Shown here in pieces: positions 1 through 64,000 of a stretch of 64,000 bases of DNA. Below the pieces are notes generated by a model. The model was not told the origin of the DNA. It did not search any database and saw nothing but the letters and a program-made list of their open reading frames with translations. The position numbers and the translations under genes are program-made. How positions within the stretch are numbered: position 1 is the first letter of the stretch; each line of letters opens with the position of its first letter. Origin of the DNA: Neptunicoccus sediminis (GTDB lineage Bacteria > Pseudomonadota > Alphaproteobacteria > Rhodobacterales > Rhodobacteraceae); NCBI RefSeq assembly GCF_001719615.1, contig NZ_MDVX01000001.1:248001-312000 (forward strand). Reading direction: 5' to 3'.

Positions 1-537
1 ATCGTCAAACTTGCTTTCATCCAGCCCACCGTCTTTGCGGGCTTTTAAACTTTCTGCGATCAACGCATCGCTGAGAACCAGCTTGGCGTCGGACAGCCAG
101 TCGAATTGCAGACCGATGATGCCTTGCGGGATCTCTATCAGCACTTCGCCGTCCTGTGTCCCGCGCAATTCGCCCTTAAAACGGCGCTGGCCGTCGATCA
201 ACTCGCTGGTTTCGATCTTGGCTTCATAGCCTTCCCAAGCGTCGAAATCCTTCAGCCGTGTCAGCGGGCGGTCGATGCCGGGGCTCGACACTTCCAGCGC
301 GTAATCCCCGTCAATCGGGTCTTCCACGTCCAGAATAGCAGAGAGTTCGGTTGAAATCTTGGCGCAATCATCCACCTCGATGCCACCTTCGGGGCGTTCG
401 GCCATGATTTGCAGGATGGTTTGCTTGCCGCTCATCAGGCGCAGGCGCACCAGTTCATAGCCGAGATCCTCGATCACGGGCTGTACAATTTCTGCCAATC
501 GTTTGTCGATGGCCGCTTTCGCGATCAGATCAGACAT
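1..537 (-). CDS. rimP: Ribosome maturation factor RimP (3' end cut by window edge)
   Basis: RimP binds the 30S subunit during assembly. The minus-strand frame opens at ATG 537 and runs 179 codons to the window edge without a stop. The protein begins [20 protein letters not shown] and keeps family blocks such as the ELVRLRL strand and the segment [15 protein letters not shown], followed by the C-terminal SH3-like half. Family members are about 150-200 residues, so little is missing. nusA and infB normally follow and would lie beyond the edge. A promoter-like pair and a terminator hairpin sit just upstream, which suggests attenuation. Identification is firm; only the C-terminus is unseen. Confidence 0.95.
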
Positions 538-586
538 GGATATGGTCCCTTAGGCTACAGTGTCGGGCACAGGATGTGTCAGGCAC

Positions 587-609
587 AAAAAAACGGGCGC
601 GCGGCCCGT
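587..609 (-). terminator. Rho-independent terminator in the rimP leader (possible attenuator)
   Basis: On the minus strand ACGGGC (609-604) pairs with GCCCGT (598-593) around a 5-nt loop, followed by seven T (593-587). It lies about 50 nt before the rimP ATG and about 128 nt after the end of the SDR gene. It could end the upstream transcript or attenuate rimP. The promoter-like pair between it and the SDR gene favours attenuation. Confidence 0.75.
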
Positions 610-664
610 CGTGAAATCCGATGGAAGTCTGGGGTTGGAGGCCAGTCTTACCGCTGTTGAGGTG

Positions 665-693
665 GATATACGCCTGCGAATCGGAAAAGGCAA
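665..693 (-). promoter_or_regulatory. Putative sigma-70 promoter for rimP
   Basis: Read on the minus strand, TTGCCT (693-688) is followed after exactly 17 bp by TATATC (670-665). Transcription would begin near 658, giving a leader of about 120 nt that contains the hairpin at 609-593. Both boxes are partial matches to the consensus. The call rests on spacing and location only. Confidence 0.45.
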
Positions 694-736
694 GCCACGC
701 TTTCAGAATAAGCAATAGACCGCAAGTTTGGAGCAC

Positions 737-1414
737 CTACCACGGTACGGGTTTTCCCGCCCAGTCAAAGAACTGTCCGGTCTGCTCCGGCGTCAGCCCG
801 TCCAGCACTGTGATCAGATTTGCGGCCGCCTGTTCGGGCGGGACAGAGGCGTGATTGCGATAGTTTTCGGTGAAGGCGGTTGTCACAGTGCCCGGATGCA
901 GCACAACACAGATCGCCTGTTTATGGCTGCGGGAAAGTTCAATGGCTGCGGTGTGAATCAGTTGGTTCAACGCCGCTTTGGACGCACGGTAGGAATACCA
1001 GCCGCCAAGGTTATTGTCCCCGATGGAACCGACCCGCGCGGACAGGGCCGCAAATACGGCCCGCTCCCGCTTTGGCAGCAACCGTTGTGCGTGCTTCAGA
1101 ACCAGCGCCGGACCTGTCGCATTCACCGCGAATTGCGCGGCGAGTGTTTCCGGATCAAGCGCCCTGAGTGATTTCTCCGGTTGTGCGTTGTCTGAGGTCA
1201 GCGCCCCCGTTGCCGTGATGATGGTGTGATAGGGCGGATCGAGCTTGCCCAGCGCCTGTTGGATCGCGGCTTCATCCGTTATGTCAAAACCATCCGCGCT
1301 GCGGGAAAAGGTGGTCACATCACAGCCATCCGAGCGCAGCCTTTGCGCCAGTGCGCTGCCGATACCGCCAGAGCCGCCCAGCACCAAGGCGCGTTTTACG
1401 GGTGTTCCGCTCAT
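737..1414 (-). CDS. Short-chain dehydrogenase/reductase (C-factor-like)
   Basis: A 225-residue classical SDR, predicted to oxidise or reduce an unknown substrate with NAD(P)H in the cytoplasm. The N-terminal Rossmann motif GGSGGIG is at residues 13-19, the likely catalytic Ser at about 125, and the YxxxK pair is Y142 and K146 (YSYRASK). Start ATG 1414 overlaps the tspO stop in an ATGA, so the two are probably translationally coupled. The open frame continues upstream through tspO, but those residues do not look SDR-like. The family includes CsgA/C-factor relatives. The substrate cannot be read from sequence. Confidence 0.85.
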   Translation of the reverse strand: MSGTPVKRALVLGGSGGIGSALAQRLRSDGCDVTTFSRSADGFDITDEAAIQQALGKLDPPYHTIITATGALTSDNAQPEKSLRALDPETLAAQFAVNATGPALVLKHAQRLLPKRERAVFAALSARVGSIGDNNLGGWYSYRASKAALNQLIHTAAIELSRSHKQAICVVLHPGTVTTAFTENYRNHASVPPEQAAANLITVLDGLTPEQTGQFFDWAGKPVPW

Positions 1415-1878
1415 GGGTTCAGATATAGCAGCGATGCATTCAGCACAGTCGCAAAGCTGACCCAAGCGGCATAGGGCAGGAAGAGCACCGCGGAAATCCG
1501 GTCCCGGTTCCAAGTTGTCAGGATAAATCCGAAAATCGCGACCAGCATCAGCACGATCACCCCAAGCGCAAGATCCATGCGGTGGGCACCAAAGAACAGG
1601 GGCGACCAACCAAAGTTCAGGATCATCTGTGCAAACCACAGCTTCATCGCGGCGCTACTGCGGTCAATCTGCCAGATACGCCAGCCTGCAATCCCGATCA
1701 GGATGTAAAGTGTTGTCCAAACCGGACCGAATACCCAAGCGGGCGGATTGAACGTGGGTTTAACCAATGTATCAAACCACGGACCGGGGGCTGTAGAAAC
1801 CCCAATCAATGCGCCACAGACAACCACGCCGATGACAAAAACCACAAGCGACAGGAGGTTGGATTTTACCGAAACCAT
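1411..1878 (-). CDS. tspO: TspO/MBR family tryptophan-rich membrane protein
   Basis: A 155-residue polytopic inner-membrane protein of the TspO/peripheral-benzodiazepine-receptor family. In Rhodobacter, TspO (CrtK) handles tetrapyrroles and modulates oxygen-dependent expression of photosynthesis genes. Five hydrophobic helices are recognisable, with family residues PGPWFDTLVKPTFNPPAWVF near 31-50 and the WSPLFF segment. An AAGGG ribosome site precedes ATG 1878. It follows the glutamine-synthetase-like gene and overlaps the SDR gene. No bch, crt or puf genes are in this window, so a role in stress or porphyrin handling is as plausible as photosynthesis control. Confidence 0.9.
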   Translation of the reverse strand: MVSVKSNLLSLVVFVIGVVVCGALIGVSTAPGPWFDTLVKPTFNPPAWVFGPVWTTLYILIGIAGWRIWQIDRSSAAMKLWFAQMILNFGWSPLFFGAHRMDLALGVIVLMLVAIFGFILTTWNRDRISAVLFLPYAAWVSFATVLNASLLYLNP

Positions 1879-1945
1879 TTTCAGCCCTTTCGAGTGCTAT
1901 GCCCCGACGGGGCTCGCCCTAGAAATAGACGGGGCAAGGGGTTCG

Positions 1946-3289
1946 TCAAACCGCATCTACATAGGTGCGCATTTCAAAATCACTCACCACCGCTGCGAAT
2001 TTTGCCATTTCCTGACGTTTGGCCAGCACGAAAGAGGTAATCAGCAGCGGATCGAAGATCTCGGAAATCAGGGCGCTCTGTTCAAAGGCGTCCACCGCGC
2101 TGTCCCAGACTTTGGGCAGTTGTGGCAGCTCCGGATCATAGCCGTCACCCACCGTCGGGGCAGGGGGCATCTTTGCACGGTCCATCCCCCGCAGGGCCGC
2201 CCCGAGTATTGTCGCAAGCACAAGATACGGGTTCGCATCCGCGCCGGACACGCGATGTTCAATCCGGCGTGCTTCATCCGGACCGCCCGGAATGCGCACG
2301 GCAACGGTGCGATTTTCATAGCCCCAAGCCACAGCGCTCGGCGCGTGGCTCATCGGGGCGAAACGGCGGTAAGAGTTCAGATGGGGCGCAAATATCGCCA
2401 TTGATTCCGGCATGGTGTCCAGTAATCCCGCCACCGCATGCAGCAACGCGTCAGAGCCTTCCTCCGTACCATTGGCGAAAATGTTATTCCCCTCCGCATC
2501 CAGGATTGAGAAATGCACATGCAGCCCGCTGCCGGATCTGTCGCCAAAGGGTTTGGCCATAAAGGTGGCAGACCGTTCGTGTTTGCGGGCCACCGCGCGA
2601 ACGATCCGTTTGAACATCATGGCATCATCCGCCGCCCGCAGGGGGTCCGGCACATGGTTGAGGTTGATCTCAAACTGCCCCGTACCGTTTTCCGAAATCG
2701 CCGCATCCGCGGGAACACCCTGTTCTTCACATTGGCGGTAAACTTCGTTCAGGAAGGGTTCGAAATGATCCAGCTCGTCCAGCGAAACCGTTGCATAGGT
2801 TTCGGACACACGGTCCGACATCTGGCTGGTGGCGAAATCCGAGCCGGGATCGGTGACATAAAACTCAAGCTCTGTGGCGACGACGACTGTCAGGCCGCGA
2901 TCGGCGTATTCCTGAACCACATTCGCCAGCGCCTGACGGGGATCGGCCGGAAACGGGGTGCCGTCTTCATTGGCAAACATCAATTGCACAAAGGCGGCCT
3001 GTTCTTCCCCGAGGCTGGAGAGGGTCACGCCCCGTTCGGTGGGCAGGCACAATCCGTCGCCGTCACCCGCCTCAAAAACCAGTGCGTTTTCTTCTACATC
3101 ATGGCCCCAGACATCCACCACCGCCAGCGACAGCGGCATGCGCAAGCTGCCATCCAGAACTTTCTCAAGGCTGGCGATTGGCATCCGCTTGCCCCTGATC
3201 TGTCCGTTCAGATCATAGCACCCCGCCTGCACCGAGGTCACATCAGGGTTTTGTTCAATCCAGTCAGAAGCGGTCTTTGCCGTAGTCAT
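1946..3289 (-). CDS. Glutamine synthetase family protein (PuuA-like gamma-glutamyl ligase)
   Basis: A 447-residue enzyme with the glutamine-synthetase fold. The first ~110 residues form the beta-grasp domain. The catalytic domain shows ISENGTGQFEINL, GSGLHVHFSI, NSYRRFAP and an RIEHRVSGADANPYLVLATI block. Proteins of this subgroup usually join glutamate to amines such as putrescine (PuuA) rather than making bulk glutamine. No adenylylation loop is apparent. Start ATG 3289 was chosen because the open frame further upstream (to 3505) encodes Arg/Cys/Pro-rich sequence unlike the family. It is divergent from a LysR gene that may control it. The amine substrate is unknown. Confidence 0.88.
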   Translation of the reverse strand: MTTAKTASDWIEQNPDVTSVQAGCYDLNGQIRGKRMPIASLEKVLDGSLRMPLSLAVVDVWGHDVEENALVFEAGDGDGLCLPTERGVTLSSLGEEQAAFVQLMFANEDGTPFPADPRQALANVVQEYADRGLTVVVATELEFYVTDPGSDFATSQMSDRVSETYATVSLDELDHFEPFLNEVYRQCEEQGVPADAAISENGTGQFEINLNHVPDPLRAADDAMMFKRIVRAVARKHERSATFMAKPFGDRSGSGLHVHFSILDAEGNNIFANGTEEGSDALLHAVAGLLDTMPESMAIFAPHLNSYRRFAPMSHAPSAVAWGYENRTVAVRIPGGPDEARRIEHRVSGADANPYLVLATILGAALRGMDRAKMPPAPTVGDGYDPELPQLPKVWDSAVDAFEQSALISEIFDPLLITSFVLAKRQEMAKFAAVVSDFEMRTYVDAV

Positions 3290-3678
3290 TGTGTCACGAT
3301 TAATCCTATTGCGTGTAAAATGGGTGATCCATGCGCCGTGAAGCGTCAACTGAAATCTGTGCAGACCGCAGTTTTGTGGTTGTCTTGCAAGCGGAACAGG
3401 CCCGCAGGGGGCAGGGGAATCGTCCCGGTAGAGGGAGGACAGGCAGGGACCGGATTTTCTGCGGCTAAATTGTGCAATTTTTCCAAAAATTTCTGAAATT
3501 ACCAAATATCAACGGGTTATAGTGCTGTTTCCGCAGCACATTTGATTGTTTCATTGTATCCAATGCCCCAACAATACCTGAATCTGACGGGTGAATGTCC
3601 CTTTGTTTCCCAAATCGTGACGCATTTGCGGACCATAATAAACGGCATTGAGCAATAATAATATCGAGGTATTGAGGA
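3290..3678. promoter_or_regulatory. Divergent intergenic region with CATTG-N4-CAATG palindrome
   Basis: This 389-bp gene-free stretch separates the glutamine-synthetase-like gene (minus) from the LysR gene (plus). The LysR-proximal half is AT-richer than the surrounding genes. It holds a perfect 14-bp inverted repeat, CATTG TATC CAATG, at 3552-3565, 113 bp before the LysR ATG. Dyads of this size between divergent genes are typical LysR operators. I see no RNA gene or credible small ORF here. Confidence 0.4.
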
Positions 3679-4584
3679 ATGGACCGTTTGACCGAGATGG
3701 AAGCCTTTGCCAGTGTTGTTGATCTGGGTGGTTTCACCGATGCAGCCCGAAAAATGGGATTGTCGAAATCCGCGATTTCAAAACATGTTTCCTCACTGGA
3801 AGCACGGCTCGGTGCGCGTCTGCTCAACCGCACTACACGCCGTGTCAGCCCGACGGAAATCGGTCTTGCCTATTATGACAAAGCCCGTCAGGTGCTGGAC
3901 GATGCGGGCGAGGCGGATGCGATGGTTACATCCATGCAATCCACGCCGCGCGGGTCCCTGCGTCTGTCGGCCACAACCGATTTCGGTGTGAACCATATTT
4001 CCAAGGCGCTGGGTGCCTTTCTGAACCGTTATCCTGAAATCAATGTGAACATGGTCCTGTCCAACCGGAATGTGGATTTGCTCTCTGAAGGGTTCGACCT
4101 TGCGATCCGCATTGGTGAAATGCAGGACAGTTCCCTGCGCGCCCGCAAACTGGCAGAGACCAATATGCGGGTTATCGGGTCTCCGAAATATTTTCAGGAC
4201 AATGGTGTTCCAAAGCGGATTGACGATCTGGCACAGCACAAACTGCTGCATTTTTCCAACCAGTCTTCGGGCAACTCGTGGAAGATTACCTCTAGCACCG
4301 GCGAAAAACGTCTGATTCGCGCCGGCGGCAGCCTGACGGTGAATGACGGGCAATCCTTGTTGCAGGCGGCAGAGGCCGGACTTGGCATCGCCTATCTGCC
4401 CAGCTTTTTGTACCACGATGCAGTAGAAGTCGGTCGCCTGAAAGCGGTCCTGCCGGATCTGCCGGTAGAGCAGCTTGGCATTCATGTTGTCTATCCGCCG
4501 GGTCTGTATACCCAGCCGAAACTGCGGGCATTCATTGATTTTCTGGTGGAGCATTTCAAAGGCAAAGGTCCCGAAAGCTGGTAG
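3679..4584 (+). CDS. LysR family transcriptional regulator
   Basis: A 301-residue LysR-type regulator of the CrgA/DmlR-like branch. The N-terminal winged helix-turn-helix (residues 1-60) contains SVVDLGGFTDAARKMGLSKS and a recognition helix SAISKHVSSLEARLG. A two-lobed effector-binding domain occupies about 90-295. A GAGG ribosome site precedes ATG 3679. It is transcribed away from the glutamine-synthetase/tspO/SDR genes, the usual arrangement for a LysR protein that regulates its divergent neighbour and itself. The effector is unknown. It ends 31 bp before the convergent OmpA-like gene. Confidence 0.92.
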   Translation: MDRLTEMEAFASVVDLGGFTDAARKMGLSKSAISKHVSSLEARLGARLLNRTTRRVSPTEIGLAYYDKARQVLDDAGEADAMVTSMQSTPRGSLRLSATTDFGVNHISKALGAFLNRYPEINVNMVLSNRNVDLLSEGFDLAIRIGEMQDSSLRARKLAETNMRVIGSPKYFQDNGVPKRIDDLAQHKLLHFSNQSSGNSWKITSSTGEKRLIRAGGSLTVNDGQSLLQAAEAGLGIAYLPSFLYHDAVEVGRLKAVLPDLPVEQLGIHVVYPPGLYTQPKLRAFIDFLVEHFKGKGPESW

Positions 4585-4615
4585 GCTCTCGGGGCGCTAT
4601 TGTGTCCGGCCCGGA

Positions 4616-5557
4616 CTAACGGGAGAAAACTGCCTCGACACGGCGGTTTTTCTGACGTCCGGCCTCGGTCGCGTTATCGGCGCGGGGGGACAAAAAGCCG
4701 ACACCGTGGGCAGAAAGACGGCCCGCATCAATGCCGTGATCACGGATCAAGGCGCGGCGCACGCTATCGGCCCGCTTGGTTGAAATGGCGATATTGGCCT
4801 CGACCGAACCTGACATATCTGAATGCCCGACCAGCAGCACTTTCATCTCAAGATCCTGTTTCAGCAGTTCAGCCAGTTTGCTGAGCGATCCGGTGGGATC
4901 ATTGCCCAGTTCCGCACTGCCTGTCTGAAACTCCAGCCCCTCAAGAACGAGCGATACCGGACCGATCTGACCCGTGGCGGCTGTTGGCTCAACCAGCTTT
5001 TCCGGCGGCTTCAGGGCTTGCACACTACTTGCATCCGACCATGCACCGGGGCTGTATTCCGTCATCTGCACATAAACCGCCACCGGCGACCGGCTTAGCA
5101 GAAAGGTCACATAGGCGGGATTTTCCGACACCGTTTGTTTGGCGGTGATGAAACGATAGTTGCGCAGATTCACCCGCATCATCGGTTCGTCCACCACATC
5201 AATACCAAAGCGGAAATCAAACCCGCCGCATTCTTTGGCAACGCAATACAGCAGGGTCTCATAGCCGGCCCGTTCCAACTGGCTGAGAATACCGGATTGC
5301 ACCTGCGCTACGGTGCTTTCGCCCCCCATCAGCCAAACCGTACGCTGGATGTTCTTCGGCGCAGCAACCTTGGGAATTTCCCCGTCCTTAAACGGTCCGA
5401 CTGGCACCAGCGCCGGCAGCGCGGGTTCCATTTCCGAGTAGGTTGCCTTCGCACCCAGCGGCAGTTGCAGTACAAACTCTGCCGCCGCTGCCGACAGTGG
5501 CAAGGCAGTGAGCAGACTGCAAAAGGTCAGGGCGCGGAGTGCAAAAGCAGCTTTCAT
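4616..5557 (-). CDS. OmpA family protein with DUF4892-like N-terminal region
   Basis: A 313-residue exported protein. A signal peptide (about 1-26, ending SAAAA) leads into a region of about 150 residues containing YETLLYCVAKECGG, which resembles DUF4892 proteins. A C-terminal OmpA-like peptidoglycan-binding domain (about 200-313) has FQTGSAEL, LLVGHSDMSGS and AGRQKNRRVEAVF. It probably anchors an outer-membrane or periplasmic module to the cell wall. ATG 5557 overlaps the stop of the upstream AhpD-like gene (ATGA), so it ends a four-gene operon. OmpA-domain assignment is firm; the DUF4892 match is by eye. Confidence 0.85.
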   Translation of the reverse strand: MKAAFALRALTFCSLLTALPLSAAAAEFVLQLPLGAKATYSEMEPALPALVPVGPFKDGEIPKVAAPKNIQRTVWLMGGESTVAQVQSGILSQLERAGYETLLYCVAKECGGFDFRFGIDVVDEPMMRVNLRNYRFITAKQTVSENPAYVTFLLSRSPVAVYVQMTEYSPGAWSDASSVQALKPPEKLVEPTAATGQIGPVSLVLEGLEFQTGSAELGNDPTGSLSKLAELLKQDLEMKVLLVGHSDMSGSVEANIAISTKRADSVRRALIRDHGIDAGRLSAHGVGFLSPRADNATEAGRQKNRRVEAVFSR

Positions 5558-6123
5558 CGGTAGGCGCTGTGATACTCCGCGTTGGGTTCCATCGCCACCG
5601 CCGAAGAAAAGCGGTTGGACATGTTGTAGAACGACGCAACCGCAGCCACATCCCAAATATCCGCGTCAGACAGGCCCGCGTCCCGCAAAAGCTGGCGGTC
5701 CGGTTCTTCGATCTTGGCGCTGGCCTCGGTCATCTTCACCGCAAAGTCGAGCATGGCCCGTTCCCGTGCAGACAGTTCGGCCACACGGTAGTTCATCACC
5801 AAAGCTTCTCCCAGTTCGGGTTTGCCGCTTAGCTGGCGCACGGCGGCCCCGTGGGACACAAGGCAGTAGAAACATTTGTTGTGGGAACTGACCACAACGG
5901 CAATCATTTCCCGCTCCAGTTTGCTCAGCCCGCTGTCCCCCAGCATCAGATCGTTATACATGCCGGTAAAGGCGTTCAGCTTGTCCACGTTATGGGCGTA
6001 GGATTGCAGAACATTCGGCACAAACCCCAGTTTCTCTACGCAGATGTCGAAATAGCGTTGGGTTTCCGGCGGCAGCGGATCCATCTGCGGCAGGTTCAGG
6101 GCGGTTACAAGAGGTTTGGTCAC
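5554..6123 (-). CDS. Peroxidase-related enzyme, AhpD/carboxymuconolactone decarboxylase family
   Basis: A 189-residue AhpD-like protein. The redox centre is visible as HNKCFYCLVSHG, the CxxCxxxH signature of alkylhydroperoxidase D-type proteins, here in the 'uncharacterised peroxidase-related' subgroup. The likely role is thiol-dependent hydroperoxide reduction in the cytoplasm. I chose the GTG at 6123 because GGAG lies about ten bases upstream and the protein then starts VTKPLVTALNLP; no in-frame ATG gives a sensible N-terminus. It follows the GNAT gene by 16 bp and overlaps the OmpA-like gene. The reducing partner is unknown. Confidence 0.85.
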   Translation of the reverse strand: MTKPLVTALNLPQMDPLPPETQRYFDICVEKLGFVPNVLQSYAHNVDKLNAFTGMYNDLMLGDSGLSKLEREMIAVVVSSHNKCFYCLVSHGAAVRQLSGKPELGEALVMNYRVAELSARERAMLDFAVKMTEASAKIEEPDRQLLRDAGLSDADIWDVAAVASFYNMSNRFSSAVAMEPNAEYHSAYR

Positions 6124-6139
6124 AATCAGAATGCTCCGG

Positions 6140-6853
6140 TTAGGGTGTTTTAATACGATAGTGATACTGGGTGGCGGTTTCCATGCCCATTTTACGGTAG
6201 AGCGATTGCGCGCCGGTGTTCGACTGTGTCGCGAGAACGGCAAAGACCGTTGCACCGTTCTCCACGCCCCAACCGGCAGCAGCCCGCATCAGGTTTTCCG
6301 CCACTCCGCGCCGCCGCACCCGTGTGAGCACTTCCACCGCATGGGCCATTGTCACCCCGTTGTGACAGCCGACAAAAGCCGCCGCAGCGGGGCGAGCTTC
6401 CATCCGACCGAGAATATAAGTCTTGGCACAACAGGCCCGCTCCATCACGTCGATCCGCGTGCGCCCGATACCGCCTTCGGCCCAGATTTCCGTCAGAATA
6501 GCCATTGGAAGGCCGGTGAAAATCGCCTTTCGTTTCGGGTCATACCCTTGGGCAATCTCGCGGGCATCCCCAACCAGCAGGTCCACCGGATCCTTTATGC
6601 TATAGCCCCGTGCGGCAAGGTCCTGATCCAGAGCGGACTGGTCGCCACGGATCATGAACAGCTTGTCCTGACCCATCGCCTCCATCGCGGCTTCGGCCTG
6701 CGCGATATCGCCCTCACCAGAGGCCGCAGACACACGTTGTCCGCCGCCGCGTCCTTCGCGCAGAGTCCACCCGCCCAGTTCCCGCGTTTTATGGGCGGGC
6801 CAGCTTGCATCGACGGCTTCAAAAAGCTGTTGTTCCGAAGGTATCTGCATCAT
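6140..6853 (-). CDS. GNAT family N-acetyltransferase
   Basis: A 237-residue protein. The C-terminal half carries the GNAT core: strand AAAAFVGCHNGVTMAHAVEV, the acetyl-CoA loop RVRRRGVAENLMRAAAGW (an R/Q-x-x-G-x-G/A variant) and the terminal NTGAQSLYRKMGM motif. The N-terminal half (EQQLFEAVDASWPA...) looks like a second, degenerate GNAT domain. Two start codons are in tandem (ATGATG at 6853 and 6850), and the first overlaps the upstream CinA-type stop. It is third from the end of the CinA-GNAT-AhpD-OmpA operon. The acetyl acceptor is unknown. Confidence 0.85.
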   Translation of the reverse strand: MMQIPSEQQLFEAVDASWPAHKTRELGGWTLREGRGGGQRVSAASGEGDIAQAEAAMEAMGQDKLFMIRGDQSALDQDLAARGYSIKDPVDLLVGDAREIAQGYDPKRKAIFTGLPMAILTEIWAEGGIGRTRIDVMERACCAKTYILGRMEARPAAAAFVGCHNGVTMAHAVEVLTRVRRRGVAENLMRAAAGWGVENGATVFAVLATQSNTGAQSLYRKMGMETATQYHYRIKTP

Positions 6854-7575
6854 TCAATCCCAAAAGCGTCACGGACCCGTGCGCTTGCCTCTGCCACACG
6901 CGCAGCCTCTGTGCCACGCAAAACCACGTTACTGCCCAGGCCCTGCGGCGTGTTGAACGGATAAGATCCGATCGACAGATCGCCAAAAGCCTGCGCAACT
7001 TCAGCCAGCGGTCCGGCAACATCCCCTTCGGGCAGATCCACCCGCACAGTTTGCGACACCAGCGGCACACCTGCAGCCAGTTCCGGCAGCAGGGCGTCCA
7101 GCATTGCTTCGAATATCTTTGGTACGCCGGCCATGACATGCACGTTCTCCACCGAAAAACCGGGGGCCTTGGATACAGGATTGTCAATCAGCCGCGCCCC
7201 GTCCGGTATCCGCGCCATCCGCATCCGCGCTTCGTTGATAGCCGCGCGCCCTTCGGGATAATTGGTGGCCAATACCTCCATCGCGTCCTCACGCACATCA
7301 ATGCCGATCCCGAAAGCGGCAGCCACATTATCCGCCGTGATGTCATCATGGGTCGGCCCGATACCGCCGCTGGTAAACACATGCTGGTACTTGTGGCGCA
7401 ACGCATTGACCGCGCTTTGGATTTCACCGCCATCGTCAGAGATCACCCGCACTTCTTTCAGGTCGATCCCCACATCAGTCAGCCGCCCCGCAAGGTGATA
7501 CATATTCGCATCCCGCGTGCGCCCCGAAAGGATTTCATCACCAATCACCAAAAGTGCCGCCGTGGGGTTCGCCAT
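6850..7575 (-). CDS. Competence/damage-inducible protein A domain protein (MoaB/Mog fold, CinA N-terminal type)
   Basis: A 241-residue protein corresponding to the N-terminal molybdopterin-binding-like domain of CinA, without the C-terminal nicotinamide-nucleotide amidase domain. Motifs include LLVIGDEILSGRTRDAN and FTSGGIGPTHDDITAD, the signature of the MoaB/Mog/CinA-N fold. Stand-alone proteins of this type are common in alphaproteobacteria. Their role (ADP-ribose or FAD-related pyrophosphatase, or a molybdopterin link) is not settled. It opens a minus-strand operon, only 40 bp from the divergent sfsA. Family assignment is confident; biochemical function is not. Confidence 0.88.
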   Translation of the reverse strand: MANPTAALLVIGDEILSGRTRDANMYHLAGRLTDVGIDLKEVRVISDDGGEIQSAVNALRHKYQHVFTSGGIGPTHDDITADNVAAAFGIGIDVREDAMEVLATNYPEGRAAINEARMRMARIPDGARLIDNPVSKAPGFSVENVHVMAGVPKIFEAMLDALLPELAAGVPLVSQTVRVDLPEGDVAGPLAEVAQAFGDLSIGSYPFNTPQGLGSNVVLRGTEAARVAEASARVRDAFGIE

Positions 7576-7615
7576 ATCGCTTGTCCTTATGTTTCCATCG
7601 TTTTAGGCTCGGTCG

Positions 7616-8323
7616 ATGAAGTTTTCCAGCCCGCTTATCCGCGCCACCCTGATCCGCCGTTACAAACGCTTTCTTGCCGATTGCCGCCTTGAAGACGGTC
7701 GAGAGGTCGTGGCCCATTGCGCTAACACGGGCGCCATGACCGGATTAAAGCAGGAAGGGCAGGGCATCTGGCTGGAACCCAACGATGACCCCAAACGCAA
7801 GCTGAACTATAGCTGGAAGTTTGTGGAACTCGGAAACGGGCATTTTGCCGGAATTGATACCGGACTGGCCAACCGCCTGGTGCGCGAAGCACTGGATGCG
7901 GGACGGATCAAGGAACTTACCGGATATGACAACATCCGTGCAGAGGCAAAATACGGCCAGAACTCCCGCATTGATTTCCTCCTTACAGCAGAAGGCCGTC
8001 CCGATGCCTATGTCGAGGTTAAAAGTGTGACCCTGCATGGTGCGCCGGACTGGGCGGAATTTCCCGATACCGTCACGCTACGCGGCACCAAACATCTGGG
8101 CGAACTGACACAAATGGTGGCGCAGGGACATCGCGCCGTGATGCTCTATCTGGTGCAGCGGACAGATTGCACACGTTTCCGTCTGGCAGAGGCGCTCGAT
8201 CCTGCCTATGCCACAGCCTACCGCGAAGCGCATGCTGCGGGCGTAGAGATGTTATGTTACGCTTGTGATATTACGCCGTCGGGCATACATCTTGGCACCG
8301 CACTGCCTGTAGAACAAATTTGA
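7616..8323 (+). CDS. sfsA: Sugar fermentation stimulation protein A
   Basis: A 235-residue SfsA protein, the usual family length. Recognisable segments are RRYKRFLADCRLEDG at the N-terminus, HCANTGAMTGL, and the nuclease-like core IDFLLTAEGRPDAYVEVKSV, whose D/E-x-K pattern resembles a PD-(D/E)XK fold. E. coli SfsA was named for its effect on maltose metabolism and binds DNA non-specifically; a nuclease role is suspected from fold only. It is the first gene of a plus-strand run (sfsA, map, radC), and the 40-bp gap to the divergent CinA-type gene must hold both promoters. Confidence 0.93.
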   Translation: MKFSSPLIRATLIRRYKRFLADCRLEDGREVVAHCANTGAMTGLKQEGQGIWLEPNDDPKRKLNYSWKFVELGNGHFAGIDTGLANRLVREALDAGRIKELTGYDNIRAEAKYGQNSRIDFLLTAEGRPDAYVEVKSVTLHGAPDWAEFPDTVTLRGTKHLGELTQMVAQGHRAVMLYLVQRTDCTRFRLAEALDPAYATAYREAHAAGVEMLCYACDITPSGIHLGTALPVEQI

Positions 8324-8390
8324 ACGGGATGACTGGCAAAAAGGCTTAAATTGTCCTAATACGCCAGCCATTCACAGATCGGAGGTCCCC

Positions 8391-9245
8391 GTGGAAGGAC
8401 GCCAAGCCCCAAGGCTCAACAAAGACGGTATTACCATTCACTCTGCGGAAGAGTTTGAAGGCATGCGTCGTGCAGGCCGTCTGGCCGCTGAAATTCTGGA
8501 TATGATCGCGCCCCATGTTGTGCCGGGGGTAAAGCTCGACGAGCTGGACCAGATCTGCCACGATTTCATGATCGCCAATAACTCCATTCCTGCAACGCTT
8601 GATTATAAGGGCTATCCGAAGTCCTCGTGCATTTCGGTGAACCACGTGGTGTGTCACGGCATTCCAGGTGGCAAAATTCCGATGTGGAAAAACGACAAAC
8701 ACAAACGGACCGATGACACTCTGTTTGACGGTGACATCCTGAACATTGATGTGACTTGTATTCTGGACGGCTGGTTCGGGGATAACTCCCGCATGTATGT
8801 GGCCGGCAAGCCGAAACCCTACGCAGAGCGGCTGATCCAAGTCACCCATGATGCGCTGATGATCGGGATCGAACAGGTCAAACCGGGAAATACTTTTGGC
8901 GATATTGGCGCCGCCATCCAGCGCTACGTAGAAGCACAGGGCTGTTCCGTGGTGCGGGATTTCTGCGGTCACGGACTCGGGCGCGTATTCCATTCGCCGC
9001 CCAATGTGTTGCACTACGGGCGTTGGGGCACCGGACCTGTGCTGGAAGAAGGCATGTTCTTTACGATTGAGCCGATGGTCAATCTGGGCCGTCCCGAAAC
9101 CAAGGTTCTGGCGGACGACTGGACGGCAATTACGCGGGACAAGAAACTCTCGGCCCAGTTTGAGCACTCTCTCGGGGTGACAGCGGATGGATTCGAAATC
9201 TTCACGGAATCCCCTGCAGGGCTGTTCCATCCCACCCAGCCTTGA
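8391..9245 (+). CDS. map: Methionine aminopeptidase, type I
   Basis: A 284-residue Map that removes the N-terminal Met from nascent proteins. The five metal ligands of the pita-bread fold are present: D120 (ILNIDVTC), D131 (WFGDNS), H194 (FCGHGLG), E227 (FTIEPM) and E258 (QFEHS). A charged loop of about ten residues near 95-108 (KIPMWKNDKHKR) is an insertion I recognise from alphaproteobacterial Maps. The start is GTG 8391, preceded by a strong GGAGGT. No other reading gives the N-terminus. Essential housekeeping gene, 67 bp after sfsA. Confidence 0.96.
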   Translation: MEGRQAPRLNKDGITIHSAEEFEGMRRAGRLAAEILDMIAPHVVPGVKLDELDQICHDFMIANNSIPATLDYKGYPKSSCISVNHVVCHGIPGGKIPMWKNDKHKRTDDTLFDGDILNIDVTCILDGWFGDNSRMYVAGKPKPYAERLIQVTHDALMIGIEQVKPGNTFGDIGAAIQRYVEAQGCSVVRDFCGHGLGRVFHSPPNVLHYGRWGTGPVLEEGMFFTIEPMVNLGRPETKVLADDWTAITRDKKLSAQFEHSLGVTADGFEIFTESPAGLFHPTQP

Positions 9246-9294
9246 ACGGCGTGGGATTCATCACTGATTAACCAATTGCGTGCAAACTCGGCCT

Positions 9295-10053
9295 ATGTCC
9301 GACTCCAAACGCGCCTTTGAAGAACAGCCACAACTGGGGTTTGCCGTGGTGGAAACCACGGCCCCCTTTGAACGTACCACGCCGGAATTTAGCAAGGACC
9401 ACCGCAGACGATTGCGGGACCGGTTCATGCGGGCGGGGGCGGCAGGGCTGAACGAATATGAACTTCTGGAACTCATCCTGTTTCGCGCCATACCGCGGCG
9501 GGATGTAAAACCGCTGGCAAAACGCCTGATGGCGCGGTTTGGTGACATCAACCGCGTGATCTCGGCCCGCCCCGCACTTCTGCTGGATGTGGACGGGGTG
9601 GGGGAAGCCGTGGTGCAGGAACTCAAGATAGTTGAAGCTGCGGCGCATTCGCTGGCGCAGGCAAAGGTTTTGAACACCGATGTGCTGTCCAGCTGGTCCG
9701 CATTGATGACCTATTGCAAAACCGCAATGGCGCACCGGGAAACCGAACAGTTCCGCATCCTGTTTCTGGACCGCAAAAACGTGCTGATCGCGGATGAGGA
9801 ACAGCAGAAAGGCACCGTGGATCACGTCCCCGTCTACCCGCGCGAGGTGGCCAAGCGCGCGTTAGAACTGAACGCCAGCGCTTTGATCCTTGTCCACAAT
9901 CACCCGTCCGGCAATCCCGAACCTTCGCAAGCCGACATTGATATGACTCAAATGGTCGAACAGGCTGTAAACGCCATTGGCGTCACAATCCATGACCATG
10001 TCATTATCGGTGCTGAAAGCGACAGCAGCTTTCGCGCGCTCGGCCTGCTCTGA
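9295..10053 (+). CDS. radC: RadC family JAB-domain protein
   Basis: A 252-residue RadC-family protein. The N-terminal helix-hairpin-helix region (about 55-125) includes LNEYELLELILF and DVDGVGEAVVQELK. The C-terminal JAB1/MPN-like domain carries the metalloprotease-type motif H201-N-H203-PSG followed by D214. It was historically tied to DNA repair, but that role is doubtful and the activity remains undefined. I chose ATG 9295 over the in-frame GTG 9280; neither has a good ribosome site. It is the last gene of the sfsA-map-radC run and is followed by a repeat-like hairpin. Confidence 0.92.
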   Translation: MSDSKRAFEEQPQLGFAVVETTAPFERTTPEFSKDHRRRLRDRFMRAGAAGLNEYELLELILFRAIPRRDVKPLAKRLMARFGDINRVISARPALLLDVDGVGEAVVQELKIVEAAAHSLAQAKVLNTDVLSSWSALMTYCKTAMAHRETEQFRILFLDRKNVLIADEEQQKGTVDHVPVYPREVAKRALELNASALILVHNHPSGNPEPSQADIDMTQMVEQAVNAIGVTIHDHVIIGAESDSSFRALGLL

Positions 10054-10063
10054 CCACCACCAG

Positions 10064-10110
10064 CTTCTTCTGGCGTGAAATATCCCGGGGGCGCGGGGGC
10101 AGAGCCCCCG
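10064..10110. repeat. Intergenic repeat copy A: CTTCTTCTGGCG / ATATCCC with GC hairpin
   Basis: Between convergent radC and the OmpA-fusion gene. CTTCTTCTGGCG (10064-10075), four variable bases and ATATCCC also occur in the same order and spacing at 33356-33378. Here they are followed by a CGGGGGC-AGA-GCCCCCG hairpin (10094-10110). There is no T tract. Rhodobacterales intergenic regions often carry such GC-rich palindromes, which may act as bidirectional transcript ends. Confidence 0.6.
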
Positions 10111-10134
10111 ATCCATCGAAAGCAGTCAGATGGA

Positions 10135-11637
10135 TTAGTCCGCGCGGTCCTTCACCCAAACCTCAACCCGACGGTTGATCTCTGCATCAGCGGCGCTGTC
10201 TTCGCAGACCAGCGGCGACGCTTCTCCATAGCCAAGAACGCGAAACTCCACATCTTCCAGTGAACCATCAGGCGCGGCTTGGATCAGGGCTGCCTGAACC
10301 GCTTCGGCCCGTTGCTTGGACAAAGCCTTATTCTGCCGTGCGCGGCCATCACCGTCTGAAAATCCCATCAGATAAACGATCTTGTCTGCGTAATTCCCAA
10401 GGATCAGTCCGGCGGCAAGATGTTCGGCGTTCTCGCGGGATTGGGCGTCCAGTCGGGTTGATCCGGGTTGGAACCGAAAGGTCGCGGACAGTCGTTTTGC
10501 GCCGGACATAATGCCGGTCATTTCCCGCACATCGGACAGGGGAACCTCTTTGCCGATAATCATCAGGGAGTTGGCCAGTCGCTGCCCTTGTTCATCCAGC
10601 CCGAGCGTTGCAATCCCCATATCCGCAAAGCCCAGATCCACCATCACAGCCTGTGCTTGCGGGCTGCGCAGAAACTCCAGAAACTCCCGTGCGAACAGGG
10701 GCATACGCTTTGCAGGGCGGGTCACGGACAGCTCGAATGTCATCGGATAGGAACCGGATTGCAGGGTAAAGGCTTTGGCCGCATTATACATGCCACAAGA
10801 CCCGCGCAGACCCATTGGCCGGGCTGTACGCAGCATGGAAAACGGCAGAACCGCGATCCCGAAGGGATCATTCGCCACCACATCCGCCATATCCTTTAAC
10901 CGGGCGTGCTCTTGCACAATAACGCCGGCCTGCGGTGCCAGTCCCATCGTGGCCAGACGGTCCTGAAACGGGCCCGCGCCCGCAGCAACATGAAGTGTCA
11001 GGGCGGAATCGCTACCGCCGAGGTCCTTCCAGTTGGTAATCTCGCCTGCGAGCACCTGTCGCATCTGGTCCATTGTAATGCCGTCCACCGGATTAACGTC
11101 CGATGCTGCGATCACGACCGCATCCAGACCGATGACCTGTGTGCGGGCCGGATCGGGGGATTGCAGCGTGGAAAACACAAGTGTGTCGCTCCCGTCGCGC
11201 ATGGCGCTATAGGGATCACCGCCATCCTGCGGCGCCAGTTCGACAGTTGCCAGAGGACCGGCCGCTTCGGACGCGATTTCAACAGTCTGCGCCCCATCCG
11301 CGCCTGTGATCATCTCGACCTCGGCGCCCTGATAGATTGCAAATGCTTCCAACAGCGGCAGTGCTACGGCGCTGTCTCCGGCGATGGCAAAACGGGCAGT
11401 AGTCTCTTGGGGTGTCGGGCAACCGTCACCGTCACAGGTTACGGTGCGGGCATCCACCGTCAGGGGGCCAAATTCGGTTTTGACCCTGTAGAATTCCCCA
11501 TCGTATTCCAGAAGGGTGCCTTCCACTTTCAGATCGCCGGTTTTTGCGGATAGCAGCACATCCTGTGCGCTTGAAAGTGTCGGGCTGCCAAGAAGCAGGG
11601 CCGCCAGACCCAATCGGCAAAGCAGTGAACGGAACAT
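10135..11637 (-). CDS. Fusion protein: phosphate-binding-like (PstS-type) domain plus OmpA domain
   Basis: A 500-residue exported protein. A signal peptide (about 1-24, ending LSSAQ) is followed by a short region with a Cys pair (TVTCDGDGCP). A periplasmic type-2 binding-protein domain (about 80-340) contains the PstS-like segment MRQVLAGEITNWKDLGG. A C-terminal OmpA-like peptidoglycan-binding domain (about 385-500) has FRFQPGSTRLD, YLMGFSDGDGRARQNKAL and AEINRRVEVWV. The ligand is not predictable. It lies 15 bp after the secA-linked unknown gene in the same orientation. A GAGGG ribosome site supports ATG 11637. Domain architecture is clear; function is inferred only as a wall-anchored binding protein. 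Confidence 0.82.
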   Translation of the reverse strand: MFRSLLCRLGLAALLLGSPTLSSAQDVLLSAKTGDLKVEGTLLEYDGEFYRVKTEFGPLTVDARTVTCDGDGCPTPQETTARFAIAGDSAVALPLLEAFAIYQGAEVEMITGADGAQTVEIASEAAGPLATVELAPQDGGDPYSAMRDGSDTLVFSTLQSPDPARTQVIGLDAVVIAASDVNPVDGITMDQMRQVLAGEITNWKDLGGSDSALTLHVAAGAGPFQDRLATMGLAPQAGVIVQEHARLKDMADVVANDPFGIAVLPFSMLRTARPMGLRGSCGMYNAAKAFTLQSGSYPMTFELSVTRPAKRMPLFAREFLEFLRSPQAQAVMVDLGFADMGIATLGLDEQGQRLANSLMIIGKEVPLSDVREMTGIMSGAKRLSATFRFQPGSTRLDAQSRENAEHLAAGLILGNYADKIVYLMGFSDGDGRARQNKALSKQRAEAVQAALIQAAPDGSLEDVEFRVLGYGEASPLVCEDSAADAEINRRVEVWVKDRAD

Positions 11638-11652
11638 GAAAACCCTCGCTGG

Positions 11653-12831
11653 TTACTTGCGGGCTACTTTCATGTCTTTCAGCGCGTTTTTCAACAGCAG
11701 ACTGGTTTGCACGGCGCCGCATTCGGGCAAACGCAAGGATATTTTACGAAAGCCGGCTTTGGCGTTGGGCTGGTGGCGGGCGGTCTGAATTTTCATCGCA
11801 GCGCCACAGGCCGTTTCACCGCGCAGGGTTTCGACCGCGAAAGAGACGATTTGCTGTCCCGCCGTCATCCGCAAGGGCAGGGTATAGACCTGTGCCAGTT
11901 GCGGTTCGGGCAGCGCGGCATCGCCCAGTTGTGCCAGATAGCCGCCGCCTTCCATGCGGGAGCGTGCAAAATCGCTCGGGTTCAGACGCCAGATATGGCC
12001 CGTTTCGCCCATGCCCGCGCCGTTTTGAAAGGCGTGGAGGAACGTGTCATTTGCGCCTTTCCACGAAATCCCGACACGCTCCAGAGTGGAGAGACCGGCG
12101 ATATAGGCGCCCACTGTGGATTGCGTACCGTCCGACAGTTCCACGTCAAACCGGGAGTATTCGGCAAATACCGGCACCTTCAGTTCCAACTGTCCCGTAG
12201 CGTTCAGCCGTTCTTTGAACTGCAAACCGCCATGCCGGATCGTGGCATTCACATTCGGGTGGCAGGGGGCTTTCAGTTTCAGTTTCACCCGCGCCCCAAA
12301 GATCGGGGTGGCCCGCAGGTCCAGTGCACAACTGATTTTCGGGGTTTGCGGGATGCGCAGGGCATCTTTGAAATCGCTGAGCGTGACAGACAGCCCGTTG
12401 GTCAGGCCGGTCACTTCGGGGGCTGGCACGTCCGCGATGGAACGTGTCAGCACAATATCGCTGAAATCTGCAGGGGTGGCCAGTTCCGGAGCCCCGTCCT
12501 GTACCGCAATCGTGATCACGTCACTGCGTACCGCCGAAGGCACCGTCCGCGTAGCAGGCTCGACAGCGGCAAAGATCATCCGACCGGTTTCCACTTCGGG
12601 TTTCGCAGGGGGCACACTGGCAGCGATCCGCACGGGGGCGTCAGACACCAGTGCAGTAGGGCGAATATCTGTCACCGTTGGAATTTGCGGCGCAGCGAGG
12701 TTTGCAGCCACGGTCAGATTGGGTTGATACCCTTGGGTGCCGTGATCGCCAAGAAGCAGGCTGGCAGTCGCACCACCGACGGCGAGAACCACACCGGTCG
12801 CTACTGTCAGGAGTTTGTCATTAAGAGCCAT
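11653..12831 (-). CDS. Conserved exported protein of unknown function downstream of secA
   Basis: A 392-residue protein I do not recognise. Residues 7-27 form a signal anchor or uncleaved signal (LLTVATGVVLAVGGATASLLL). A proline/alanine-rich linker runs to about 150. A beta-rich region with paired cysteines follows (ISCALDLRATP ... LKAPCHPN), and then a long globular part ending in a basic tail. A clear GAGG precedes ATG 12831. It lies about 200 bp downstream of secA and 15 bp upstream of the OmpA-fusion gene. The position suggests a periplasmic partner of that OmpA protein; a tie to Sec export would rest on proximity alone. Confidence 0.7.
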   Translation of the reverse strand: MALNDKLLTVATGVVLAVGGATASLLLGDHGTQGYQPNLTVAANLAAPQIPTVTDIRPTALVSDAPVRIAASVPPAKPEVETGRMIFAAVEPATRTVPSAVRSDVITIAVQDGAPELATPADFSDIVLTRSIADVPAPEVTGLTNGLSVTLSDFKDALRIPQTPKISCALDLRATPIFGARVKLKLKAPCHPNVNATIRHGGLQFKERLNATGQLELKVPVFAEYSRFDVELSDGTQSTVGAYIAGLSTLERVGISWKGANDTFLHAFQNGAGMGETGHIWRLNPSDFARSRMEGGGYLAQLGDAALPEPQLAQVYTLPLRMTAGQQIVSFAVETLRGETACGAAMKIQTARHQPNAKAGFRKISLRLPECGAVQTSLLLKNALKDMKVARK

Positions 12832-12965
12832 GATAACCTCGATAAGCGTTAAACTTATCGAAAATTAGCAATCAATCGTGACAGTAATGGGCGGTCAAAA
12901 GGGTCGTTTACGGGCGATTTTGCCCCATTCGATTCGATTTTCGCTGCCGGAATCTGGCGAATCTT

Positions 12966-13017
12966 TGACGGATTGCCGGACTCCGTCAGGTAGCGGGAAA
13001 GATTAACACTTTCCCGC
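12966..13017 (-). terminator. Tandem hairpins after secA
   Basis: In secA transcript order, a perfect 9-bp stem GCGGGAAAG/CTTTCCCGC with a 7-nt loop (13017-12993) is followed by TGACGGA/TCCGTCA with a 9-nt loop (12988-12966). Neither has a T tract, so this may be a 3'-end stabiliser or processing site rather than a classical terminator. The rest of the gap 12832-13032 shows nothing else I can name. Confidence 0.45.
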
Positions 13018-13032
13018 CACAAATTGTCTTAA

Positions 13033-15882
13033 TTACAGTTTGCCGTGACACTGTTTGAACTTTTTTCCGCTCCCGCAGGGGCAGGGGGAATTGCGGGACG
13101 GATTACCCCATGTCGACTCGTCATTCTCGTCGAAGGCGACTGCAGGTGCCGTTGGTACGGTTTCCGGTTGTCCGCTCGGGGCTGCTTCAGTGGCGGGAAC
13201 TGCAGCGGCCTGCGCTGCTTGTGCGGCCTGTGCCTCTGCCTGCATCTGGGCGATGATCTCGTTGCGCTCTTCCTCGGACATCATCCGCACGTGACCCAAT
13301 TGGCCGGTCACATCGGCGCGCAGGCTTTCCAGCATGGCCTCAAACAGGGTGAAGGATTCTGTCTTGTATTCGTTCAACGGATCGCGCTGGGCATAGCCAC
13401 GGAAACCCACGACAGAGCGCAGATGCTCCAGCGTGACCAGATGCTCGCGCCAGTTCTTGTCGATGGTTTGCAGCAAGATCTGCTTTTCGATGCTCCGGAA
13501 CTGTTCCGCGCCGAATTGTTCGACCTTCTTGGCCATCGCTTCATCGGCGGCTTCACTGATCCGTTCCCGCAGGTCGGTATCGTCGATGCCTTCTTCATTG
13601 GCCCAGTCGATGATCGGCACATCAATCCCGATATGTTCGATCACCTTGCCATAGAGCCCTTCCACATCCCACTGATCGGGATAGGATTTGGCCGGAATAC
13701 ATTCATCCACCAGATCGTCGATCACCTGATCGCGCATATCCTTCACGGTTTCGGACAGGTCATCCGCTTCCATGATTTCAAACCGCTGGCCGAAGATGGC
13801 CTTGCGCTGGTCGTTCATCACATCGTCGAATTTCAGCAACTGCTTGCGGATGTCAAAGTTGCGACCTTCCACTTTGGCCTGCGCTTTTTCCAGCGATTTG
13901 TTCACCCAAGGGTGGATGATCGCCTCACCTTCGGACATGCCGAGTGTGGACAACACTTTGTCCAGCCGCTCCGATCCGAAGATCCGCATCAGGTCGTCTT
14001 CGAGGGACAGGAAGAAGCTGGATTTGCCCGGATCGCCCTGACGTCCCGAACGGCCGCGCAACTGGTTGTCGATGCGGCGGCTTTCGTGACGTTCGGTTGC
14101 CAGAACAAACAGGCCGCCCGCGTCGAGCGCTTTTTGTTTGTCAGCGGCAACCTCGGCTTGAATCCGTTCGCGGATCGCAACCGGATCTGCATCCTCGCCG
14201 GCTTCTTCGATGGCTTGCAGAACGCGCATGTCCACGTTGCCACCCAGTTGGATGTCGGTCCCGCGACCGGCCATGTTTGTCGCGATGGTCACAGCACCCG
14301 GTTTACCGGCATCGGCAACGATGGCCGCTTCCTGTTCGTGGAAACGGGCGTTCAGTACGTTATGCGGGATGCCTTCGGGACGGGCTGCCAAGGCGTCAAT
14401 CGCATCTGCATCGGCGTTGAATTTGACCTTGTTCTCCTCCTTTTTCATCCCTTCGGCCCGCGTGCGCAGGTTGGCCGCGATCTGTTTCAGCAGGGCGGTG
14501 TCTTTCAGAAGGTTGGAAAGATACTCGGACTTTTCAATCGAGGTCGTGCCCACAAGGGTCGGTTGACCCTTTACATAGGCTTTGGCGATTTCCTCAACGA
14601 TGGCGGTGAATTTTTCCTTGGCGGTGCGGTAGATCGCATCGTGTTCGTCAATCCGCGCGATGGGTTTGTTGGTGGGAATTTCCACCACACCCAGCCCGTA
14701 GATTTCGGAAAATTCTTCGGCTTCGGTCAGGGCGGTGCCTGTCATGCCCGCCAGCTTATCATAGAGGCGGAAATAGTTCTGGAAAGTCACAGAGGCCAGT
14801 GTGACGTTTTCGGGCTGGATGTTCACGCCCTCTTTCGCCTCAATCGCCTGATGCAGACCATCGGACAGGCGGCGGCCTTGCATCATGCGTCCGGTAAATT
14901 CGTCAATCAGCATCACATCGCCGTCTTTGACGATGTAATCCTTCTCACGCTTGAACAGCACATGGGCGCGCAGGGCGTTGTTCACGTGGTGGACGAGCGT
15001 TGTGCTTTCCGGATCATACAGAGAGGTGCCCTCTTCCATCAAACCCTGCGCCAGAAACTGTTGCTCGACAAATTCGTTGCCTTCTTCCGTCAGAACGGCA
15101 GAGCGGGCTTTTTCGTCGATGGTGTAATGCTCTTCCTTCAGGGAGGGGATCAACTGGTCCACTTTGACGTAAAGGTCGGAGCGGTCTTCGGAAGGTCCGG
15201 AAATGATCAGCGGTGTCCGCGCTTCGTCGATCAGGATCGAGTCCACCTCGTCAACAATCGCAAAAAAGTGATCGCGCTGGGCAATCTGGGACAGTTCGGA
15301 CTTCATGTTGTCGCGCAGATAATCAAACCCGAGCTCGTTGTTGGTGGCATAGGTCACATCGGCGCGGTAGGCAGCAATTTTGACATCCTCGGGCATATTG
15401 GGCACCACGATTCCGGTGGTCATGCCGAGGAAGGAATAGACCTGATCCATCCATTCCGCATCACGCCGCGCCAGATAATCGTTCACCGTCACCACATGGA
15501 CGCCGCGTCCTGCAAGCGCGTTCAGATACACGGGCAGGGTCGCCATCAGCGTCTTGCCTTCACCGGTCTTCATTTCTGAAATATTGCCCCGGTGCAGGAA
15601 AATACCGCCGATCAACTGAACATCGAAAGGACGCAGGCCAAGTGTGCGCTTTGCTGCTTCCCGTGCGTTGGCAAATGCCTCTGGCAGCAGGGAATCCAGC
15701 GTTTCGCCACCCTTGTAGCGTTCTTTGAATTCTTCGGTTTTGGCTTTGATGCCGTCATCGCTGAGCGCTTCAAAATCCGGTTCCAGACTGTTGATTTTAG
15801 CGACCAGCGACTTCACCGATTTGATCTTGCGATCATTGGGCGTCCCAATGATTTTTCTACTAATAGTGCCCAAGCCCAGCAT
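13033..15882 (-). CDS. secA: Preprotein translocase ATPase SecA
   Basis: A 949-residue SecA, the motor that drives unfolded preproteins through SecYEG. Visible features are the Walker A motif MKTGEGKTL near 105, the [15 protein letters not shown] segment, [13 protein letters not shown] of the second nucleotide fold, [12 protein letters not shown], and a C-terminal SEC-C zinc tail ([16 protein letters not shown]) that binds SecB or ribosomes. A Gln/Ala-rich linker ([10 protein letters not shown]) precedes the tail. ACGGAG supports ATG 15882. It is divergent from the parvulin gene, with a strong promoter about 150 bp upstream. The unknown exported gene and the OmpA fusion follow on the same strand. 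Confidence 0.98.
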
Positions 15883-16021
15883 AGCTGCTCCGTATATTTT
15901 CTACGCCGCACGACTGGCGGCAAAAAACTGACGTGACTGTGAAGGAACGTGCCAAAGCCTGCCTTGTGGCGGGGGGTTAGTCAGCGTAAAGCTGCTGCAA
16001 CGCCGGATCGTCCTTGCATTC

Positions 16022-16062
16022 ATGCCAGATTGGCATCTAAGCGGGTCTGTTCGCACTGTCAA
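16022..16062 (-). promoter_or_regulatory. secA promoter with overlapping inverted repeat
   Basis: On the minus strand TTGACA (16062-16057), a 17-bp spacer and TAGATG (16039-16034) make a good sigma-70 promoter, predicting a leader of about 145 nt before secA. A perfect dyad ATGCCA-GAT-TGGCAT (16022-16036) overlaps the -10 box and start site, where a repressor would act. The regulator is unknown. Confidence 0.55.
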
Positions 16063-16064
16063 CG

Positions 16065-16092
16065 TTGCCCCAAACGTTCGGCACCATAAATA
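16065..16092 (+). promoter_or_regulatory. Possible promoter for the parvulin-argJ-mutT operon
   Basis: TTGCCC (16065-16070), a 16-bp spacer and TAAATA (16087-16092) lie about 45 bp before the parvulin ATG. The match is moderate. Its -35 box sits just beside the secA -35 box on the other strand, so the two promoters would be back to back. Confidence 0.35.
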
Positions 16093-16138
16093 CATGACGT
16101 GTCTGTAGGAAAACAGGCCAGAAAACAGGAGCAAGATC

Positions 16139-16981
16139 ATGAAATTCACACGACTAATTGCCGCCTCTTCCGTTGCCGTAATGATGGCAACCGTCGCCCC
16201 CGCACAAGACGCGCCCACCGCACAAACCGTTCTGGCGACAGTGAACGGCAAGGAGATTACAGTCGGTCATGTGATCGCACTGACACGGCGTCTGCCCGAG
16301 CGTTTCCAGCAACTGGAAGACAAGGATCTTTATAAGGGCGTTCTGGATCAGTTGATCCAGCAAACCGCGCTGGCCGAGGATGTGGATACGTCCAAGAAAT
16401 CCATCCAGATCGCGATTGAAAACGAGACCCGTGCTCTGTTGGCTTCCGAGACCCTGACCAAAATTGAAAACGCTGCCGTTTCTGATGAGCAGGTGCAAGC
16501 AGCCTACGACGAAGCCTTCGCAAATGCGCCTGCGGAAATGGAATACAAAGCCTCTCATATTCTGGTGGAAACCGAGGAAGAAGCCAAGGAACTGGTGAAA
16601 ACCATCAAAGGTGGAGCGGATTTCGCGGAAACGGCCAAAGAAAACTCCACCGGACCATCCGGCCCGAATGGAGGCGATCTCGGCTGGATGGCCAAAGGGC
16701 GCACCGTACCGGAATTTGAAAACGCCATGATCGCACTAGAGCCGGGCGAAGTGTCCGACCCTGTGAAATCCCAGTTCGGCTGGCACGTTATCAAATTGGC
16801 AGAAACCCGTGAGGCTCCCAAGCCGACACTGGAAGAAGTGCGCGAGCAACTGGTCGAACAGATGAAAGCACAAGCTGTGGCAGAGCACATGGAAACAATC
16901 GAGGACTCTGCAGAGATTAATCGGGTTGAAATTGAATTCGATCCGTCCATTATCCGCGACACAGAATTGTTGGATAATTAA
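16139..16981 (+). CDS. Periplasmic peptidyl-prolyl cis-trans isomerase (parvulin/PrsA-like)
   Basis: A 280-residue exported foldase. A signal peptide (about 1-22, ending APAQ) is followed by an N-terminal chaperone helical region (VNGKEITVGHVIALTRRLPE) and one parvulin domain (about 135-230) containing ASHILVETEEEAKEL, GGDLGWMAKGRTVPEFE and SQFGWHVIKL. It assists folding of secreted and outer-membrane proteins. AGGAG precedes ATG 16139. It is divergent from secA, which fits a shared export theme. argJ follows after 17 bp, so they may be co-transcribed even though the functions differ. Confidence 0.93.
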   Translation: MKFTRLIAASSVAVMMATVAPAQDAPTAQTVLATVNGKEITVGHVIALTRRLPERFQQLEDKDLYKGVLDQLIQQTALAEDVDTSKKSIQIAIENETRALLASETLTKIENAAVSDEQVQAAYDEAFANAPAEMEYKASHILVETEEEAKELVKTIKGGADFAETAKENSTGPSGPNGGDLGWMAKGRTVPEFENAMIALEPGEVSDPVKSQFGWHVIKLAETREAPKPTLEEVREQLVEQMKAQAVAEHMETIEDSAEINRVEIEFDPSIIRDTELLDN

Positions 16982-16998
16982 TCCCTTGGGGGGCAGAT

Positions 16999-18345
16999 AT
17001 GGCCAAAACAAAAGCAAAGCTGAAACGTAAGGTCAGCAAGTTAAAGAAAAAGGTCAAAGGGTTGAAAGCCGAAATAAAGGCGCAATCGACGCAGCCTGCG
17101 GTTTCGCCCCTTGCCCCCTCCGAAGGCTTTCCGGCCCTTCCCGAAATCGGCGGCGTCACATTCGCAGCCGGTGCTGCCAGTGTAAAATATAAAAACCGCA
17201 CCGACGTGATGCTGGCCCACGTTGCCAAAGGCAGCGCCGTTGCCGGTGTGTTCACCCGATCCTCTACCCGCTCCGCGCCGGTGCTGGACTGTCAGGCCAA
17301 ACTGGTCGAACTGCAAAAAACCGATGTTGTCGAGGATGCTTTGGGGGTTGTTGTGAACTCTGGCAATTCCAACGCTTTCACGGGGCAGGTCGGTGCAAAA
17401 TCCGTCGAATTTGTCTGTGCAGCAGCGGCCAAAACGCTTGGGGTCGGGGCTGGTAACATACTGACATCCTCTACCGGCGTGATTGGCCAGCCGCTGCCTC
17501 ATGACCGGATCACGGCTGTTCTGGACGATCTGGCCAAGGGTCTTGATCCGTCGCGGGGCGAGGAAGCCGCGCAGGCCATTATGACCACGGACACTTTTCC
17601 CAAAGGGGTTGCAGCCAGCGTGGAAATTGACGGCAAACAGGTGAATATCGCCGGTTTCGCCAAGGGTTCAGGCATGATTGCGCCGGATATGGCGACGATG
17701 CTGGTCTATATCTTTACCGATGCAGCAATTACGTCCGCTGCGTTTCAGGCGCTGGTCTCGGATCATAACAAGACCACTTTCAACGCGATAACTGTTGATA
17801 GCGATACGTCCACCTCTGACACGTTACTCGCCTTTGCAACCGGCGCTGCGGGCAATGCGCGGATTTCCGATGCGCAGAGTGCTGACGGTCAAAAGCTCGG
17901 CGCGGCGCTGCAATCCGTGATGCGCGATCTGGCCCATCTGGTTGTAAAGGACGGAGAGGGCGCGACCAAATTCCTTGAAGTCGCTGTCACCGGAGCCTCT
18001 GATGATGCCTCGGCGCAGATTGTGGCCCTAGCGATTGCCAATTCACCGCTGGTGAAAACCGCTGTTGCAGGGGAAGACCCGAATTGGGGCCGCGTTGTCA
18101 TGGCCGTTGGTAAGTCCGGTGAACCTGCGGATCGGGATAAGATCGCCATCCGCTTCGGGGATATTCTGGTGGCGGAAAACGGTTGGGTCTCGCCCGAGTA
18201 TACTGAACAGCAGGGTGTGGATTACATGAAACAGCAGGACCTGCGCATTGCAACCGATCTGGGGATCGGAGAGGGCGCTGCGACTGTCTGGACCTGTGAT
18301 CTGACCCACGGTTATATCACCATCAACGCCGATTACCGTTCATGA
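16999..18345 (+). CDS. argJ: Bifunctional ornithine acetyltransferase/N-acetylglutamate synthase ArgJ with Lys-rich N-terminal extension
   Basis: ArgJ transfers acetyl from N-acetylornithine to glutamate in arginine synthesis. The core from about residue 35 shows ITAVLDDL, MTTDTFPKG and the autocleavage site AKGSGMIAPDMATMLVY, with the nucleophile at T233. The first ~30 residues are unusual: 12 Lys and 1 Arg, with L8, V12, L15, V19, L22 and I26 in a perfect 4-3 heptad spacing, so a basic coiled coil. GGGGGG precedes ATG 16999, and no later ATG or GTG would remove the extension. The stop overlaps the mutT start (ATGA). Confidence 0.96.
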   Translation: MAKTKAKLKRKVSKLKKKVKGLKAEIKAQSTQPAVSPLAPSEGFPALPEIGGVTFAAGAASVKYKNRTDVMLAHVAKGSAVAGVFTRSSTRSAPVLDCQAKLVELQKTDVVEDALGVVVNSGNSNAFTGQVGAKSVEFVCAAAAKTLGVGAGNILTSSTGVIGQPLPHDRITAVLDDLAKGLDPSRGEEAAQAIMTTDTFPKGVAASVEIDGKQVNIAGFAKGSGMIAPDMATMLVYIFTDAAITSAAFQALVSDHNKTTFNAITVDSDTSTSDTLLAFATGAAGNARISDAQSADGQKLGAALQSVMRDLAHLVVKDGEGATKFLEVAVTGASDDASAQIVALAIANSPLVKTAVAGEDPNWGRVVMAVGKSGEPADRDKIAIRFGDILVAENGWVSPEYTEQQGVDYMKQQDLRIATDLGIGEGAATVWTCDLTHGYITINADYRS

Positions 18346-18740
18346 AGACACTTCTGGTTTCTGCGGTCGCCCTGATCGACAAGGACGGCCGCGTCTTGCT
18401 GGCGCAGCGCCCCGAAGGAAAGACGCTTGCCGGTTTGTGGGAATTTCCGGGCGGCAAGGTGGAGCCGGGGGAAACCCCCGAACACGCCCTGATCCGCGAG
18501 TTGGAAGAAGAACTGGCGATTAACACATGGGAAAGCTGCCTCGCGCCGCTGACCTTTGCCAGCCACAGCTATGAAGATTTCCACCTTTTGATGCCGCTAT
18601 ACGCCTGCCGGAAATGGGACGGTATCCCGACGCCCCAGGAAAATCAGGTGCTGAAATGGGTGCGCCCGAAAGAGATGTCCAACTATCCGATGCCACCAGC
18701 GGATATACCGCTGATCGCCATGCTGCGAGACCTGCTATAG
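18342..18740 (+). CDS. mutT: MutT-type Nudix hydrolase (8-oxo-dGTP diphosphatase)
   Basis: A 132-residue Nudix enzyme that would remove oxidised dGTP from the nucleotide pool. The Nudix box spans GGKVEPGETPEHALIRELEE at about 37-56 with the REL-EEE core. The N-terminal VSAVALIDKDGRVLLAQRP and late LKWVRPKEM fit MutT proper. The start overlaps the argJ stop (ATGA). The stop codon TAG abuts the stop of convergent hemH, the two forming CTATAG, so there is no intergenic terminator. Confidence 0.93.
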   Translation: MKTLLVSAVALIDKDGRVLLAQRPEGKTLAGLWEFPGGKVEPGETPEHALIRELEEELAINTWESCLAPLTFASHSYEDFHLLMPLYACRKWDGIPTPQENQVLKWVRPKEMSNYPMPPADIPLIAMLRDLL

Positions 18741-19778
18741 CCAGCCGCCCGTTTCGGATTTGATGATTTCCGCCATCATTTCAACGTGATCGGGACGCTC
18801 GTTCAGGCACGGAATATAGGTGAAGGTTTCGCCGCCCGCTTCTTTGAATGCGTCCTGAATTTCATCGTTGATCTCTTCGAGTGTCTCGACACAATCCGAT
18901 GAAAAGGCCGGAGCCATCACCGCGATGTTCTTCTTGCCTTCCCGCGCCAGTCGGGCGACGTCTTCGACGGTATAGGGCTGTAGCCATTCTTCCGGCCCGA
19001 ATTGCGACTGAAAGGTCAGCTGCACTTTGTCCGCAGGCAGGCCCAGTTCCTCGCGCAACAGTCGCGTGGTTTTCTGACAGTGGCAGTGATAGGGGTCGCC
19101 TTCCATCAAATAGCGGATCGGAACACCATGATAGGATGTGACCAGCATGTCCGGCTCAACATCCAGCTTGGCGTAGGTTTCTTTTACGGTCGCGGCCAAT
19201 GCCTTGATATAAAGCGGGTTTTCGTAATAGGCAGGCACCGTGCGAATGGACGGTTGCCACTTCATGTCCATCAGGGCGCGGAAGGCTTCGTCATTGGCGG
19301 TGGCTGTGGTCGGCGCGGAATACTGCGGATAGAGCGGGAAAAATACGATCCGGTCGCAGCCCTTTTCCTTCATCCGCTCTATCACCGAACGGGTGGACGG
19401 GTTGCCGTAGCGCATGCAAAAATCCACCTCCACGCGATCACCATAGAGCCCCTTAAGCGTCTCTTTCAACGCTTCGCACTGGTTGCGTGTGATGGTCAGC
19501 AGCGGGCTTTCGTCTTTGTCGGTGTTCCAGATACTGCGATATGCCTCGCCAGAGGTGAAAGGCCGTTTGCTCAGGATGATAAGCTGCAAGAGCGGCTGCC
19601 ATTTCCAACGGGCATAGTCGATCACGCGGCGGTCCGACAGGAACTGGCTCAGGTAGCGGCGCATGGACCAATAGTCCGTTGCGTCGGGTGTGCCGAGATT
19701 GGAGATGATCACCCCAACCTTGCCAAAACTTACAGCGGGATGGTCGGCGGCGGCGTGGGCTGGTTTTTCTGCGGTCAT
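18735..19778 (-). CDS. hemH: Ferrochelatase
   Basis: A 347-residue ferrochelatase that inserts Fe2+ into protoporphyrin IX, the last step of protoheme synthesis, at the inner membrane. Motifs include GVIISNLGTPDATDYWSMRR, the FFPLYPQYSAPTTATANDE block, the catalytic-His segment VTSYHGVPIRYL and the C-terminal APAFSSDCVETLEEI. An AGAGAGAG tract precedes ATG 19778. The upstream minus-strand gene is the NDUFAF5-like methyltransferase, 48 bp away. It is one of three heme genes in this window (with hemD and hemY), which lie in separate operons. Confidence 0.96.
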   Translation of the reverse strand: MTAEKPAHAAADHPAVSFGKVGVIISNLGTPDATDYWSMRRYLSQFLSDRRVIDYARWKWQPLLQLIILSKRPFTSGEAYRSIWNTDKDESPLLTITRNQCEALKETLKGLYGDRVEVDFCMRYGNPSTRSVIERMKEKGCDRIVFFPLYPQYSAPTTATANDEAFRALMDMKWQPSIRTVPAYYENPLYIKALAATVKETYAKLDVEPDMLVTSYHGVPIRYLMEGDPYHCHCQKTTRLLREELGLPADKVQLTFQSQFGPEEWLQPYTVEDVARLAREGKKNIAVMAPAFSSDCVETLEEINDEIQDAFKEAGGETFTYIPCLNERPDHVEMMAEIIKSETGGWL

Positions 19779-19826
19779 GATGTCTCTCTCTGGTCCCGAT
19801 CGGAGGTATCCTAAAGGCGGAAGCGA

Positions 19827-20657
19827 TCAAGTCTTTTTATCAACTGCGGGAAATTCTGTCACACCCAGCGCATCAGCCAACCGGGTTTGCGCCGATCCGG
19901 GGCGCAGGGGTTTTTGTTGTGTATCCGACGGTGCCCAGCCTGTCAGGAAGGCCATTTCAAACGTCGCCATCATACGACCGTCTTCCATATGGTCCCGTGC
20001 GTAAATCTGCGTCATGCGCAAAAAGACATCGCGGCGGGCGAAATTGCGGCTGCGATCGCTCAGGGCGTTGGTCTCGCCCATTGCGCGCAACTCACGCATC
20101 AAATGCCAGGGGCTTTCATAGGCCACGCGCAGGGGTTCAAGATCGGCAACCGGCAAACCGTAGCCGGCCCGTTGCATCAACGCCCCCAATCCGCGCAGTT
20201 CCGCCATTGGTGCCACATGGGGACGGATACCGCCGCGCAGCTCGGCCTCGGATTCTGTCAGGCTGTGACGCAGTTCTTTCAGGGTTTCCCCCGCAAACAT
20301 CACCGCAATCATCAATCCGTCCGGCCGCAGGGCGCGGCGCATCTGGATCAATTGGCCCACAGGATCGCTGGCCCAATGCAGGCACAGGCAGTGCACGATC
20401 AGATCGCAACTCTCCGGTTCCAGATCCAGCGTTTCTGCATCTGGTATCACACGGGCAGCCACACCCGTTTTTTCCGCCCAATAAGACCCGTTCCAGCCAA
20501 TAAACACCGGATCGGTAAAGGTTCTGTTAACGTCTTTCAGTCTTTCTGAAACTTCATCGGCTGCGAAATCATGCAGGAACAAGGCATCGGTGCCCGTCAC
20601 GCGGGCGCGGTGCTGGTCCAGTGCTTGCGGATCGAACAGTGTCTGGGTTGGGTTCAT
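19827..20657 (-). CDS. NDUFAF5-like SAM-dependent methyltransferase-fold protein
   Basis: A 276-residue protein with a class I methyltransferase fold. It starts MNPTQTLFDPQALDQHRAR, and its core has LDLEPESCDLIVHCLCLHWASDPVGQLIQMRRALRPDG split over two strands, then GETLKELRHSL. It resembles the alphaproteobacterial relatives of mitochondrial NDUFAF5, a complex I assembly factor reported to hydroxylate an arginine, and more distantly BioC. The glycine-rich SAM motif I seems weak, as expected for that subgroup. AGGAG supports ATG 20657. It lies between comF (divergent) and hemH. Direct function is inferred. Confidence 0.8.
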   Translation of the reverse strand: MNPTQTLFDPQALDQHRARVTGTDALFLHDFAADEVSERLKDVNRTFTDPVFIGWNGSYWAEKTGVAARVIPDAETLDLEPESCDLIVHCLCLHWASDPVGQLIQMRRALRPDGLMIAVMFAGETLKELRHSLTESEAELRGGIRPHVAPMAELRGLGALMQRAGYGLPVADLEPLRVAYESPWHLMRELRAMGETNALSDRSRNFARRDVFLRMTQIYARDHMEDGRMMATFEMAFLTGWAPSDTQQKPLRPGSAQTRLADALGVTEFPAVDKKT

Positions 20658-20713
20658 CGGGCAAATCTCCTGCCGCAGACCTAGCGCCCAATGTCAAAAA
20701 GGAAAAGCCTATC

Positions 20714-21436
20714 CTGCACGTCACGCAGAAATTGATCCGTCTTGCCTATCCGCCGCGCTGCCTGTCCTGTGGCGTTGACACCGCCGCGGAAAATACCCTG
20801 TGCCAGACCTGCTGGCCAGAGGCGCATTTCTTTTCTGGCAGTGTCTGCAACGGGTGCGGTGTACCCTTGGAGGGACATGCGGAAGAGGCCGATTTATGTG
20901 AAGCCTGCTTTTCCAATCCGGTGCCTTGGGCGCAGGGGCGATCTGTAGGTCTGTATGAAGGGCCGCTGCGCCGTATGGTTCTGGGGTTGAAACACGGAGA
21001 CCGACAGGACAGCGCACCGCATATGGCCCGTTGGATGCTGGGGGTTGGCGCGGGGCTGATCACGCCGCAGACCGTTCTGGTGCCGGTGCCCCTGCACTGG
21101 AGCAGGATGCTAAAGCGACGATACAACCAGTCCGTCCTGCTGGCTCGCGCCCTTGCTGCAAGTAGTACAGCGCAGGTGCTGCCCGACGGGTTGCAGCGGG
21201 TGCGGGCGACGAAGACGCAAAAGGACATGACCCGCGCGGAACGGTTTGAAAATCAACGCAGTGCGATCCGACCCCATTCGCGGCGCACCCCGCTGATCCG
21301 CGACAGGCCGGTTCTCCTGATCGACGATGTGATGACCACCGGCGCAACGCTCTCTGCCTGTACGCATGCCTGTTTCACAGCCGGTGCCGCATCTGTCAGC
21401 GTTCTTGTTTTTGCCCGCGTTGCAAGGCTGGCGTAA
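20714..21436 (+). CDS. comF: ComF family phosphoribosyltransferase-like protein
   Basis: A protein of about 240 residues. An N-terminal double zinc ribbon (CLSCGVDTAAENTLCQTCW and CNGCG...CEACF) leads into a type I phosphoribosyltransferase domain ending VLLIDDVMTTGATL, the PRPP-binding loop. ComF helps DNA uptake in competent species, but the family is widespread in non-competent bacteria. The start is uncertain: CTG 20714 has AAGGAAAAG upstream; TTG 20732 and GTG 20639/20621 are alternatives. The gene ends 35 bp before grxC. Most of it is firm; the first 10-30 residues are not. Confidence 0.88.
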   Translation: MHVTQKLIRLAYPPRCLSCGVDTAAENTLCQTCWPEAHFFSGSVCNGCGVPLEGHAEEADLCEACFSNPVPWAQGRSVGLYEGPLRRMVLGLKHGDRQDSAPHMARWMLGVGAGLITPQTVLVPVPLHWSRMLKRRYNQSVLLARALAASSTAQVLPDGLQRVRATKTQKDMTRAERFENQRSAIRPHSRRTPLIRDRPVLLIDDVMTTGATLSACTHACFTAGAASVSVLVFARVARLA

Positions 21437-21470
21437 AGCCCTATATATTGTGGCAAACAATAGGAATGCC

Positions 21471-21731
21471 ATGATGAAAAATGTTGAAATCTATACCACG
21501 CCCATCTGCGGTTACTGTGCAGCCGCCAAACGCTTGCTGAACGGGAAATCCGTGTCTTTTGCGGAAATTGACGTGATGACCAACCCCGAAAAGAAGGCGG
21601 AAATGATCCAGCGCGCCAATGGCGGGCGGACTGTGCCGCAAATCTTTATCGGTGAGACCCACGTGGGCGGTTTTGATGATCTGAACCTGCTGGAACGGCA
21701 GGGTAAACTTGATGCTTTGTTAGCAGGATGA
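21471..21731 (+). CDS. grxC: Glutaredoxin 3
   Basis: An 86-residue dithiol glutaredoxin that reduces disulfides and glutathione mixed disulfides. The active site is C13-G-Y-C16 in TTPICGYCAAAK. The cis-proline region GRTVPQIFIG and the glutathione-contact VGGFDDL follow. There are tandem ATGs (21471 and 21474) behind a GGA ribosome site; I used the first. The stop overlaps the nitrilase-family start (ATGA), and marR follows by another such overlap, so comF-grxC-nit-marR may be one transcript. Confidence 0.95.
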   Translation: MMKNVEIYTTPICGYCAAAKRLLNGKSVSFAEIDVMTNPEKKAEMIQRANGGRTVPQIFIGETHVGGFDDLNLLERQGKLDALLAG

Positions 21732-22570
21732 CCCTGCGCGCCGGTCTGATCCAGCTGAACAGCAGCGACGATCCGGTTGCCAATCTGCCCCGCACGCAGG
21801 GGCTGATTGCGCAGGCGGCGGGGCAGGGTGCGAAATTCGTTGCCACCCCCGAAGTGACCAACGTGTTGTCCACCAGTCGCAGCCATCAAAAGGCTGTCTT
21901 GCAGCAAGAAGAGCAGGACCAGACCCTTGCCGCCTTGCGTGAACAGGCTGCTGATCTGGGGATCTGGCTGCTGATCGGTTCGCTCGGGCTGTTGACGGAA
22001 GACGCGGACGGGCGCTTTGCAAACCGCAGCTTTCTGGTTGATCCGCAAGGAAAAATCATAGCCCGTTACGATAAGATCCACATGTTTGACGTGCAGGTGA
22101 CTGAAACCGAGACCTACCGAGAAAGTGACGGTTATCGCCCCGGTGACACTGCGACACTGGCTGAAACGCCCTTTGGCACCATCGGCATGACCATCTGCTA
22201 TGACATGCGTTTTCCCCATCTCTATCGCCAGCTTGCACAGGCCGGCGCCACTATTCTGACGGCTCCGGCTGCATTTTCACCCGTCACGGGCGCGGCCCAC
22301 TGGCACAGTCTTTTGCGGGCGCGGGCGATTGAGAACGGCTGTTTCGTGATTGCTCCGGCGCAGACGGGCACCCATGACATCTCCAAGGGCAAGCCGCGCT
22401 CTACCTATGGCCACACGCTGGTGGTCGACCCTTGGGGCGAGGTGTTACTGGACGCGGGAAAAGAAGAAGGCGCGTTTCTGGTTGATCTGGATCTGTCGCA
22501 GGTGGAAAGCGCCCGCAAGCGAGTGCCGTCCCTCAGCCACGATCGTCCCTTTCGTCTGCACCAAGGATGA
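21728..22570 (+). CDS. Carbon-nitrogen hydrolase family protein (Nit2/NitFhit-like omega-amidase)
   Basis: A 280-residue nitrilase-superfamily amidase. The catalytic triad is visible as E42 (ATPEVTN), K116 (RYDKIHMFD) and C157 (TICYDMRFP). This pattern matches the Nit1/Nit2 branch, which acts on deaminated glutathione or alpha-ketoglutaramate rather than nitriles. The link with grxC through a 4-bp overlap supports a glutathione-repair role, but this is inference. The C-terminus (LSHDRPFRLHQG) overlaps the marR start. Confidence 0.9.
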   Translation: MTLRAGLIQLNSSDDPVANLPRTQGLIAQAAGQGAKFVATPEVTNVLSTSRSHQKAVLQQEEQDQTLAALREQAADLGIWLLIGSLGLLTEDADGRFANRSFLVDPQGKIIARYDKIHMFDVQVTETETYRESDGYRPGDTATLAETPFGTIGMTICYDMRFPHLYRQLAQAGATILTAPAAFSPVTGAAHWHSLLRARAIENGCFVIAPAQTGTHDISKGKPRSTYGHTLVVDPWGEVLLDAGKEEGAFLVDLDLSQVESARKRVPSLSHDRPFRLHQG

Positions 22571-23004
22571 GCGACAGCCCCGATATTTCCCTTGCAATCG
22601 GCCTGTTGTCAGAGGTCGTCGCAGCGGATCAACTGATCAAGGGCACGCTGTCCCGCCGACTGCCAAGGGGGATGGAGATGTCCCATTTTTCCGTTCTTAA
22701 CCATCTGAGCAACTCTGGCGAAAAGACCCCTGCGCAGCTTGCGCGGAACTTTCATCTGACCAAAGGTGCGATGACCAATACGTTGAAGAAACTTGAAAAC
22801 GCCGGATATATCCATATCCGCCCAGATTGGGACGATGCACGGCGCAAACAAGTGTCTATCAGCAACGCAGGCCGTGTGGCCCGCGAACTGGCGCTAGAGC
22901 AATTGGTGCCGGAATTTGAAAAGATCATAGCCGATCTGGGGGAACAGAAAATCCGCCAGACCCTGCCCGTCCTGCGGGCTTTTCGCACGGCGCTGGGCGG
23001 TTGA
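22567..23004 (+). CDS. MarR family transcriptional regulator
   Basis: A 145-residue winged-helix regulator. The segment FSVLNHLSNSGEKTPAQLAR leads into the recognition helix LTKGAMTNTLKKLENAGYI, followed by the wing RPDWDDARRKQVSIS. It would act as a dimeric repressor that answers to a small phenolic or oxidant signal. The start overlaps the nitrilase-family stop (ATGA). With grxC upstream, oxidative or electrophile sensing is plausible but unproven. It ends four bases before convergent ubiG. Confidence 0.9.
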   Translation: MSDSPDISLAIGLLSEVVAADQLIKGTLSRRLPRGMEMSHFSVLNHLSNSGEKTPAQLARNFHLTKGAMTNTLKKLENAGYIHIRPDWDDARRKQVSISNAGRVARELALEQLVPEFEKIIADLGEQKIRQTLPVLRAFRTALGG

Positions 23005-23008
23005 TTCC

Positions 23009-23752
23009 TCAGGTCGGTTTCACGCTGGCTGTGACGTAATTCACGCTCAGATCCCGCTCTGATATGGACCAGCTCCACAATAGCGGGTTGAAGACAAACC
23101 CTTTGCGATCCACAGGGGTGAGCCCCGCCTGTTCGATCAGCCCGTACAATTCGTCCGGCGTGATGAACTTGGCCCAGTCATGGGTTCCCTTCGGCAACCA
23201 ACGCATCACATGTTCCGCTCCGATGATCGCCATCATATAGCTTTTGGGGTTCCGGTTCAGGGTCGAACAGATCATGATCCCGCCCGGTTTCAGCAATTGC
23301 TGGCAGGCGGTCAGATAGGCCTGCGGATCAGAAACATGCTCCACCACTTCCATATTCAAGACCGCGTCGAACTGTTCTCCGGCGGCGGCGAGGTCTTCGG
23401 CAGTGGTATGGCGATAGTCGATCTCCAGCCCCATCTGATGGGCGTGGACCTGTGCCACGGGTATATTACCCGCCGCCGCATCCGCCCCGACGACTGTCGC
23501 GCCCAGTCGGGCCATAGGTTCTGACAACAGGCCGCCACCGCAGCCTATATCAAGGATACGCAGACCCTTCAGACTGTCCAGCGCGTCCTTGTCCCGCCCG
23601 AACTCTGCCGTGATCTGGTCCACGATATAACCCAGACGACAGGGGTTCAGCATGTGCAGCGGTTTGAATTTGCCGTTTTCGTCCCACCACTCGGCGGCCA
23701 TCGTTTCAAACTTTGCGACTTCGTGATCGTCAATTGTTGTCGCTGCTGCCAT
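23009..23752 (-). CDS. ubiG: Ubiquinone O-methyltransferase UbiG
   Basis: A 247-residue SAM-dependent methyltransferase that carries out both O-methylations of ubiquinone synthesis. Family segments are [20 protein letters not shown] at the N-terminus, the SAM loop [30 protein letters not shown] and the membrane-contact [13 protein letters not shown] chose ATG 23752 because GAGG lies 11 bases upstream and the length fits; the frame extends to ATG 23794 without a ribosome site. It is divergent from pip. Confidence 0.93.
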
Positions 23753-23813
23753 TGCACTCATGTCCTCGAACTGCCAAGGTTGGGGATCAACCATGAAATA
23801 ATATAGACCACCT

Positions 23814-24779
23814 ATGCGAAATTCCGAGAGCCAAATTGGCGCATCCCGAAACCTTTACCCTGTCATCCAGCCGTTCAACCAGTTGATGCTGGAGGTTCCG
23901 GGCGATCATACGATCTATGTAGAGGAATGCGGGAACCCTAACGGCATCCCTGTTGTCGTGTTTCATGGCGGACCGGGGGGCGGGTGCAGTCCGGGGATGC
24001 GGCGGTTTTTTCATCCGGAATTCTATCGCATTATCCTGTTCGACCAACGGGGCTGCGGGCGCTCTCGCCCCCATGCCAGTGTGGAGAACAATACTACATG
24101 GGATCTTGTCGCGGATATTGAACTGATCCGGCAGAAACTCGGCATCGAAAACTGGATTGTCTTTGGCGGATCTTGGGGGGCAACGCTGGCGCTGGTCTAT
24201 GCGCAGACCCATCCTGATCGGGTGAACCATCTGGTCCTGCGCGGTGTCTTTACCATGACTAAATCCGAACTGGACTGGTTTTATGGCGGAGGTGCAGCCG
24301 CATTCTTTCCGGATGAGTGGGAACATTTCGCCGGATTGCTGCCCCGCAGTGAACGGGATGACGTCATTGGCAACTATGCCAAGCGCCTGTTTTCCAAAAA
24401 TGAGGACATACAGGTCCGCTTTGCCCGTGCTTGGACCGAATGGGAAAGCGCACTTGCTGCGCTGGAACAGTCACCCAACCGCGGTGTCGTGCCTGCGGCC
24501 TATGCGCTGGCCTTTGCGCGGATCGAGAACCACTACTTCCACAACGCAGGCTTCCTGCGGGAAGACGGGCAGATTTTCAAGGATTTGCACAAGATCGAAC
24601 ATATTCCCGGCTCTATTGTGCAGGGGCGTTACGATATGATCTGTCCGCCGCAAACCGCCTACCGTCTGCGGGATAACTGGCCGGCCGCGCGGCTGTTTAC
24701 GGTTCCCGATGCGGGCCATTCCCTGTCCGAACCGGGCATCACCTCGACCCTGATCACCATTATGGACGAATTGTCCTGA
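23814..24779 (+). CDS. pip: Proline iminopeptidase
   Basis: A 321-residue alpha/beta-hydrolase of peptidase family S33 that cleaves N-terminal proline. The oxyanion segment [17 protein letters not shown] and [12 protein letters not shown] are diagnostic. The nucleophile elbow is [14 protein letters not shown], and the His is in [12 protein letters not shown]. Start ATG 23814 lies 61 bp from divergent ubiG. The stop TGA abuts the stop of convergent benE in TGATCA. Likely cytoplasmic peptide catabolism. Confidence 0.94.
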
Positions 24780-25919
24780 TCAGCGTTTCAATTGCTCTAG
24801 CCCCAGTGCCAAAAGTCCCGCAACCAGCCCCCAGAAGGCCGCTCCGATCCCGAAAACACTAACGCCGGAGGCTGTCACTACGAAGGTCAGCGCGGCTGGA
24901 AACAGGTGCTCTTTACCGCCAAACCCTGCGCTCGCCGCACCTATAAAAGGGCCGAGCAGCGCGACGCCGGCAACCGTGGCCACCAGCGCCGGGGGAAAGC
25001 CTGCAAACATCCCCACCAGCGACGCGCCAAATAGCGCAAGAACCGCATAAGTCAGCGCGTAAACCGGACCTGTCAGCCAGCGTTTGTCCGGATCGGGATG
25101 GGTGTCCGGCCCCGTGCAAATAGAGGCGGTGATCGCAGCGAGGTTGGACGTATGCGCACCGGCAAAAGCGGTCAAAACCGATGCGATGCCGGTGACGCCC
25201 AGAATAGAACGGCTCGGCGCCTGATACCCCGAAGCCCGCAACACTGCAAAACCGGGCAGGTTTTGTGATGCCATTGTCACTAGATATAATGGCAGCCCCA
25301 GCCCCAGCATCACCGGTAGATCAAAGGCTGGTGTGACCCAAACCAGCGTGGAAATCTGCAAGCTCTCCACCGGCTCGAGCATGCCGAGCATAAAGGACAG
25401 CCCGATCCCAAGCGCAAGCACCCCCAGCACAGCCCACATGGCAGAAAACAATCGCAGCACAAGGAAACCGGCAATCAGCGGCAGGACGAGCGCCGGAACC
25501 ACCGCCGCGTGCTCAAAAATTGCGACCACAAATTCAAACAACACGCCCGCCAGCATGGCAGAGGCCAGCGCGGCTGGAATCCGCTCTATCAGCTCTGCGA
25601 CAACCCGAAAACAGGCTGTAACCAGTACCAGAACCGCAGCGAACAGGAATGCCCCGACCGCCGCTTCAAACCCGTTTCCGCTGCTCGCCGCAATCAGCGC
25701 GGCGCCCGGTGTGGACCATGCGGTGATGATGGGCATTTTGTGCCGGATGCTCAGAATGGCAGTGGTTGCCATCATCGAAAGACACAAGGCTGCAACCCAT
25801 GATCCGGTTTGCACCGGCGTCGCACCCACCGCCTCTGTTGCGGCCAGAATAACCGCCAATGATCCGCCAAAACCGACCAGTGCGGCAACAACTGCTGAGA
25901 TGACTACGGATGCGCGCAT
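24780..25919 (-). CDS. benE: BenE family benzoate/H+ symporter-like transporter
   Basis: A 379-residue polytopic inner-membrane protein with about 11-12 hydrophobic helices. It has the BenE-type segments WSTPGAALIAASSGNGFEAA, MASQNLPGFAVLRASGYQAP and FAGAHTSNLAAITASICTGP. BenE relatives import benzoate or similar aromatic acids by proton symport. No benzoate catabolic genes are in this window, so the substrate is open. It lies downstream of fadH on the same strand, separated by 91 bp with a hairpin. Confidence 0.88.
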   Translation of the reverse strand: MRASVVISAVVAALVGFGGSLAVILAATEAVGATPVQTGSWVAALCLSMMATTAILSIRHKMPIITAWSTPGAALIAASSGNGFEAAVGAFLFAAVLVLVTACFRVVAELIERIPAALASAMLAGVLFEFVVAIFEHAAVVPALVLPLIAGFLVLRLFSAMWAVLGVLALGIGLSFMLGMLEPVESLQISTLVWVTPAFDLPVMLGLGLPLYLVTMASQNLPGFAVLRASGYQAPSRSILGVTGIASVLTAFAGAHTSNLAAITASICTGPDTHPDPDKRWLTGPVYALTYAVLALFGASLVGMFAGFPPALVATVAGVALLGPFIGAASAGFGGKEHLFPAALTFVVTASGVSVFGIGAAFWGLVAGLLALGLEQLKR

Positions 25920-25961
25920 GGGGCCTCGGGACTTGTGGGTGCCCCAGCCTTAGACGCTCCG

Positions 25962-25986
25962 GCAAGGCAGGAAAACCCCACCTTGC
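25962..25986 (-). terminator. Hairpin between fadH and benE
   Basis: GCAAGG (25962-25967) pairs with CCTTGC (25981-25986), and GG/CC pairs inside extend the stem. No T tract follows on the minus strand. It may be a weak terminator of fadH or a repeat-type element. Confidence 0.3.
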
Positions 25987-26010
25987 TTCAATGTTCCAAA
26001 AATACTCTGA

Positions 26011-28109
<2,099 letters not shown>

Positions 28110-28150
28110 GCGGGACGCAACGTTAAGGCAGATTTCACACGGCGGCGTGG

Positions 28151-28537
28151 TTAGCCCATGGTTTCGGTGCAGTGGCGGCGAAAGGCGCGTTTCAGCATAT
28201 CAAGTTCAGCCCGCAACAGTTCGATTTCCGCCCGCAGGTCTTCTTCCAGCGGTTCGCCGGTGATGATAGAGAACCTGTCGAGAATGACGGTATCCCCCTC
28301 GGCCACCAACAGGAATGTTTGCACCCCGTCCGTCAGCAGTTCTGCCGGAATGGTCGCAGTCACTTCCCAATTGTCCCCGTCAGTGCCAATCGGTTCGACC
28401 GTGACAGAGCCGACAACGCTGCCCAGATGCAGCATTTCCAGCGCGGGCGTGGGATTGCCCTTACCCTTGGCCCGCATCAAACCGGTGTATTTTCCACCGA
28501 CGATCTGTTTCTTGTTCAGCAGGAATTTCTTGGCCAT
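28151..28537 (-). CDS. Conserved protein of unknown function
   Basis: A 128-residue protein I cannot place. It begins MAKKFLLNKKQIVGGKYTGL, a basic N-terminus. Residues 30-95 look beta-rich, with alternating hydrophobics (SVTVEPIG, FLLVAEGDTVILDRFSI). The last 35 residues form an acidic-basic coiled-coil-like helix (LRAEIELLRAELDMLKRAF). There is no signal peptide. A strong GGGGG ribosome site lies before ATG 28537. It follows the DUF6478-type gene by nine bases, so they are probably co-translated partners. It could be a small structural or adaptor protein. Confidence 0.65.
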   Translation of the reverse strand: MAKKFLLNKKQIVGGKYTGLMRAKGKGNPTPALEMLHLGSVVGSVTVEPIGTDGDNWEVTATIPAELLTDGVQTFLLVAEGDTVILDRFSIITGEPLEEDLRAEIELLRAELDMLKRAFRRHCTETMG

Positions 28538-28546
28538 ACCGCCCCC

Positions 28547-29320
28547 TTAAATCGACGCGCGCGGACGCCGGATCATTGTCACGTCGCGGATTGTTACCTC
28601 GTTCATGGACGGCCCCTCAAAGATCAGGTCCACCCACATGCTGTCGCCGCGATCTTCGTTGAACTGGGTGTAATAAAGGTCGAATTCCACATAGAAATTC
28701 TGCCCGCCCATATCCAGCTCCCGCACGATCTGTTCGGTATTCGGACCGTGGCGGATATTCAGCCGCGCAAACATTTCCTGCGGCCGTTCACTTTCAATCC
28801 GCATATCCAGCCGCAGAATATGGCTGCGCTTCAATCCGTTGAGCGCTTCAGCAGGCATCTCCACCGCAAGGGACAGAAAAGAGCCGTCGAAATTGAACAC
28901 ATCCATGCGCAGCCCGAAAGGGGCGAAATCTTCCGCGCTGGTGTTGCGGACCTGCCGGAAGGCCAGTTCGGACTGGTTGCAATCGTGAAATATGGTAACT
29001 TCGTCACCGATCTTTTGTTTGCTGCCCACCGCTGCCAGACCCGAAGGATAAACCGGACCCGCCCAAGCCTGTGGCCGATAGGCCCATTCCGTGCGGGGTG
29101 GTTTGCGAATGGCGTTCGATCCGATGACCGGCAGGGTCAGGCGCGACACGGCCACGTGGTTGATACGGTCGATCAACCGGCGCGCCTGATTTGCCTTTTT
29201 GCGCAGGCCACGCAGATCGGACAGGGGCATGTCCTGCACCAATCCACTATGCGCCCGCCAGAAGCGCAGGCTTTGCCGGTGCCGCGTCTCTTCCAGAAAT
29301 TTTTTCAATCGTTCTAACAT
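28547..29320 (-). CDS. DUF6478-like conserved hypothetical protein
   Basis: A 257-residue protein resembling the Rhodobacterales hypothetical family DUF6478; the match is from memory of the family. The N-terminal 60 residues are helical and basic (MLERLKKFLEETRHRQSLRF). A larger region (about 85-250) looks like a beta-sandwich with carbohydrate-binding character (WAGPVYPSGL, NFYVEFDLYYTQFNEDRGDSMW). No membrane segment or signal peptide is seen. It lies just upstream of the 128-residue unknown gene. Function is unknown; polysaccharide recognition is speculation from strand pattern. Confidence 0.65.
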   Translation of the reverse strand: MLERLKKFLEETRHRQSLRFWRAHSGLVQDMPLSDLRGLRKKANQARRLIDRINHVAVSRLTLPVIGSNAIRKPPRTEWAYRPQAWAGPVYPSGLAAVGSKQKIGDEVTIFHDCNQSELAFRQVRNTSAEDFAPFGLRMDVFNFDGSFLSLAVEMPAEALNGLKRSHILRLDMRIESERPQEMFARLNIRHGPNTEQIVRELDMGGQNFYVEFDLYYTQFNEDRGDSMWVDLIFEGPSMNEVTIRDVTMIRRPRASI

Positions 29321-29463
29321 GCCGTTTCGTTACACTGGCTGGGACAGACTTGGAAGGTTCATGACTCCGGTGTTAGCCGCAATAGTGCCAATTTGGAAAC
29401 AATTCGTTGACTGTCGCATATTTCCGCGAATCCCGTTAAATATGCACAGGTTTCGTCATCGGC

Positions 29464-30099
29464 TCAGTTCAGGGATTTGATCCGGCGGGCGATCTCTTCC
29501 ATCTGGGAGAAAACCTCTCCGTCGGGCATCAGACTGTCGACGAAATTCACCACCGAAACCGAAACCAGCCGGTCTGATACCACAAAGAACACGCGCCATT
29601 GTTCGGCGGTCGTATCGGGAATGACCGGCCCGTCTGCATCCCGTGTGTGGACGTAAAGGATGCCGTCCTCCTGCATGGTCCCCAGAATGCTCAGACGGTC
29701 CGGATTGCCCTCACGGCTTAGCGCAGCGCGGCCCTTTTCAGACTGGAAATAACCTTCAAGATCCTGTTCTGCGATCGCCTTCTGAATGCCAGTTTCTGCC
29801 AGAACGTTGATAATTACCAATCCCTTAGCGCGGTTTTCAGGTTTGCCGATGTCACAAGGGCCCATCACCACAAACGCCCCGCTGGACGAACTGCGGCTTT
29901 GTTTTTCGTTAAAGCAATACCCCGCTGCACGACCCAGAGTCACCGATTGACCGGCGACCTTCACAACCTTCGTATCTTGCGGCACCTCAGAGGCAGAGGC
30001 CGACACCCCGAACTCCGGCGCATTTACGCAGCCTGCAAGAAGCACAGCCACAAGACAGGCAAAACCAAGACGCATTCGGGACAGGCAGTTGATTGTCAC
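29464..30099 (-). CDS. Putative lipoprotein
   Basis: A 211-residue exported lipoprotein. The signal sequence ends in the lipobox LLAGC (Cys at about 24), so it should be acylated and sorted to a membrane. The mature part has cysteines in GYCFNEKQS and MGPCDIGKP that may pair, then an alpha/beta region ending in a basic helix. I chose GTG 30099 because AGAGGG lies eight bases upstream; ATG 30075 has none, though it would still give a lipobox. It is divergent from the CPBP protease (65-bp gap). The family is not recognised. Confidence 0.7.
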   Translation of the reverse strand: MTINCLSRMRLGFACLVAVLLAGCVNAPEFGVSASASEVPQDTKVVKVAGQSVTLGRAAGYCFNEKQSRSSSSGAFVVMGPCDIGKPENRAKGLVIINVLAETGIQKAIAEQDLEGYFQSEKGRAALSREGNPDRLSILGTMQEDGILYVHTRDADGPVIPDTTAEQWRVFFVVSDRLVSVSVVNFVDSLMPDGEVFSQMEEIARRIKSLN

Positions 30100-30164
30100 T
30101 ATGTCACCCTCTAAACCACGCACCACAGCAGGATCGCTTTGGTACCGGCGGAGGAATACAGCAG

Positions 30165-31088
30165 ATGCTGCCACAAATGAACGATAAATTTGACGCATTC
30201 ATCGCACCCGCCCGCGAGCACCGGGGCGGGTTGTTGTTTTTGGGCGCGGTTTTGTTCCTGCTGCTGGCCTATACCGAGATCACCTTCGGACTGGTCGCCC
30301 TGTTCAGCATCGGGCTGTCTGTGACACAGAACATCCCCCTTGCAGAGTCGATGGGAACGGTTTCCGCCCATGTGTCGAAACCTGAAACGCCGGTTGCGAT
30401 GATCGGGGTTTTGCTGACTTTCGTCGCAATGCTTGCCGCGGTCTGGCTGACGGTCGGATTGTTTCGCGGCCAGTCTATCGGCACGCTTTTGGGCAGGGGC
30501 GGGGTGCTACGCAATTTTCTTCTGGCCTGCATGATCGTGGCGCCGTTTCAGGCAATCGCGTTCACACTGGCGCTGGGCAGCGGTGAAGCCGTGCCAAACC
30601 TGCCTCTGTCAAACTGGGTGTTGTGGATGCTGCCCGCCCTGCCGTTGCTGTTGATACAGGTCTCGGCCGAAGAGCTGGTGTTTCGCGGCTATCTGCTACA
30701 GGAATTTGCAACGCGGTTTCAGAACCGCTGGATCTGGCTGGTGTTACCGTCACTTGTCTTTGGCAGCCTGCATTTCGACCCCACCCGCTTTGGCACCAAC
30801 AGTCTGTTGATTGTGGCCGCCACAACCCTGTTCGGGGTGATTGCTGCGGATGTGACAGTGCGCACCGGAAACCTTGGCGCGGCCATCGGTCTGCATCTGA
30901 TGAACAACTTTCTGGCGATGATGTTGGTGTCGATGGACGGGACGCTGAACGGATTATCCCTGTTCGTGACCCGCATTCACGTCTCGGATCACGAAGCTGT
31001 GCGCCAGCTGCTGCTCATGGACATCGCGGCTTTGCTGGTTATTTACGGCTGCTACCTGCTGGTGATGCGCTGGCGGGAGCGGCGGTGA
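30165..31088 (+). CDS. CPBP family intramembrane glutamic endopeptidase
   Basis: A 307-residue polytopic membrane protein of the CPBP/ABI (Rce1-like) family. The catalytic signature E169-E170-x3-R174 (SAEELVFRGYLLQEF) is followed by the second motif FGSLHF with H203 and a third block around LHLMNNFL, all in predicted membrane helices. Members cleave near-membrane peptides or prenylated ends; bacterial substrates are mostly unknown. GGAGGA at 30150-30155 supports ATG 30165. It is transcribed away from the lipoprotein gene and ends directly before the accD promoter. Confidence 0.88.
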   Translation: MLPQMNDKFDAFIAPAREHRGGLLFLGAVLFLLLAYTEITFGLVALFSIGLSVTQNIPLAESMGTVSAHVSKPETPVAMIGVLLTFVAMLAAVWLTVGLFRGQSIGTLLGRGGVLRNFLLACMIVAPFQAIAFTLALGSGEAVPNLPLSNWVLWMLPALPLLLIQVSAEELVFRGYLLQEFATRFQNRWIWLVLPSLVFGSLHFDPTRFGTNSLLIVAATTLFGVIAADVTVRTGNLGAAIGLHLMNNFLAMMLVSMDGTLNGLSLFVTRIHVSDHEAVRQLLLMDIAALLVIYGCYLLVMRWRERR

Positions 31089-31117
31089 TTGCATTCGCTG
31101 CGCTGCGGAATTAAATA
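31089..31117 (+). promoter_or_regulatory. Promoter of accD-folC
   Basis: TTGCAT (31089-31094), a 17-bp spacer and TAAATA (31112-31117) lie about 30 bp before the accD ATG, and AGGA sits seven bases before that start. Good spacing and position between the CPBP stop and accD. Confidence 0.5.
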
Positions 31118-31145
31118 GGGGCAACAGTTAAATCAGGACACACCC

Positions 31146-32069
31146 ATGAACTGGATTTCGAACTACGTTCGCCCGAAGATCAATTCCCTGTTTTCCCGCC
31201 GCGAGGTGCCGGACAATCTGTGGACCAAATGCCCCGAGTGCGACACAATGCTGTTCCACCGCGAACTGGCAGACGGGCTGAACGTATGCTCCAATTGTGA
31301 TCACCATATGCTGATCACCCCCCGTGACCGTTTTCACGCCCTTTATGACGGCGGCCTGTTCACCGAGGTTGAGGTGCCAGAGCCGAACGCAGACCCGCTG
31401 GGGTTCCGCGACCAGAAAAAATATCCCGAACGGATGAAAGCGGCGCAAAAGCAGACTGGCGAGAAAGAAGCCATGCTGGTTGCAGAGGGCAAGATGGGGC
31501 GCACCCATGTTGTTACCGCGGGACAGGACTTTTCCTTCATGGGCGGTTCTATGGGCATGTATGTCGGCAACGCAATTATCGCCGCTGCCGAACGTGCGGT
31601 GAAAAAGAAATGCCCGATGATCCTGTTTTCTGCCGCCGGTGGTGCGCGGATGCAGGAGGGTATTCTCTCGCTGATGCAAATGCCCCGCACCACGGTTGCC
31701 GTGCAAATGCTCAAAGAGGCGGGACTTCCCTATATCGTCGTGCTGACCCATCCGACCACAGGCGGTGTGACCGCCAGTTATGCCATGCTCGGGGATGTGC
31801 AAATCGCAGAACCGAACGCCCTGATCTGTTTCGCCGGTCCCCGTGTGATCGAACAGACCATTCGTGAAAAGCTGCCCGAAGGCTTTCAGCGGGCAGAATA
31901 TTTGCTGGATCACGGCATGCTGGACCGCGTCACCCACCGCAAGGATATGCGGGATGAACTGATCTCCATTGTGCGGATGTTGACAAAGCAGACCCCTCCG
32001 GTTGCTGCCGACCTGCCCGCGCCTGCGTCCGAACGTAAGGAAGCGGCGAAAGAGGATTCAACCACGTGA
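31146..32069 (+). CDS. accD: Acetyl-CoA carboxylase carboxyltransferase subunit beta
   Basis: A 307-residue beta subunit of the carboxyltransferase that forms malonyl-CoA for fatty-acid synthesis. The N-terminal zinc ribbon is CPECDTMLFHRELADGLNVC split as Cys pairs (CPEC and CSNC). The crotonase-fold core holds FSAAGGARMQEGILSLMQM, THPTTGGVTASYAMLGD and FAGPRVIEQTIREKLPEGFQ. It pairs with AccA, not seen here. Its stop overlaps the folC GTG start, the accD-folC arrangement known from many proteobacteria. Confidence 0.97.
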   Translation: MNWISNYVRPKINSLFSRREVPDNLWTKCPECDTMLFHRELADGLNVCSNCDHHMLITPRDRFHALYDGGLFTEVEVPEPNADPLGFRDQKKYPERMKAAQKQTGEKEAMLVAEGKMGRTHVVTAGQDFSFMGGSMGMYVGNAIIAAAERAVKKKCPMILFSAAGGARMQEGILSLMQMPRTTVAVQMLKEAGLPYIVVLTHPTTGGVTASYAMLGDVQIAEPNALICFAGPRVIEQTIREKLPEGFQRAEYLLDHGMLDRVTHRKDMRDELISIVRMLTKQTPPVAADLPAPASERKEAAKEDSTT

Positions 32070-33352
32070 CATCACTGGCACAGACGGCCCATAGCGACAT
32101 TGTGCTTGACCGCCTGATGTCGCTTCACCCCAAGATTATTGACCTGACGCTGGAGCGCATGACCCGTCTTCTCGATGCGCTGGGCAACCCCGAACGCCAT
32201 TTGCCGCCGGTGATCCATGTTGCCGGTACGAACGGCAAGGGCTCGACCCAGGCGATGATCCGTGCCGGACTGGAGGCGCAAGGCAGCGCGGTTCATGCCT
32301 ATACCTCGCCCCATCTTGCGCGGTTCCACGAACGGATTCGTGTCGCAGGGGAGCTGATCAGCGAGGAAGACCTGATCAAAGCGCTGGAGGCTTGCGAAAC
32401 AGCCAATGGTGACACGCCGATCACCTATTTTGAAATCACCACCTGCGCCGCACTGCTGGCTTTTGCCAATACACCGGCAGATTACACCTTGTTAGAGGTC
32501 GGACTGGGCGGTCGGCTCGACGCGACCAATGTGATCGACAAGCCCGAGATCTGTGTGATCACGCCGGTTTCCATCGACCACGAACAATACCTCGGTGATA
32601 CGCTGGGCAAAATCGCCTTTGAAAAGGCTGGCATTCTCAAGCGGAACACGTTCGGCGTGATCGGCCCGCAAGAGGATGAAGCCCTCGAAGTGATCGAACG
32701 ACAAGCTGCCAAAGTAGGCGCGACCCTTAAGATACATGGCCAGCACTGGCATGTCTGGGAAGAAAACGGCCGTCTGCTTTATCAGGATGAGAACGGGTTG
32801 TGGGACTTGCCCATGCCCGCCCTGATCGGCAGCCATCAGATGCAAAACGCCGGTGCCGCCCTTGCCACATTGCGTATCCTCGGGGTGTCCGAAGAGGCGG
32901 CGGCGGATGCGATGACAAAAGCCACATGGCCTGCCCGCTTGCAACATTTGCGCAATGGCCCGCTGGTAGAGGCCGCAGGGGAATGCGAACTCTGGCTAGA
33001 CGGCGGGCATAACCCTGCTGCGGGCAAGGCACTGGCAGAGGCGTTGGATCGCCTGCCGCAACGTCCGCTGCACTTGATCACCGGCATGTTGAACACGAAG
33101 GATGCCGCTGGCTACTTGCGACCGCTTGCACAGAAAGCTGTCACCCTGCACGGCGTCACCATTCCGGGCGAAGCCGCCACGCTGAGCGCGGAAGACACCG
33201 TTCAGGCTGCCCGCTCGGTCGGTCTGGATGCAGAGGTGGCCGGCTCGGTTCAAGAAGCCATTGAGACCATTAAATCCCGCGACGCTGCGGCCCGTATCCT
33301 GATTTGCGGATCACTGTATCTTGCGGGACGGATCTTGCGGGAAAACGACTAA
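32066..33352 (+). CDS. folC: Bifunctional folylpolyglutamate synthase/dihydrofolate synthase
   Basis: A 428-residue Mur-ligase-fold enzyme that adds glutamate to dihydropteroate and folates. The P-loop is HVAGTNGKGSTQAM near residue 52. Family motifs continue with YTSPHLARFHERIRV, EVGLGGRLDATN, TPVSIDHEQYLGDTLGKIA and the C-terminal LDGGHNPAAGKALAE. It starts at GTG 32066 inside the accD stop (GTGA), so it depends on accD translation. A repeat-like palindrome and then a strong terminator follow. Confidence 0.96.
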   Translation: MTSLAQTAHSDIVLDRLMSLHPKIIDLTLERMTRLLDALGNPERHLPPVIHVAGTNGKGSTQAMIRAGLEAQGSAVHAYTSPHLARFHERIRVAGELISEEDLIKALEACETANGDTPITYFEITTCAALLAFANTPADYTLLEVGLGGRLDATNVIDKPEICVITPVSIDHEQYLGDTLGKIAFEKAGILKRNTFGVIGPQEDEALEVIERQAAKVGATLKIHGQHWHVWEENGRLLYQDENGLWDLPMPALIGSHQMQNAGAALATLRILGVSEEAAADAMTKATWPARLQHLRNGPLVEAAGECELWLDGGHNPAAGKALAEALDRLPQRPLHLITGMLNTKDAAGYLRPLAQKAVTLHGVTIPGEAATLSAEDTVQAARSVGLDAEVAGSVQEAIETIKSRDAAARILICGSLYLAGRILREND

Positions 33353-33355
33353 GGC

Positions 33356-33420
33356 CTTCTTCTGGCGGTCAATATCCCCGCCGGAGGCCAAATTCCCTGC
33401 GCTCCGCGCGGGGATATTTT
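33356..33420. repeat. Intergenic repeat copy B: CTTCTTCTGGCG / ATATCCC with long palindrome
   Basis: It starts with the same CTTCTTCTGGCG (33356-33367) and ATATCCC spaced by four bases as copy A at 10064. Here AATATCCCCGC (33371-33381) pairs with GCGGGGATATT (33408-33418), an 11-bp perfect stem around a 26-nt GC-rich loop. It lies just after folC and before a classical terminator, so it is not needed as a sole terminator. Confidence 0.6.
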
Positions 33421-33432
33421 CAGAAAATGGAG

Positions 33433-33469
33433 AACGCCACGGACTGTACGACAGGCCGTGGCGTTTTTT
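33433..33469 (+). terminator. Rho-independent terminator of folC
   Basis: AACGCCACGG (33433-33442) pairs with CCGTGGCGTT (33456-33465), with a nested CTGT/ACAG pair in the loop, followed by six T (33464-33469). It faces accD-folC. The stem may also slow minus-strand transcripts from trxA, which lack a T tract here. Confidence 0.85.
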
Positions 33470-33481
33470 ATGCGGTAGAGA

Positions 33482-33802
33482 TTAGATGCTTTCGTTGATC
33501 CAGCCTTGCAACGCGGCTTTCGGGGCTGCGCCGGTTTTGTTGGATACAACTGCGCCGTCTTTGAACAGGAACAGGGCAGGGATGCCGCGCACGCCGAGTT
33601 GCGCAGGGGAGCTGGGGTTTTCGTCAACGTTTACTTTGACGATCTTAACCTTGCCTGCCAGTTCGTCGGACAGTTCTTCCAGTGCCGGACCGATTTGTTT
33701 ACACGGACCGCACCATTCGGCCCAGAAATCCACCACAACGGGCAGATCGGCGTTGGTGACTTCCGCTTCAAAAGTCGCGTCTGTTACAGCTACAGTTGCC
33801 AT
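33482..33802 (-). CDS. trxA: Thioredoxin
   Basis: A 106-residue thioredoxin. The active site W30-C31-G-P-C34-K sits in the canonical [19 protein letters not shown]. The cis-Pro loop is [13 protein letters not shown] and the C-terminal helix [11 protein letters not shown]. It reduces ribonucleotide reductase and other cytoplasmic disulfides. GGAG lies nine bases before ATG 33802. It is downstream of addA with a 61-bp gap, a neighbourhood I recall as conserved in alphaproteobacteria. Confidence 0.97.
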
Positions 33803-33863
33803 TAATTTTCTCCATAAGGGTATCTGAATGTTACCCGCAACCTATGAACCGGCAGCGGATAGG

Positions 33864-36800
33864 TCAAGCTGTCGCAGCGGTTTGGAACGCATTCCTCACA
33901 ATGTCGTGCGGCACTGTCATGATCTCGCGGCTGACAGTCCAGAGCACGGCAACCTCTACCGTTCGGTCGGGATATATGGCGGATAATGCGTCGTGATAGG
34001 CCGCAAGCTGGCGCAGGATGCCAAGGGGAATTTCTGCGGGGCAGTCCGGCACTGTGGCGTTGGTTTTGAAATCAATCGCCAGCACCCGGTCCGGCGCTAC
34101 GACCAGCCGGTCGATGATCCCCTCCATCCTTTGCCCGCCCAGCGCGGCAAGTGGCGCAGAGACGCCCACCTCGGCCAGAACCGTGTCTTCAAACACATAC
34201 CCCAGTGTAGGATCGTCCAGCACGGCCGCGGCCTCGGCAAAGATATGGTCGAATTCCAGATCCGAGGTTGGCGCTATCGCACCGCTGAGCAGTTGGGCGG
34301 CCTTGGCGCGGCGTGCCTCTGGCGGTGTTTTTGTCAGATGCTCCAGCAACAAGTGCACCTGTGTACCCTTGCGCATGGCGCTGTCCTTATCTGCCCCGTC
34401 GACGCCGCCAAATACGATTTTGTCACCTTCAAATTTAGATGGCGAAAGCACCTCTGCCGCCTGTTTCGGCGCGGGGGGCATGTGGTTCACCCAATCCGGC
34501 AGAGCCGATGTCTTTCGCGGTGTGGTAGCCGGAATTTCCAGCGGGGCATTGCGCCAGTTGTGGAGCACAGACAGACCCGCACCGACGGCTGGAAGCTCGG
34601 CCTGTGTGACCGGCATCCAGTCGCCTTGCTCCATCGCTTCGGCCACCAGATTATACCAGCTTGCGCCTTCCTTACCCCGATCCCCAGCACCCGCCACCAC
34701 CAGCCATTGCTCGGCGCGGGTCAACGCCACATAAAGCAGGCGCATCCGCTCTTGTTCGGCAAAGGTCTTGGCGGCCTCTTTTGCGTCTTTCTGAACCATC
34801 GGGGACATGTCTTCGGGGGATTTCCACAGAAAACCACCCTCTTTCAGTGCCAGTATTTGCGAGGAATCGCTGTTGCCCTTGCGCACTTCGGTATCGGGCA
34901 GGATCACAATCGGCGCTTCCAGACCTTTCGATCCGTGCACCGTCATTACACGGATCTGCCCCGCACCACTGTCCATTTCCCGTTTGATTTCCACTTTTCC
35001 CGCCGCGAACCAGTTCAGGAACCCCGGAAGGCTCGGCGCTTCGAGTTGTTCGTAGCGCATGGCTTGGGACAGGAGTTCGTCGATACCGTCTTCGGCCTCG
35101 GCGCCCAGACGGGCGAGGATGTTTTCACGCCCTTTGTGCAGGGTCAGGATACGTTCGATCAATTCGTAAGGACGCAGGAAATCCGCCTGTTTCAGCACAT
35201 CCCGCAGGATCGCCAGTTGCGCAGGGTAGTGTTTTTCCGCCTCCCGCAAAGCCTGCCACAGGGTTTTGCCCTTTTCACGCGGTTGTGCCACGTGAAACAA
35301 TTCAGCCTCGCTAAAGCCCAGCAGCGGAGAGCGCAGCGCCTCTGCCAGAGACAGATCATCCTCTGGCAGATCGGCAAACTTCAGCAGCGACAGCATATCC
35401 CGCACCGCCAGTTCCTGCCCGACGTCAAGCCTGTCTGCCCCTGCCACAGGCAGATTAAGGGTCTTCAGTTCTTTGATAATGCTGTGAAAAATCGGACGAC
35501 GGCCCTGTACCAAGATCAGAAAATCGCTTGCCCGCACGGGACGGTTCTGACCGGGCAATTCCTGTTTGCTGTCGAGCACATGTTTGATCCACGCGGCAAT
35601 CTGGCGGGCAAGAATGGTCTGGGGATTATCCGGTGCAGGGGTGTCCACAGGTTTATACCACGGGGTATCATCCTTGGTCTTTTCCGCCTCGATGAAAGGC
35701 CACAAATCCACACGCCCCGGCAGGTCAGTTTTGAACGGGCGATGCAGTGCCTTTTTCAAAAAGCCTTCACCGGCGGGGCCTTCAAACACTTTGTCCACCA
35801 GCCGCAAAATCGGTTCGCTGGAGCGGAAGGAATAGGATAGTTCCACTTCTTCCAGCCGGTTCTGCACGGCTTCCAGACGGCTGGAAAACCGTTGGCGCAT
35901 CACGTCGAATTCCGCAGGATCGGCACCTTGAAAGGAATAAATCGACTGTTTCTCATCCCCGACAACGAAAATGGTCCGGTTGGTATCCTTGCCACTGTCA
36001 CCGGAAGTAAATTCATCGGTCAGCAGCTTAACCACGTCCCACTGGCTCGGGCTGGTGTCTTGGGCTTCATCCACCAGAACGTGATCAATGCCGCCGTCGA
36101 GTTTGTACAGCACCCATTCTGCCGCTCGCGAACCGGACAGCAACCGACCCGCCCGTGCGATCAGATCGTCATAGTCAAGCCGCCCTGTCTGGGTTTTCAA
36201 CTGGTCGTAACGCTCTAGAAACGCGGCAGAAAATTCGGCCATCGCCTCGGCCCGTTCGAGCGCAAGCTGGTTCACATAGAGCCAGTAAACCTCTTCCGTG
36301 CGTTCCATAATTTCATTCAGTGCCTGCACCAGTTCGGGGTGGTTTTCGCGGCACGGTTTTTGCGAGGGCAGCTTGTCCAGCTTGGCAGAAAACGGGCCTG
36401 CTTTGGCGCTTGGACCATAAAGCAGCAACCCGCCAGCGCCCTTGAGATAAGACTCTATGCTGGTGGCATTTGCCAGTTGTTCCAGCTTTGGTGCATCGGC
36501 GGTATTGGATTGTTCGGCATTCACCACCCGCGCAGTTTCCAGCAGCACTTCGCGGGTGTCGCGGTCCAGCACATAGGCCAGCATATCAGCGGGGCTTTCG
36601 CTGTTGGCAGCAGGGAATAGGGCGCGCACCGCTTCAATGTCCAGCGCATCCCGTTTGGAGGCGATTTCCGCCAGCAGCGCATCGGGTTCCAGCCCTGACA
36701 TGAACCGTGCCAGACGGTCTACTGCGCTGGTGCCGTCCCCGTCCGCGAGACTTTCCAGAATTTCGGCGCGCATCAGTTTGGCCTGACGGTCCTCCAGCAC

Positions 36801-37244
36801 TTCAAACTGGGGCGAGACTCCGGCCTCTAGCGGGAAACGGCGCAGCAGCTTGTCACAGAAAGAGTGGATCGTCTGGATTTTCAGACCGCCCGGCGTTTCA
36901 AGCGCATTAGCGAACAAGGTGCGGGCCTTGCGCATAGCAACAGGGTCTAATGCTGTGCCTTCGCCCAGTTCGGACAGGGCCTCGCGCAAGGCGTCATCAG
37001 GCATCATCGCCCATTCGCCAAGCCGTTTGAACAGACGGTTCTGCATCTCGGCGGCGGCGGCTTTGGTATAGGTCAGACACAGGATTTTCTGCGGCTGCGT
37101 TCCGTTCAACAGCAGCCGCGCCACGCGGTCGGTCAGCACGCGGGTCTTGCCCGAACCGGCATTGGCCGCCACCCAGGTAGAGGCTTCGGGATCGGCAGCG
37201 CGAACCTGTGCGCGGGTTGCGTCGTTCATCGGTGCTGCGGCCAT
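33864..37244 (-). CDS. addA: Double-strand break repair helicase-nuclease subunit AddA
   Basis: A 1126-residue UvrD-type helicase with a C-terminal nuclease, the RecBCD-equivalent subunit that processes broken DNA ends for recombination. Walker A is WVAANAGSGKTRVLTDRV near residue 25. Further helicase motifs are DHVLVDEAQDTSPSQWDVV, FVVGDEKQSIYSFQGADP and MTVHGSKGLEAPIV. The C-terminal PD-(D/E)XK nuclease shows VLAIDFKTNATVP. ATG 37244 shares its A with the addB stop (TGATG), so translation is coupled. Complete. Confidence 0.96.
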   Translation of the reverse strand: MAAAPMNDATRAQVRAADPEASTWVAANAGSGKTRVLTDRVARLLLNGTQPQKILCLTYTKAAAAEMQNRLFKRLGEWAMMPDDALREALSELGEGTALDPVAMRKARTLFANALETPGGLKIQTIHSFCDKLLRRFPLEAGVSPQFEVLEDRQAKLMRAEILESLADGDGTSAVDRLARFMSGLEPDALLAEIASKRDALDIEAVRALFPAANSESPADMLAYVLDRDTREVLLETARVVNAEQSNTADAPKLEQLANATSIESYLKGAGGLLLYGPSAKAGPFSAKLDKLPSQKPCRENHPELVQALNEIMERTEEVYWLYVNQLALERAEAMAEFSAAFLERYDQLKTQTGRLDYDDLIARAGRLLSGSRAAEWVLYKLDGGIDHVLVDEAQDTSPSQWDVVKLLTDEFTSGDSGKDTNRTIFVVGDEKQSIYSFQGADPAEFDVMRQRFSSRLEAVQNRLEEVELSYSFRSSEPILRLVDKVFEGPAGEGFLKKALHRPFKTDLPGRVDLWPFIEAEKTKDDTPWYKPVDTPAPDNPQTILARQIAAWIKHVLDSKQELPGQNRPVRASDFLILVQGRRPIFHSIIKELKTLNLPVAGADRLDVGQELAVRDMLSLLKFADLPEDDLSLAEALRSPLLGFSEAELFHVAQPREKGKTLWQALREAEKHYPAQLAILRDVLKQADFLRPYELIERILTLHKGRENILARLGAEAEDGIDELLSQAMRYEQLEAPSLPGFLNWFAAGKVEIKREMDSGAGQIRVMTVHGSKGLEAPIVILPDTEVRKGNSDSSQILALKEGGFLWKSPEDMSPMVQKDAKEAAKTFAEQERMRLLYVALTRAEQWLVVAGAGDRGKEGASWYNLVAEAMEQGDWMPVTQAELPAVGAGLSVLHNWRNAPLEIPATTPRKTSALPDWVNHMPPAPKQAAEVLSPSKFEGDKIVFGGVDGADKDSAMRKGTQVHLLLEHLTKTPPEARRAKAAQLLSGAIAPTSDLEFDHIFAEAAAVLDDPTLGYVFEDTVLAEVGVSAPLAALGGQRMEGIIDRLVVAPDRVLAIDFKTNATVPDCPAEIPLGILRQLAAYHDALSAIYPDRTVEVAVLWTVSREIMTVPHDIVRNAFQTAATA

Positions 37245-40210
37245 CAGTTTGTCCTTCCCACGGGGATTTCCACGGGTGTATCGCTTTCTTCCCATTCGCC
37301 TTTGCGGGCAAGATGGTCAAATTCGTAAGCAAAGCTCATATATTGGACGCGCGTTCTCGATGGGAAGCCCTTCTCCGCAGATTGGAAGGACTGCACAAGT
37401 TCAACGAACTCTTGCCAGAACGCGTCAATTTCTGCAGGTGTAATGTCTATGCTAAGAGTCAATCCTTTGGTCTCCTGAGCGGCACCGCTTAGACCGATGT
37501 ACTCCAGTAAAACGGGTATACCCTGACCTATTTTTTCAAATCCGCCAGCGACTGCAATTGCAGCCTCCAATTGAAGTTGTTTATTGAAGTGTTTAACTTG
37601 TGCCGGTTTTGGAGGAGAGCCGGATTTATAGTCGTAGATTAGGAAATTACCCGCTTCATCGGTGTCAATCCGGTCCGCTTTGGCCACCAGCTTGAAGTCG
37701 AGGGATTCGATCGTGCGTACACCCTCTATTTCCTGCGCGGTGGAGCCGCCCCGCAGACGGCGCTCTGCCTCTTGTGCGACAAACCAGCCGGTGATCCGCG
37801 CCAGCCGTGCCAGCCAGATGCGCTGCATCGCGGGCCATGGTACCTCGTTGCGCAGCACCTCTTCTGCTACATCCAGCAGCGCGGTTCGGGCATCTTCGGG
37901 AAGGGTCTCGGGATAGCGCTCTACAAAGACCTCAACCACTTTGTGCAGAGCAATGCCGCGGATCAGGGCATCCGGTTCGCGCCCCAGCGGATCGAGCCGC
38001 CGCAGTTGCAGAATTTTCTGCGCATAAACCGCGTAAGGGTCTCGGATCAGCCGTTCCACCTGTGTCACTGACAGTTGCTTCAGGCGTTTTCCGGCGGGGG
38101 GCATCGGGGCCGGACGGGGCGCGGGGCGAACCGTTGTGGCAGGTCGGTCCATTTGGCGTGCCATGTCGACCCAGTGCTGACCGTTCTCTGTCAGGGTCTT
38201 AACAGCAGCTTTGCCGGTTTCGCCCAAACCGTTCATCAGGTTTAGAATGCGCACGATCCAGCGCGAGGCCACTGTCGGCGCATCCCCGTCCCGCAGAGAG
38301 TGGCTTATCACCAGTTCTGCGGCGCCGCAGCCTTGCTGGAAATCATGTGCCGAGAGGCCGATCAAACGTTCGGGCGGGGGCAGGCCGATTTGTTTGCGCA
38401 TGGCGCGGTTCAGCCACGGATCAGGGCTTTCGACACCGGGCCAGATCGGATCATTCATGCCGCCAAGGAGCACCAGATCGGCGGTTTCCACACGGGCCTC
38501 CAACGTGCCCCAGATCGCCACCATCGGATGAGAGGCACGGGCCTCCCGCGCGGTTTCAGAGCCTAGTACGTTGGAAAACAACGCGCGGTAATCGGCAAGG
38601 CTGAGGGGGCCAGCGGCATCAGCATCTTTTTGCAAGGTATTGAAAACCTGCGCGGCTTTCTCTCCGGTTTCCAGTTTCCACAACTCGTGATCGGTCTCTT
38701 GCGAAGGGCCTGCGGCAAGGGCTTCGGCGGTTTGCAGATGCAGTTCCAGCATGGCGGAGAGATCGCCATCGGCCATCGTTTCAAGGGGCGCCAGACAGCG
38801 CACGATCCAGTCGGCCCAGACACGGCGGGCGGGATTTTTTTCATCCTTGTCTGCCCAATCGCGCAGGGCGTCGAAGTCCACAAAAGGCGCACCGCCGCGC
38901 AGCTTTTGTTTTTCGTATTCACGGGCAAAACGGCGGCTGTCTCCCTCGCGCACGCCGCTGTCAGTTAGCGGGTGTTTCAACAGCGCAATCAGGTCCAGCG
39001 GTGTCAGACGTTGCCCCATGCAATTGGCCACCAGCCGCAGAAAAATACCGGGCGGTGTCAGGTGCAGCGGCCGCCCCGCACTGTCATCGGGCAGGATATT
39101 CCAGCGTTGCAACACGGCGCTGACACGGCGGGTCAGGGTCCGGTCGGGGGTGATCAGAACGGCACGTTTGCCCTCTTCCAGCGCGGCCCGCAGACGCAGG
39201 GCCAGTGCCATGGCTTCTTCCTTGGGGGTTTCGGCCTCTATCAGGGACCAGCCTTTGATTGCGGCCTCCAGATGGGGCACCAGTTCGGGTCCTTCATCAA
39301 GCCATTGGTCGGTAAACGGCGCAGGACGCAGCGCCAGAGATACCAGCGCATTGCGGGCCGGATTTGCGGGGCTGTCCGTTGCCCAATCTGCAATATCCCC
39401 TAGCGCTACCCCGGCCTGTTTGCAAAAATGTGCCAGCGCCGATTGCGGGTTGTCGAGCGAAACGGATTCCGCACTTAGCGCGTCCCAGTTTTCCACGCTG
39501 AGGGCCCGGTCAAGGCCGGGCAAAACCACCGCCCCTTGTGGCAGCGCGGCGACTGCACGCATAAACAGCGCGGTTTCCCCGCGTGATCCGGTGGACCCGA
39601 TCGCCAACACAGGATGCTCTGGCGGGGTCTCGGCCCATTTCGCCGCGAATGCCAGCGCTGCCGCCCGCTGTCGGTCCTGCGGATCGGTCGGATTTTCCGT
39701 GTCCCAGTGTTGCGCTAGAATGTTCAGAAAATCGAGCGAGCGTTGCCAGTGACCGGATTGGTCCTCTACAGATATGTCCGCCAGCGCAGACAGGGGCACG
39801 CCCTCGCCCTGCATCTCATCCAGCACGGCGGCAAGGGATTGCGCGAGATCGAACTTCGCGGATTGCGGCGCAATCGACCCGTCGGCAGCCAACAACCGGC
39901 CCACAAGTTGCGCGAGCGTCAGTTGCCTGCGCAATTTCGAGACGGGTTCGGGCAGCACCACCGGTAGATCGGGGTGGTTTGCAATATCGGTCAGCACGCG
40001 GATTTTCGGCAGCAGCAGCGCACCGTCCTCGGTCAGCAGTTCTTTCAAACGCCGCGCCATTCGCTGTGTGTTTACGAATATCTCGGTGCGGCCCAGCATT
40101 TCCGGACCGTAACCGGCCAGTCTTGTTTGCAATCCGGCGATAAAGCTGCGGGAAAAATCGCAGCCCACAGGCACTGCAAAAACGCGGGGTTTGGACGTCG
40201 GTTCAAACAT
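37244..40210 (-). CDS. addB: Double-strand break repair protein AddB
   Basis: A 988-residue AddB subunit: an inactivated helicase fold plus a C-terminal nuclease domain. The nuclease motif is NFLIYDYKSGSPPKP near residue 880. The region EMLGRTEIFVNTQRMARRLK and LGGMNDPIWPGVESPDPWLN fit alphaproteobacterial AddB. The four cysteines that hold an iron-sulfur cluster in Bacillus AddB are absent around the nuclease, as expected in this lineage. ATG 40210 overlaps the murU end by eight bases. It works with AddA. Confidence 0.94.
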   Translation of the reverse strand: MFEPTSKPRVFAVPVGCDFSRSFIAGLQTRLAGYGPEMLGRTEIFVNTQRMARRLKELLTEDGALLLPKIRVLTDIANHPDLPVVLPEPVSKLRRQLTLAQLVGRLLAADGSIAPQSAKFDLAQSLAAVLDEMQGEGVPLSALADISVEDQSGHWQRSLDFLNILAQHWDTENPTDPQDRQRAAALAFAAKWAETPPEHPVLAIGSTGSRGETALFMRAVAALPQGAVVLPGLDRALSVENWDALSAESVSLDNPQSALAHFCKQAGVALGDIADWATDSPANPARNALVSLALRPAPFTDQWLDEGPELVPHLEAAIKGWSLIEAETPKEEAMALALRLRAALEEGKRAVLITPDRTLTRRVSAVLQRWNILPDDSAGRPLHLTPPGIFLRLVANCMGQRLTPLDLIALLKHPLTDSGVREGDSRRFAREYEKQKLRGGAPFVDFDALRDWADKDEKNPARRVWADWIVRCLAPLETMADGDLSAMLELHLQTAEALAAGPSQETDHELWKLETGEKAAQVFNTLQKDADAAGPLSLADYRALFSNVLGSETAREARASHPMVAIWGTLEARVETADLVLLGGMNDPIWPGVESPDPWLNRAMRKQIGLPPPERLIGLSAHDFQQGCGAAELVISHSLRDGDAPTVASRWIVRILNLMNGLGETGKAAVKTLTENGQHWVDMARQMDRPATTVRPAPRPAPMPPAGKRLKQLSVTQVERLIRDPYAVYAQKILQLRRLDPLGREPDALIRGIALHKVVEVFVERYPETLPEDARTALLDVAEEVLRNEVPWPAMQRIWLARLARITGWFVAQEAERRLRGGSTAQEIEGVRTIESLDFKLVAKADRIDTDEAGNFLIYDYKSGSPPKPAQVKHFNKQLQLEAAIAVAGGFEKIGQGIPVLLEYIGLSGAAQETKGLTLSIDITPAEIDAFWQEFVELVQSFQSAEKGFPSRTRVQYMSFAYEFDHLARKGEWEESDTPVEIPVGRTN

Positions 40211-40895
40211 GTGCCAAAGCCTCTTCTGCGGCCTGAATGCCCGAAGGCCGACCAACATCCACCCATTTTCCGCTATAAACCCATCCAAAAGCCTGTCGCT
40301 CTGCGATCATCTGGTTCCACAGCAGGTTCAGGGAAAAAGACGTTTCCGAAATACCTGCAAGCCGTTCGGTTTTCAGGATTTGTACGCCGGAATAGACATA
40401 TGGCGCTGTCGGATTTTCGCCGCGACGGATCAGGGTGTCATTTTCGTCTAGGGAAAAGTCGCCGCTGCCTTCATGGGCGATGGTCTGCGCCATCGGCACA
40501 AGTGTTAACAGCGCGTCCATTCGATCCGGATTCCAACGGGCTAACAGGTCTGGCACGGGGTTCGGACCGACAAATACCGCGTCAGAGTTCATCACCACGA
40601 CCGGATCAGACCCGAGCTGTGGCAGTGCATTCATCAACCCGCCGCCAGTTTCCAGAATTTCAGGCTCTTCCCGCAGGCAGGTCACATTTGACTGCTTTGC
40701 AAGATGCGCTTCTATCTGTTCTGCGCGGTAGTGGGTGTTGACCACGATGGTTTTGAACCCGTTCAACAGGGAAAGGCTGTGGTCTATCAAGGGTTTACCG
40801 TCCACTTTGATCATGGGTTTGGGCATTTTGTCCGTCAGCGGGGCCATGCGCGTTCCAAAACCGGCGGCGAAGATCATCGCGGCTACGGGCTTCAT
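40203..40895 (-). CDS. murU: Nucleotidyltransferase, MurU-like (MurNAc-1-phosphate uridylyltransferase)
   Basis: A 230-residue sugar-nucleotide transferase. The N-terminal signature AAGFGTRMAPLTDKMPKPMI is followed by NTHYRAEQIEAHL and the metal-binding VVVMNSDAVF. Together with the adjacent AmgK kinase it would make UDP-MurNAc from recycled MurNAc, the fosfomycin-resistant salvage route known from Pseudomonas putida and Caulobacter. The start overlaps the amgK stop (ATGA). The C-terminus runs eight bases into addB. Assignment rests on sequence plus the pair. Confidence 0.9.
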   Translation of the reverse strand: MKPVAAMIFAAGFGTRMAPLTDKMPKPMIKVDGKPLIDHSLSLLNGFKTIVVNTHYRAEQIEAHLAKQSNVTCLREEPEILETGGGLMNALPQLGSDPVVVMNSDAVFVGPNPVPDLLARWNPDRMDALLTLVPMAQTIAHEGSGDFSLDENDTLIRRGENPTAPYVYSGVQILKTERLAGISETSFSLNLLWNQMIAERQAFGWVYSGKWVDVGRPSGIQAAEEALAHV

Positions 40896-41899
40896 CGTCC
40901 GGCCCCGATAATGCGCTTTCGCACCTCTTCTGTTGGTGGCGGCACGTGACGTTCGATCCAGTTTGCAACGGCTGTCAGTCGCGGATCGCGCAGATCCCGC
41001 TGCAAATGGTCCCAGACGCGTGGCATGTGGTTAAGATAAACCGGCTTGCCGTCCCGCACGCAAAGCCGAGCGAAAATCCCGATAATTTTGATATTCCGTT
41101 GCATTCCCAGTGTGTTATAGGCTGTTTGAAAGCTCTCCCGATCCACACCGGACTGCGTGACATAATGATCAAACATCGCGGTTTGCAAGGTGGGACTGGT
41201 ATCGCGGCGGGCGTCTTCCAGCAGGGATACAAGGTCATAGGCCGGATGGCCTAGCAGCGCGTCCTGATAGTCAAGCTGTCCGACACGCCGGATGCCGTCC
41301 CGATCCGGCAGCCAAAGCAGGTTTTCCGAATGATAATCCCGCAGGACCACTGTGATTTGAGCCAGTCCGTCGCAAGCCTCGGTCATCAGGCTGTCAAATT
41401 CCGCACGCAATGCTGGTGAGGTTTCTTGCCCCGTTGCAGCCGGTAGATACCAGTCCGTCAGCAACTGTGCTTCGCGCAAGTAGGTTGCGCTGTCATATGG
41501 GGCAATCTCCGCAGGGGGCGGCGCTTTTGCCAGATGGACCAGAACATCGACTGCTGCGGTGTAGAGTTCGACCTCATCCGCGCGGGCGGTGCCGCAAAGA
41601 CGGGCGAACAGATCATCACCGAAATCCTCTAACAGAAGAAATCCGGCCTCCTCATCGGAGGCCAAAATGCGGGGCGCGGAAATTCCTTGATCCAGCAACC
41701 AGTTGGTCATTTTGACAAAGGGGCGGATGTCCTCTCCCCGCTCTGGCGGGGCGTTCATCAGAACAGCGGCGCCGTGCCTCGGGTCCGTCAGCCGGTCATA
41801 GCTGCGGTTAGAGGCATCGCCCGCCAGATTGGACCGTGTCGCATGGTTCCATTCGGCGGTTTTCAAAAATTGGGTGATCAGTTCGGAACGGTCGGTCAA
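40892..41899 (-). CDS. amgK: Anomeric MurNAc/GlcNAc kinase (aminoglycoside phosphotransferase fold)
   Basis: A 335-residue APH-fold kinase. Family landmarks are SNLAGDASNRSYDRL near residue 25, VLLRDYHSENLLWLPD-type catalytic loop (VVLRDYHSENLLWLP) and the metal-binding GQLDYQDALLGHPAYDLVSL. AmgK phosphorylates the anomeric carbon of MurNAc, feeding MurU. The start is TTG 41899, six bases after the tsaE stop; no ATG occurs for the next 40 codons. It sits in tsaE-amgK-murU-addB-addA. Confidence 0.9.
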   Translation of the reverse strand: MTDRSELITQFLKTAEWNHATRSNLAGDASNRSYDRLTDPRHGAAVLMNAPPERGEDIRPFVKMTNWLLDQGISAPRILASDEEAGFLLLEDFGDDLFARLCGTARADEVELYTAAVDVLVHLAKAPPPAEIAPYDSATYLREAQLLTDWYLPAATGQETSPALRAEFDSLMTEACDGLAQITVVLRDYHSENLLWLPDRDGIRRVGQLDYQDALLGHPAYDLVSLLEDARRDTSPTLQTAMFDHYVTQSGVDRESFQTAYNTLGMQRNIKIIGIFARLCVRDGKPVYLNHMPRVWDHLQRDLRDPRLTAVANWIERHVPPPTEEVRKRIIGAGR

Positions 41900-41905
41900 C
41901 GGGGG

Positions 41906-42394
41906 CTAGCCTTGGGTCTTGGTCATAAATGAAAGCAATGAAACCGTAGTGTTCCATTTGCTGTCAGTCCATTCAAGCGAAACCCGACGCCGGTCATCCT
42001 CGCGCAGTTCAAAGGCAATGGAGAGGGCAGATTGCGGGCGCAAACTGCCAAGCCTTTCGGGCCATTCAATCAAGCAGATACTGTCTTCAAACGCCTGATC
42101 GAGACCAAGCTCGTATAATTCGTCCACCGCGGTCAGACGATAAAGATCGGCGTGCCAGATTTCCGTGTCGTGCAACTCATAAACCTGCACCAGCGTGAAA
42201 GTGGGGGAGGGAACGTCCTCAACCGCGCCGATTTCCTGAAGGCGGGTCTGGATATACATCCGCGCCAATTCGGTTTTGCCTGCCCCCACAGGGCCGGAGA
42301 GCAGAACCGTATCGCCAGCCACAAGGGTCTCGGCCAGCACATTTGCCAGCAGTTTTGTGTCTTCAAGACTGTTAAGATCAAAGCAGTGTTTCAT
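41906..42394 (-). CDS. tsaE: tRNA N6-adenosine threonylcarbamoyltransferase complex ATPase TsaE
   Basis: A 162-residue P-loop ATPase needed for t6A37 in ANN-decoding tRNAs. Walker A is LLSGPVGAGKTELAR near 35, followed by VPSPTFTLVQVYE and the HADLYRL segment. The C-terminus (LICLIEWPERLG-type: SICLIEWPERLG) is typical. I used ATG 42394; the frame extends upstream but only with Pro/Arg-rich sequence. TsaD of the same pathway is at 53.3 kb. It begins the amgK-murU-addBA row. Confidence 0.94.
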   Translation of the reverse strand: MKHCFDLNSLEDTKLLANVLAETLVAGDTVLLSGPVGAGKTELARMYIQTRLQEIGAVEDVPSPTFTLVQVYELHDTEIWHADLYRLTAVDELYELGLDQAFEDSICLIEWPERLGSLRPQSALSIAFELREDDRRRVSLEWTDSKWNTTVSLLSFMTKTQG

Positions 42395-42467
42395 GGGACG
42401 GGCCTGATTGCGGGAATTGTCCCATCCATCCCCCAGCCCAAAGGCGAATGCAACAGGCTTTACCGGA

Positions 42468-43676
42468 TCAGGCGGTATCGGCCAGCCGTGCCGGGTCCAG
42501 CGCGGTGCCAGCCCGCTTGAATTCGCAAAACACCCGACCGTCGGCAATGGGCGAGACTGTCATGGTCAGTTCGGTGCCGCAGATATGGATGATCTGGGCC
42601 TGCCACTGGCTGCGCTCGCTGAAGTCGTGGACAAAATTGCGAAACTCGCCCCAGACGGGCGTGGGTTTGCAGTTCTTTTGAAACAACCGGCTGACATCTG
42701 TTACCGTTGGCGGTGCCACAGCCTTGGAAAGCGTGCAGCACCACAGGTCGTCAAACGCATCGTTCGCATAGGTCAGTTCCCCCGCCTGATTGAAGATTGC
42801 CACCGCGTCAGAAAGGCTCTCCAATGCGGCGTAAAGCTGGCAGATTTCTGCGCGATACCCCGTTTCCATCGCGGCAGAGCGTGAAATATCCTCAAACAAC
42901 AAGGCGGCCCCGCCGCGGGGGTGGGGCCGCCCTGTCACACGGTAGATGGCGCCGGAGGGTAATGCCCAGTCTACCTCGTATTTTCCGGTGAAGGCACCGC
43001 TTTCCAATTCTGCAAATTCCTGTCGCAGCGTGGTAAAATCGCGCGGTTCGGGGATAGAGCCGTTGTTGCGCAAACGGTCCAGAAACGCGCGCATGGTCGG
43101 TTTGCGCGCCAGCCAGTCCGGTGCCAGCCCCAAAAGCGAGGACAGGGCCGGGTTGAACAGGGTCAGATCCCGTTCACGGTCAAAAACAGCAATCCCGATC
43201 GGCAGATGGGCAAAAGTCGCAGTAAGGGTCTGGATAAAGCGTTTCAGCTCATTCTCTGTCTCTGCGAGAAGGGTTGCGTCCTTGGCGTAAAATACCGTTC
43301 CCGAACCGTTTTTCTGGGATTGGATCGAAAAGGTTTCAGGCTTGTCCGGTTGTACGGATTTTAGCCTGAACATTTCTTCCGCTCCGGAAACGGCCTTTGT
43401 GGTCAGTTTCTCAAAGGCGCTTATTCCGTCGAAATTTCCCTGCGGGTCCGCCAGAGTTTTTTGGCAGTATTCGTTCAGCCAAGCGACTTGTCCGCCGGAT
43501 TCAAGCCAGATCCCGAACGGGGCGGTATAGGCGATTTTACCAAGCGTCGGTCCCGCTGATACAAGGGTTCCGGCCCGCCGTGCGCGGCCCGTGGGCGTAG
43601 GGACAATCAAGGCGAGACAGATCCCCAGACCGAACAGTAACCCTACAAGCATGATCCCTGTGTGAAAATGCGCCAA
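42468..43676 (-). CDS. PAS-domain membrane protein without kinase domain (DivL-like)
   Basis: A 402-residue protein. An N-terminal membrane helix (about 8-26, MLVGLLFGLGICLALIV) is followed by about three PAS-like repeats: 45-130 (APFGIWLESGGQVAWLN), 150-265 (LPIGIAVFDRERDLTLFNPA, then LGLAPDWLARKPTMRAFLDR) and 280-385 (SDAVAIFNQAGELTYANDA). No DHp or ATPase domain follows. The PAS pattern matches the DivL sensor family; a kinase-lacking DivL acts in CtrA control in Rhodobacter capsulatus. Start TTG 43676 has AGGAAAGG upstream; ATG 43652 is an alternative. A CtrA-type site lies 55 bp upstream. Confidence 0.75.
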   Translation of the reverse strand: MAHFHTGIMLVGLLFGLGICLALIVPTPTGRARRAGTLVSAGPTLGKIAYTAPFGIWLESGGQVAWLNEYCQKTLADPQGNFDGISAFEKLTTKAVSGAEEMFRLKSVQPDKPETFSIQSQKNGSGTVFYAKDATLLAETENELKRFIQTLTATFAHLPIGIAVFDRERDLTLFNPALSSLLGLAPDWLARKPTMRAFLDRLRNNGSIPEPRDFTTLRQEFAELESGAFTGKYEVDWALPSGAIYRVTGRPHPRGGAALLFEDISRSAAMETGYRAEICQLYAALESLSDAVAIFNQAGELTYANDAFDDLWCCTLSKAVAPPTVTDVSRLFQKNCKPTPVWGEFRNFVHDFSERSQWQAQIIHICGTELTMTVSPIADGRVFCEFKRAGTALDPARLADTA

Positions 43677-43730
43677 CCCCGCTGCCTTTCCTGTAATCCG
43701 ATACCAAAATCACAGGAGACCCTAAAATGG

Positions 43731-43745
43731 TTAACATGGGGTTAA
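43731..43745. promoter_or_regulatory. CtrA-type binding site TTAA-N7-TTAA
   Basis: TTAA (43731-43734), seven bases and TTAA (43742-43745) form a perfect full CtrA box, with the favoured C after the first half. It lies between regB (ends 43760) and the PAS/DivL-like gene (starts 43676), 55 bp before the latter. By base composition I expect about 0.3 such sites by chance in the whole window. Confidence 0.5.
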
Positions 43746-43759
43746 TGGCCGTCCGCTGT

Positions 43760-45184
43760 CTAATGTGACGGATCAATCTGCCGGTTCGGTCCCACCACAG
43801 GGGCGCGGTCCACCTCCAGATCGGCGCGGTTCCAGCGCACGTTGACAATCGCTCCGGTCGCACCTTCCATAGCCTTCATTGCGCCGGCGTTCTGGCCCAT
43901 CGTGTAGCCGTCCACCGCCGCATTGGTAAAGGTTAACTCCGCGCCGGTCCGTTCCAGCATGGTCTTGGCGATAAACAGACCAAGCCCCATGCCCTCATAT
44001 TCCGGTCGAGAGGCAGCCTGACCGTCCGAAGACTTGCGTTTGCTCAGGAAAGGGTCTCCGATCCTGCCCAATAAATCCGGTGGATAGCCGCGACCGTCGT
44101 CGCCCACCATGACCCGGATGGAACTGTCGCTCCAACTTGTGTGGACCCAAACCGTGCTCTTGGCGAAATCCACCGCATTTTGCACAAGATTGCGAACACC
44201 GTGGATAAATTCAGGGTTGCGCTGGGCGTAGGGGATGTCTTCAAGGCGCGGTTGTTCGGCAGAGCCATTGGCGAGGAAGTGAATGATTTTCCCTCTGTTT
44301 TCATGGGGTTCTGCGGCTTCCTGCACGATCGAAGTCAAAGGTGCCGTCTTTAGCAGCAGGTCGTCCTTTCCCGCACGCCCCATATCCCGCAGAATATCGC
44401 GCAACCGTTCTGCCTGCGATGAAATAAGCTCTGCATCCTCGCGCAGTTCGGGTGAGTCTTCCAGTTCCTCTGCCAGTTCCGAGGCCACAAGTTTGATTGT
44501 GGCGAGCGGTGTGCCCATCTCATGGGCGGCGGCTGCCACCACACCGCCAAGCAGGGTTAGTTCATGTTCCCGAGCGAGCGCCATTTGCGTCGCCGCCAGC
44601 GCCTGACTCATGGTAAATGTTTCGCTCGTGACGCGCCGCGCATAGCCGCCCAGAAACAGAATGCCAATCACCAGCGCGGTCCAGTAGCCAGCCACATAAA
44701 GCTGCGGCAGGGCAACGATTTCTCCGGTTTGCAGGGTCAGGGGCACATAAAAGAACGCCAGCGCGCTGATCGCCAGCAGGGCGATACCGCTCACCAGAAA
44801 TGTGGCATTGACCCGCAGGGCGGTGGCGGAAATCGTGACGGGCGCAAGGATCAGCAGCGCAAAGGGATTGTTCAGCCCCCCGTTCAGGAACAGCAGGATC
44901 ACCAGTTGACCCAGATCGAACAGCAGCGTCAGGGTGGTTTCCTGCTGGGACAGGCGTTTGGTTTCGGGCAGCGTAAACGTGGCGGCAAGGTTAAAGATCA
45001 CCGAAGCACCAATGGCGACCACGTTCATTCCGATCAACAGATCAAGACCCAGCACATAATAAGCCACAGCGACGGCGGCGGTTTGCCCGAAAATCGCCAG
45101 CCAGCGCAGGTAAATCAGCGTCCGCATCCGGACCCATTCGCTGCGGGCGGAGGCGTAGAAATAGGGCTGGGTGGTCTCTGACAT
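43760..45184 (-). CDS. regB: Redox sensor histidine kinase RegB/PrrB/ActS, cysteine-free
   Basis: A 474-residue membrane kinase of the global redox system that signals to RegA. Six hydrophobic helices fill residues 25-185 and hold the quinone-sensing heptapeptide GGLNNPF (102-108). The H-box is AAAHEMGTPLATIKL with phospho-acceptor H221. G-boxes include VGDDGRGYPPD and GMGLGLFIAKTMLERTGAEL. The redox Cys of R. capsulatus RegB lies 40 residues after the His; here that position is Leu261 (SQAERLRDIL), and the whole protein has no Cys. ATG 45184 has an AGG site. Divergent from regA. Confidence 0.95.
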   Translation of the reverse strand: MSETTQPYFYASARSEWVRMRTLIYLRWLAIFGQTAAVAVAYYVLGLDLLIGMNVVAIGASVIFNLAATFTLPETKRLSQQETTLTLLFDLGQLVILLFLNGGLNNPFALLILAPVTISATALRVNATFLVSGIALLAISALAFFYVPLTLQTGEIVALPQLYVAGYWTALVIGILFLGGYARRVTSETFTMSQALAATQMALAREHELTLLGGVVAAAAHEMGTPLATIKLVASELAEELEDSPELREDAELISSQAERLRDILRDMGRAGKDDLLLKTAPLTSIVQEAAEPHENRGKIIHFLANGSAEQPRLEDIPYAQRNPEFIHGVRNLVQNAVDFAKSTVWVHTSWSDSSIRVMVGDDGRGYPPDLLGRIGDPFLSKRKSSDGQAASRPEYEGMGLGLFIAKTMLERTGAELTFTNAAVDGYTMGQNAGAMKAMEGATGAIVNVRWNRADLEVDRAPVVGPNRQIDPSH

Positions 45185-45309
45185 GGGTTTGCCTGACTTT
45201 GTGCGGGGTTGTGACGCGTTCACATCCAGTCGAATTTGGCACAGGGGTGCTTTGGGGTGCAATGACAGATGCGCGGGTTAAGCGGGGGAAACCACGCTAC
45301 AACACGGGT

Positions 45310-45338
45310 TTGACCTGACATTCGGGAAACTCTACTAA
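45310..45338 (+). promoter_or_regulatory. regA promoter
   Basis: TTGACC (45310-45315), 17 bp, TACTAA (45333-45338), then GAAGGGA before ATG 45367. This is one of the best sigma-70-like matches in the window, predicting a leader of about 20-25 nt. regB is transcribed the other way from the same 182-bp gap. Confidence 0.6.
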
Positions 45339-45366
45339 GGAATAACCACGATACGAAGGGACGGAT

Positions 45367-45921
45367 ATGTCGGAAACTGAGATGCGGGAAATCGGAGCGG
45401 ACAACTCGTTAATGATCCTCGACGACGATGAACCCTTTCGCCGCCGACTGGCACGGGCGATGGAAAAGCGGGGCTTCAACCCGACAGCACTGGATTCCGT
45501 GGCTGCGGGACGGGCTTTTTGCACGGCAACGCCCCCGGCTTATGCGGTGGTGGATTTGCGTCTCGAAGACGGTACTGGTCTTGATGTGGTCGAAGTGCTG
45601 CGCGCCCGCCGTGCGGATGCCAAGATCGTGGTCCTGACAGGTTATGGTGCGATTGCCACGGCGGTGGCTGCGGTAAAGATTGGCGCGACCGATTATCTGT
45701 CGAAACCCGCTGATGCCAAAGACGTGACCCATGCGCTGCTGGCTTTGCCCGGTGACAAGCCGCCGCCACCGGAGAATCCCATGTCTGCGGATCGTGTGCG
45801 GTGGGAACACATCCAACGGGTGTTTGAACTGTGCGACCGCAATGTATCGGAAACCGCTAGGCGGCTGAACATGCACCGCCGCACCTTGCAGCGTATTCTG
45901 GCAAAGCGCAGCCCCAAGTAG
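45367..45921 (+). CDS. regA: Response regulator RegA/PrrA/ActR
   Basis: A 184-residue global regulator of photosynthesis, respiration, CO2 and N2 fixation genes in Rhodobacterales. The receiver has acidic D19-D21 (LMILDDDEP), phospho-acceptor D63 (AYAVVDLRLEDGTGL) and T/K switch residues in VLTGYGAIATAVAAVKIGA. A proline linker (PPPPENP) joins the Fis-type helix-turn-helix NVSETARRLNMHRRTLQRIL, the invariant DNA-binding motif of the family. It is adjacent and divergent to regB, with no senC/prrC between them, unlike Rhodobacter. Confidence 0.97.
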   Translation: MSETEMREIGADNSLMILDDDEPFRRRLARAMEKRGFNPTALDSVAAGRAFCTATPPAYAVVDLRLEDGTGLDVVEVLRARRADAKIVVLTGYGAIATAVAAVKIGATDYLSKPADAKDVTHALLALPGDKPPPPENPMSADRVRWEHIQRVFELCDRNVSETARRLNMHRRTLQRILAKRSPK

Positions 45922-45926
45922 ACGGC

Positions 45927-46841
45927 TCAGCCGATTTGCGCTGTGATGTAGGTTAATGGCACATCCGGCGCGATGGCTGACAAGACGGCCTCTGTTGCGG
46001 AACGCTGACTGATCGGGGCCTGCGCCTCTACCAGTGTGGCCGCGGTGATGGCGATAGGGGATTGGCAGGGCTGGCGCATGTTCATCAGCGCCAGCGCGGA
46101 TTGTAGCGGCGAAAAACTGGGGTTGTAGGCGGCGTTCTCTGCGTAGCGTCCCTGAAACACCGTGCCATCCGCCTGCGCAACCGCGATACCGCAATAGCCG
46201 CCGGTGTAGGGCGCATAGCTTGCCTCTGCTGCTTTGAGGGCAGCTTGCGCCAGCGGCTCTTTGCTCTGAATAGTAAGTTGCTGTTTTTGCGGCGACATCA
46301 GACCACCCTCCATCCCGAGATCTGCCGGACCAAAGGACTCTGGCAGGTAGTGGGAGAGCGGTTGGGTGGAATAGCTGAAATCTCCTGAATCGGACCCTTT
46401 GCGCATCAGGATGTTGAACCCGTGCCCAGCAGAGGCCAGTTCGTTCATAAACTGGCGGCAGTACCCGCAAGGCGCTGCGTTGACGGCGAGAGTGTCCAGA
46501 CCTTCCTCACCCGCCTGCCAAGCGTGGTTAATGGCGGATTGTTCTCCGTGCACCGAAAAGCTGAGCGCATGGCCGGAAAACTCCATATTAGACCCGAAAT
46601 AAAGGTTTCCCGTTGTTCGACCCAGTGCAACGGCGCCAACGTGAAAGCCTGACAACGGCACCCGCGCATAGGCAGCGGCCAGCGGCAGCAGTTGGATCAT
46701 CAGGGTGCCAGTATCCTGCCCCAATTGCGCTGCCGCCCTCTCTACGGTCGCAGCAGGGATCATCGCACCTTTCGACAGGTCAGGCGCCAGCAGGTCGCGC
46801 AGGTCCGGCGCGAAATCATCGGGGAAGGGAAGTTCGGTCAT
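45927..46841 (-). CDS. cdd: Cytidine deaminase, long (two-domain) form
   Basis: A 304-residue deaminase converting cytidine and deoxycytidine to uridine forms. The catalytic zinc site is H98-G-E100 (VHGEQSAINHAW) and C125/C128 (NAAPCGYCRQFMNE). The C-terminal half is the degenerate second domain (AVAQADGTVFQGRYAENAAY). This matches the gammaproteobacterial (E. coli type) dimeric enzyme rather than the ~130-residue tetrameric form common in alphaproteobacteria, so transfer is possible. It ends five bases after convergent regA. The LysR gene behind it shares its strand. Confidence 0.93.
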   Translation of the reverse strand: MTELPFPDDFAPDLRDLLAPDLSKGAMIPAATVERAAAQLGQDTGTLMIQLLPLAAAYARVPLSGFHVGAVALGRTTGNLYFGSNMEFSGHALSFSVHGEQSAINHAWQAGEEGLDTLAVNAAPCGYCRQFMNELASAGHGFNILMRKGSDSGDFSYSTQPLSHYLPESFGPADLGMEGGLMSPQKQQLTIQSKEPLAQAALKAAEASYAPYTGGYCGIAVAQADGTVFQGRYAENAAYNPSFSPLQSALALMNMRQPCQSPIAITAATLVEAQAPISQRSATEAVLSAIAPDVPLTYITAQIG

Positions 46842-46880
46842 GGGGGCGTCTTTCGTATTCTTTTGGGGAGTAACCCTGTT

Positions 46881-47759
46881 TCACGCAGTATTGGCAACCT
46901 GCAACAGCCATTTTCGCAGGATACGCTCCTTCGGACCGTCCCGCGACGGCAACCAGACGAGGTAATAGCCGAGGTTTTCGGAATCCAGTTCAAACAGGAG
47001 CTTCAACTGACCCGTTGCTACTTCTCGTTCGATCAGAGAGCGGGGATGCAGTGTCACCCCTAAACCTGCCATCACCCCGGACAGCGCGAGGCTTGAGCGT
47101 GACATCAGATTTACCTTCAATTTGTCAAAGTCCAGACCCTCTGCCTCCAGCATGGCGCGGCGCTCCATCATGGAGTCCTCCAGCAGCCAGGGTAGGGATT
47201 GTGTGTCTTTAAGGGTCTTGATTTCGCAATCTTTCACCAGATCGGGGTGCGCCACCACACAAAACCCGCCGTCTGTTAGCTTCTCAACCTCCATCCCTTG
47301 CCAGTCCCCCGCGCCGTAGCGGATCGCCAGATCAAAGACACCTTGGTTCAGATCCACCAGCGCGACACTCGGGTTGATGTTGATAGGGATTTCAGGATGA
47401 TCGCGCCAGAAGGACCCGATGCGCGGCATCAGCCAGTTGGTCGCAAAGGCCGGCGTGACAGAGATATTCAGCGGCCGGTCTTCGTGCAGGCGGCGCAGGT
47501 CATCGACACCCGCAGCGATTTCCGCAAAACCGGTTTGCAACCGGACCGACAAAGCGTGCCCGCTAGGGGTCAGAACCAGTCCGCGCCCTTGTCTCTGCAC
47601 CAGTGCCTCTTTGAAATCAGCCTCTAGCCCGCGCACGTGCTGGGCAATGGCCGCATGGGTGACATTCAGTTCCCGTGCGGCCCTGCTAAAATTTAGATGT
47701 CGCGCGGTCGCTTCAAACGCACGCAGAGCTGCCAGCGAGGGAATATCGCGCCAGTCCAT
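46881..47759 (-). CDS. LysR family transcriptional regulator (GcvA-like)
   Basis: A 292-residue LysR protein. The DNA-binding domain (residues 1-65) reads PSLAALRAFEATARHLNFSR and ARELNVTHAAIAQHVRGLEA. This 'SLAALRAFEA' opening is typical of the GcvA/TrpI/AmpR branch. The effector domain contains NISVTPAFATNWLMPRIGSF and VMAGLGVTLHPRSLIE. It lies 39 bp upstream of cdd on the same strand and divergent to a 55-residue ORF. The regulon is unknown; candidates are cdd or the small gene. Confidence 0.92.
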   Translation of the reverse strand: MDWRDIPSLAALRAFEATARHLNFSRAARELNVTHAAIAQHVRGLEADFKEALVQRQGRGLVLTPSGHALSVRLQTGFAEIAAGVDDLRRLHEDRPLNISVTPAFATNWLMPRIGSFWRDHPEIPININPSVALVDLNQGVFDLAIRYGAGDWQGMEVEKLTDGGFCVVAHPDLVKDCEIKTLKDTQSLPWLLEDSMMERRAMLEAEGLDFDKLKVNLMSRSSLALSGVMAGLGVTLHPRSLIEREVATGQLKLLFELDSENLGYYLVWLPSRDGPKERILRKWLLQVANTA

Positions 47760-47783
47760 CAGAATATAAGTTCAGCTAACATT

Positions 47784-47799
47784 TCCGAAATATTACGGA
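47784..47799. promoter_or_regulatory. Possible LysR operator
   Basis: TCCG-N8-CGGA with an AT-rich centre sits in the 100-bp gap between the LysR gene and the 55-residue ORF, 24 bp from the LysR ATG. The size and position suit a LysR-type site. A TATATT box lies at 47837-47842, before the small gene. Confidence 0.3.
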
Positions 47800-47859
47800 T
47801 TCGATCTGCAAAGGCAATCGCCTTAGAGCTAGGGGATATATTCACAGAAAGGACACAGC

Positions 47860-48027
47860 ATGTTCAACTCTATCGCCAAGGCCCTGATGATTGCCACCCG
47901 CAACGATAAGACCCGAAATGACGGGTATCACGCGCTAGATTCCGAAGCCTACCGCCATGAGGAGCGCAAGAAACTGGAATTGGAGCGTCAGGAAGCCCTG
48001 CGCCGCATCCATTCGCTCCACATTTGA
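47860..48027 (+). CDS. Small basic protein of unknown function (55 aa)
   Basis: A short ORF with a convincing AAAGGA ribosome site eight bases before ATG 47860. The product starts MFNSIAKALMIATRND and ends in a charged helix (HEERKKLELERQEALRRIHS) that could be a coiled coil. It is very rich in Arg, Lys, Glu and His, without Cys. No family is recognised. Its place, divergent to a LysR gene with an AT-rich gap between them, suggests it is a real regulated gene. It ends 13 bases before a convergent HD-domain gene. Confidence 0.65.
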   Translation: MFNSIAKALMIATRNDKTRNDGYHALDSEAYRHEERKKLELERQEALRRIHSLHI

Positions 48028-48039
48028 AAGGTTGAAAGC

Positions 48040-48627
48040 TCAGCTTTCGATCAGATCGGTAAAGACTTCCATAAACGCACCCTTTGATTCCATCGGGGGG
48101 TGCGGCCGCAACCTGCGTCTGGGGATGTCGTCGAACACCGGCTTGCCAAACAGCTTATCCGCTTCTTCTTCGGAAAACCCTGCGATCTGAACCGCTTCCA
48201 GCCATGCGGAAATCCGGTCTGCCCGTTTGATCTGCTTCTTGATTGTCGGGGGCAGTTCCGCAGGCAGACCGAACCGGATATGGATCGCCGCCATCAACCG
48301 TTTGTCCAGCGCGGCATATTCAGGGCCGACCGCATCCTTAACAGGAGAAATCATATCCCCGATCACATATTCCGGTGCGTCATGCAGCAGGGCGGCCAGT
48401 TGCCAGTCCCGCCCCGCTTTCGGATAGAGGCGGCGGTAAAGTTCCAGCACAAAGACCGAATGTTCGGCCACGGAATAGGGGTAATCCCCGCGGGTTTGCC
48501 CGTTCCACCGCGCAACAAAGGCCAGCCCGTGAGCGATGTCCTCAATTTCTATGTCCAGTGGCGAGGGGTCCAACAGATCCAGCCGCCGCCCCGATAACAT
48601 CCGCTGCCATGCCCGTTGTGGTTTCAT
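48040..48627 (-). CDS. HD-domain hydrolase (YfbR-like)
   Basis: A 195-residue metal-dependent phosphohydrolase. The HD-type ligands are visible in YSVAEHSVFVLELYRR (first His), ALLHDAPEYVIGDM (HD pair plus Glu) and the late KRADRISAWLEA (Asp). The N-terminus LDLLDPSPLDIEIEDIAHGL is typical of the YfbR 5'-deoxynucleotidase relatives in alphaproteobacteria. The substrate is likely a nucleotide, unproven. It is convergent with the 55-residue ORF and divergent from the small exported gene. Confidence 0.85.
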   Translation of the reverse strand: MKPQRAWQRMLSGRRLDLLDPSPLDIEIEDIAHGLAFVARWNGQTRGDYPYSVAEHSVFVLELYRRLYPKAGRDWQLAALLHDAPEYVIGDMISPVKDAVGPEYAALDKRLMAAIHIRFGLPAELPPTIKKQIKRADRISAWLEAVQIAGFSEEEADKLFGKPVFDDIPRRRLRPHPPMESKGAFMEVFTDLIES

Positions 48628-48715
48628 GGGATCTCCTTTGCGGGCATTTCGTTTCTTTCAAGTGCCTATGCAACGATTTCGCGATTCATGCGTTGATTGC
48701 ATGAAGGAGGCAACA

Positions 48716-49045
48716 ATGAAACGCTTTTTTATCGCACTGACAACCGCCGTTTTGGCAACCACAACCGCACAGGCCGCCACGTCCTGCATGGACTCCGAAG
48801 AGATGGAGGCCGCTCTGGTGGATTGGTATTCCGAAAAGGCCGTTGGTCCGAAAATCAGCCGGAATGACACAGACATCCAGCTTTGGGCGTCCGAGCAAAA
48901 CGGCACATGGACCCTTGTCAGCTATTACGAAAGCGGCCAGTCCTGCGTTGTTGCCCAAGGGGACCACACCACACCGGAACCTGATCTGGAACAGCAGGAA
49001 GAGCTGTACTCCCACTTGGAAACACCAACCGACCGGACGCTCTGA
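48716..49045 (+). CDS. Small exported protein of unknown function
   Basis: A 109-residue protein with a clear signal peptide (MKRFFIALTTAVLATTTAQA, cleavage after about 20) and a perfect GGAGG seven bases before ATG 48716. The mature part has two Cys (ATSCMDSEE and GQSCVVAQG) that probably form a disulfide, an aromatic strand LWASEQNGTWTLVSYY and an acidic C-terminus. The family is not recognised. It sits 80 bp before ahcY on the same strand but probably has its own promoter. A periplasmic role is inferred from the signal. Confidence 0.75.
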   Translation: MKRFFIALTTAVLATTTAQAATSCMDSEEMEAALVDWYSEKAVGPKISRNDTDIQLWASEQNGTWTLVSYYESGQSCVVAQGDHTTPEPDLEQQEELYSHLETPTDRTL

Positions 49046-49067
49046 CACCCCTGTGATTCATTGCCCG

Positions 49068-49096
49068 TTGAGCAAATAGCCGTTTGCTGCTAAGGC
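49068..49096 (+). promoter_or_regulatory. Possible ahcY promoter with small dyad
   Basis: TTGAGC (49068-49073), 17 bp, TAAGGC (49091-49096). The spacer holds AGCAAA-TAGCCG-TTTGCT (49071-49088), a perfect 6-bp dyad that could be an operator or a leader hairpin. I could not fit the sequence to an SAH or SAM riboswitch. Confidence 0.35.
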
Positions 49097-49125
49097 CCTG
49101 TCAAAACCAAAAGGAAGGTTCTGAC

Positions 49126-50511
49126 ATGGCGTCTGACTACATTGTAAAAGACATTTCACTGGCTGAATTTGGCCGCAAGGAACTAGACATTGCGGAAACC
49201 GAAATGCCGGGGTTGATGGCTCTGCGCGAGGAATTCGGTGAAAGCCAGCCCTTGAAAGGGGCGCGGATTGTCGGCTCGCTTCACATGACGATCCAGACCG
49301 CCGTTCTGATCGAAACACTGACAGCCCTTGGCGCTGATGTGCGCTGGGCGTCTTGCAACATCTTTTCCACACAAGACCACGCCGCCGCTGCAATCGCTGC
49401 GTCCGGTGTTCCTGTCTTTGCGATCAAGGGTCAAACCCTTGAAGAGCATTGGGATTATCTTGACCGGTCCTTCCTGTTTGATGACGGTCCGAACCTGATC
49501 CTTGACGATGGCGGCGATGCAACGCTCTACATCCTGCTTGGCGCACGGATCGAAGCAGGCGAAGACTTCGGCGTTCCGACATCCGAAGAAGAAGAAGCGA
49601 TCCAGAAGCAGATCAAGAAACGTATGGCGGCCTCTCCGGGTTGGTTCACAAAGATGCGTGGCCAGATCAAAGGCGTGTCCGAAGAAACAACAACCGGCGT
49701 CCACCGTCTGTATGAACTGCAAAAGAACGGCGACCTGCCATTCCCTGCGATCAACGTGAATGATTCTGTGACCAAGTCGAAATTCGACAACAAATACGGC
49801 TGTAAAGAATCGCTCGTGGACGGTATCCGCCGCGCGACAGACACGATGATGGCCGGTAAAACCGCTGTGGTATGCGGGTACGGCGATGTGGGCAAAGGCT
49901 CTGCCGCGTCCCTGCGTGGGGCCGGTGCCCGTGTGAAAGTGACTGAAATTGACCCGATCTGCGCGCTTCAGGCAGCGATGGACGGGTTTGAAGTCACCAC
50001 TCTGGAAGATTGCGTTAAAGACGCGGATATATTTGTGACCACCACCGGCAACAAAGACATCATCCGCATCGAGCATATGCGCGAGATGAAGGATATGGCG
50101 ATCGTCGGGAACATCGGTCACTTTGATAATGAAATTCAGGTGGCAAATCTTGCCAATCTGAAATGCACAAACATCAAGGATCAGGTGGATATGTACGAAA
50201 TGCCATCTGGCAACCGTATGATCCTGCTGTCCCAAGGGCGTTTGTTGAACCTTGGCAACGCGACAGGCCACCCGTCCTTTGTGATGTCTGCGTCCTTTAC
50301 CAATCAGGTGCTGGCCCAGATTGAGTTGTGGACCCGTGGGGAGCAGTACAACAACGAAGTTTACATCCTGCCCAAACATCTGGACGAAAAAGTTGCCCGT
50401 CTGCACCTTGCAAAGATCGGCGTGAAACTGACAGAACTGTCCAAAGAACAGGCCGATTACATCGGTGTGACGACCGATGGTCCTTATAAACCGGAACACT
50501 ATCGTTACTAA
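49126..50511 (+). CDS. ahcY: Adenosylhomocysteinase
   Basis: A 461-residue S-adenosylhomocysteine hydrolase. It splits SAH to homocysteine and adenosine, relieving product inhibition of methyltransferases. Signatures are [19 protein letters not shown], the NAD-binding [18 protein letters not shown] and [17 protein letters not shown], with the C-terminal KPEHYRY. AAGGAAGG precedes ATG 49126. In Rhodobacter capsulatus ahcY lies just beyond regA-hvrA; here several unrelated genes lie between regA and ahcY. A strong terminator follows. Confidence 0.98.
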
Positions 50512-50542
50512 ACGGTTCTGCCCGGTTTCTGGAAAATGCGAA

Positions 50543-50568
50543 ACGACCGCTCCGGCGGTCGTTTTTTT
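50543..50568 (+). terminator. Rho-independent terminator of ahcY
   Basis: ACGACCGC (50543-50550) pairs with GCGGTCGT (50555-50562) around TCCG, followed by seven T (50562-50568). A textbook terminator 32 bp after the ahcY stop. Confidence 0.93.
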
Positions 50569-50735
50569 GTCTGGCGCATGCGCTTTACAGCCGGAATACG
50601 GCCAAAACGCAAAGAATGTCACAAGCCCCCTTTTTTTGCATTCCCGCTTCCCCTAAGTTTTGCCCCGAGAAGGGCGCTACACGCAGGATGGCCCTTTCTT
50701 GATAACAGGGACAATCCGGCGCTTAGGAGTTAGAA

Positions 50736-51077
50736 ATGGGAAAACGCGACGATTTGATTGCCAGATATGCTGACGATCTGAAGAATAAATGTGGAATGAC
50801 CCCCGACATGGACCTACTGACCAAAGTAACCATCGGCTGTGGTCCGTCGATTTATGATGCTGATGCGGCAACGGTTGCGTCCAGTCAGGCCGGAGAACTG
50901 GAAACCGTCAAACAAAACTTCCTCGTCAAAAAACTCGGGCTGTCCGACGGACCCGAGCTTGATACCGCGATGGAAAAAGTGATCGACACCTATGGCAAAT
51001 CAGAGCGGAACAAGTACCGCGCTGTGATTTATTACATGCTGACCAAAGAGTTCGGCAAAGAGTCTGTTTACAGTTAA
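50736..51077 (+). CDS. DUF2853 family protein
   Basis: A 113-residue, mostly helical cytoplasmic protein that begins MGKRDDLIARYADDLKNKCG and ends YRAVIYYMLTKEFGKESVYS, the pattern of DUF2853, a small family of unknown function found in alphaproteobacteria and Bacteroidetes. Two Cys (C19 and C35) are present. It has its own upstream region of about 170 bp after the ahcY terminator, a TAGGAG ribosome site and a hairpin after its stop, so it is probably monocistronic. Confidence 0.88.
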   Translation: MGKRDDLIARYADDLKNKCGMTPDMDLLTKVTIGCGPSIYDADAATVASSQAGELETVKQNFLVKKLGLSDGPELDTAMEKVIDTYGKSERNKYRAVIYYMLTKEFGKESVYS

Positions 51078-51100
51078 TTCTTTTCAAAACCAGAGCTTAC

Positions 51101-51130
51101 GGGCGCCCGCTGTGGCGCCCTTTGTGATTT
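51101..51130 (+). terminator. Hairpin after the DUF2853 gene
   Basis: GGGCGCC (51101-51107) and GGCGCCC (51114-51120) form a 7-bp stem, followed by TTTGTGATTT. The U tract is interrupted, so efficiency may be partial. The extensin-like gene starts 24 bp after the stem. Confidence 0.6.
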
Positions 51131-51143
51131 AAGGGGGATCGCA

Positions 51144-51860
51144 ATGGGGCGCAAAAGTAAGCTCGGCTGGTTGCTTGGCGGTCTGTTTCTGCCCGTGGTC
51201 GCGCTGGCATTTGCTGTCACAACGCTATTGTATCACCCGCAAACACCGTTGCCACCGGAGTGGAACCCGACCCGTCCGCTGGATCCCAAGGCCCCGTTGA
51301 CGCGGATCACCCAATGGAAACTGGCAGGGGCGGTAGCAGAACCGCAACTTTGCGCCGCAGCGTTGGAGCGGATTGCCGCGCCGGTTGTCGCCCTGCCACC
51401 GCAAGAGCAAGACGACCAGTGTCACATCAGAAACCGCGTACAGCTTTCGAATCTGGCGACAGCCCGAATTGCCCCGCTGGAAACCCGCTGCGACATCGCC
51501 CTGCGGTTGGCCATGTGGGAACATCACGGGTTGCAGCCCGCTGCGCAGGCGCTGCTGGGCGCAGGGATCAGCCGCATTCACCATTATGGCAGCTATTCTT
51601 GCCGGACAATCGCAGGGTCATCACGGATGAGCCAGCATGCGACGGCGAATGCGCTGGATATATCCGGTTTCGATCTGACAAACGGGCAAAAAATCCGCTT
51701 GCGCAATGATTGGCAAGCTACGGGAAAAACAGCAGAATTTCTGCGCTCGGCACGGAATAGCGCCTGTGCGTGGTTCCGCATGGTGCTAAGCCCTGATTAC
51801 AACGCCGCACATCATGACCATTTCCACATGGATCAGGGGCGCTGGTCGGGATGCCGCTAG
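51144..51860 (+). CDS. Extensin-like C-terminal domain protein (putative cell-wall peptidase fold)
   Basis: A 238-residue protein. A membrane anchor (about 9-31) is followed by a Pro-rich stretch and the extensin-like C domain (about 65-238). This holds SCRTIAGSSRMSQHATANAL, DISGFDLTNG and a final HHDHFHMDQGRWSGCR. The Sx-H-x6-D and HxH layout resembles LAS-type metallopeptidases (VanY/MepA), so periplasmic peptidoglycan hydrolysis is likely. Paired cysteines suggest disulfides. It follows DUF2853 and is convergent with the EVE gene, four bases apart. Confidence 0.85.
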   Translation: MGRKSKLGWLLGGLFLPVVALAFAVTTLLYHPQTPLPPEWNPTRPLDPKAPLTRITQWKLAGAVAEPQLCAAALERIAAPVVALPPQEQDDQCHIRNRVQLSNLATARIAPLETRCDIALRLAMWEHHGLQPAAQALLGAGISRIHHYGSYSCRTIAGSSRMSQHATANALDISGFDLTNGQKIRLRNDWQATGKTAEFLRSARNSACAWFRMVLSPDYNAAHHDHFHMDQGRWSGCR

Positions 51861-51863
51861 CCT

Positions 51864-52277
51864 CTACAGGCCGCCCATTTCGCAGATGATGTCCCATTCT
51901 TCGGGGCGCACGGGTTGCACCGACAAGCGGGAGTTTTTGACCAGCACCATCTCGGACAGACGCGGATCGGCCTTTACCATGTCCAGCGTGACAGGCGTTT
52001 TCAGCGGTTTGACCGCCTTGATGTCCACACATTCCCAGCGGTCATCGTCTGTTGTGCTGTCAGGATGGGCAGTTGCGCAGACCTCGACGATCCCGACAAC
52101 GGCTTTTTCCTTCAAGGAGTGGTAGAAAAACCCCAGATCGCCGATTGCCATGTCACGCATGAAGTTGCGGGCCTGATAGTTTCGTACACCGTCCCATTCC
52201 TCGCCAGCATCGCCCTTGGCAACCTGATCGTCCCAGCCCCATGTGTTGGGTTCCGATTTGAACAGCCAGTAGTTCAT
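51864..52277 (-). CDS. EVE domain protein
   Basis: A 137-residue protein made of one EVE domain (PUA-like fold). It starts MNYWLFKSEPNTWGWDDQV, then WDGVRNYQARNFMRDM, GFFYHSLKEKAVVGIVEV and the ends typical of the thymocyte-nuclear-protein-1 branch. EVE/YTH-like domains bind modified bases, so an RNA or DNA base reader is likely. ATG 52277 lies 14 bp after gpsA; the open frame upstream overlaps gpsA and is not coding. It is the last gene of tsaD-gpsA-EVE. Confidence 0.92.
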   Translation of the reverse strand: MNYWLFKSEPNTWGWDDQVAKGDAGEEWDGVRNYQARNFMRDMAIGDLGFFYHSLKEKAVVGIVEVCATAHPDSTTDDDRWECVDIKAVKPLKTPVTLDMVKADPRLSEMVLVKNSRLSVQPVRPEEWDIICEMGGL

Positions 52278-52291
52278 GATGCCCTCCGCGT

Positions 52292-53263
52292 TTATCGGCT
52301 TTCCGGTTTCAGGGGGCGCGACATCAGTGTGCGCAGCACCTGTTCCAGTTCCTGCCGTCCATCCAACACATCCGCAACCGCCTGTGCAATCGGCATTTCG
52401 ATGTTCTGGCGGCTTGCCAGCCCCAAAACCGCCTGCGCTGTGGCGATGCCTTCCACGGTTTTTCCGGTGCCGAACGCCCCTTCGCGGCCCAGTTTTTCCC
52501 CGAAAGCAAAGTTGCGGGATTGCAGCGAGGTGCAGCTCAACGCCAGATCGCCAAAGCCGGACAACCCCATCAAAGTCTCTGTTTTTGCCCCCATAGAGGC
52601 CGCAAGCCGTGCCAGTTCGGCAAAGCCCCGCGTCATCAGGGCAGCGCGGGCGCTTTCGCCCAGTCCGGCCCCCACCACCAGACCGCAGGCAATGGCGTAG
52701 ACGTTCTTGAGCGCCCCGCCAAGCGCAACGCCGGTGGTGTCTTGGGACAGATACAATCGCAAGGAAGCAGAGGAGAGAACCTCTTGCAACCAAGCGCCGG
52801 TTTTTTGGTCTTCGCAGCCGAGCGAAAGCGCAGTCGGTTTGCCCTGTGTCAGCTCGCTCGCAAAGCCCGGGCCGGAGAGAACGGCGACGGTGGCATCGGG
52901 TTTTTTCTCTTTCAATATGTCCTGCTGAAGCAGACCCGTGCCGGTTTCAATACCCTTGGCGCAGAGCAGAACCGGCGCAGCGGCTGGCAGGGACGCTTCG
53001 GCCAGAAAGCTGCGCAGATGTTGTGCGGGCAAGACCATCAACAGGATTTCGGCAGTTTGCAAATCCCTAAGATCAGAGGTGATTTCCAATCCGTCAGGCA
53101 GGGGTACATCGGGAAGATAGCGTTTGTTTACGCCGGTTTGCCGCATGGTATTGATCTGTTCGGGGTCACGCCCCCAAAGCACCACCTCATTGCCGCCCGA
53201 TCGCGCTACGCTGGCAAGGGCCGTGCCGAAGGCGCCTGCGCCGATCACGCCAATCCGCGTCAC
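52292..53263 (-). CDS. gpsA: NAD(P)+-dependent glycerol-3-phosphate dehydrogenase
   Basis: A 323-residue enzyme that reduces dihydroxyacetone phosphate to sn-glycerol-3-phosphate for phospholipid synthesis. The N-terminal dinucleotide motif is [52 protein letters not shown] and the catalytic-Lys/[12 protein letters not shown] segments are present. The start overlaps the tsaD stop (ATGA). The operon tsaD-gpsA-EVE is divergent from hemD-mic60-hemY. Confidence 0.96.
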
Positions 53264-54354
53264 GCTTTGGCTCCTTTTTTACCAGAGCCAAGCATCGGTG
53301 TTGCCGCCTTGTCCAGCGGCCAGCGCGGGCGGGCGGACAGGGTCAGGTCATCGCTTTCGCCCCCCGCAAACCGTTCCAGTCCGGCCCATGCGATCATCGC
53401 GCCATTATCGGTGCAGTATTTCAGCGGCGGTGCAAGAAATCGGAAACCCTCTTGTGCTGCCACTTTCTGCAGCGCACTGCGGATCAGACTGTTCGCAGCC
53501 ACACCGCCCGCTACGGCCAACACAGGCGTTTCCACAGGTTTGCCAAAGGCGATACAGGCGCGGCGGGTCTTTTCCGCCAGCGTATCAGCCACCGCCTGCT
53601 GGAAACTGGCGCAGAGATCGGCGCGATCCTGTACCGTCAGGCCGCCTTTTTCAGCGACCAGTGTATCGCGCGCACGGCGCAGGGCGGTTTTCAAGCCAGA
53701 GAACGACATATCCAGATCGGGACGATCCAGCAGCGGACGGGGAAAGCGGAACCGTTTCGGATCCCCGTTTTTCGCCTCTTCTTCGATCAAAGGCCCGCCG
53801 GGATACCCAAGGCCAAGAAGTTTTGCTGATTTGTCAAAGGCTTCGCCGGGGGCGTCGTCAATGGTGCCGCCCATGCGGGTGAACTGATCGGGACCGTGTA
53901 CCCCCAGAAACTGACAATGCCCACCTGACACCAGCAACATCAGATAGGGGTATTCCACACCATCCGTCATGCGCGGGGTCAGGGCGTGTCCTGCCAGATG
54001 GTTGACCCCCACCAGCGGTTTGCCAGAGCCGATGGACAGACCCTTGGCACACATCACACCACTTATCACGCCACCGATAAGTCCGGGTCCGGCTGTCACC
54101 GCGATAGCATCCACCTCGCCCAGCGTCAGCCCCGCCTGTTCCAGCGCCTGTTCCACGCATAGGTCCAGCCGCTCTGCATGGGCGCGGGCGGCAATTTCGG
54201 GAACCACACCGCCAAAGGCCGCGTGTAACCCTTCCTGCCCCCAGACGACAGAGGATAACACTTCGGCAGACTCGCTATTCGTGCGACGCACTACGGCGGC
54301 GGCGGTGTCGTCGCAACTGCTCTCCAGCCCCAATACTGTGATATTATGTGACAT
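53260..54354 (-). CDS. tsaD: tRNA threonylcarbamoyladenosine transferase TsaD
   Basis: A 364-residue ASKHA-fold catalytic subunit that transfers threonylcarbamoyl to A37. Motifs are [15 protein letters not shown] at the N-terminus, [16 protein letters not shown], the metal-binding [12 protein letters not shown] and [13 protein letters not shown] placed the start at ATG 54354 rather than the in-frame ATG 54399, which would add 15 residues before [13 protein letters not shown]. TsaE is at 41.9 kb. It leads the tsaD-gpsA-EVE operon, 79 bp from divergent hemD. Confidence 0.96.
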
Positions 54355-54433
54355 TGCCAATCCGCGCCCGTCATGATTTTCTCGTCCCGCAGGTAACATT
54401 TGCGCCCCTTTTCAGCAATGGTCACATCACCCC

Positions 54434-55153
54434 ATGACAGAACCCACGCTCCTAATGATCCGGCCCGAGCCGCAATCCCGTGCTTTTCTTCAGTCGTTCG
54501 CGGCGCAGAGCGGTTTCACACCGCCTGTGATCTACAGCCCCGTGCTCGGGATTGCGCCGCGCAAGCAGCCGGATTTGCCCACTGACGCCACCCTGTTGCT
54601 GTTCACCTCGGTCAATAGCGTGGCTGTCTGGTCCGACTGTACCACAGACCGGACGCCCCGTGCGCTGTGTGTGGGCGACAATACCGCTGATGCTGCACGG
54701 GCACAGGGTTTTACGGCGCAAAGTGCCGATGGCACAGGGGAAGACCTGCTTGCTTTGGTGCTGGCGCAGGCCACTGCGAAGGACCGGATTTTTTACCTTT
54801 CAGGCAATCATGCTGCGCTTGATCTGGCGCAGGCGTTGCAGGCCAAAGGATTGCAGGCCGAACGGATTGTTCTTTACGATCAATCACCCGTATCCCTGTC
54901 GCAAACAGCGCTGGACGCATTGAGCGGGCAGGCAGTCATTGTGCCGGTATTTTCCCCCCGAACCGCGCTCTATCTGGCGGATCAGATCGTCGGCAAGCCG
55001 CTTTTTGACTGTCGTTTTCTGTGTATCAGCACGAATGCGACAGTCCCGTTACGGGGGGTACAGGCCCCTGTAGAGATTGCCAGCCACCCGACACGGGCCG
55101 CAATGGTTTCGGCTTTGGACCTGATGTTGCGTAATTTCACAGCAAAAGCCTGA
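54434..55153 (+). CDS. hemD: Uroporphyrinogen-III synthase
   Basis: A 239-residue HemD that cyclises hydroxymethylbilane to uroporphyrinogen III, the branch point for heme, siroheme and cobalamin. This family is poorly conserved; support comes from LLMIRPEPQSRAFLQSFAAQ, LFTSVNSVAVW, FYLSGNHAALDLAQAL and VPVFSPRTALYLADQIV, and from its place before mic60 and hemY. No hemC is seen here. The ribosome site before ATG 54434 is weak. Confidence 0.9.
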   Translation: MTEPTLLMIRPEPQSRAFLQSFAAQSGFTPPVIYSPVLGIAPRKQPDLPTDATLLLFTSVNSVAVWSDCTTDRTPRALCVGDNTADAARAQGFTAQSADGTGEDLLALVLAQATAKDRIFYLSGNHAALDLAQALQAKGLQAERIVLYDQSPVSLSQTALDALSGQAVIVPVFSPRTALYLADQIVGKPLFDCRFLCISTNATVPLRGVQAPVEIASHPTRAAMVSALDLMLRNFTAKA

Positions 55154-55264
55154 AGATTATAGGCAATTTCAGCGCAGTTTACGCATTGGACTTGAGAGAA
55201 TGGCACAGAGACCCTAGTTTTGACGAAGGGATTCCTCCTAGAAGCAGAATAGGGCTATCGGCAC

Positions 55265-56923
55265 GTGGCAGATAAATCCAAGAAAAAACCGGAAATCGAA
55301 GACGCGGAAGTCGTGGGTGGCACCGGTGCCAAAACCACGCCGGACACCAAGCCGACAGAGAAAACCAATGCCGCAGAGGTGAAGGCTGGCAAAACGTCTG
55401 ATAAAGACGTCGCTAAAGCGGATGCTAAAGGCAGCGACAGCCCGTCCGCAGGTGCGTCTGCAACAGCGGCCAAAGCCCAGTCCTTTGAAAAGAAGTCCCC
55501 CACCGATAAAGCCGCTGGCGCGGGGAGCGACGGAAAAATTACAGACACTACATCCGCCGGTAAGACTGTGGATGCTAAACCGGATGCCAAAGCAAAAGAC
55601 GCCAAACCTGCAAGTGCTGCAGCTGGTGGCTTGGCAGGGGCGGGCACTGTGGCCAAAGCTGGGGAGCCTGTAACCAAGTCGCAGGATAAATCCGGCGCGG
55701 ATGCGGTGAAGAAACCTGATCCCGTTAAGAAACCTGATCCGGTGGCTACGCCTAACCCCGCTCCTGACGCCCATAGCACTGAGGATGAAGTTGAAGAGGA
55801 TGACATCGGGTCGTCGTTCTCGGCCAAAGTCCTGCGGGCGCTGGCGCTGATTGTTCTGGGGATCGTCATCGCACTTTGGGGCGCACCAAAACTCGCGCCG
55901 ATGTTGCCTGCGGGCCTGTCTCCGGTTGCCGAATTTCTGATGCCGGGCCAGACTGAAGCCAAAGCAGAGGTCGCAGCGCTTCGGTCCGATCTTGAGGCAC
56001 GGTTGGCAGAACTGGAAAACGCCCCGCAGGATGGTGTGGATCAGGCCGCGATTGATGCGGCGATTGCGCAATATGCCGAAAGCCAGCAGGAGGAGCTCGC
56101 CGCGATCAAGGACAGCCTTGCAGCAACTGATGGCGTTGAGATTGAATCCCGCGTGGCTTCGCTTGAATCCCGTATCGAGGGCGTAGAGGCCGAACTGACC
56201 GCTGTGGGGGAACGCCTTTCGACGCAGATCACCGAAAACGGTGCGACACTTTCCGAAGAGGCCGCATCCAAACTTTCCGGTTTTCAGGCGACATTGCAGG
56301 GATTGAAGGCACAAGTGGCTGATCTGGCTGCAAAAAACGGTGCTTTGAACCAGAAAGTTGAAGATGCTGCCAAAGCAGCGGCGCGGCGTGTGGAGGAGGC
56401 CCAAAAGGAAGCCTCCAGCAAAGTCGCAACCACAGCGACGAAAAAACTGCTGACAGACATCTCCGTGGCTTTGGACAGCGGTGCACCGTTTCAGTCCGCG
56501 CTGGATAGTCTGAGCGAACTCACCGGTGTTGAGGCGCCGGAGGCGCTGGGCGCTGTGGCGCAAAGCGGTACACCGTCCTGGACAACCCTGCGCAACCGTT
56601 TCTCCGACCGCGCCCATGCCGCTTTGCGGGCCGATACCAAGGCCAATGCGGGGGAAGGTGTCGTGGGTAAATTCGGCGCTTTCCTGAAAACACAGGTGGG
56701 CACCCGCTCTATCGAGCGGCGCGAAGGGGATAGCACCGATGCGATCCTGTCCCGTGTGGAGGATGATTTGGTTAACCGCAGACTTGCCGCCGCGTTGAGC
56801 GAGGCTAATTCATTGCCAGAGCCTGCAAAAGCGGCGATGTCACAGTGGATTGCCGATTTGTCCGCCCTGAACGCGGCGCAAACCGCGTTAACCGATCTGA
56901 ATGCCTCTCTTGGCGCAACCTGA
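55265..56923 (+). CDS. Mitofilin-like inner-membrane protein (alphaMic60)
   Basis: A 552-residue protein. Residues 1-185 are a cytoplasmic, Lys/Ala/Asp/Thr-rich disordered arm with a small tandem repeat (KKPDPV twice, 149-160). One membrane helix (about 188-206, VLRALALIVLGIVIALWG) follows, then a periplasmic coiled coil (about 230-385) and a C-terminal mitofilin-type domain (about 440-552; FLKTQVGTRSIERREGDSTD). This is the alphaproteobacterial Mic60, involved in membrane contact and intracytoplasmic-membrane shaping. The start is GTG 55265. It lies between hemD and hemY, its known context. Confidence 0.88.
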   Translation: MADKSKKKPEIEDAEVVGGTGAKTTPDTKPTEKTNAAEVKAGKTSDKDVAKADAKGSDSPSAGASATAAKAQSFEKKSPTDKAAGAGSDGKITDTTSAGKTVDAKPDAKAKDAKPASAAAGGLAGAGTVAKAGEPVTKSQDKSGADAVKKPDPVKKPDPVATPNPAPDAHSTEDEVEEDDIGSSFSAKVLRALALIVLGIVIALWGAPKLAPMLPAGLSPVAEFLMPGQTEAKAEVAALRSDLEARLAELENAPQDGVDQAAIDAAIAQYAESQQEELAAIKDSLAATDGVEIESRVASLESRIEGVEAELTAVGERLSTQITENGATLSEEAASKLSGFQATLQGLKAQVADLAAKNGALNQKVEDAAKAAARRVEEAQKEASSKVATTATKKLLTDISVALDSGAPFQSALDSLSELTGVEAPEALGAVAQSGTPSWTTLRNRFSDRAHAALRADTKANAGEGVVGKFGAFLKTQVGTRSIERREGDSTDAILSRVEDDLVNRRLAAALSEANSLPEPAKAAMSQWIADLSALNAAQTALTDLNASLGAT

Positions 56924-56938
56924 TAGAAAGCGCGACAC

Positions 56939-58366
56939 ATGCTGTGGTCCCTTATCCGAATAATCTTTTTCATTGCGCTGATTACAGCCGCGGCCTTTGC
57001 CGCCAGCTTTTTAATCGAAGCCGGCGGTCAGGTGCAGCTTTCCTTTAACGGCGCGGAATACACGTTTGAGCCGCTGGTCGGGCTGATCGGGCTGGTGTTG
57101 CTGATCCTTGCTATCTGGATCGTGGTCAAACTGCTGGCGCTAATGGTGGCGGTGTTTCACTTCTTTAACGGTGATGAAACCGCGATTTCCCGTTATTTCA
57201 CCCGACACCGCGAACGCAAAGGGTTTGAGGCGCTGGCGGACGGGATGGTTGCCCTTGCCGCAGGTGAAGGACGCACCGCCAGTCAGAAAGCGGCCAAGGC
57301 GGAGCGTTATCTCGACCGTCCCGAACTGACCCAGCTTATCAATGCGCAGGCGGCGGAAATTTCCGGCGATACGAAAAAGGCGCTGAAACACTACAAGAAC
57401 CTGCTGCAAAACGACCGTACCCGCTTTGTCGGCGTTCAGGGAATCATGAAACAGAAACTGGCCGAAGGGGACACGGATACCGCGCTGAAACTGGCAGAGA
57501 AAGCTTTTGCCTTGCGGCCGAACCATAATGGCACGCTGGATACTCTGTTTACGTTGCAAACCGAAAAGCAGGAATGGTCCGGTGCGCGCAAGACGATCGA
57601 GGCCAAGGTAAAGTCTCACGCGTTACCCCGTGATGTGGGACGCCGCCGCGATGCGGTTCTCTCGCTTGCGGATGCACGTCGTTTGCTGGAAGCAGGGGAA
57701 ATCCCGTCCGGCAAGGAGGCCGCGTTGCAGGCCAACGCCCTGTCTCCCGATCTGGTGCCCGCAGCGGTTCTGGCGTCCGAGATGCATGTTCTGGACGGCA
57801 ACAAGAAATCCGCTGCGAAAGTGATCAAAAAGGCGTGGGGCGCGACCCCGCATCCCGATCTTGCCAGTGCCTTTGCAGAGATCGAGCCGGAAGAAACGCC
57901 TGCAGCGCGGCTGAAACGGTTTAACAGCCTGCTGCGGATCAACTCTGATCATGCTGAAACCCGAATGCTTCACGCAGAACTGTTGCTGGCAGAGGAAGAT
58001 TTCCCAGCAGCCCGTCGTGCGATGGGTGATCTGGCGGAAACACAGCCCTCGGCACGGTCCCTGTCCATTATGGCGGCGATTGCACGGGGTGAAGGCGCGG
58101 ATGAAAAAGTCGTGCGCGGCTGGCTGTCCAAAGCGCTCTCGGCCTCTCGCGGACCGCAATGGATTTGTTCGTCCTGCAACAAAATCCATACCCAATGGGC
58201 GCCGAAATGCGACAATTGCGGCACTTTTGACGGGATGGATTGGAAAACCCCGCCGGAAAGCGATGATCTTGGATCGACGACGTCTATGCTTCCGATGATG
58301 GATGGTGCGCTTGAAGGGGTGGAACCTGTTCCCGATCCGACAAAAACGCCAGAACAGCGCGATTGA
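56939..58366 (+). CDS. hemY: HemY-like TPR membrane protein with C-terminal zinc ribbon
   Basis: A 475-residue inner-membrane protein. Two N-terminal helices (about 3-22 and 44-70) belong to the HemY_N domain. TPR-like helices fill 110-400 (ALKHYKNLLQNDRTRFVGVQ; ALKLAEKAFALRPNHNGTL). A rubredoxin-type zinc ribbon with C410, C413, C424 and C427 (WICSSCNKIH...CDNCG) recalls LapB. It is linked by context to late heme synthesis; it is not protoporphyrinogen oxidase despite the name. The last ~27 codons overlap the convergent hydrolase gene. mic60 ends 15 bp upstream. Confidence 0.92.
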   Translation: MLWSLIRIIFFIALITAAAFAASFLIEAGGQVQLSFNGAEYTFEPLVGLIGLVLLILAIWIVVKLLALMVAVFHFFNGDETAISRYFTRHRERKGFEALADGMVALAAGEGRTASQKAAKAERYLDRPELTQLINAQAAEISGDTKKALKHYKNLLQNDRTRFVGVQGIMKQKLAEGDTDTALKLAEKAFALRPNHNGTLDTLFTLQTEKQEWSGARKTIEAKVKSHALPRDVGRRRDAVLSLADARRLLEAGEIPSGKEAALQANALSPDLVPAAVLASEMHVLDGNKKSAAKVIKKAWGATPHPDLASAFAEIEPEETPAARLKRFNSLLRINSDHAETRMLHAELLLAEEDFPAARRAMGDLAETQPSARSLSIMAAIARGEGADEKVVRGWLSKALSASRGPQWICSSCNKIHTQWAPKCDNCGTFDGMDWKTPPESDDLGSTTSMLPMMDGALEGVEPVPDPTKTPEQRD

Positions 58367-59246
58367 CCTGTCGGGCGTGGGTCGTCACCAATGAGTGACC
58401 CGCGCCTTTAATCTCTACAATACGCGCCGTGCGGTTGATTTCCCGCAGGCGCATGGCGCAGGCAATCGGGATCACAGTGTCCTTGGTTCCGAAAACAGCC
58501 AGCACAGGCATGCCACGATCCAGCAGCCTGCGGTGCACATCGGTCTGGTCCGTATAGATCACATGGCGCAGGCAGCTTAGAACCGCCGCCCCGAAACCGG
58601 CAAATCGGGTCTCGCGGCACTGTTTTTCGATCATATCGTTATCCACACCTTCCAGCTTGCCTGCTTGTCTGCTGCCGCGGCGCAGGATCCAGCCGCCGAA
58701 CAGGAACATGGCAAGATCCCCGATCACCGGCCAGCGGGCGATCCAGTTTGGCTCCGACTTTAGCAACCCCGCAGGGGTGAGCAGGATCAGACGTTTGATC
58801 CGGTCCCGCCGCAAGCCCGCGTAATGGGCTGCAATCGCCCCGCCCATCGAATACCCCAGCAAGCTATAACCCGCAGGAACGTCCAGTTTTTCAAGCAGTT
58901 CGTCGATCTCCCGCACATAGAACGCCATTGTGTGTCTTGCGTAGGGACGATCCGAAAAGCCGCGGCCAAAGTGATCGAACGTCAACACGCGGTAGCCTGC
59001 GCCGGTAAGGGCGCCCAGTTGGTCCCGCCAGACAAAGCTTGGCGTGGTCAGTCCGTGCACCATCACCAGCACCGGCCCGTTTTTGGGTCCGTGCCATTGG
59101 TAGTGGATCAATCCACCGGTTATCGGGACAAAATCCCCGGGCGCTGACCGGCGGGCCCGTCCTGTCATGGGGCGGCGCAAGAACCACACCACCGCAAGAA
59201 ACAACCCGGAGGCAGCGAGAAGCATCGCGGGTGATAGCAGGGTCAT
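58284..59246 (-). CDS. Alpha/beta-fold hydrolase
   Basis: A 320-residue hydrolase. The N-terminal hydrophobic segment (about 5-24, LSPAMLLAASGLFLAVVWFL) may anchor it. The fold is plain from MVHGLTTPSFVWRDQLGALT, DHFGRGFSDRP, the nucleophile elbow LLGYSMGGAIAAHY and IKGAGHSLVTTH with the catalytic His. The substrate is unknown; a lipid ester is possible. ATG 59246 overlaps the selO stop (ATGA). The 3' end overlaps hemY by 83 bp on the opposite strand. Confidence 0.88.
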   Translation of the reverse strand: MTLLSPAMLLAASGLFLAVVWFLRRPMTGRARRSAPGDFVPITGGLIHYQWHGPKNGPVLVMVHGLTTPSFVWRDQLGALTGAGYRVLTFDHFGRGFSDRPYARHTMAFYVREIDELLEKLDVPAGYSLLGYSMGGAIAAHYAGLRRDRIKRLILLTPAGLLKSEPNWIARWPVIGDLAMFLFGGWILRRGSRQAGKLEGVDNDMIEKQCRETRFAGFGAAVLSCLRHVIYTDQTDVHRRLLDRGMPVLAVFGTKDTVIPIACAMRLREINRTARIVEIKGAGHSLVTTHARQVNRAVLAFLSDREQVPPLQAHHPSSEA

Positions 59247-60682
59247 GTGCCGCAGAAAGTCTGCTGTACGATCTGGTCCTCGGTCGGGGCGCGTTCATAT
59301 TCCGCATGTTCCGGTTGCGGATCAAAGGGTCTTGTGACCACCGAAACAAGGGTGTGAAACAGCGTGTAATCCCCCGCCAGTGCGCTTTGAATTGCTTCCT
59401 CAACGCGATGGTTTCGCGGGATAAATACCGGATTGGCGGCTTTCATCCCATCCAGTAACGCCGGATCATGCCGCTTGCGCCATTGCTCCAGCCAGAGCTG
59501 CGCTTCCAGCGGTTCGACAAACAGCGCGGCGAAAGGCTCCTCTTTGCCGCCACCTGCAATGCGGGTCAGTTCGCTGAAGAACAGGGTGAAATCACACCCC
59601 TGATCCGCCATCAGTTTGAACATATCCTGCATGAAAGCGGCGTCCACAGGGATGCCGAGTTTGGCGGCAAATCCGGCGTTCAGAGTTTCGTTAAACAGGT
59701 CGGAAAACCGCCCCACAGCGCCTTCGGCCAGTTTGATTGCGGCATCCTGATCAGGGTGCAGCACAGGCAGCAGCGCTTCGGCCAGACGGGACAGGTTCCA
59801 CACGCCGATATTGGGCTGGTTCACCCAAGCATAGCGCCCGTTGCGGTCAATGGAGCTGAACACCGTATTTGGGTGGAAACGGTCCATAAAGGCGCAGGGA
59901 CCATAGTCTATGGTCTCTCCGGCGACCTGCATATTGTCGGTGTTCATCACCCCGTGAATAAATCCCAGACACATCCATTGGGAAATCAGACGCGCCTGCC
60001 GCTCTGTCACCATTTCGAGCATGGCCAGAACCGGATTTTCCGCTTCTTTGGCAGTAGGATAGTGCCTGTCGATCACGTAATCCGCCAGCGTCTGGATGTG
60101 CTCTTTCTGCTCTCGGGCGAAAAAGTATTGGAAGGTGCCAACCCGCACGTGGCTTTGTGCGATGCGGGTCAGGACAGCGCCCGGCAATCCGGTCTCCCGC
60201 TGTACCCTTTCCCCCGTAGTAACGGCGGCCAGCGCACGGGTCGTGGGCACGCCAGCGGCAGCCATAAATTCGCTGACGATATATTCCCGCAGCACAGGGC
60301 CTAGCGCGGCTTTACCGTCCCCGTTGCGCGAAAACGGGGTCGCGCCGGAGCCTTTCAACTGAATGTCGAGCCGTGTGCCATCAGGGGCGATGATCTCACC
60401 CAGCAGATGGGCGCGGCCATCGCCGAGTTGCGGCGACCAGCCGCCGAACTGGTGCCCTGCGTAGGCCATCGCCAGCGGTTCCGATCCTTGGGCCACACCC
60501 GCACCGGAGAGCATCTCTAGACCCTTTTGCGACGACAACCATGCCACATCCAACCCGATCTCTTCCGCCAGTCCCGTGTTCAGTTTGATCAGTTCCGGTT
60601 CCGGGGCTTGATCAGGATCGACACGGGCGAAGAAACCGTCGGGCAGGCGGGCGTAGCTGTTGTCAAAGGCGGGTCCTGTCAT
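59243..60682 (-). CDS. selO: Protein adenylyltransferase SelO (YdiU)
   Basis: A 479-residue pseudokinase-fold enzyme that AMPylates protein Ser/Thr/Tyr and helps control redox balance. Landmarks are MAYAGHQFGGWSPQLGDGRA, LKGSGATPFSRNGDGKAALG, GFIHGVMNTDNMQV (catalytic loop) and DYGPCAFMD (metal site). The C-terminal FCGT holds the Cys that is selenocysteine in animal SelO. ATG 60682 overlaps the upstream stop (ATGA), and its own stop overlaps the hydrolase start, so three genes are tightly coupled. Confidence 0.95.
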   Translation of the reverse strand: MTGPAFDNSYARLPDGFFARVDPDQAPEPELIKLNTGLAEEIGLDVAWLSSQKGLEMLSGAGVAQGSEPLAMAYAGHQFGGWSPQLGDGRAHLLGEIIAPDGTRLDIQLKGSGATPFSRNGDGKAALGPVLREYIVSEFMAAAGVPTTRALAAVTTGERVQRETGLPGAVLTRIAQSHVRVGTFQYFFAREQKEHIQTLADYVIDRHYPTAKEAENPVLAMLEMVTERQARLISQWMCLGFIHGVMNTDNMQVAGETIDYGPCAFMDRFHPNTVFSSIDRNGRYAWVNQPNIGVWNLSRLAEALLPVLHPDQDAAIKLAEGAVGRFSDLFNETLNAGFAAKLGIPVDAAFMQDMFKLMADQGCDFTLFFSELTRIAGGGKEEPFAALFVEPLEAQLWLEQWRKRHDPALLDGMKAANPVFIPRNHRVEEAIQSALAGDYTLFHTLVSVVTRPFDPQPEHAEYERAPTEDQIVQQTFCGT

Positions 60683-61608
60683 GTGGCGTTCCATTCCTTC
60701 AGGATATATTTTGCAGTCATCAGATCCAGATGGGCACCGCCACCGTTTTTGAACAGGGTAATCTCGTCATCGTGACTGCGTTTCGCTGTGCCTGCTACCA
60801 GTTCGTGGAAATCGCCTAGAATGTCATCCCTGCTGATAACACCTTCCTCCAGCGGGATTTTCAGTTCTCCGATGTGGTCCATCGTGGTGGCGCGGCTGTC
60901 AACAAAGATGCTGCTGCGGGTCAGGGCGGTGTCGTCCACCTCTCGCATGTCGGGGCGGTAGGCGCCGATCAGGTCGATATGTTGGCCCGCGTGCAGCCAG
61001 TCGCCCTGCAGGACCGGATCGCTGGACATGGTGGCACAGGACACGATATCGGCCTCTGAGACCGCATTCTCAAGGCTCTCTACCGGCTTGATATCATGGA
61101 AGTCTGACAGTTCCTGAGCCATCTCGACCGCTTTGGCGCCGGTTCGGTTCCAGACCAAGAAAGATGCCTTCGGAAAGACCGTAGAATAGGCGCTGACCAG
61201 ATTGCGCCCGACAGTGCCGGCCCCGACAATCAGGATCGTTTTACTGTCAGGCCGCGCCAGCAGTTTTGCCCCGAGCAAGCTGTCACCGGCGGTTTTCCAT
61301 TTGGTCACAAGATGAAAGTCGATCACCGCTTCCAGCGTGCCGAATTCATCGTCAAACACCATGACCCCGCCCTGAACCATCGGCTTGCCCTTGGCGACAT
61401 TGCCCGGAACGATGGTGGCGGATTTTACAGCCACGCCCAATCCGTCGATCCATGCAGCACGGCTGAGCAGGGTATCCTCTCCGCGATAGGCAAACCCGTC
61501 TGCAATGCTTGCTGTCGCGAGCGTGTGCCCCTTGGCAAGCGCATCGGTCAAACCTTCCCAGCTCAGTCGGCTGTCCATTTCGTCAAATTCGATAAACGGG
61601 ATTTTCAT
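60679..61608 (-). CDS. Ornithine cyclodeaminase/mu-crystallin family protein
   Basis: A 309-residue NAD(P)-dependent enzyme. The Rossmann motif ILIVGAGTVGRNLVSAY is near residue 127. SATIVPGNVAKGKPMVQGGV and LIGAYRPDMREVDDTAL match the family, which includes ornithine cyclodeaminases, ketimine reductases and alanine dehydrogenases. The substrate is not predictable, and no opine or ectoine genes are adjacent. It starts 37 bp after yaiI and overlaps selO. It is part of the fghA-sthA-yaiI-ocd-selO-hydrolase run. Confidence 0.9.
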   Translation of the reverse strand: MKIPFIEFDEMDSRLSWEGLTDALAKGHTLATASIADGFAYRGEDTLLSRAAWIDGLGVAVKSATIVPGNVAKGKPMVQGGVMVFDDEFGTLEAVIDFHLVTKWKTAGDSLLGAKLLARPDSKTILIVGAGTVGRNLVSAYSTVFPKASFLVWNRTGAKAVEMAQELSDFHDIKPVESLENAVSEADIVSCATMSSDPVLQGDWLHAGQHIDLIGAYRPDMREVDDTALTRSSIFVDSRATTMDHIGELKIPLEEGVISRDDILGDFHELVAGTAKRSHDDEITLFKNGGGAHLDLMTAKYILKEWNAT

Positions 61609-61645
61609 TCAAATATTCCTTCTTAATCGGGGAAATGCCGCTTCG

Positions 61646-62116
61646 TCAGGGTGCGCCACCCCCTGTTTCGCGCAGGGCAAAGCGGACCTCCCGTTCCAAC
61701 ACATCCAGAAAACGGGAGCGGTCGGCCTTGGAAAAGGGTTTGCCGCCACCCTGCCGGAACGGATCGGCCGCCCGCAGATCGGCCATCAAATCCCGCGTGG
61801 CCAGACGGTTGCCGATATTGCCCTTGGTGAACAATTCACCGTTGTGCTGGATCACGCGGGCCTCGGCCTCAAGACACTTGGCCGCCAACGGGATGTCGCC
61901 CGTGACCACAACATCACCCTTGCCGCAGCGATCGGCGATCCACATATCGGCCACATCGGGACCGGAATCCACCACGACGATTTCCACCAGCGGATGGGGG
62001 TTCGGACGGATGCCGCCGTTGGACACCACAAAGACCTTTACCTTATGCCGGTCCGCCACGCGCAGGGTTTCCTCTTTGACCGGACAGGCATCCGCATCAA
62101 TGAAAATGCAGGTCAC
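61646..62116 (-). CDS. YaiI/YqxD family protein (DUF188)
   Basis: A 156-residue protein of UPF0178. It begins with TCIFIDADACPVKEETLRVA, a PIN/NYN-like acidic N-terminus, then VVVDSGPDVADMWIADRCGK and DIPLAAKCLEAEARVI. The fold suggests a metal-dependent nuclease, but no activity is established. The start is GTG 62116, overlapping the sthA stop (GTGA). The C-terminus (RGGGKPFSKADRSRFLDVLE-type: GGGKPFSKADRSRFLDVLE) is typical of the family. Confidence 0.93.
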   Translation of the reverse strand: MTCIFIDADACPVKEETLRVADRHKVKVFVVSNGGIRPNPHPLVEIVVVDSGPDVADMWIADRCGKGDVVVTGDIPLAAKCLEAEARVIQHNGELFTKGNIGNRLATRDLMADLRAADPFRQGGGKPFSKADRSRFLDVLEREVRFALRETGGGAP

Positions 62117-63570
62117 TTGGACTCCTTCGTCTTGGCCTTTGTTTCGGTTTTCTTTTTCTCCGGCGCCACCTTGTATTTCTCGGGGATGGGCATGCGGTTG
62201 AACGCATCCAGACCGGCGATTTTATAGGCTTCGGCAAGGGTGGGATAGTTAAAGGTGTTCTCGATAAAGTAATCCACCGTGCCTTTCAGGTTCAGCACCG
62301 CCTGTGCGATGTGGATCAGTTCGGTTGCACCTTCGCCCATGATCTGCACACCCAACAGGCGGCGGGTTTTCAAGGACACCAGCATTTTCAACATGCCGTT
62401 TTCGATCCCCATAATATGCCCGCGTGAGGTTTCGGAAAACCGCGCCAGTCCGATTTCGTAGGGGATGCCCCGCTCCTGTACTTCCTCCTCGGACATGCCG
62501 CAGGTGGACATTTCAGGCACCGAATAAATCCCATAAGGGAACCACGGCGATTGCGGCAGGGTCGGTGTATCGAGCGCATGGCAGGCTGCAACACGCCCCT
62601 GTTGCAACGATGTAGAGGCAAGCGAGGGGAAGCCGATCACATCGCCCGCAGCATAGATATGGGGCACCTCGGACTGATATGTGTCGCGGTTCACCGTGAT
62701 GCGCCCGCGATGGTCTGTTTCCAACCCGACCGCGTCCAGATTGAGCGCATCCGTTGCGCCCATCCGACCCGCTGCGAACAACAGCATTTCAGCGCGGACA
62801 TGACGGCCGTTTTCCATGGAAATTTCGACGAAATCGCCCTTTTGCTCCACCAGTTCCACCTTGGAGCCCAGACGCAGGTCGATGCCCATTTCGCGGATTT
62901 GCTGGGTAAACTCCGCGATCAATGTGTCATCAATGAAATCCAGAAAACTGTCGCGGGGTTCGACCAACGTGACCTGCACATCGAGCGAACAAAGGATCGT
63001 GGCGTATTCCACCCCGATCACACCGGCGCCAACCACAATCAGACTGCGCGGGATGTTGGGCAGCGTCAGAATCTCGTCACTGTCGAAAATCGTGGTGCCG
63101 TTAAAGGGGATGTAATCGGGCCGGAACGGGCGGGTGCCGGTGCAAATGACAAAGCTGTCCGCCGTGATCTCGGTGGTTTCTCCGTCCTGGCTTTTGACTT
63201 CGATCACATTGTCGGAAACAAAGCGGGCCTCACCCTCCAGCGTTTCCACACGATTGCGGGTGAACTGGTGTTCCAGCACATCTACTTCGTAATCGAGGGT
63301 CTTGTGAAGACGGGCCTGAAGGTCTTGGGATTCGATACGTTCCCGCGCACGGTAGGACCGCCCGTAAAAGCTGCGCTCGCGCCAGCCCGAAAGGTTCAGC
63401 GCGGTTTCCCGCAGGGTTTTGGACGGGATGGTGCCGGTGTGAACAGACACACCGCCCACACGGGCGTTGCGTTCCACCACCAGCACCTTGCGGTGCAGTT
63501 TCGCCGCCTGGATTGCAGCGGATTTTCCGGCAGGTCCGCTGCCAATAACAACCAGATCGTAGCGGCTCAT
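62113..63570 (-). CDS. sthA: Soluble pyridine nucleotide transhydrogenase
   Basis: A 485-residue flavoprotein transferring hydride between NADPH and NAD+. The FAD motif is VVIGSGPAGKSAAIQAAKL, followed by HTGTIPSKTLRETALNL, where the redox-Cys pair of dihydrolipoamide dehydrogenases is missing, as expected. The NAD motif is VVGAGVIGVEYATIL, and GRMGATDALNLDAVGL and FNRMPIPEKYK are further markers. A Lys/Glu tail (about 18 residues) extends the usual C-terminus. GGAG supports ATG 63570. It is downstream of fghA. Confidence 0.93.
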   Translation of the reverse strand: MSRYDLVVIGSGPAGKSAAIQAAKLHRKVLVVERNARVGGVSVHTGTIPSKTLRETALNLSGWRERSFYGRSYRARERIESQDLQARLHKTLDYEVDVLEHQFTRNRVETLEGEARFVSDNVIEVKSQDGETTEITADSFVICTGTRPFRPDYIPFNGTTIFDSDEILTLPNIPRSLIVVGAGVIGVEYATILCSLDVQVTLVEPRDSFLDFIDDTLIAEFTQQIREMGIDLRLGSKVELVEQKGDFVEISMENGRHVRAEMLLFAAGRMGATDALNLDAVGLETDHRGRITVNRDTYQSEVPHIYAAGDVIGFPSLASTSLQQGRVAACHALDTPTLPQSPWFPYGIYSVPEMSTCGMSEEEVQERGIPYEIGLARFSETSRGHIMGIENGMLKMLVSLKTRRLLGVQIMGEGATELIHIAQAVLNLKGTVDYFIENTFNYPTLAEAYKIAGLDAFNRMPIPEKYKVAPEKKKTETKAKTKESK

Positions 63571-63573
63571 ATA

Positions 63574-64000
63574 TTATACTCCGTAAAGGGCATCGGCGTG
63601 AAAGGCGACATGGTCTTCCATAAAGGTTGAGACAAAGAAATAGCTGTGGTCATAGCCTTCCTGCATCCGGAATGTGCCGGGCTGACGGCGAGCAGCCATC
63701 GCTTCGGACAGGGCTTCGGGTTTGAGAAGGTCCAGAAAGTTGTCGGCGCTGCCCTGATCTATCAAAATGTGCGACGGATGGCCGGTTTCGCGCATCAACA
63801 GGGTTGCGTCATGGGCGGCCCAAGCGGCCTCATCATCGCCCAGATAGGCGGAAAGCTGTTTGCGCCCCCAATCCGAAGCGGTCGGGTTGGTGATCGGGGC
63901 AAAGGCGGAAACCGATGTGTACTGATCCGGCCGCGCCATTGCCAGCGTCAGCGCACCATGCCCGCCCATAGAATGTCCGGTGATGCCCTGTGCCTCTTCC
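63574..64000 (-). CDS. fghA: S-formylglutathione hydrolase (5' end cut by window edge)
   Basis: The C-terminal 141 codons of an esterase-D-type hydrolase that frees formate from S-formylglutathione in glutathione-dependent formaldehyde oxidation. The nucleophile elbow GHSMGGHGALTLAMARP is at the window edge. ILIDQGSADNFLDLLKPEAL holds the Asp, and MQEGYDHSYFFVSTFMEDH the His. The frame is open to base 64000. The dehydrogenase partner (adhC-type) is probably just outside. It ends three bases before the sthA start region. Confidence 0.92.
   Translation of the reverse strand, partial: EEAQGITGHSMGGHGALTLAMARPDQYTSVSAFAPITNPTASDWGRKQLSAYLGDDEAAWAAHDATLLMRETGHPSHILIDQGSADNFLDLLKPEALSEAMAARRQPGTFRMQEGYDHSYFFVSTFMEDHVAFHADALYGV

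Follow-up and report, generated by a model that had tools for sequence, protein, structure and literature searches.

A RegB sensor kinase with leucine in place of the redox-box cysteine in the Neptunicoccus/Amylibacter group

The regB locus and its product

We analysed a 64,000-nucleotide stretch of the Neptunicoccus sediminis genome, hereafter the window, which carries regB and regA as a divergent pair. The features at this locus are as follows.

42468..43676, minus strand: gene directly downstream of regB, encoding a 402-residue PAS-domain protein in which a kinase domain was not detected
43760..45184, minus strand: regB, encoding a 474-residue sensor histidine kinase without any Cys, ATG start
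44402..44404, minus strand: Leu261 (codon TTG), aligned with Cys265 of Rhodobacter capsulatus RegB, 40 residues after His221, in the context SQAERLRDILRDMGR
44516..44518, minus strand: Met223, adjoining the phospho-acceptor; Met in 29 of 30 sequences of the genus, Leu in 162 of 181 of the family
44522..44524, minus strand: phospho-acceptor His221, in the sequence AAHEMGTPLATI; the H-box is invariant
44615..44617, minus strand: Phe190, part of the helix that links TM6 with the kinase core; present in 30 of 30 sequences of the genus, rare elsewhere
44861..44881, minus strand: GGLNNPF (residues 102-108), the GGxxNPF quinone motif
45023..45025, minus strand: Asn54, part of TM helix 2; 154 of 182 RegB sequences have a Cys at this position, and the window lineage has lost it
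45185..45366, no strand: regB-regA intergenic region of 182 bp, lacking the senC gene that is located here in other members of the genus
45367..45921, plus strand: regA, encoding the cognate response regulator, divergent from regB at a distance of 182 bp (NCBIfam NF033791, 311.9 bits, cut-off 250)

The window protein scores 650.8 bits against the NCBIfam equivalog model for RegB, NF045988 (cut-off 570), and 545.3 bits against the NCBIfam RegB model NF033792 (cut-off 350), and it contains the Pfam domains HisKA and HATPase_c. Its GGLNNPF motif and its H, N, G1 and G2 boxes are all intact, just as a first-pass annotation of this DNA had read them; the kinase boxes are also kept in the other proteins that carry Leu at residue 261, and the GGxxNPF motif is intact in every complete RegB sequence of the GTDB genus. 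Judged by its sequence, this is the true RegB of the regB/regA two-component system, although, since the redox-box Cys is missing, we classify it as a RegB orthologue by descent rather than as a typical thiol-switched RegB. There is no second RegB in the genome of the window species, where the next kinase match reaches only 47 bits, and a Cys-bearing second copy acting as a substitute is thereby ruled out.

Translation of the reading frame yields no Cys in the 474 residues from the chosen ATG, in agreement with the first-pass annotation. An alternative TTG start at 45262, whose extension adds one Cys, had been raised there as an objection; this start is unlikely because in both sister species an in-frame stop lies six codons upstream of the same ATG, so that the upstream start is not conserved in them. 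Of the named relatives, Neptunicoccus (Amylibacter) cionae and a Rhodobacteraceae MAG are closest; their RegB proteins are 94-95% identical to that of the window, and both are Cys-free.

Distribution of the Cys-to-Leu change and of complete cysteine loss

We sampled RegB from the genus of the window species and from its family, order, class and phylum, together with named contigs and stretches taken by coordinate. Within the genus, regB matches were found in 30 of the 33 genomes, the remaining three being incomplete assemblies. In the resulting alignment of 403 distinct sequences, the column of residue 261 holds Leu in 30/30 distinct RegB of the GTDB genus (the Neptunicoccus/Amylibacter group) and Cys in 373/373 outside it (220/220 in the rest of the family, 123/123 in other Alphaproteobacteria and 30/30 among lower-scoring RegB/RoxS-like proteins), where both fractions count sequences and not independent events. 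Sequence and alignment thus agree with the earlier reading that Leu261 (TTG) stands at His221+40 in place of Cys265, and the alignment across relatives places no conserved Cys elsewhere in the window protein. The first-pass annotation had attributed the loss to "this lineage" and had considered that many RegB proteins might lack the residue: the loss is real, but it extends to the whole GTDB genus rather than to the window species alone, and 0 of the 373 sequences sampled outside the genus share it. In this broad RegB sample, the Leu261 state is therefore genus-wide and unique, as a variant within a known family. A literature search, with most subscription journals outside its reach, found no published account of a RegB lacking this Cys in the genus.

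An artefact of sequencing error, wrong start or misalignment has a negligible probability. The local alignment around residue 261 is free of gaps (QADRCRDIL versus QAERLRDIL), and simply counting 40 residues on from the His gives Leu in 30/30 within the genus and Cys in 304/360 outside, the non-Cys exceptions that were inspected having a different His-to-RC length and retaining the RC motif; an alignment shift is ruled out by this agreement. Likewise, the occurrence of Leu in 30 sequences from 30 genomes, a named isolate included, rules out sequencing error or chance, and the in-frame stop in both sisters speaks against a wrong start. In a gene tree of 111 sequences with the residue-261 column masked, the Cys/Leu trait needs one change; this gene tree was built rapidly, and the branch uniting the whole genus is without strong support in it. 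The Cys-to-Leu change was apparently one event at the base of the genus.

In a genome of another genus, regB appears to be divided into two overlapping pieces in different frames (locus L239, G045:C1:1156564-1157825), possibly through a frameshift. About 11 near-complete family genomes have no RegB match at 1e-60, and the RegB model was also negative in those retested; outright regB loss thus occurs elsewhere in the family.

The complete absence of Cys is, in the sequences compared, a second and narrower state than Leu261. Full-length Cys-free RegB was found in the set only in the window species, N. cionae and the Rhodobacteraceae MAG, a fourth Cys-free row being a fragment. The first-pass finding that RegB contains no Cys consequently holds for these three species but not for the genus at large, where most other members keep the Cys at position 54, as do most RegB outside the genus. 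The same three species, namely, the window species, N. cionae (G002) and G012, lack senC between regB and regA, where it is present in the other members of the genus in the usual, though not strictly defining, Rhodobacterales arrangement; the regB-regA gap is accordingly 182-183 bp in the three species versus 735-799 bp in the other members. We found no senC match within the window, and the SCO1/SenC proteins from the genomes of these three species are paralogues with about 43% identity or less to the linked SenC. Since the loss of senC is limited to three species, it is later than the Cys loss at residue 261, and is ruled out as the cause of the latter.

Kinase constraint and remaining redox inputs

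The dN/dS values of the window regB to the two sister species are 0.025 and 0.034; by this measure RegB is under purifying selection and is not decaying. A RegB that is decaying or has been repurposed, and is no longer a redox kinase, would fit the disappearance of the switch Cys and the absence of the linked senC from three species; however, decay is rejected by dN/dS, and the intact kinase boxes and quinone motif, the conserved synteny with regA and an equivalog score well above the cut-off also argue against this explanation, which we regard as very improbable.

An AlphaFold2 monomer model of the window RegB, of moderate confidence (mean pLDDT 76), has five helices between residues 20 and 144 and a sixth that starts at residue 161 and runs into the H-box, all predicted membrane helices, while the second DHp helix spans residues 245-277 and includes residue 261. 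Fold comparison matches the model to CpxA, ZraS and other HisKA kinases. By position, counted back from the hairpin turn, residues 223 and 261 would be at a similar height in the bundle. The position aligned with residue 261 in the second DHp helix is Leu in ZraS, CpxA and QseC, and in other histidine kinases of the same genome it is Leu in five of seven, with Met and Ile in the remaining two. The substitution would appear to have restored, in place of a Cys specific to RegB, the residue that HisKA kinases generally have, and since Leu is an ordinary HisKA residue at this place, the change should spare catalysis while removing the thiol. Given the strict conservation of Cys elsewhere, Leu could nevertheless alter more than oxidant sensing.

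That Leu is generic among HisKA proteins would also suit a change with no physiological effect, in which the thiol already mattered little to these marine bacteria, the membrane domain governs, and Leu drifted in. PrrB of Rhodobacter sphaeroides, which is reported to lack direct O2 sensing and to be inhibited by the cbb3 oxidase via the membrane domain (PMC8399564), offers a parallel. However, all 373 other sequences keep the Cys, many marine and non-phototrophic relatives among them, which argues that it is not generally dispensable, and two neighbouring positions changed together with residue 261; we therefore consider an effect-free replacement unlikely.

The partners of RegB are retained. 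The window RegA keeps Cys156 (ELCDR), as does every linked RegA of the genus, and fnrL is present in 20 of the 33 genomes of the genus, including that of the window, where it is adjoined by ccoN, encoding subunit I of the cbb3 oxidase, at G000:C31:691975-694407 outside the window. Both fnrL and ccoN are absent from several small-genome members of the genus. Because RegA Cys156, FnrL and the cbb3 oxidase remain, the first-pass statement that the quinone pool would be the sole redox input is an overstatement. Loss of the cbb3 oxidase or of FnrL is ruled out as the cause of the Cys loss, since the window genome and most members of the genus have both. Photosynthetic reaction-centre genes occur in three members (G008, G010 and G028; L477, L478) and not in the other genomes of the genus; since two of these three carriers have a sampled regB with Leu, loss of photosynthesis is ruled out as well.

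These partners raise the alternative that O2 sensing was moved rather than lost, its input now lying on RegA Cys156, FnrL or both, with RegB as a pure membrane sensor. In R. capsulatus, O2-dependent disulfide dimers through RegA Cys156 have been reported, and this residue is O2/Cu-responsive (PMC9147068), which together with its presence in all linked RegA of the genus and with the frequency of FnrL favours such a transfer. However, Cys156 is just as conserved alongside RegB proteins that have their own Cys, giving no sign of compensation, and several members of the genus that carry Leu at residue 261 have no FnrL. We thus hold a transfer of sensing to be rather unlikely, though less so than the absence of any effect.

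Interpretation and comparison with known systems

The reading we favour, with a probability of roughly 0.7, is that the window protein is a working RegB without the thiol switch, which would have been lost by one Cys-to-Leu change, and that it is kept by selection and controlled through its membrane domain. Papers citing the primary work state that Cys265 of R. capsulatus RegB is oxidised, that the kinase is inhibited by the resulting sulfenic acid or disulfide alike, and that ubiquinone is sensed via the membrane domain (PMC9147068, PMC5359404, PMC6530869). Since Cys265 oxidation and membrane-domain sensing are both described in the literature, a Leu261 RegB should still be controlled through the membrane but no longer directly through the thiol. 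On the favoured reading, a single change at the base of the genus would have removed the thiol redox switch, and selection would have retained the Leu261 protein as a working kinase; autophosphorylation should be intact, and the site that is oxidised in R. capsulatus gone. We infer that control would then run via the membrane domain, through the quinone site and possibly cbb3-oxidase activity, and that RegA Cys156 or FnrL would have to supply whatever direct O2 input the regulon receives. The broader proposal that one ancestral change in this genus turned RegBA into a pure membrane (quinone/oxidase) sensor, and that a subclade also lost every RegB Cys and the linked SenC, is more tentative, and we place it slightly below even odds.

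Two or three redox inputs have been described for RegB: it binds quinone, its Cys is oxidised and, in R. sphaeroides, it responds to the cbb3 oxidase. Which of these counts in cells has been difficult to disentangle. The genus-wide Cys-to-Leu change, set against strict Cys elsewhere, is a natural comparison that provides a clean pair for reciprocal swaps, and hence a natural test of the purpose of the RegB redox switch. An annotation rule by which all RegB proteins are thiol-controlled would fail in this genus.

Among known systems, R. capsulatus RegB and R. sphaeroides PrrB, to which the window RegB is orthologous by the equivalog model, share with it six N-terminal helices, the GGxxNPF motif, the H, N and G boxes and a divergent regA encoding Cys156. 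The window RegB differs from that of R. capsulatus in having Leu261 for Cys265, zero Cys and no linked senC. SpdS of Caulobacter crescentus, other alphaproteobacterial RegB and those of Burkholderia and Acidithiobacillus belong to the same family and have the same quinone motif and kinase core, but, unlike the window RegB, they still have a Cys in the redox box (C248 in SpdS; PMC6530869, PMC5506826, PMC8191878). ZraS, CpxA and QseC, on the other hand, share the Leu with the window RegB, but differ from it in having other input domains, no GGxxNPF motif and no RegA partner.
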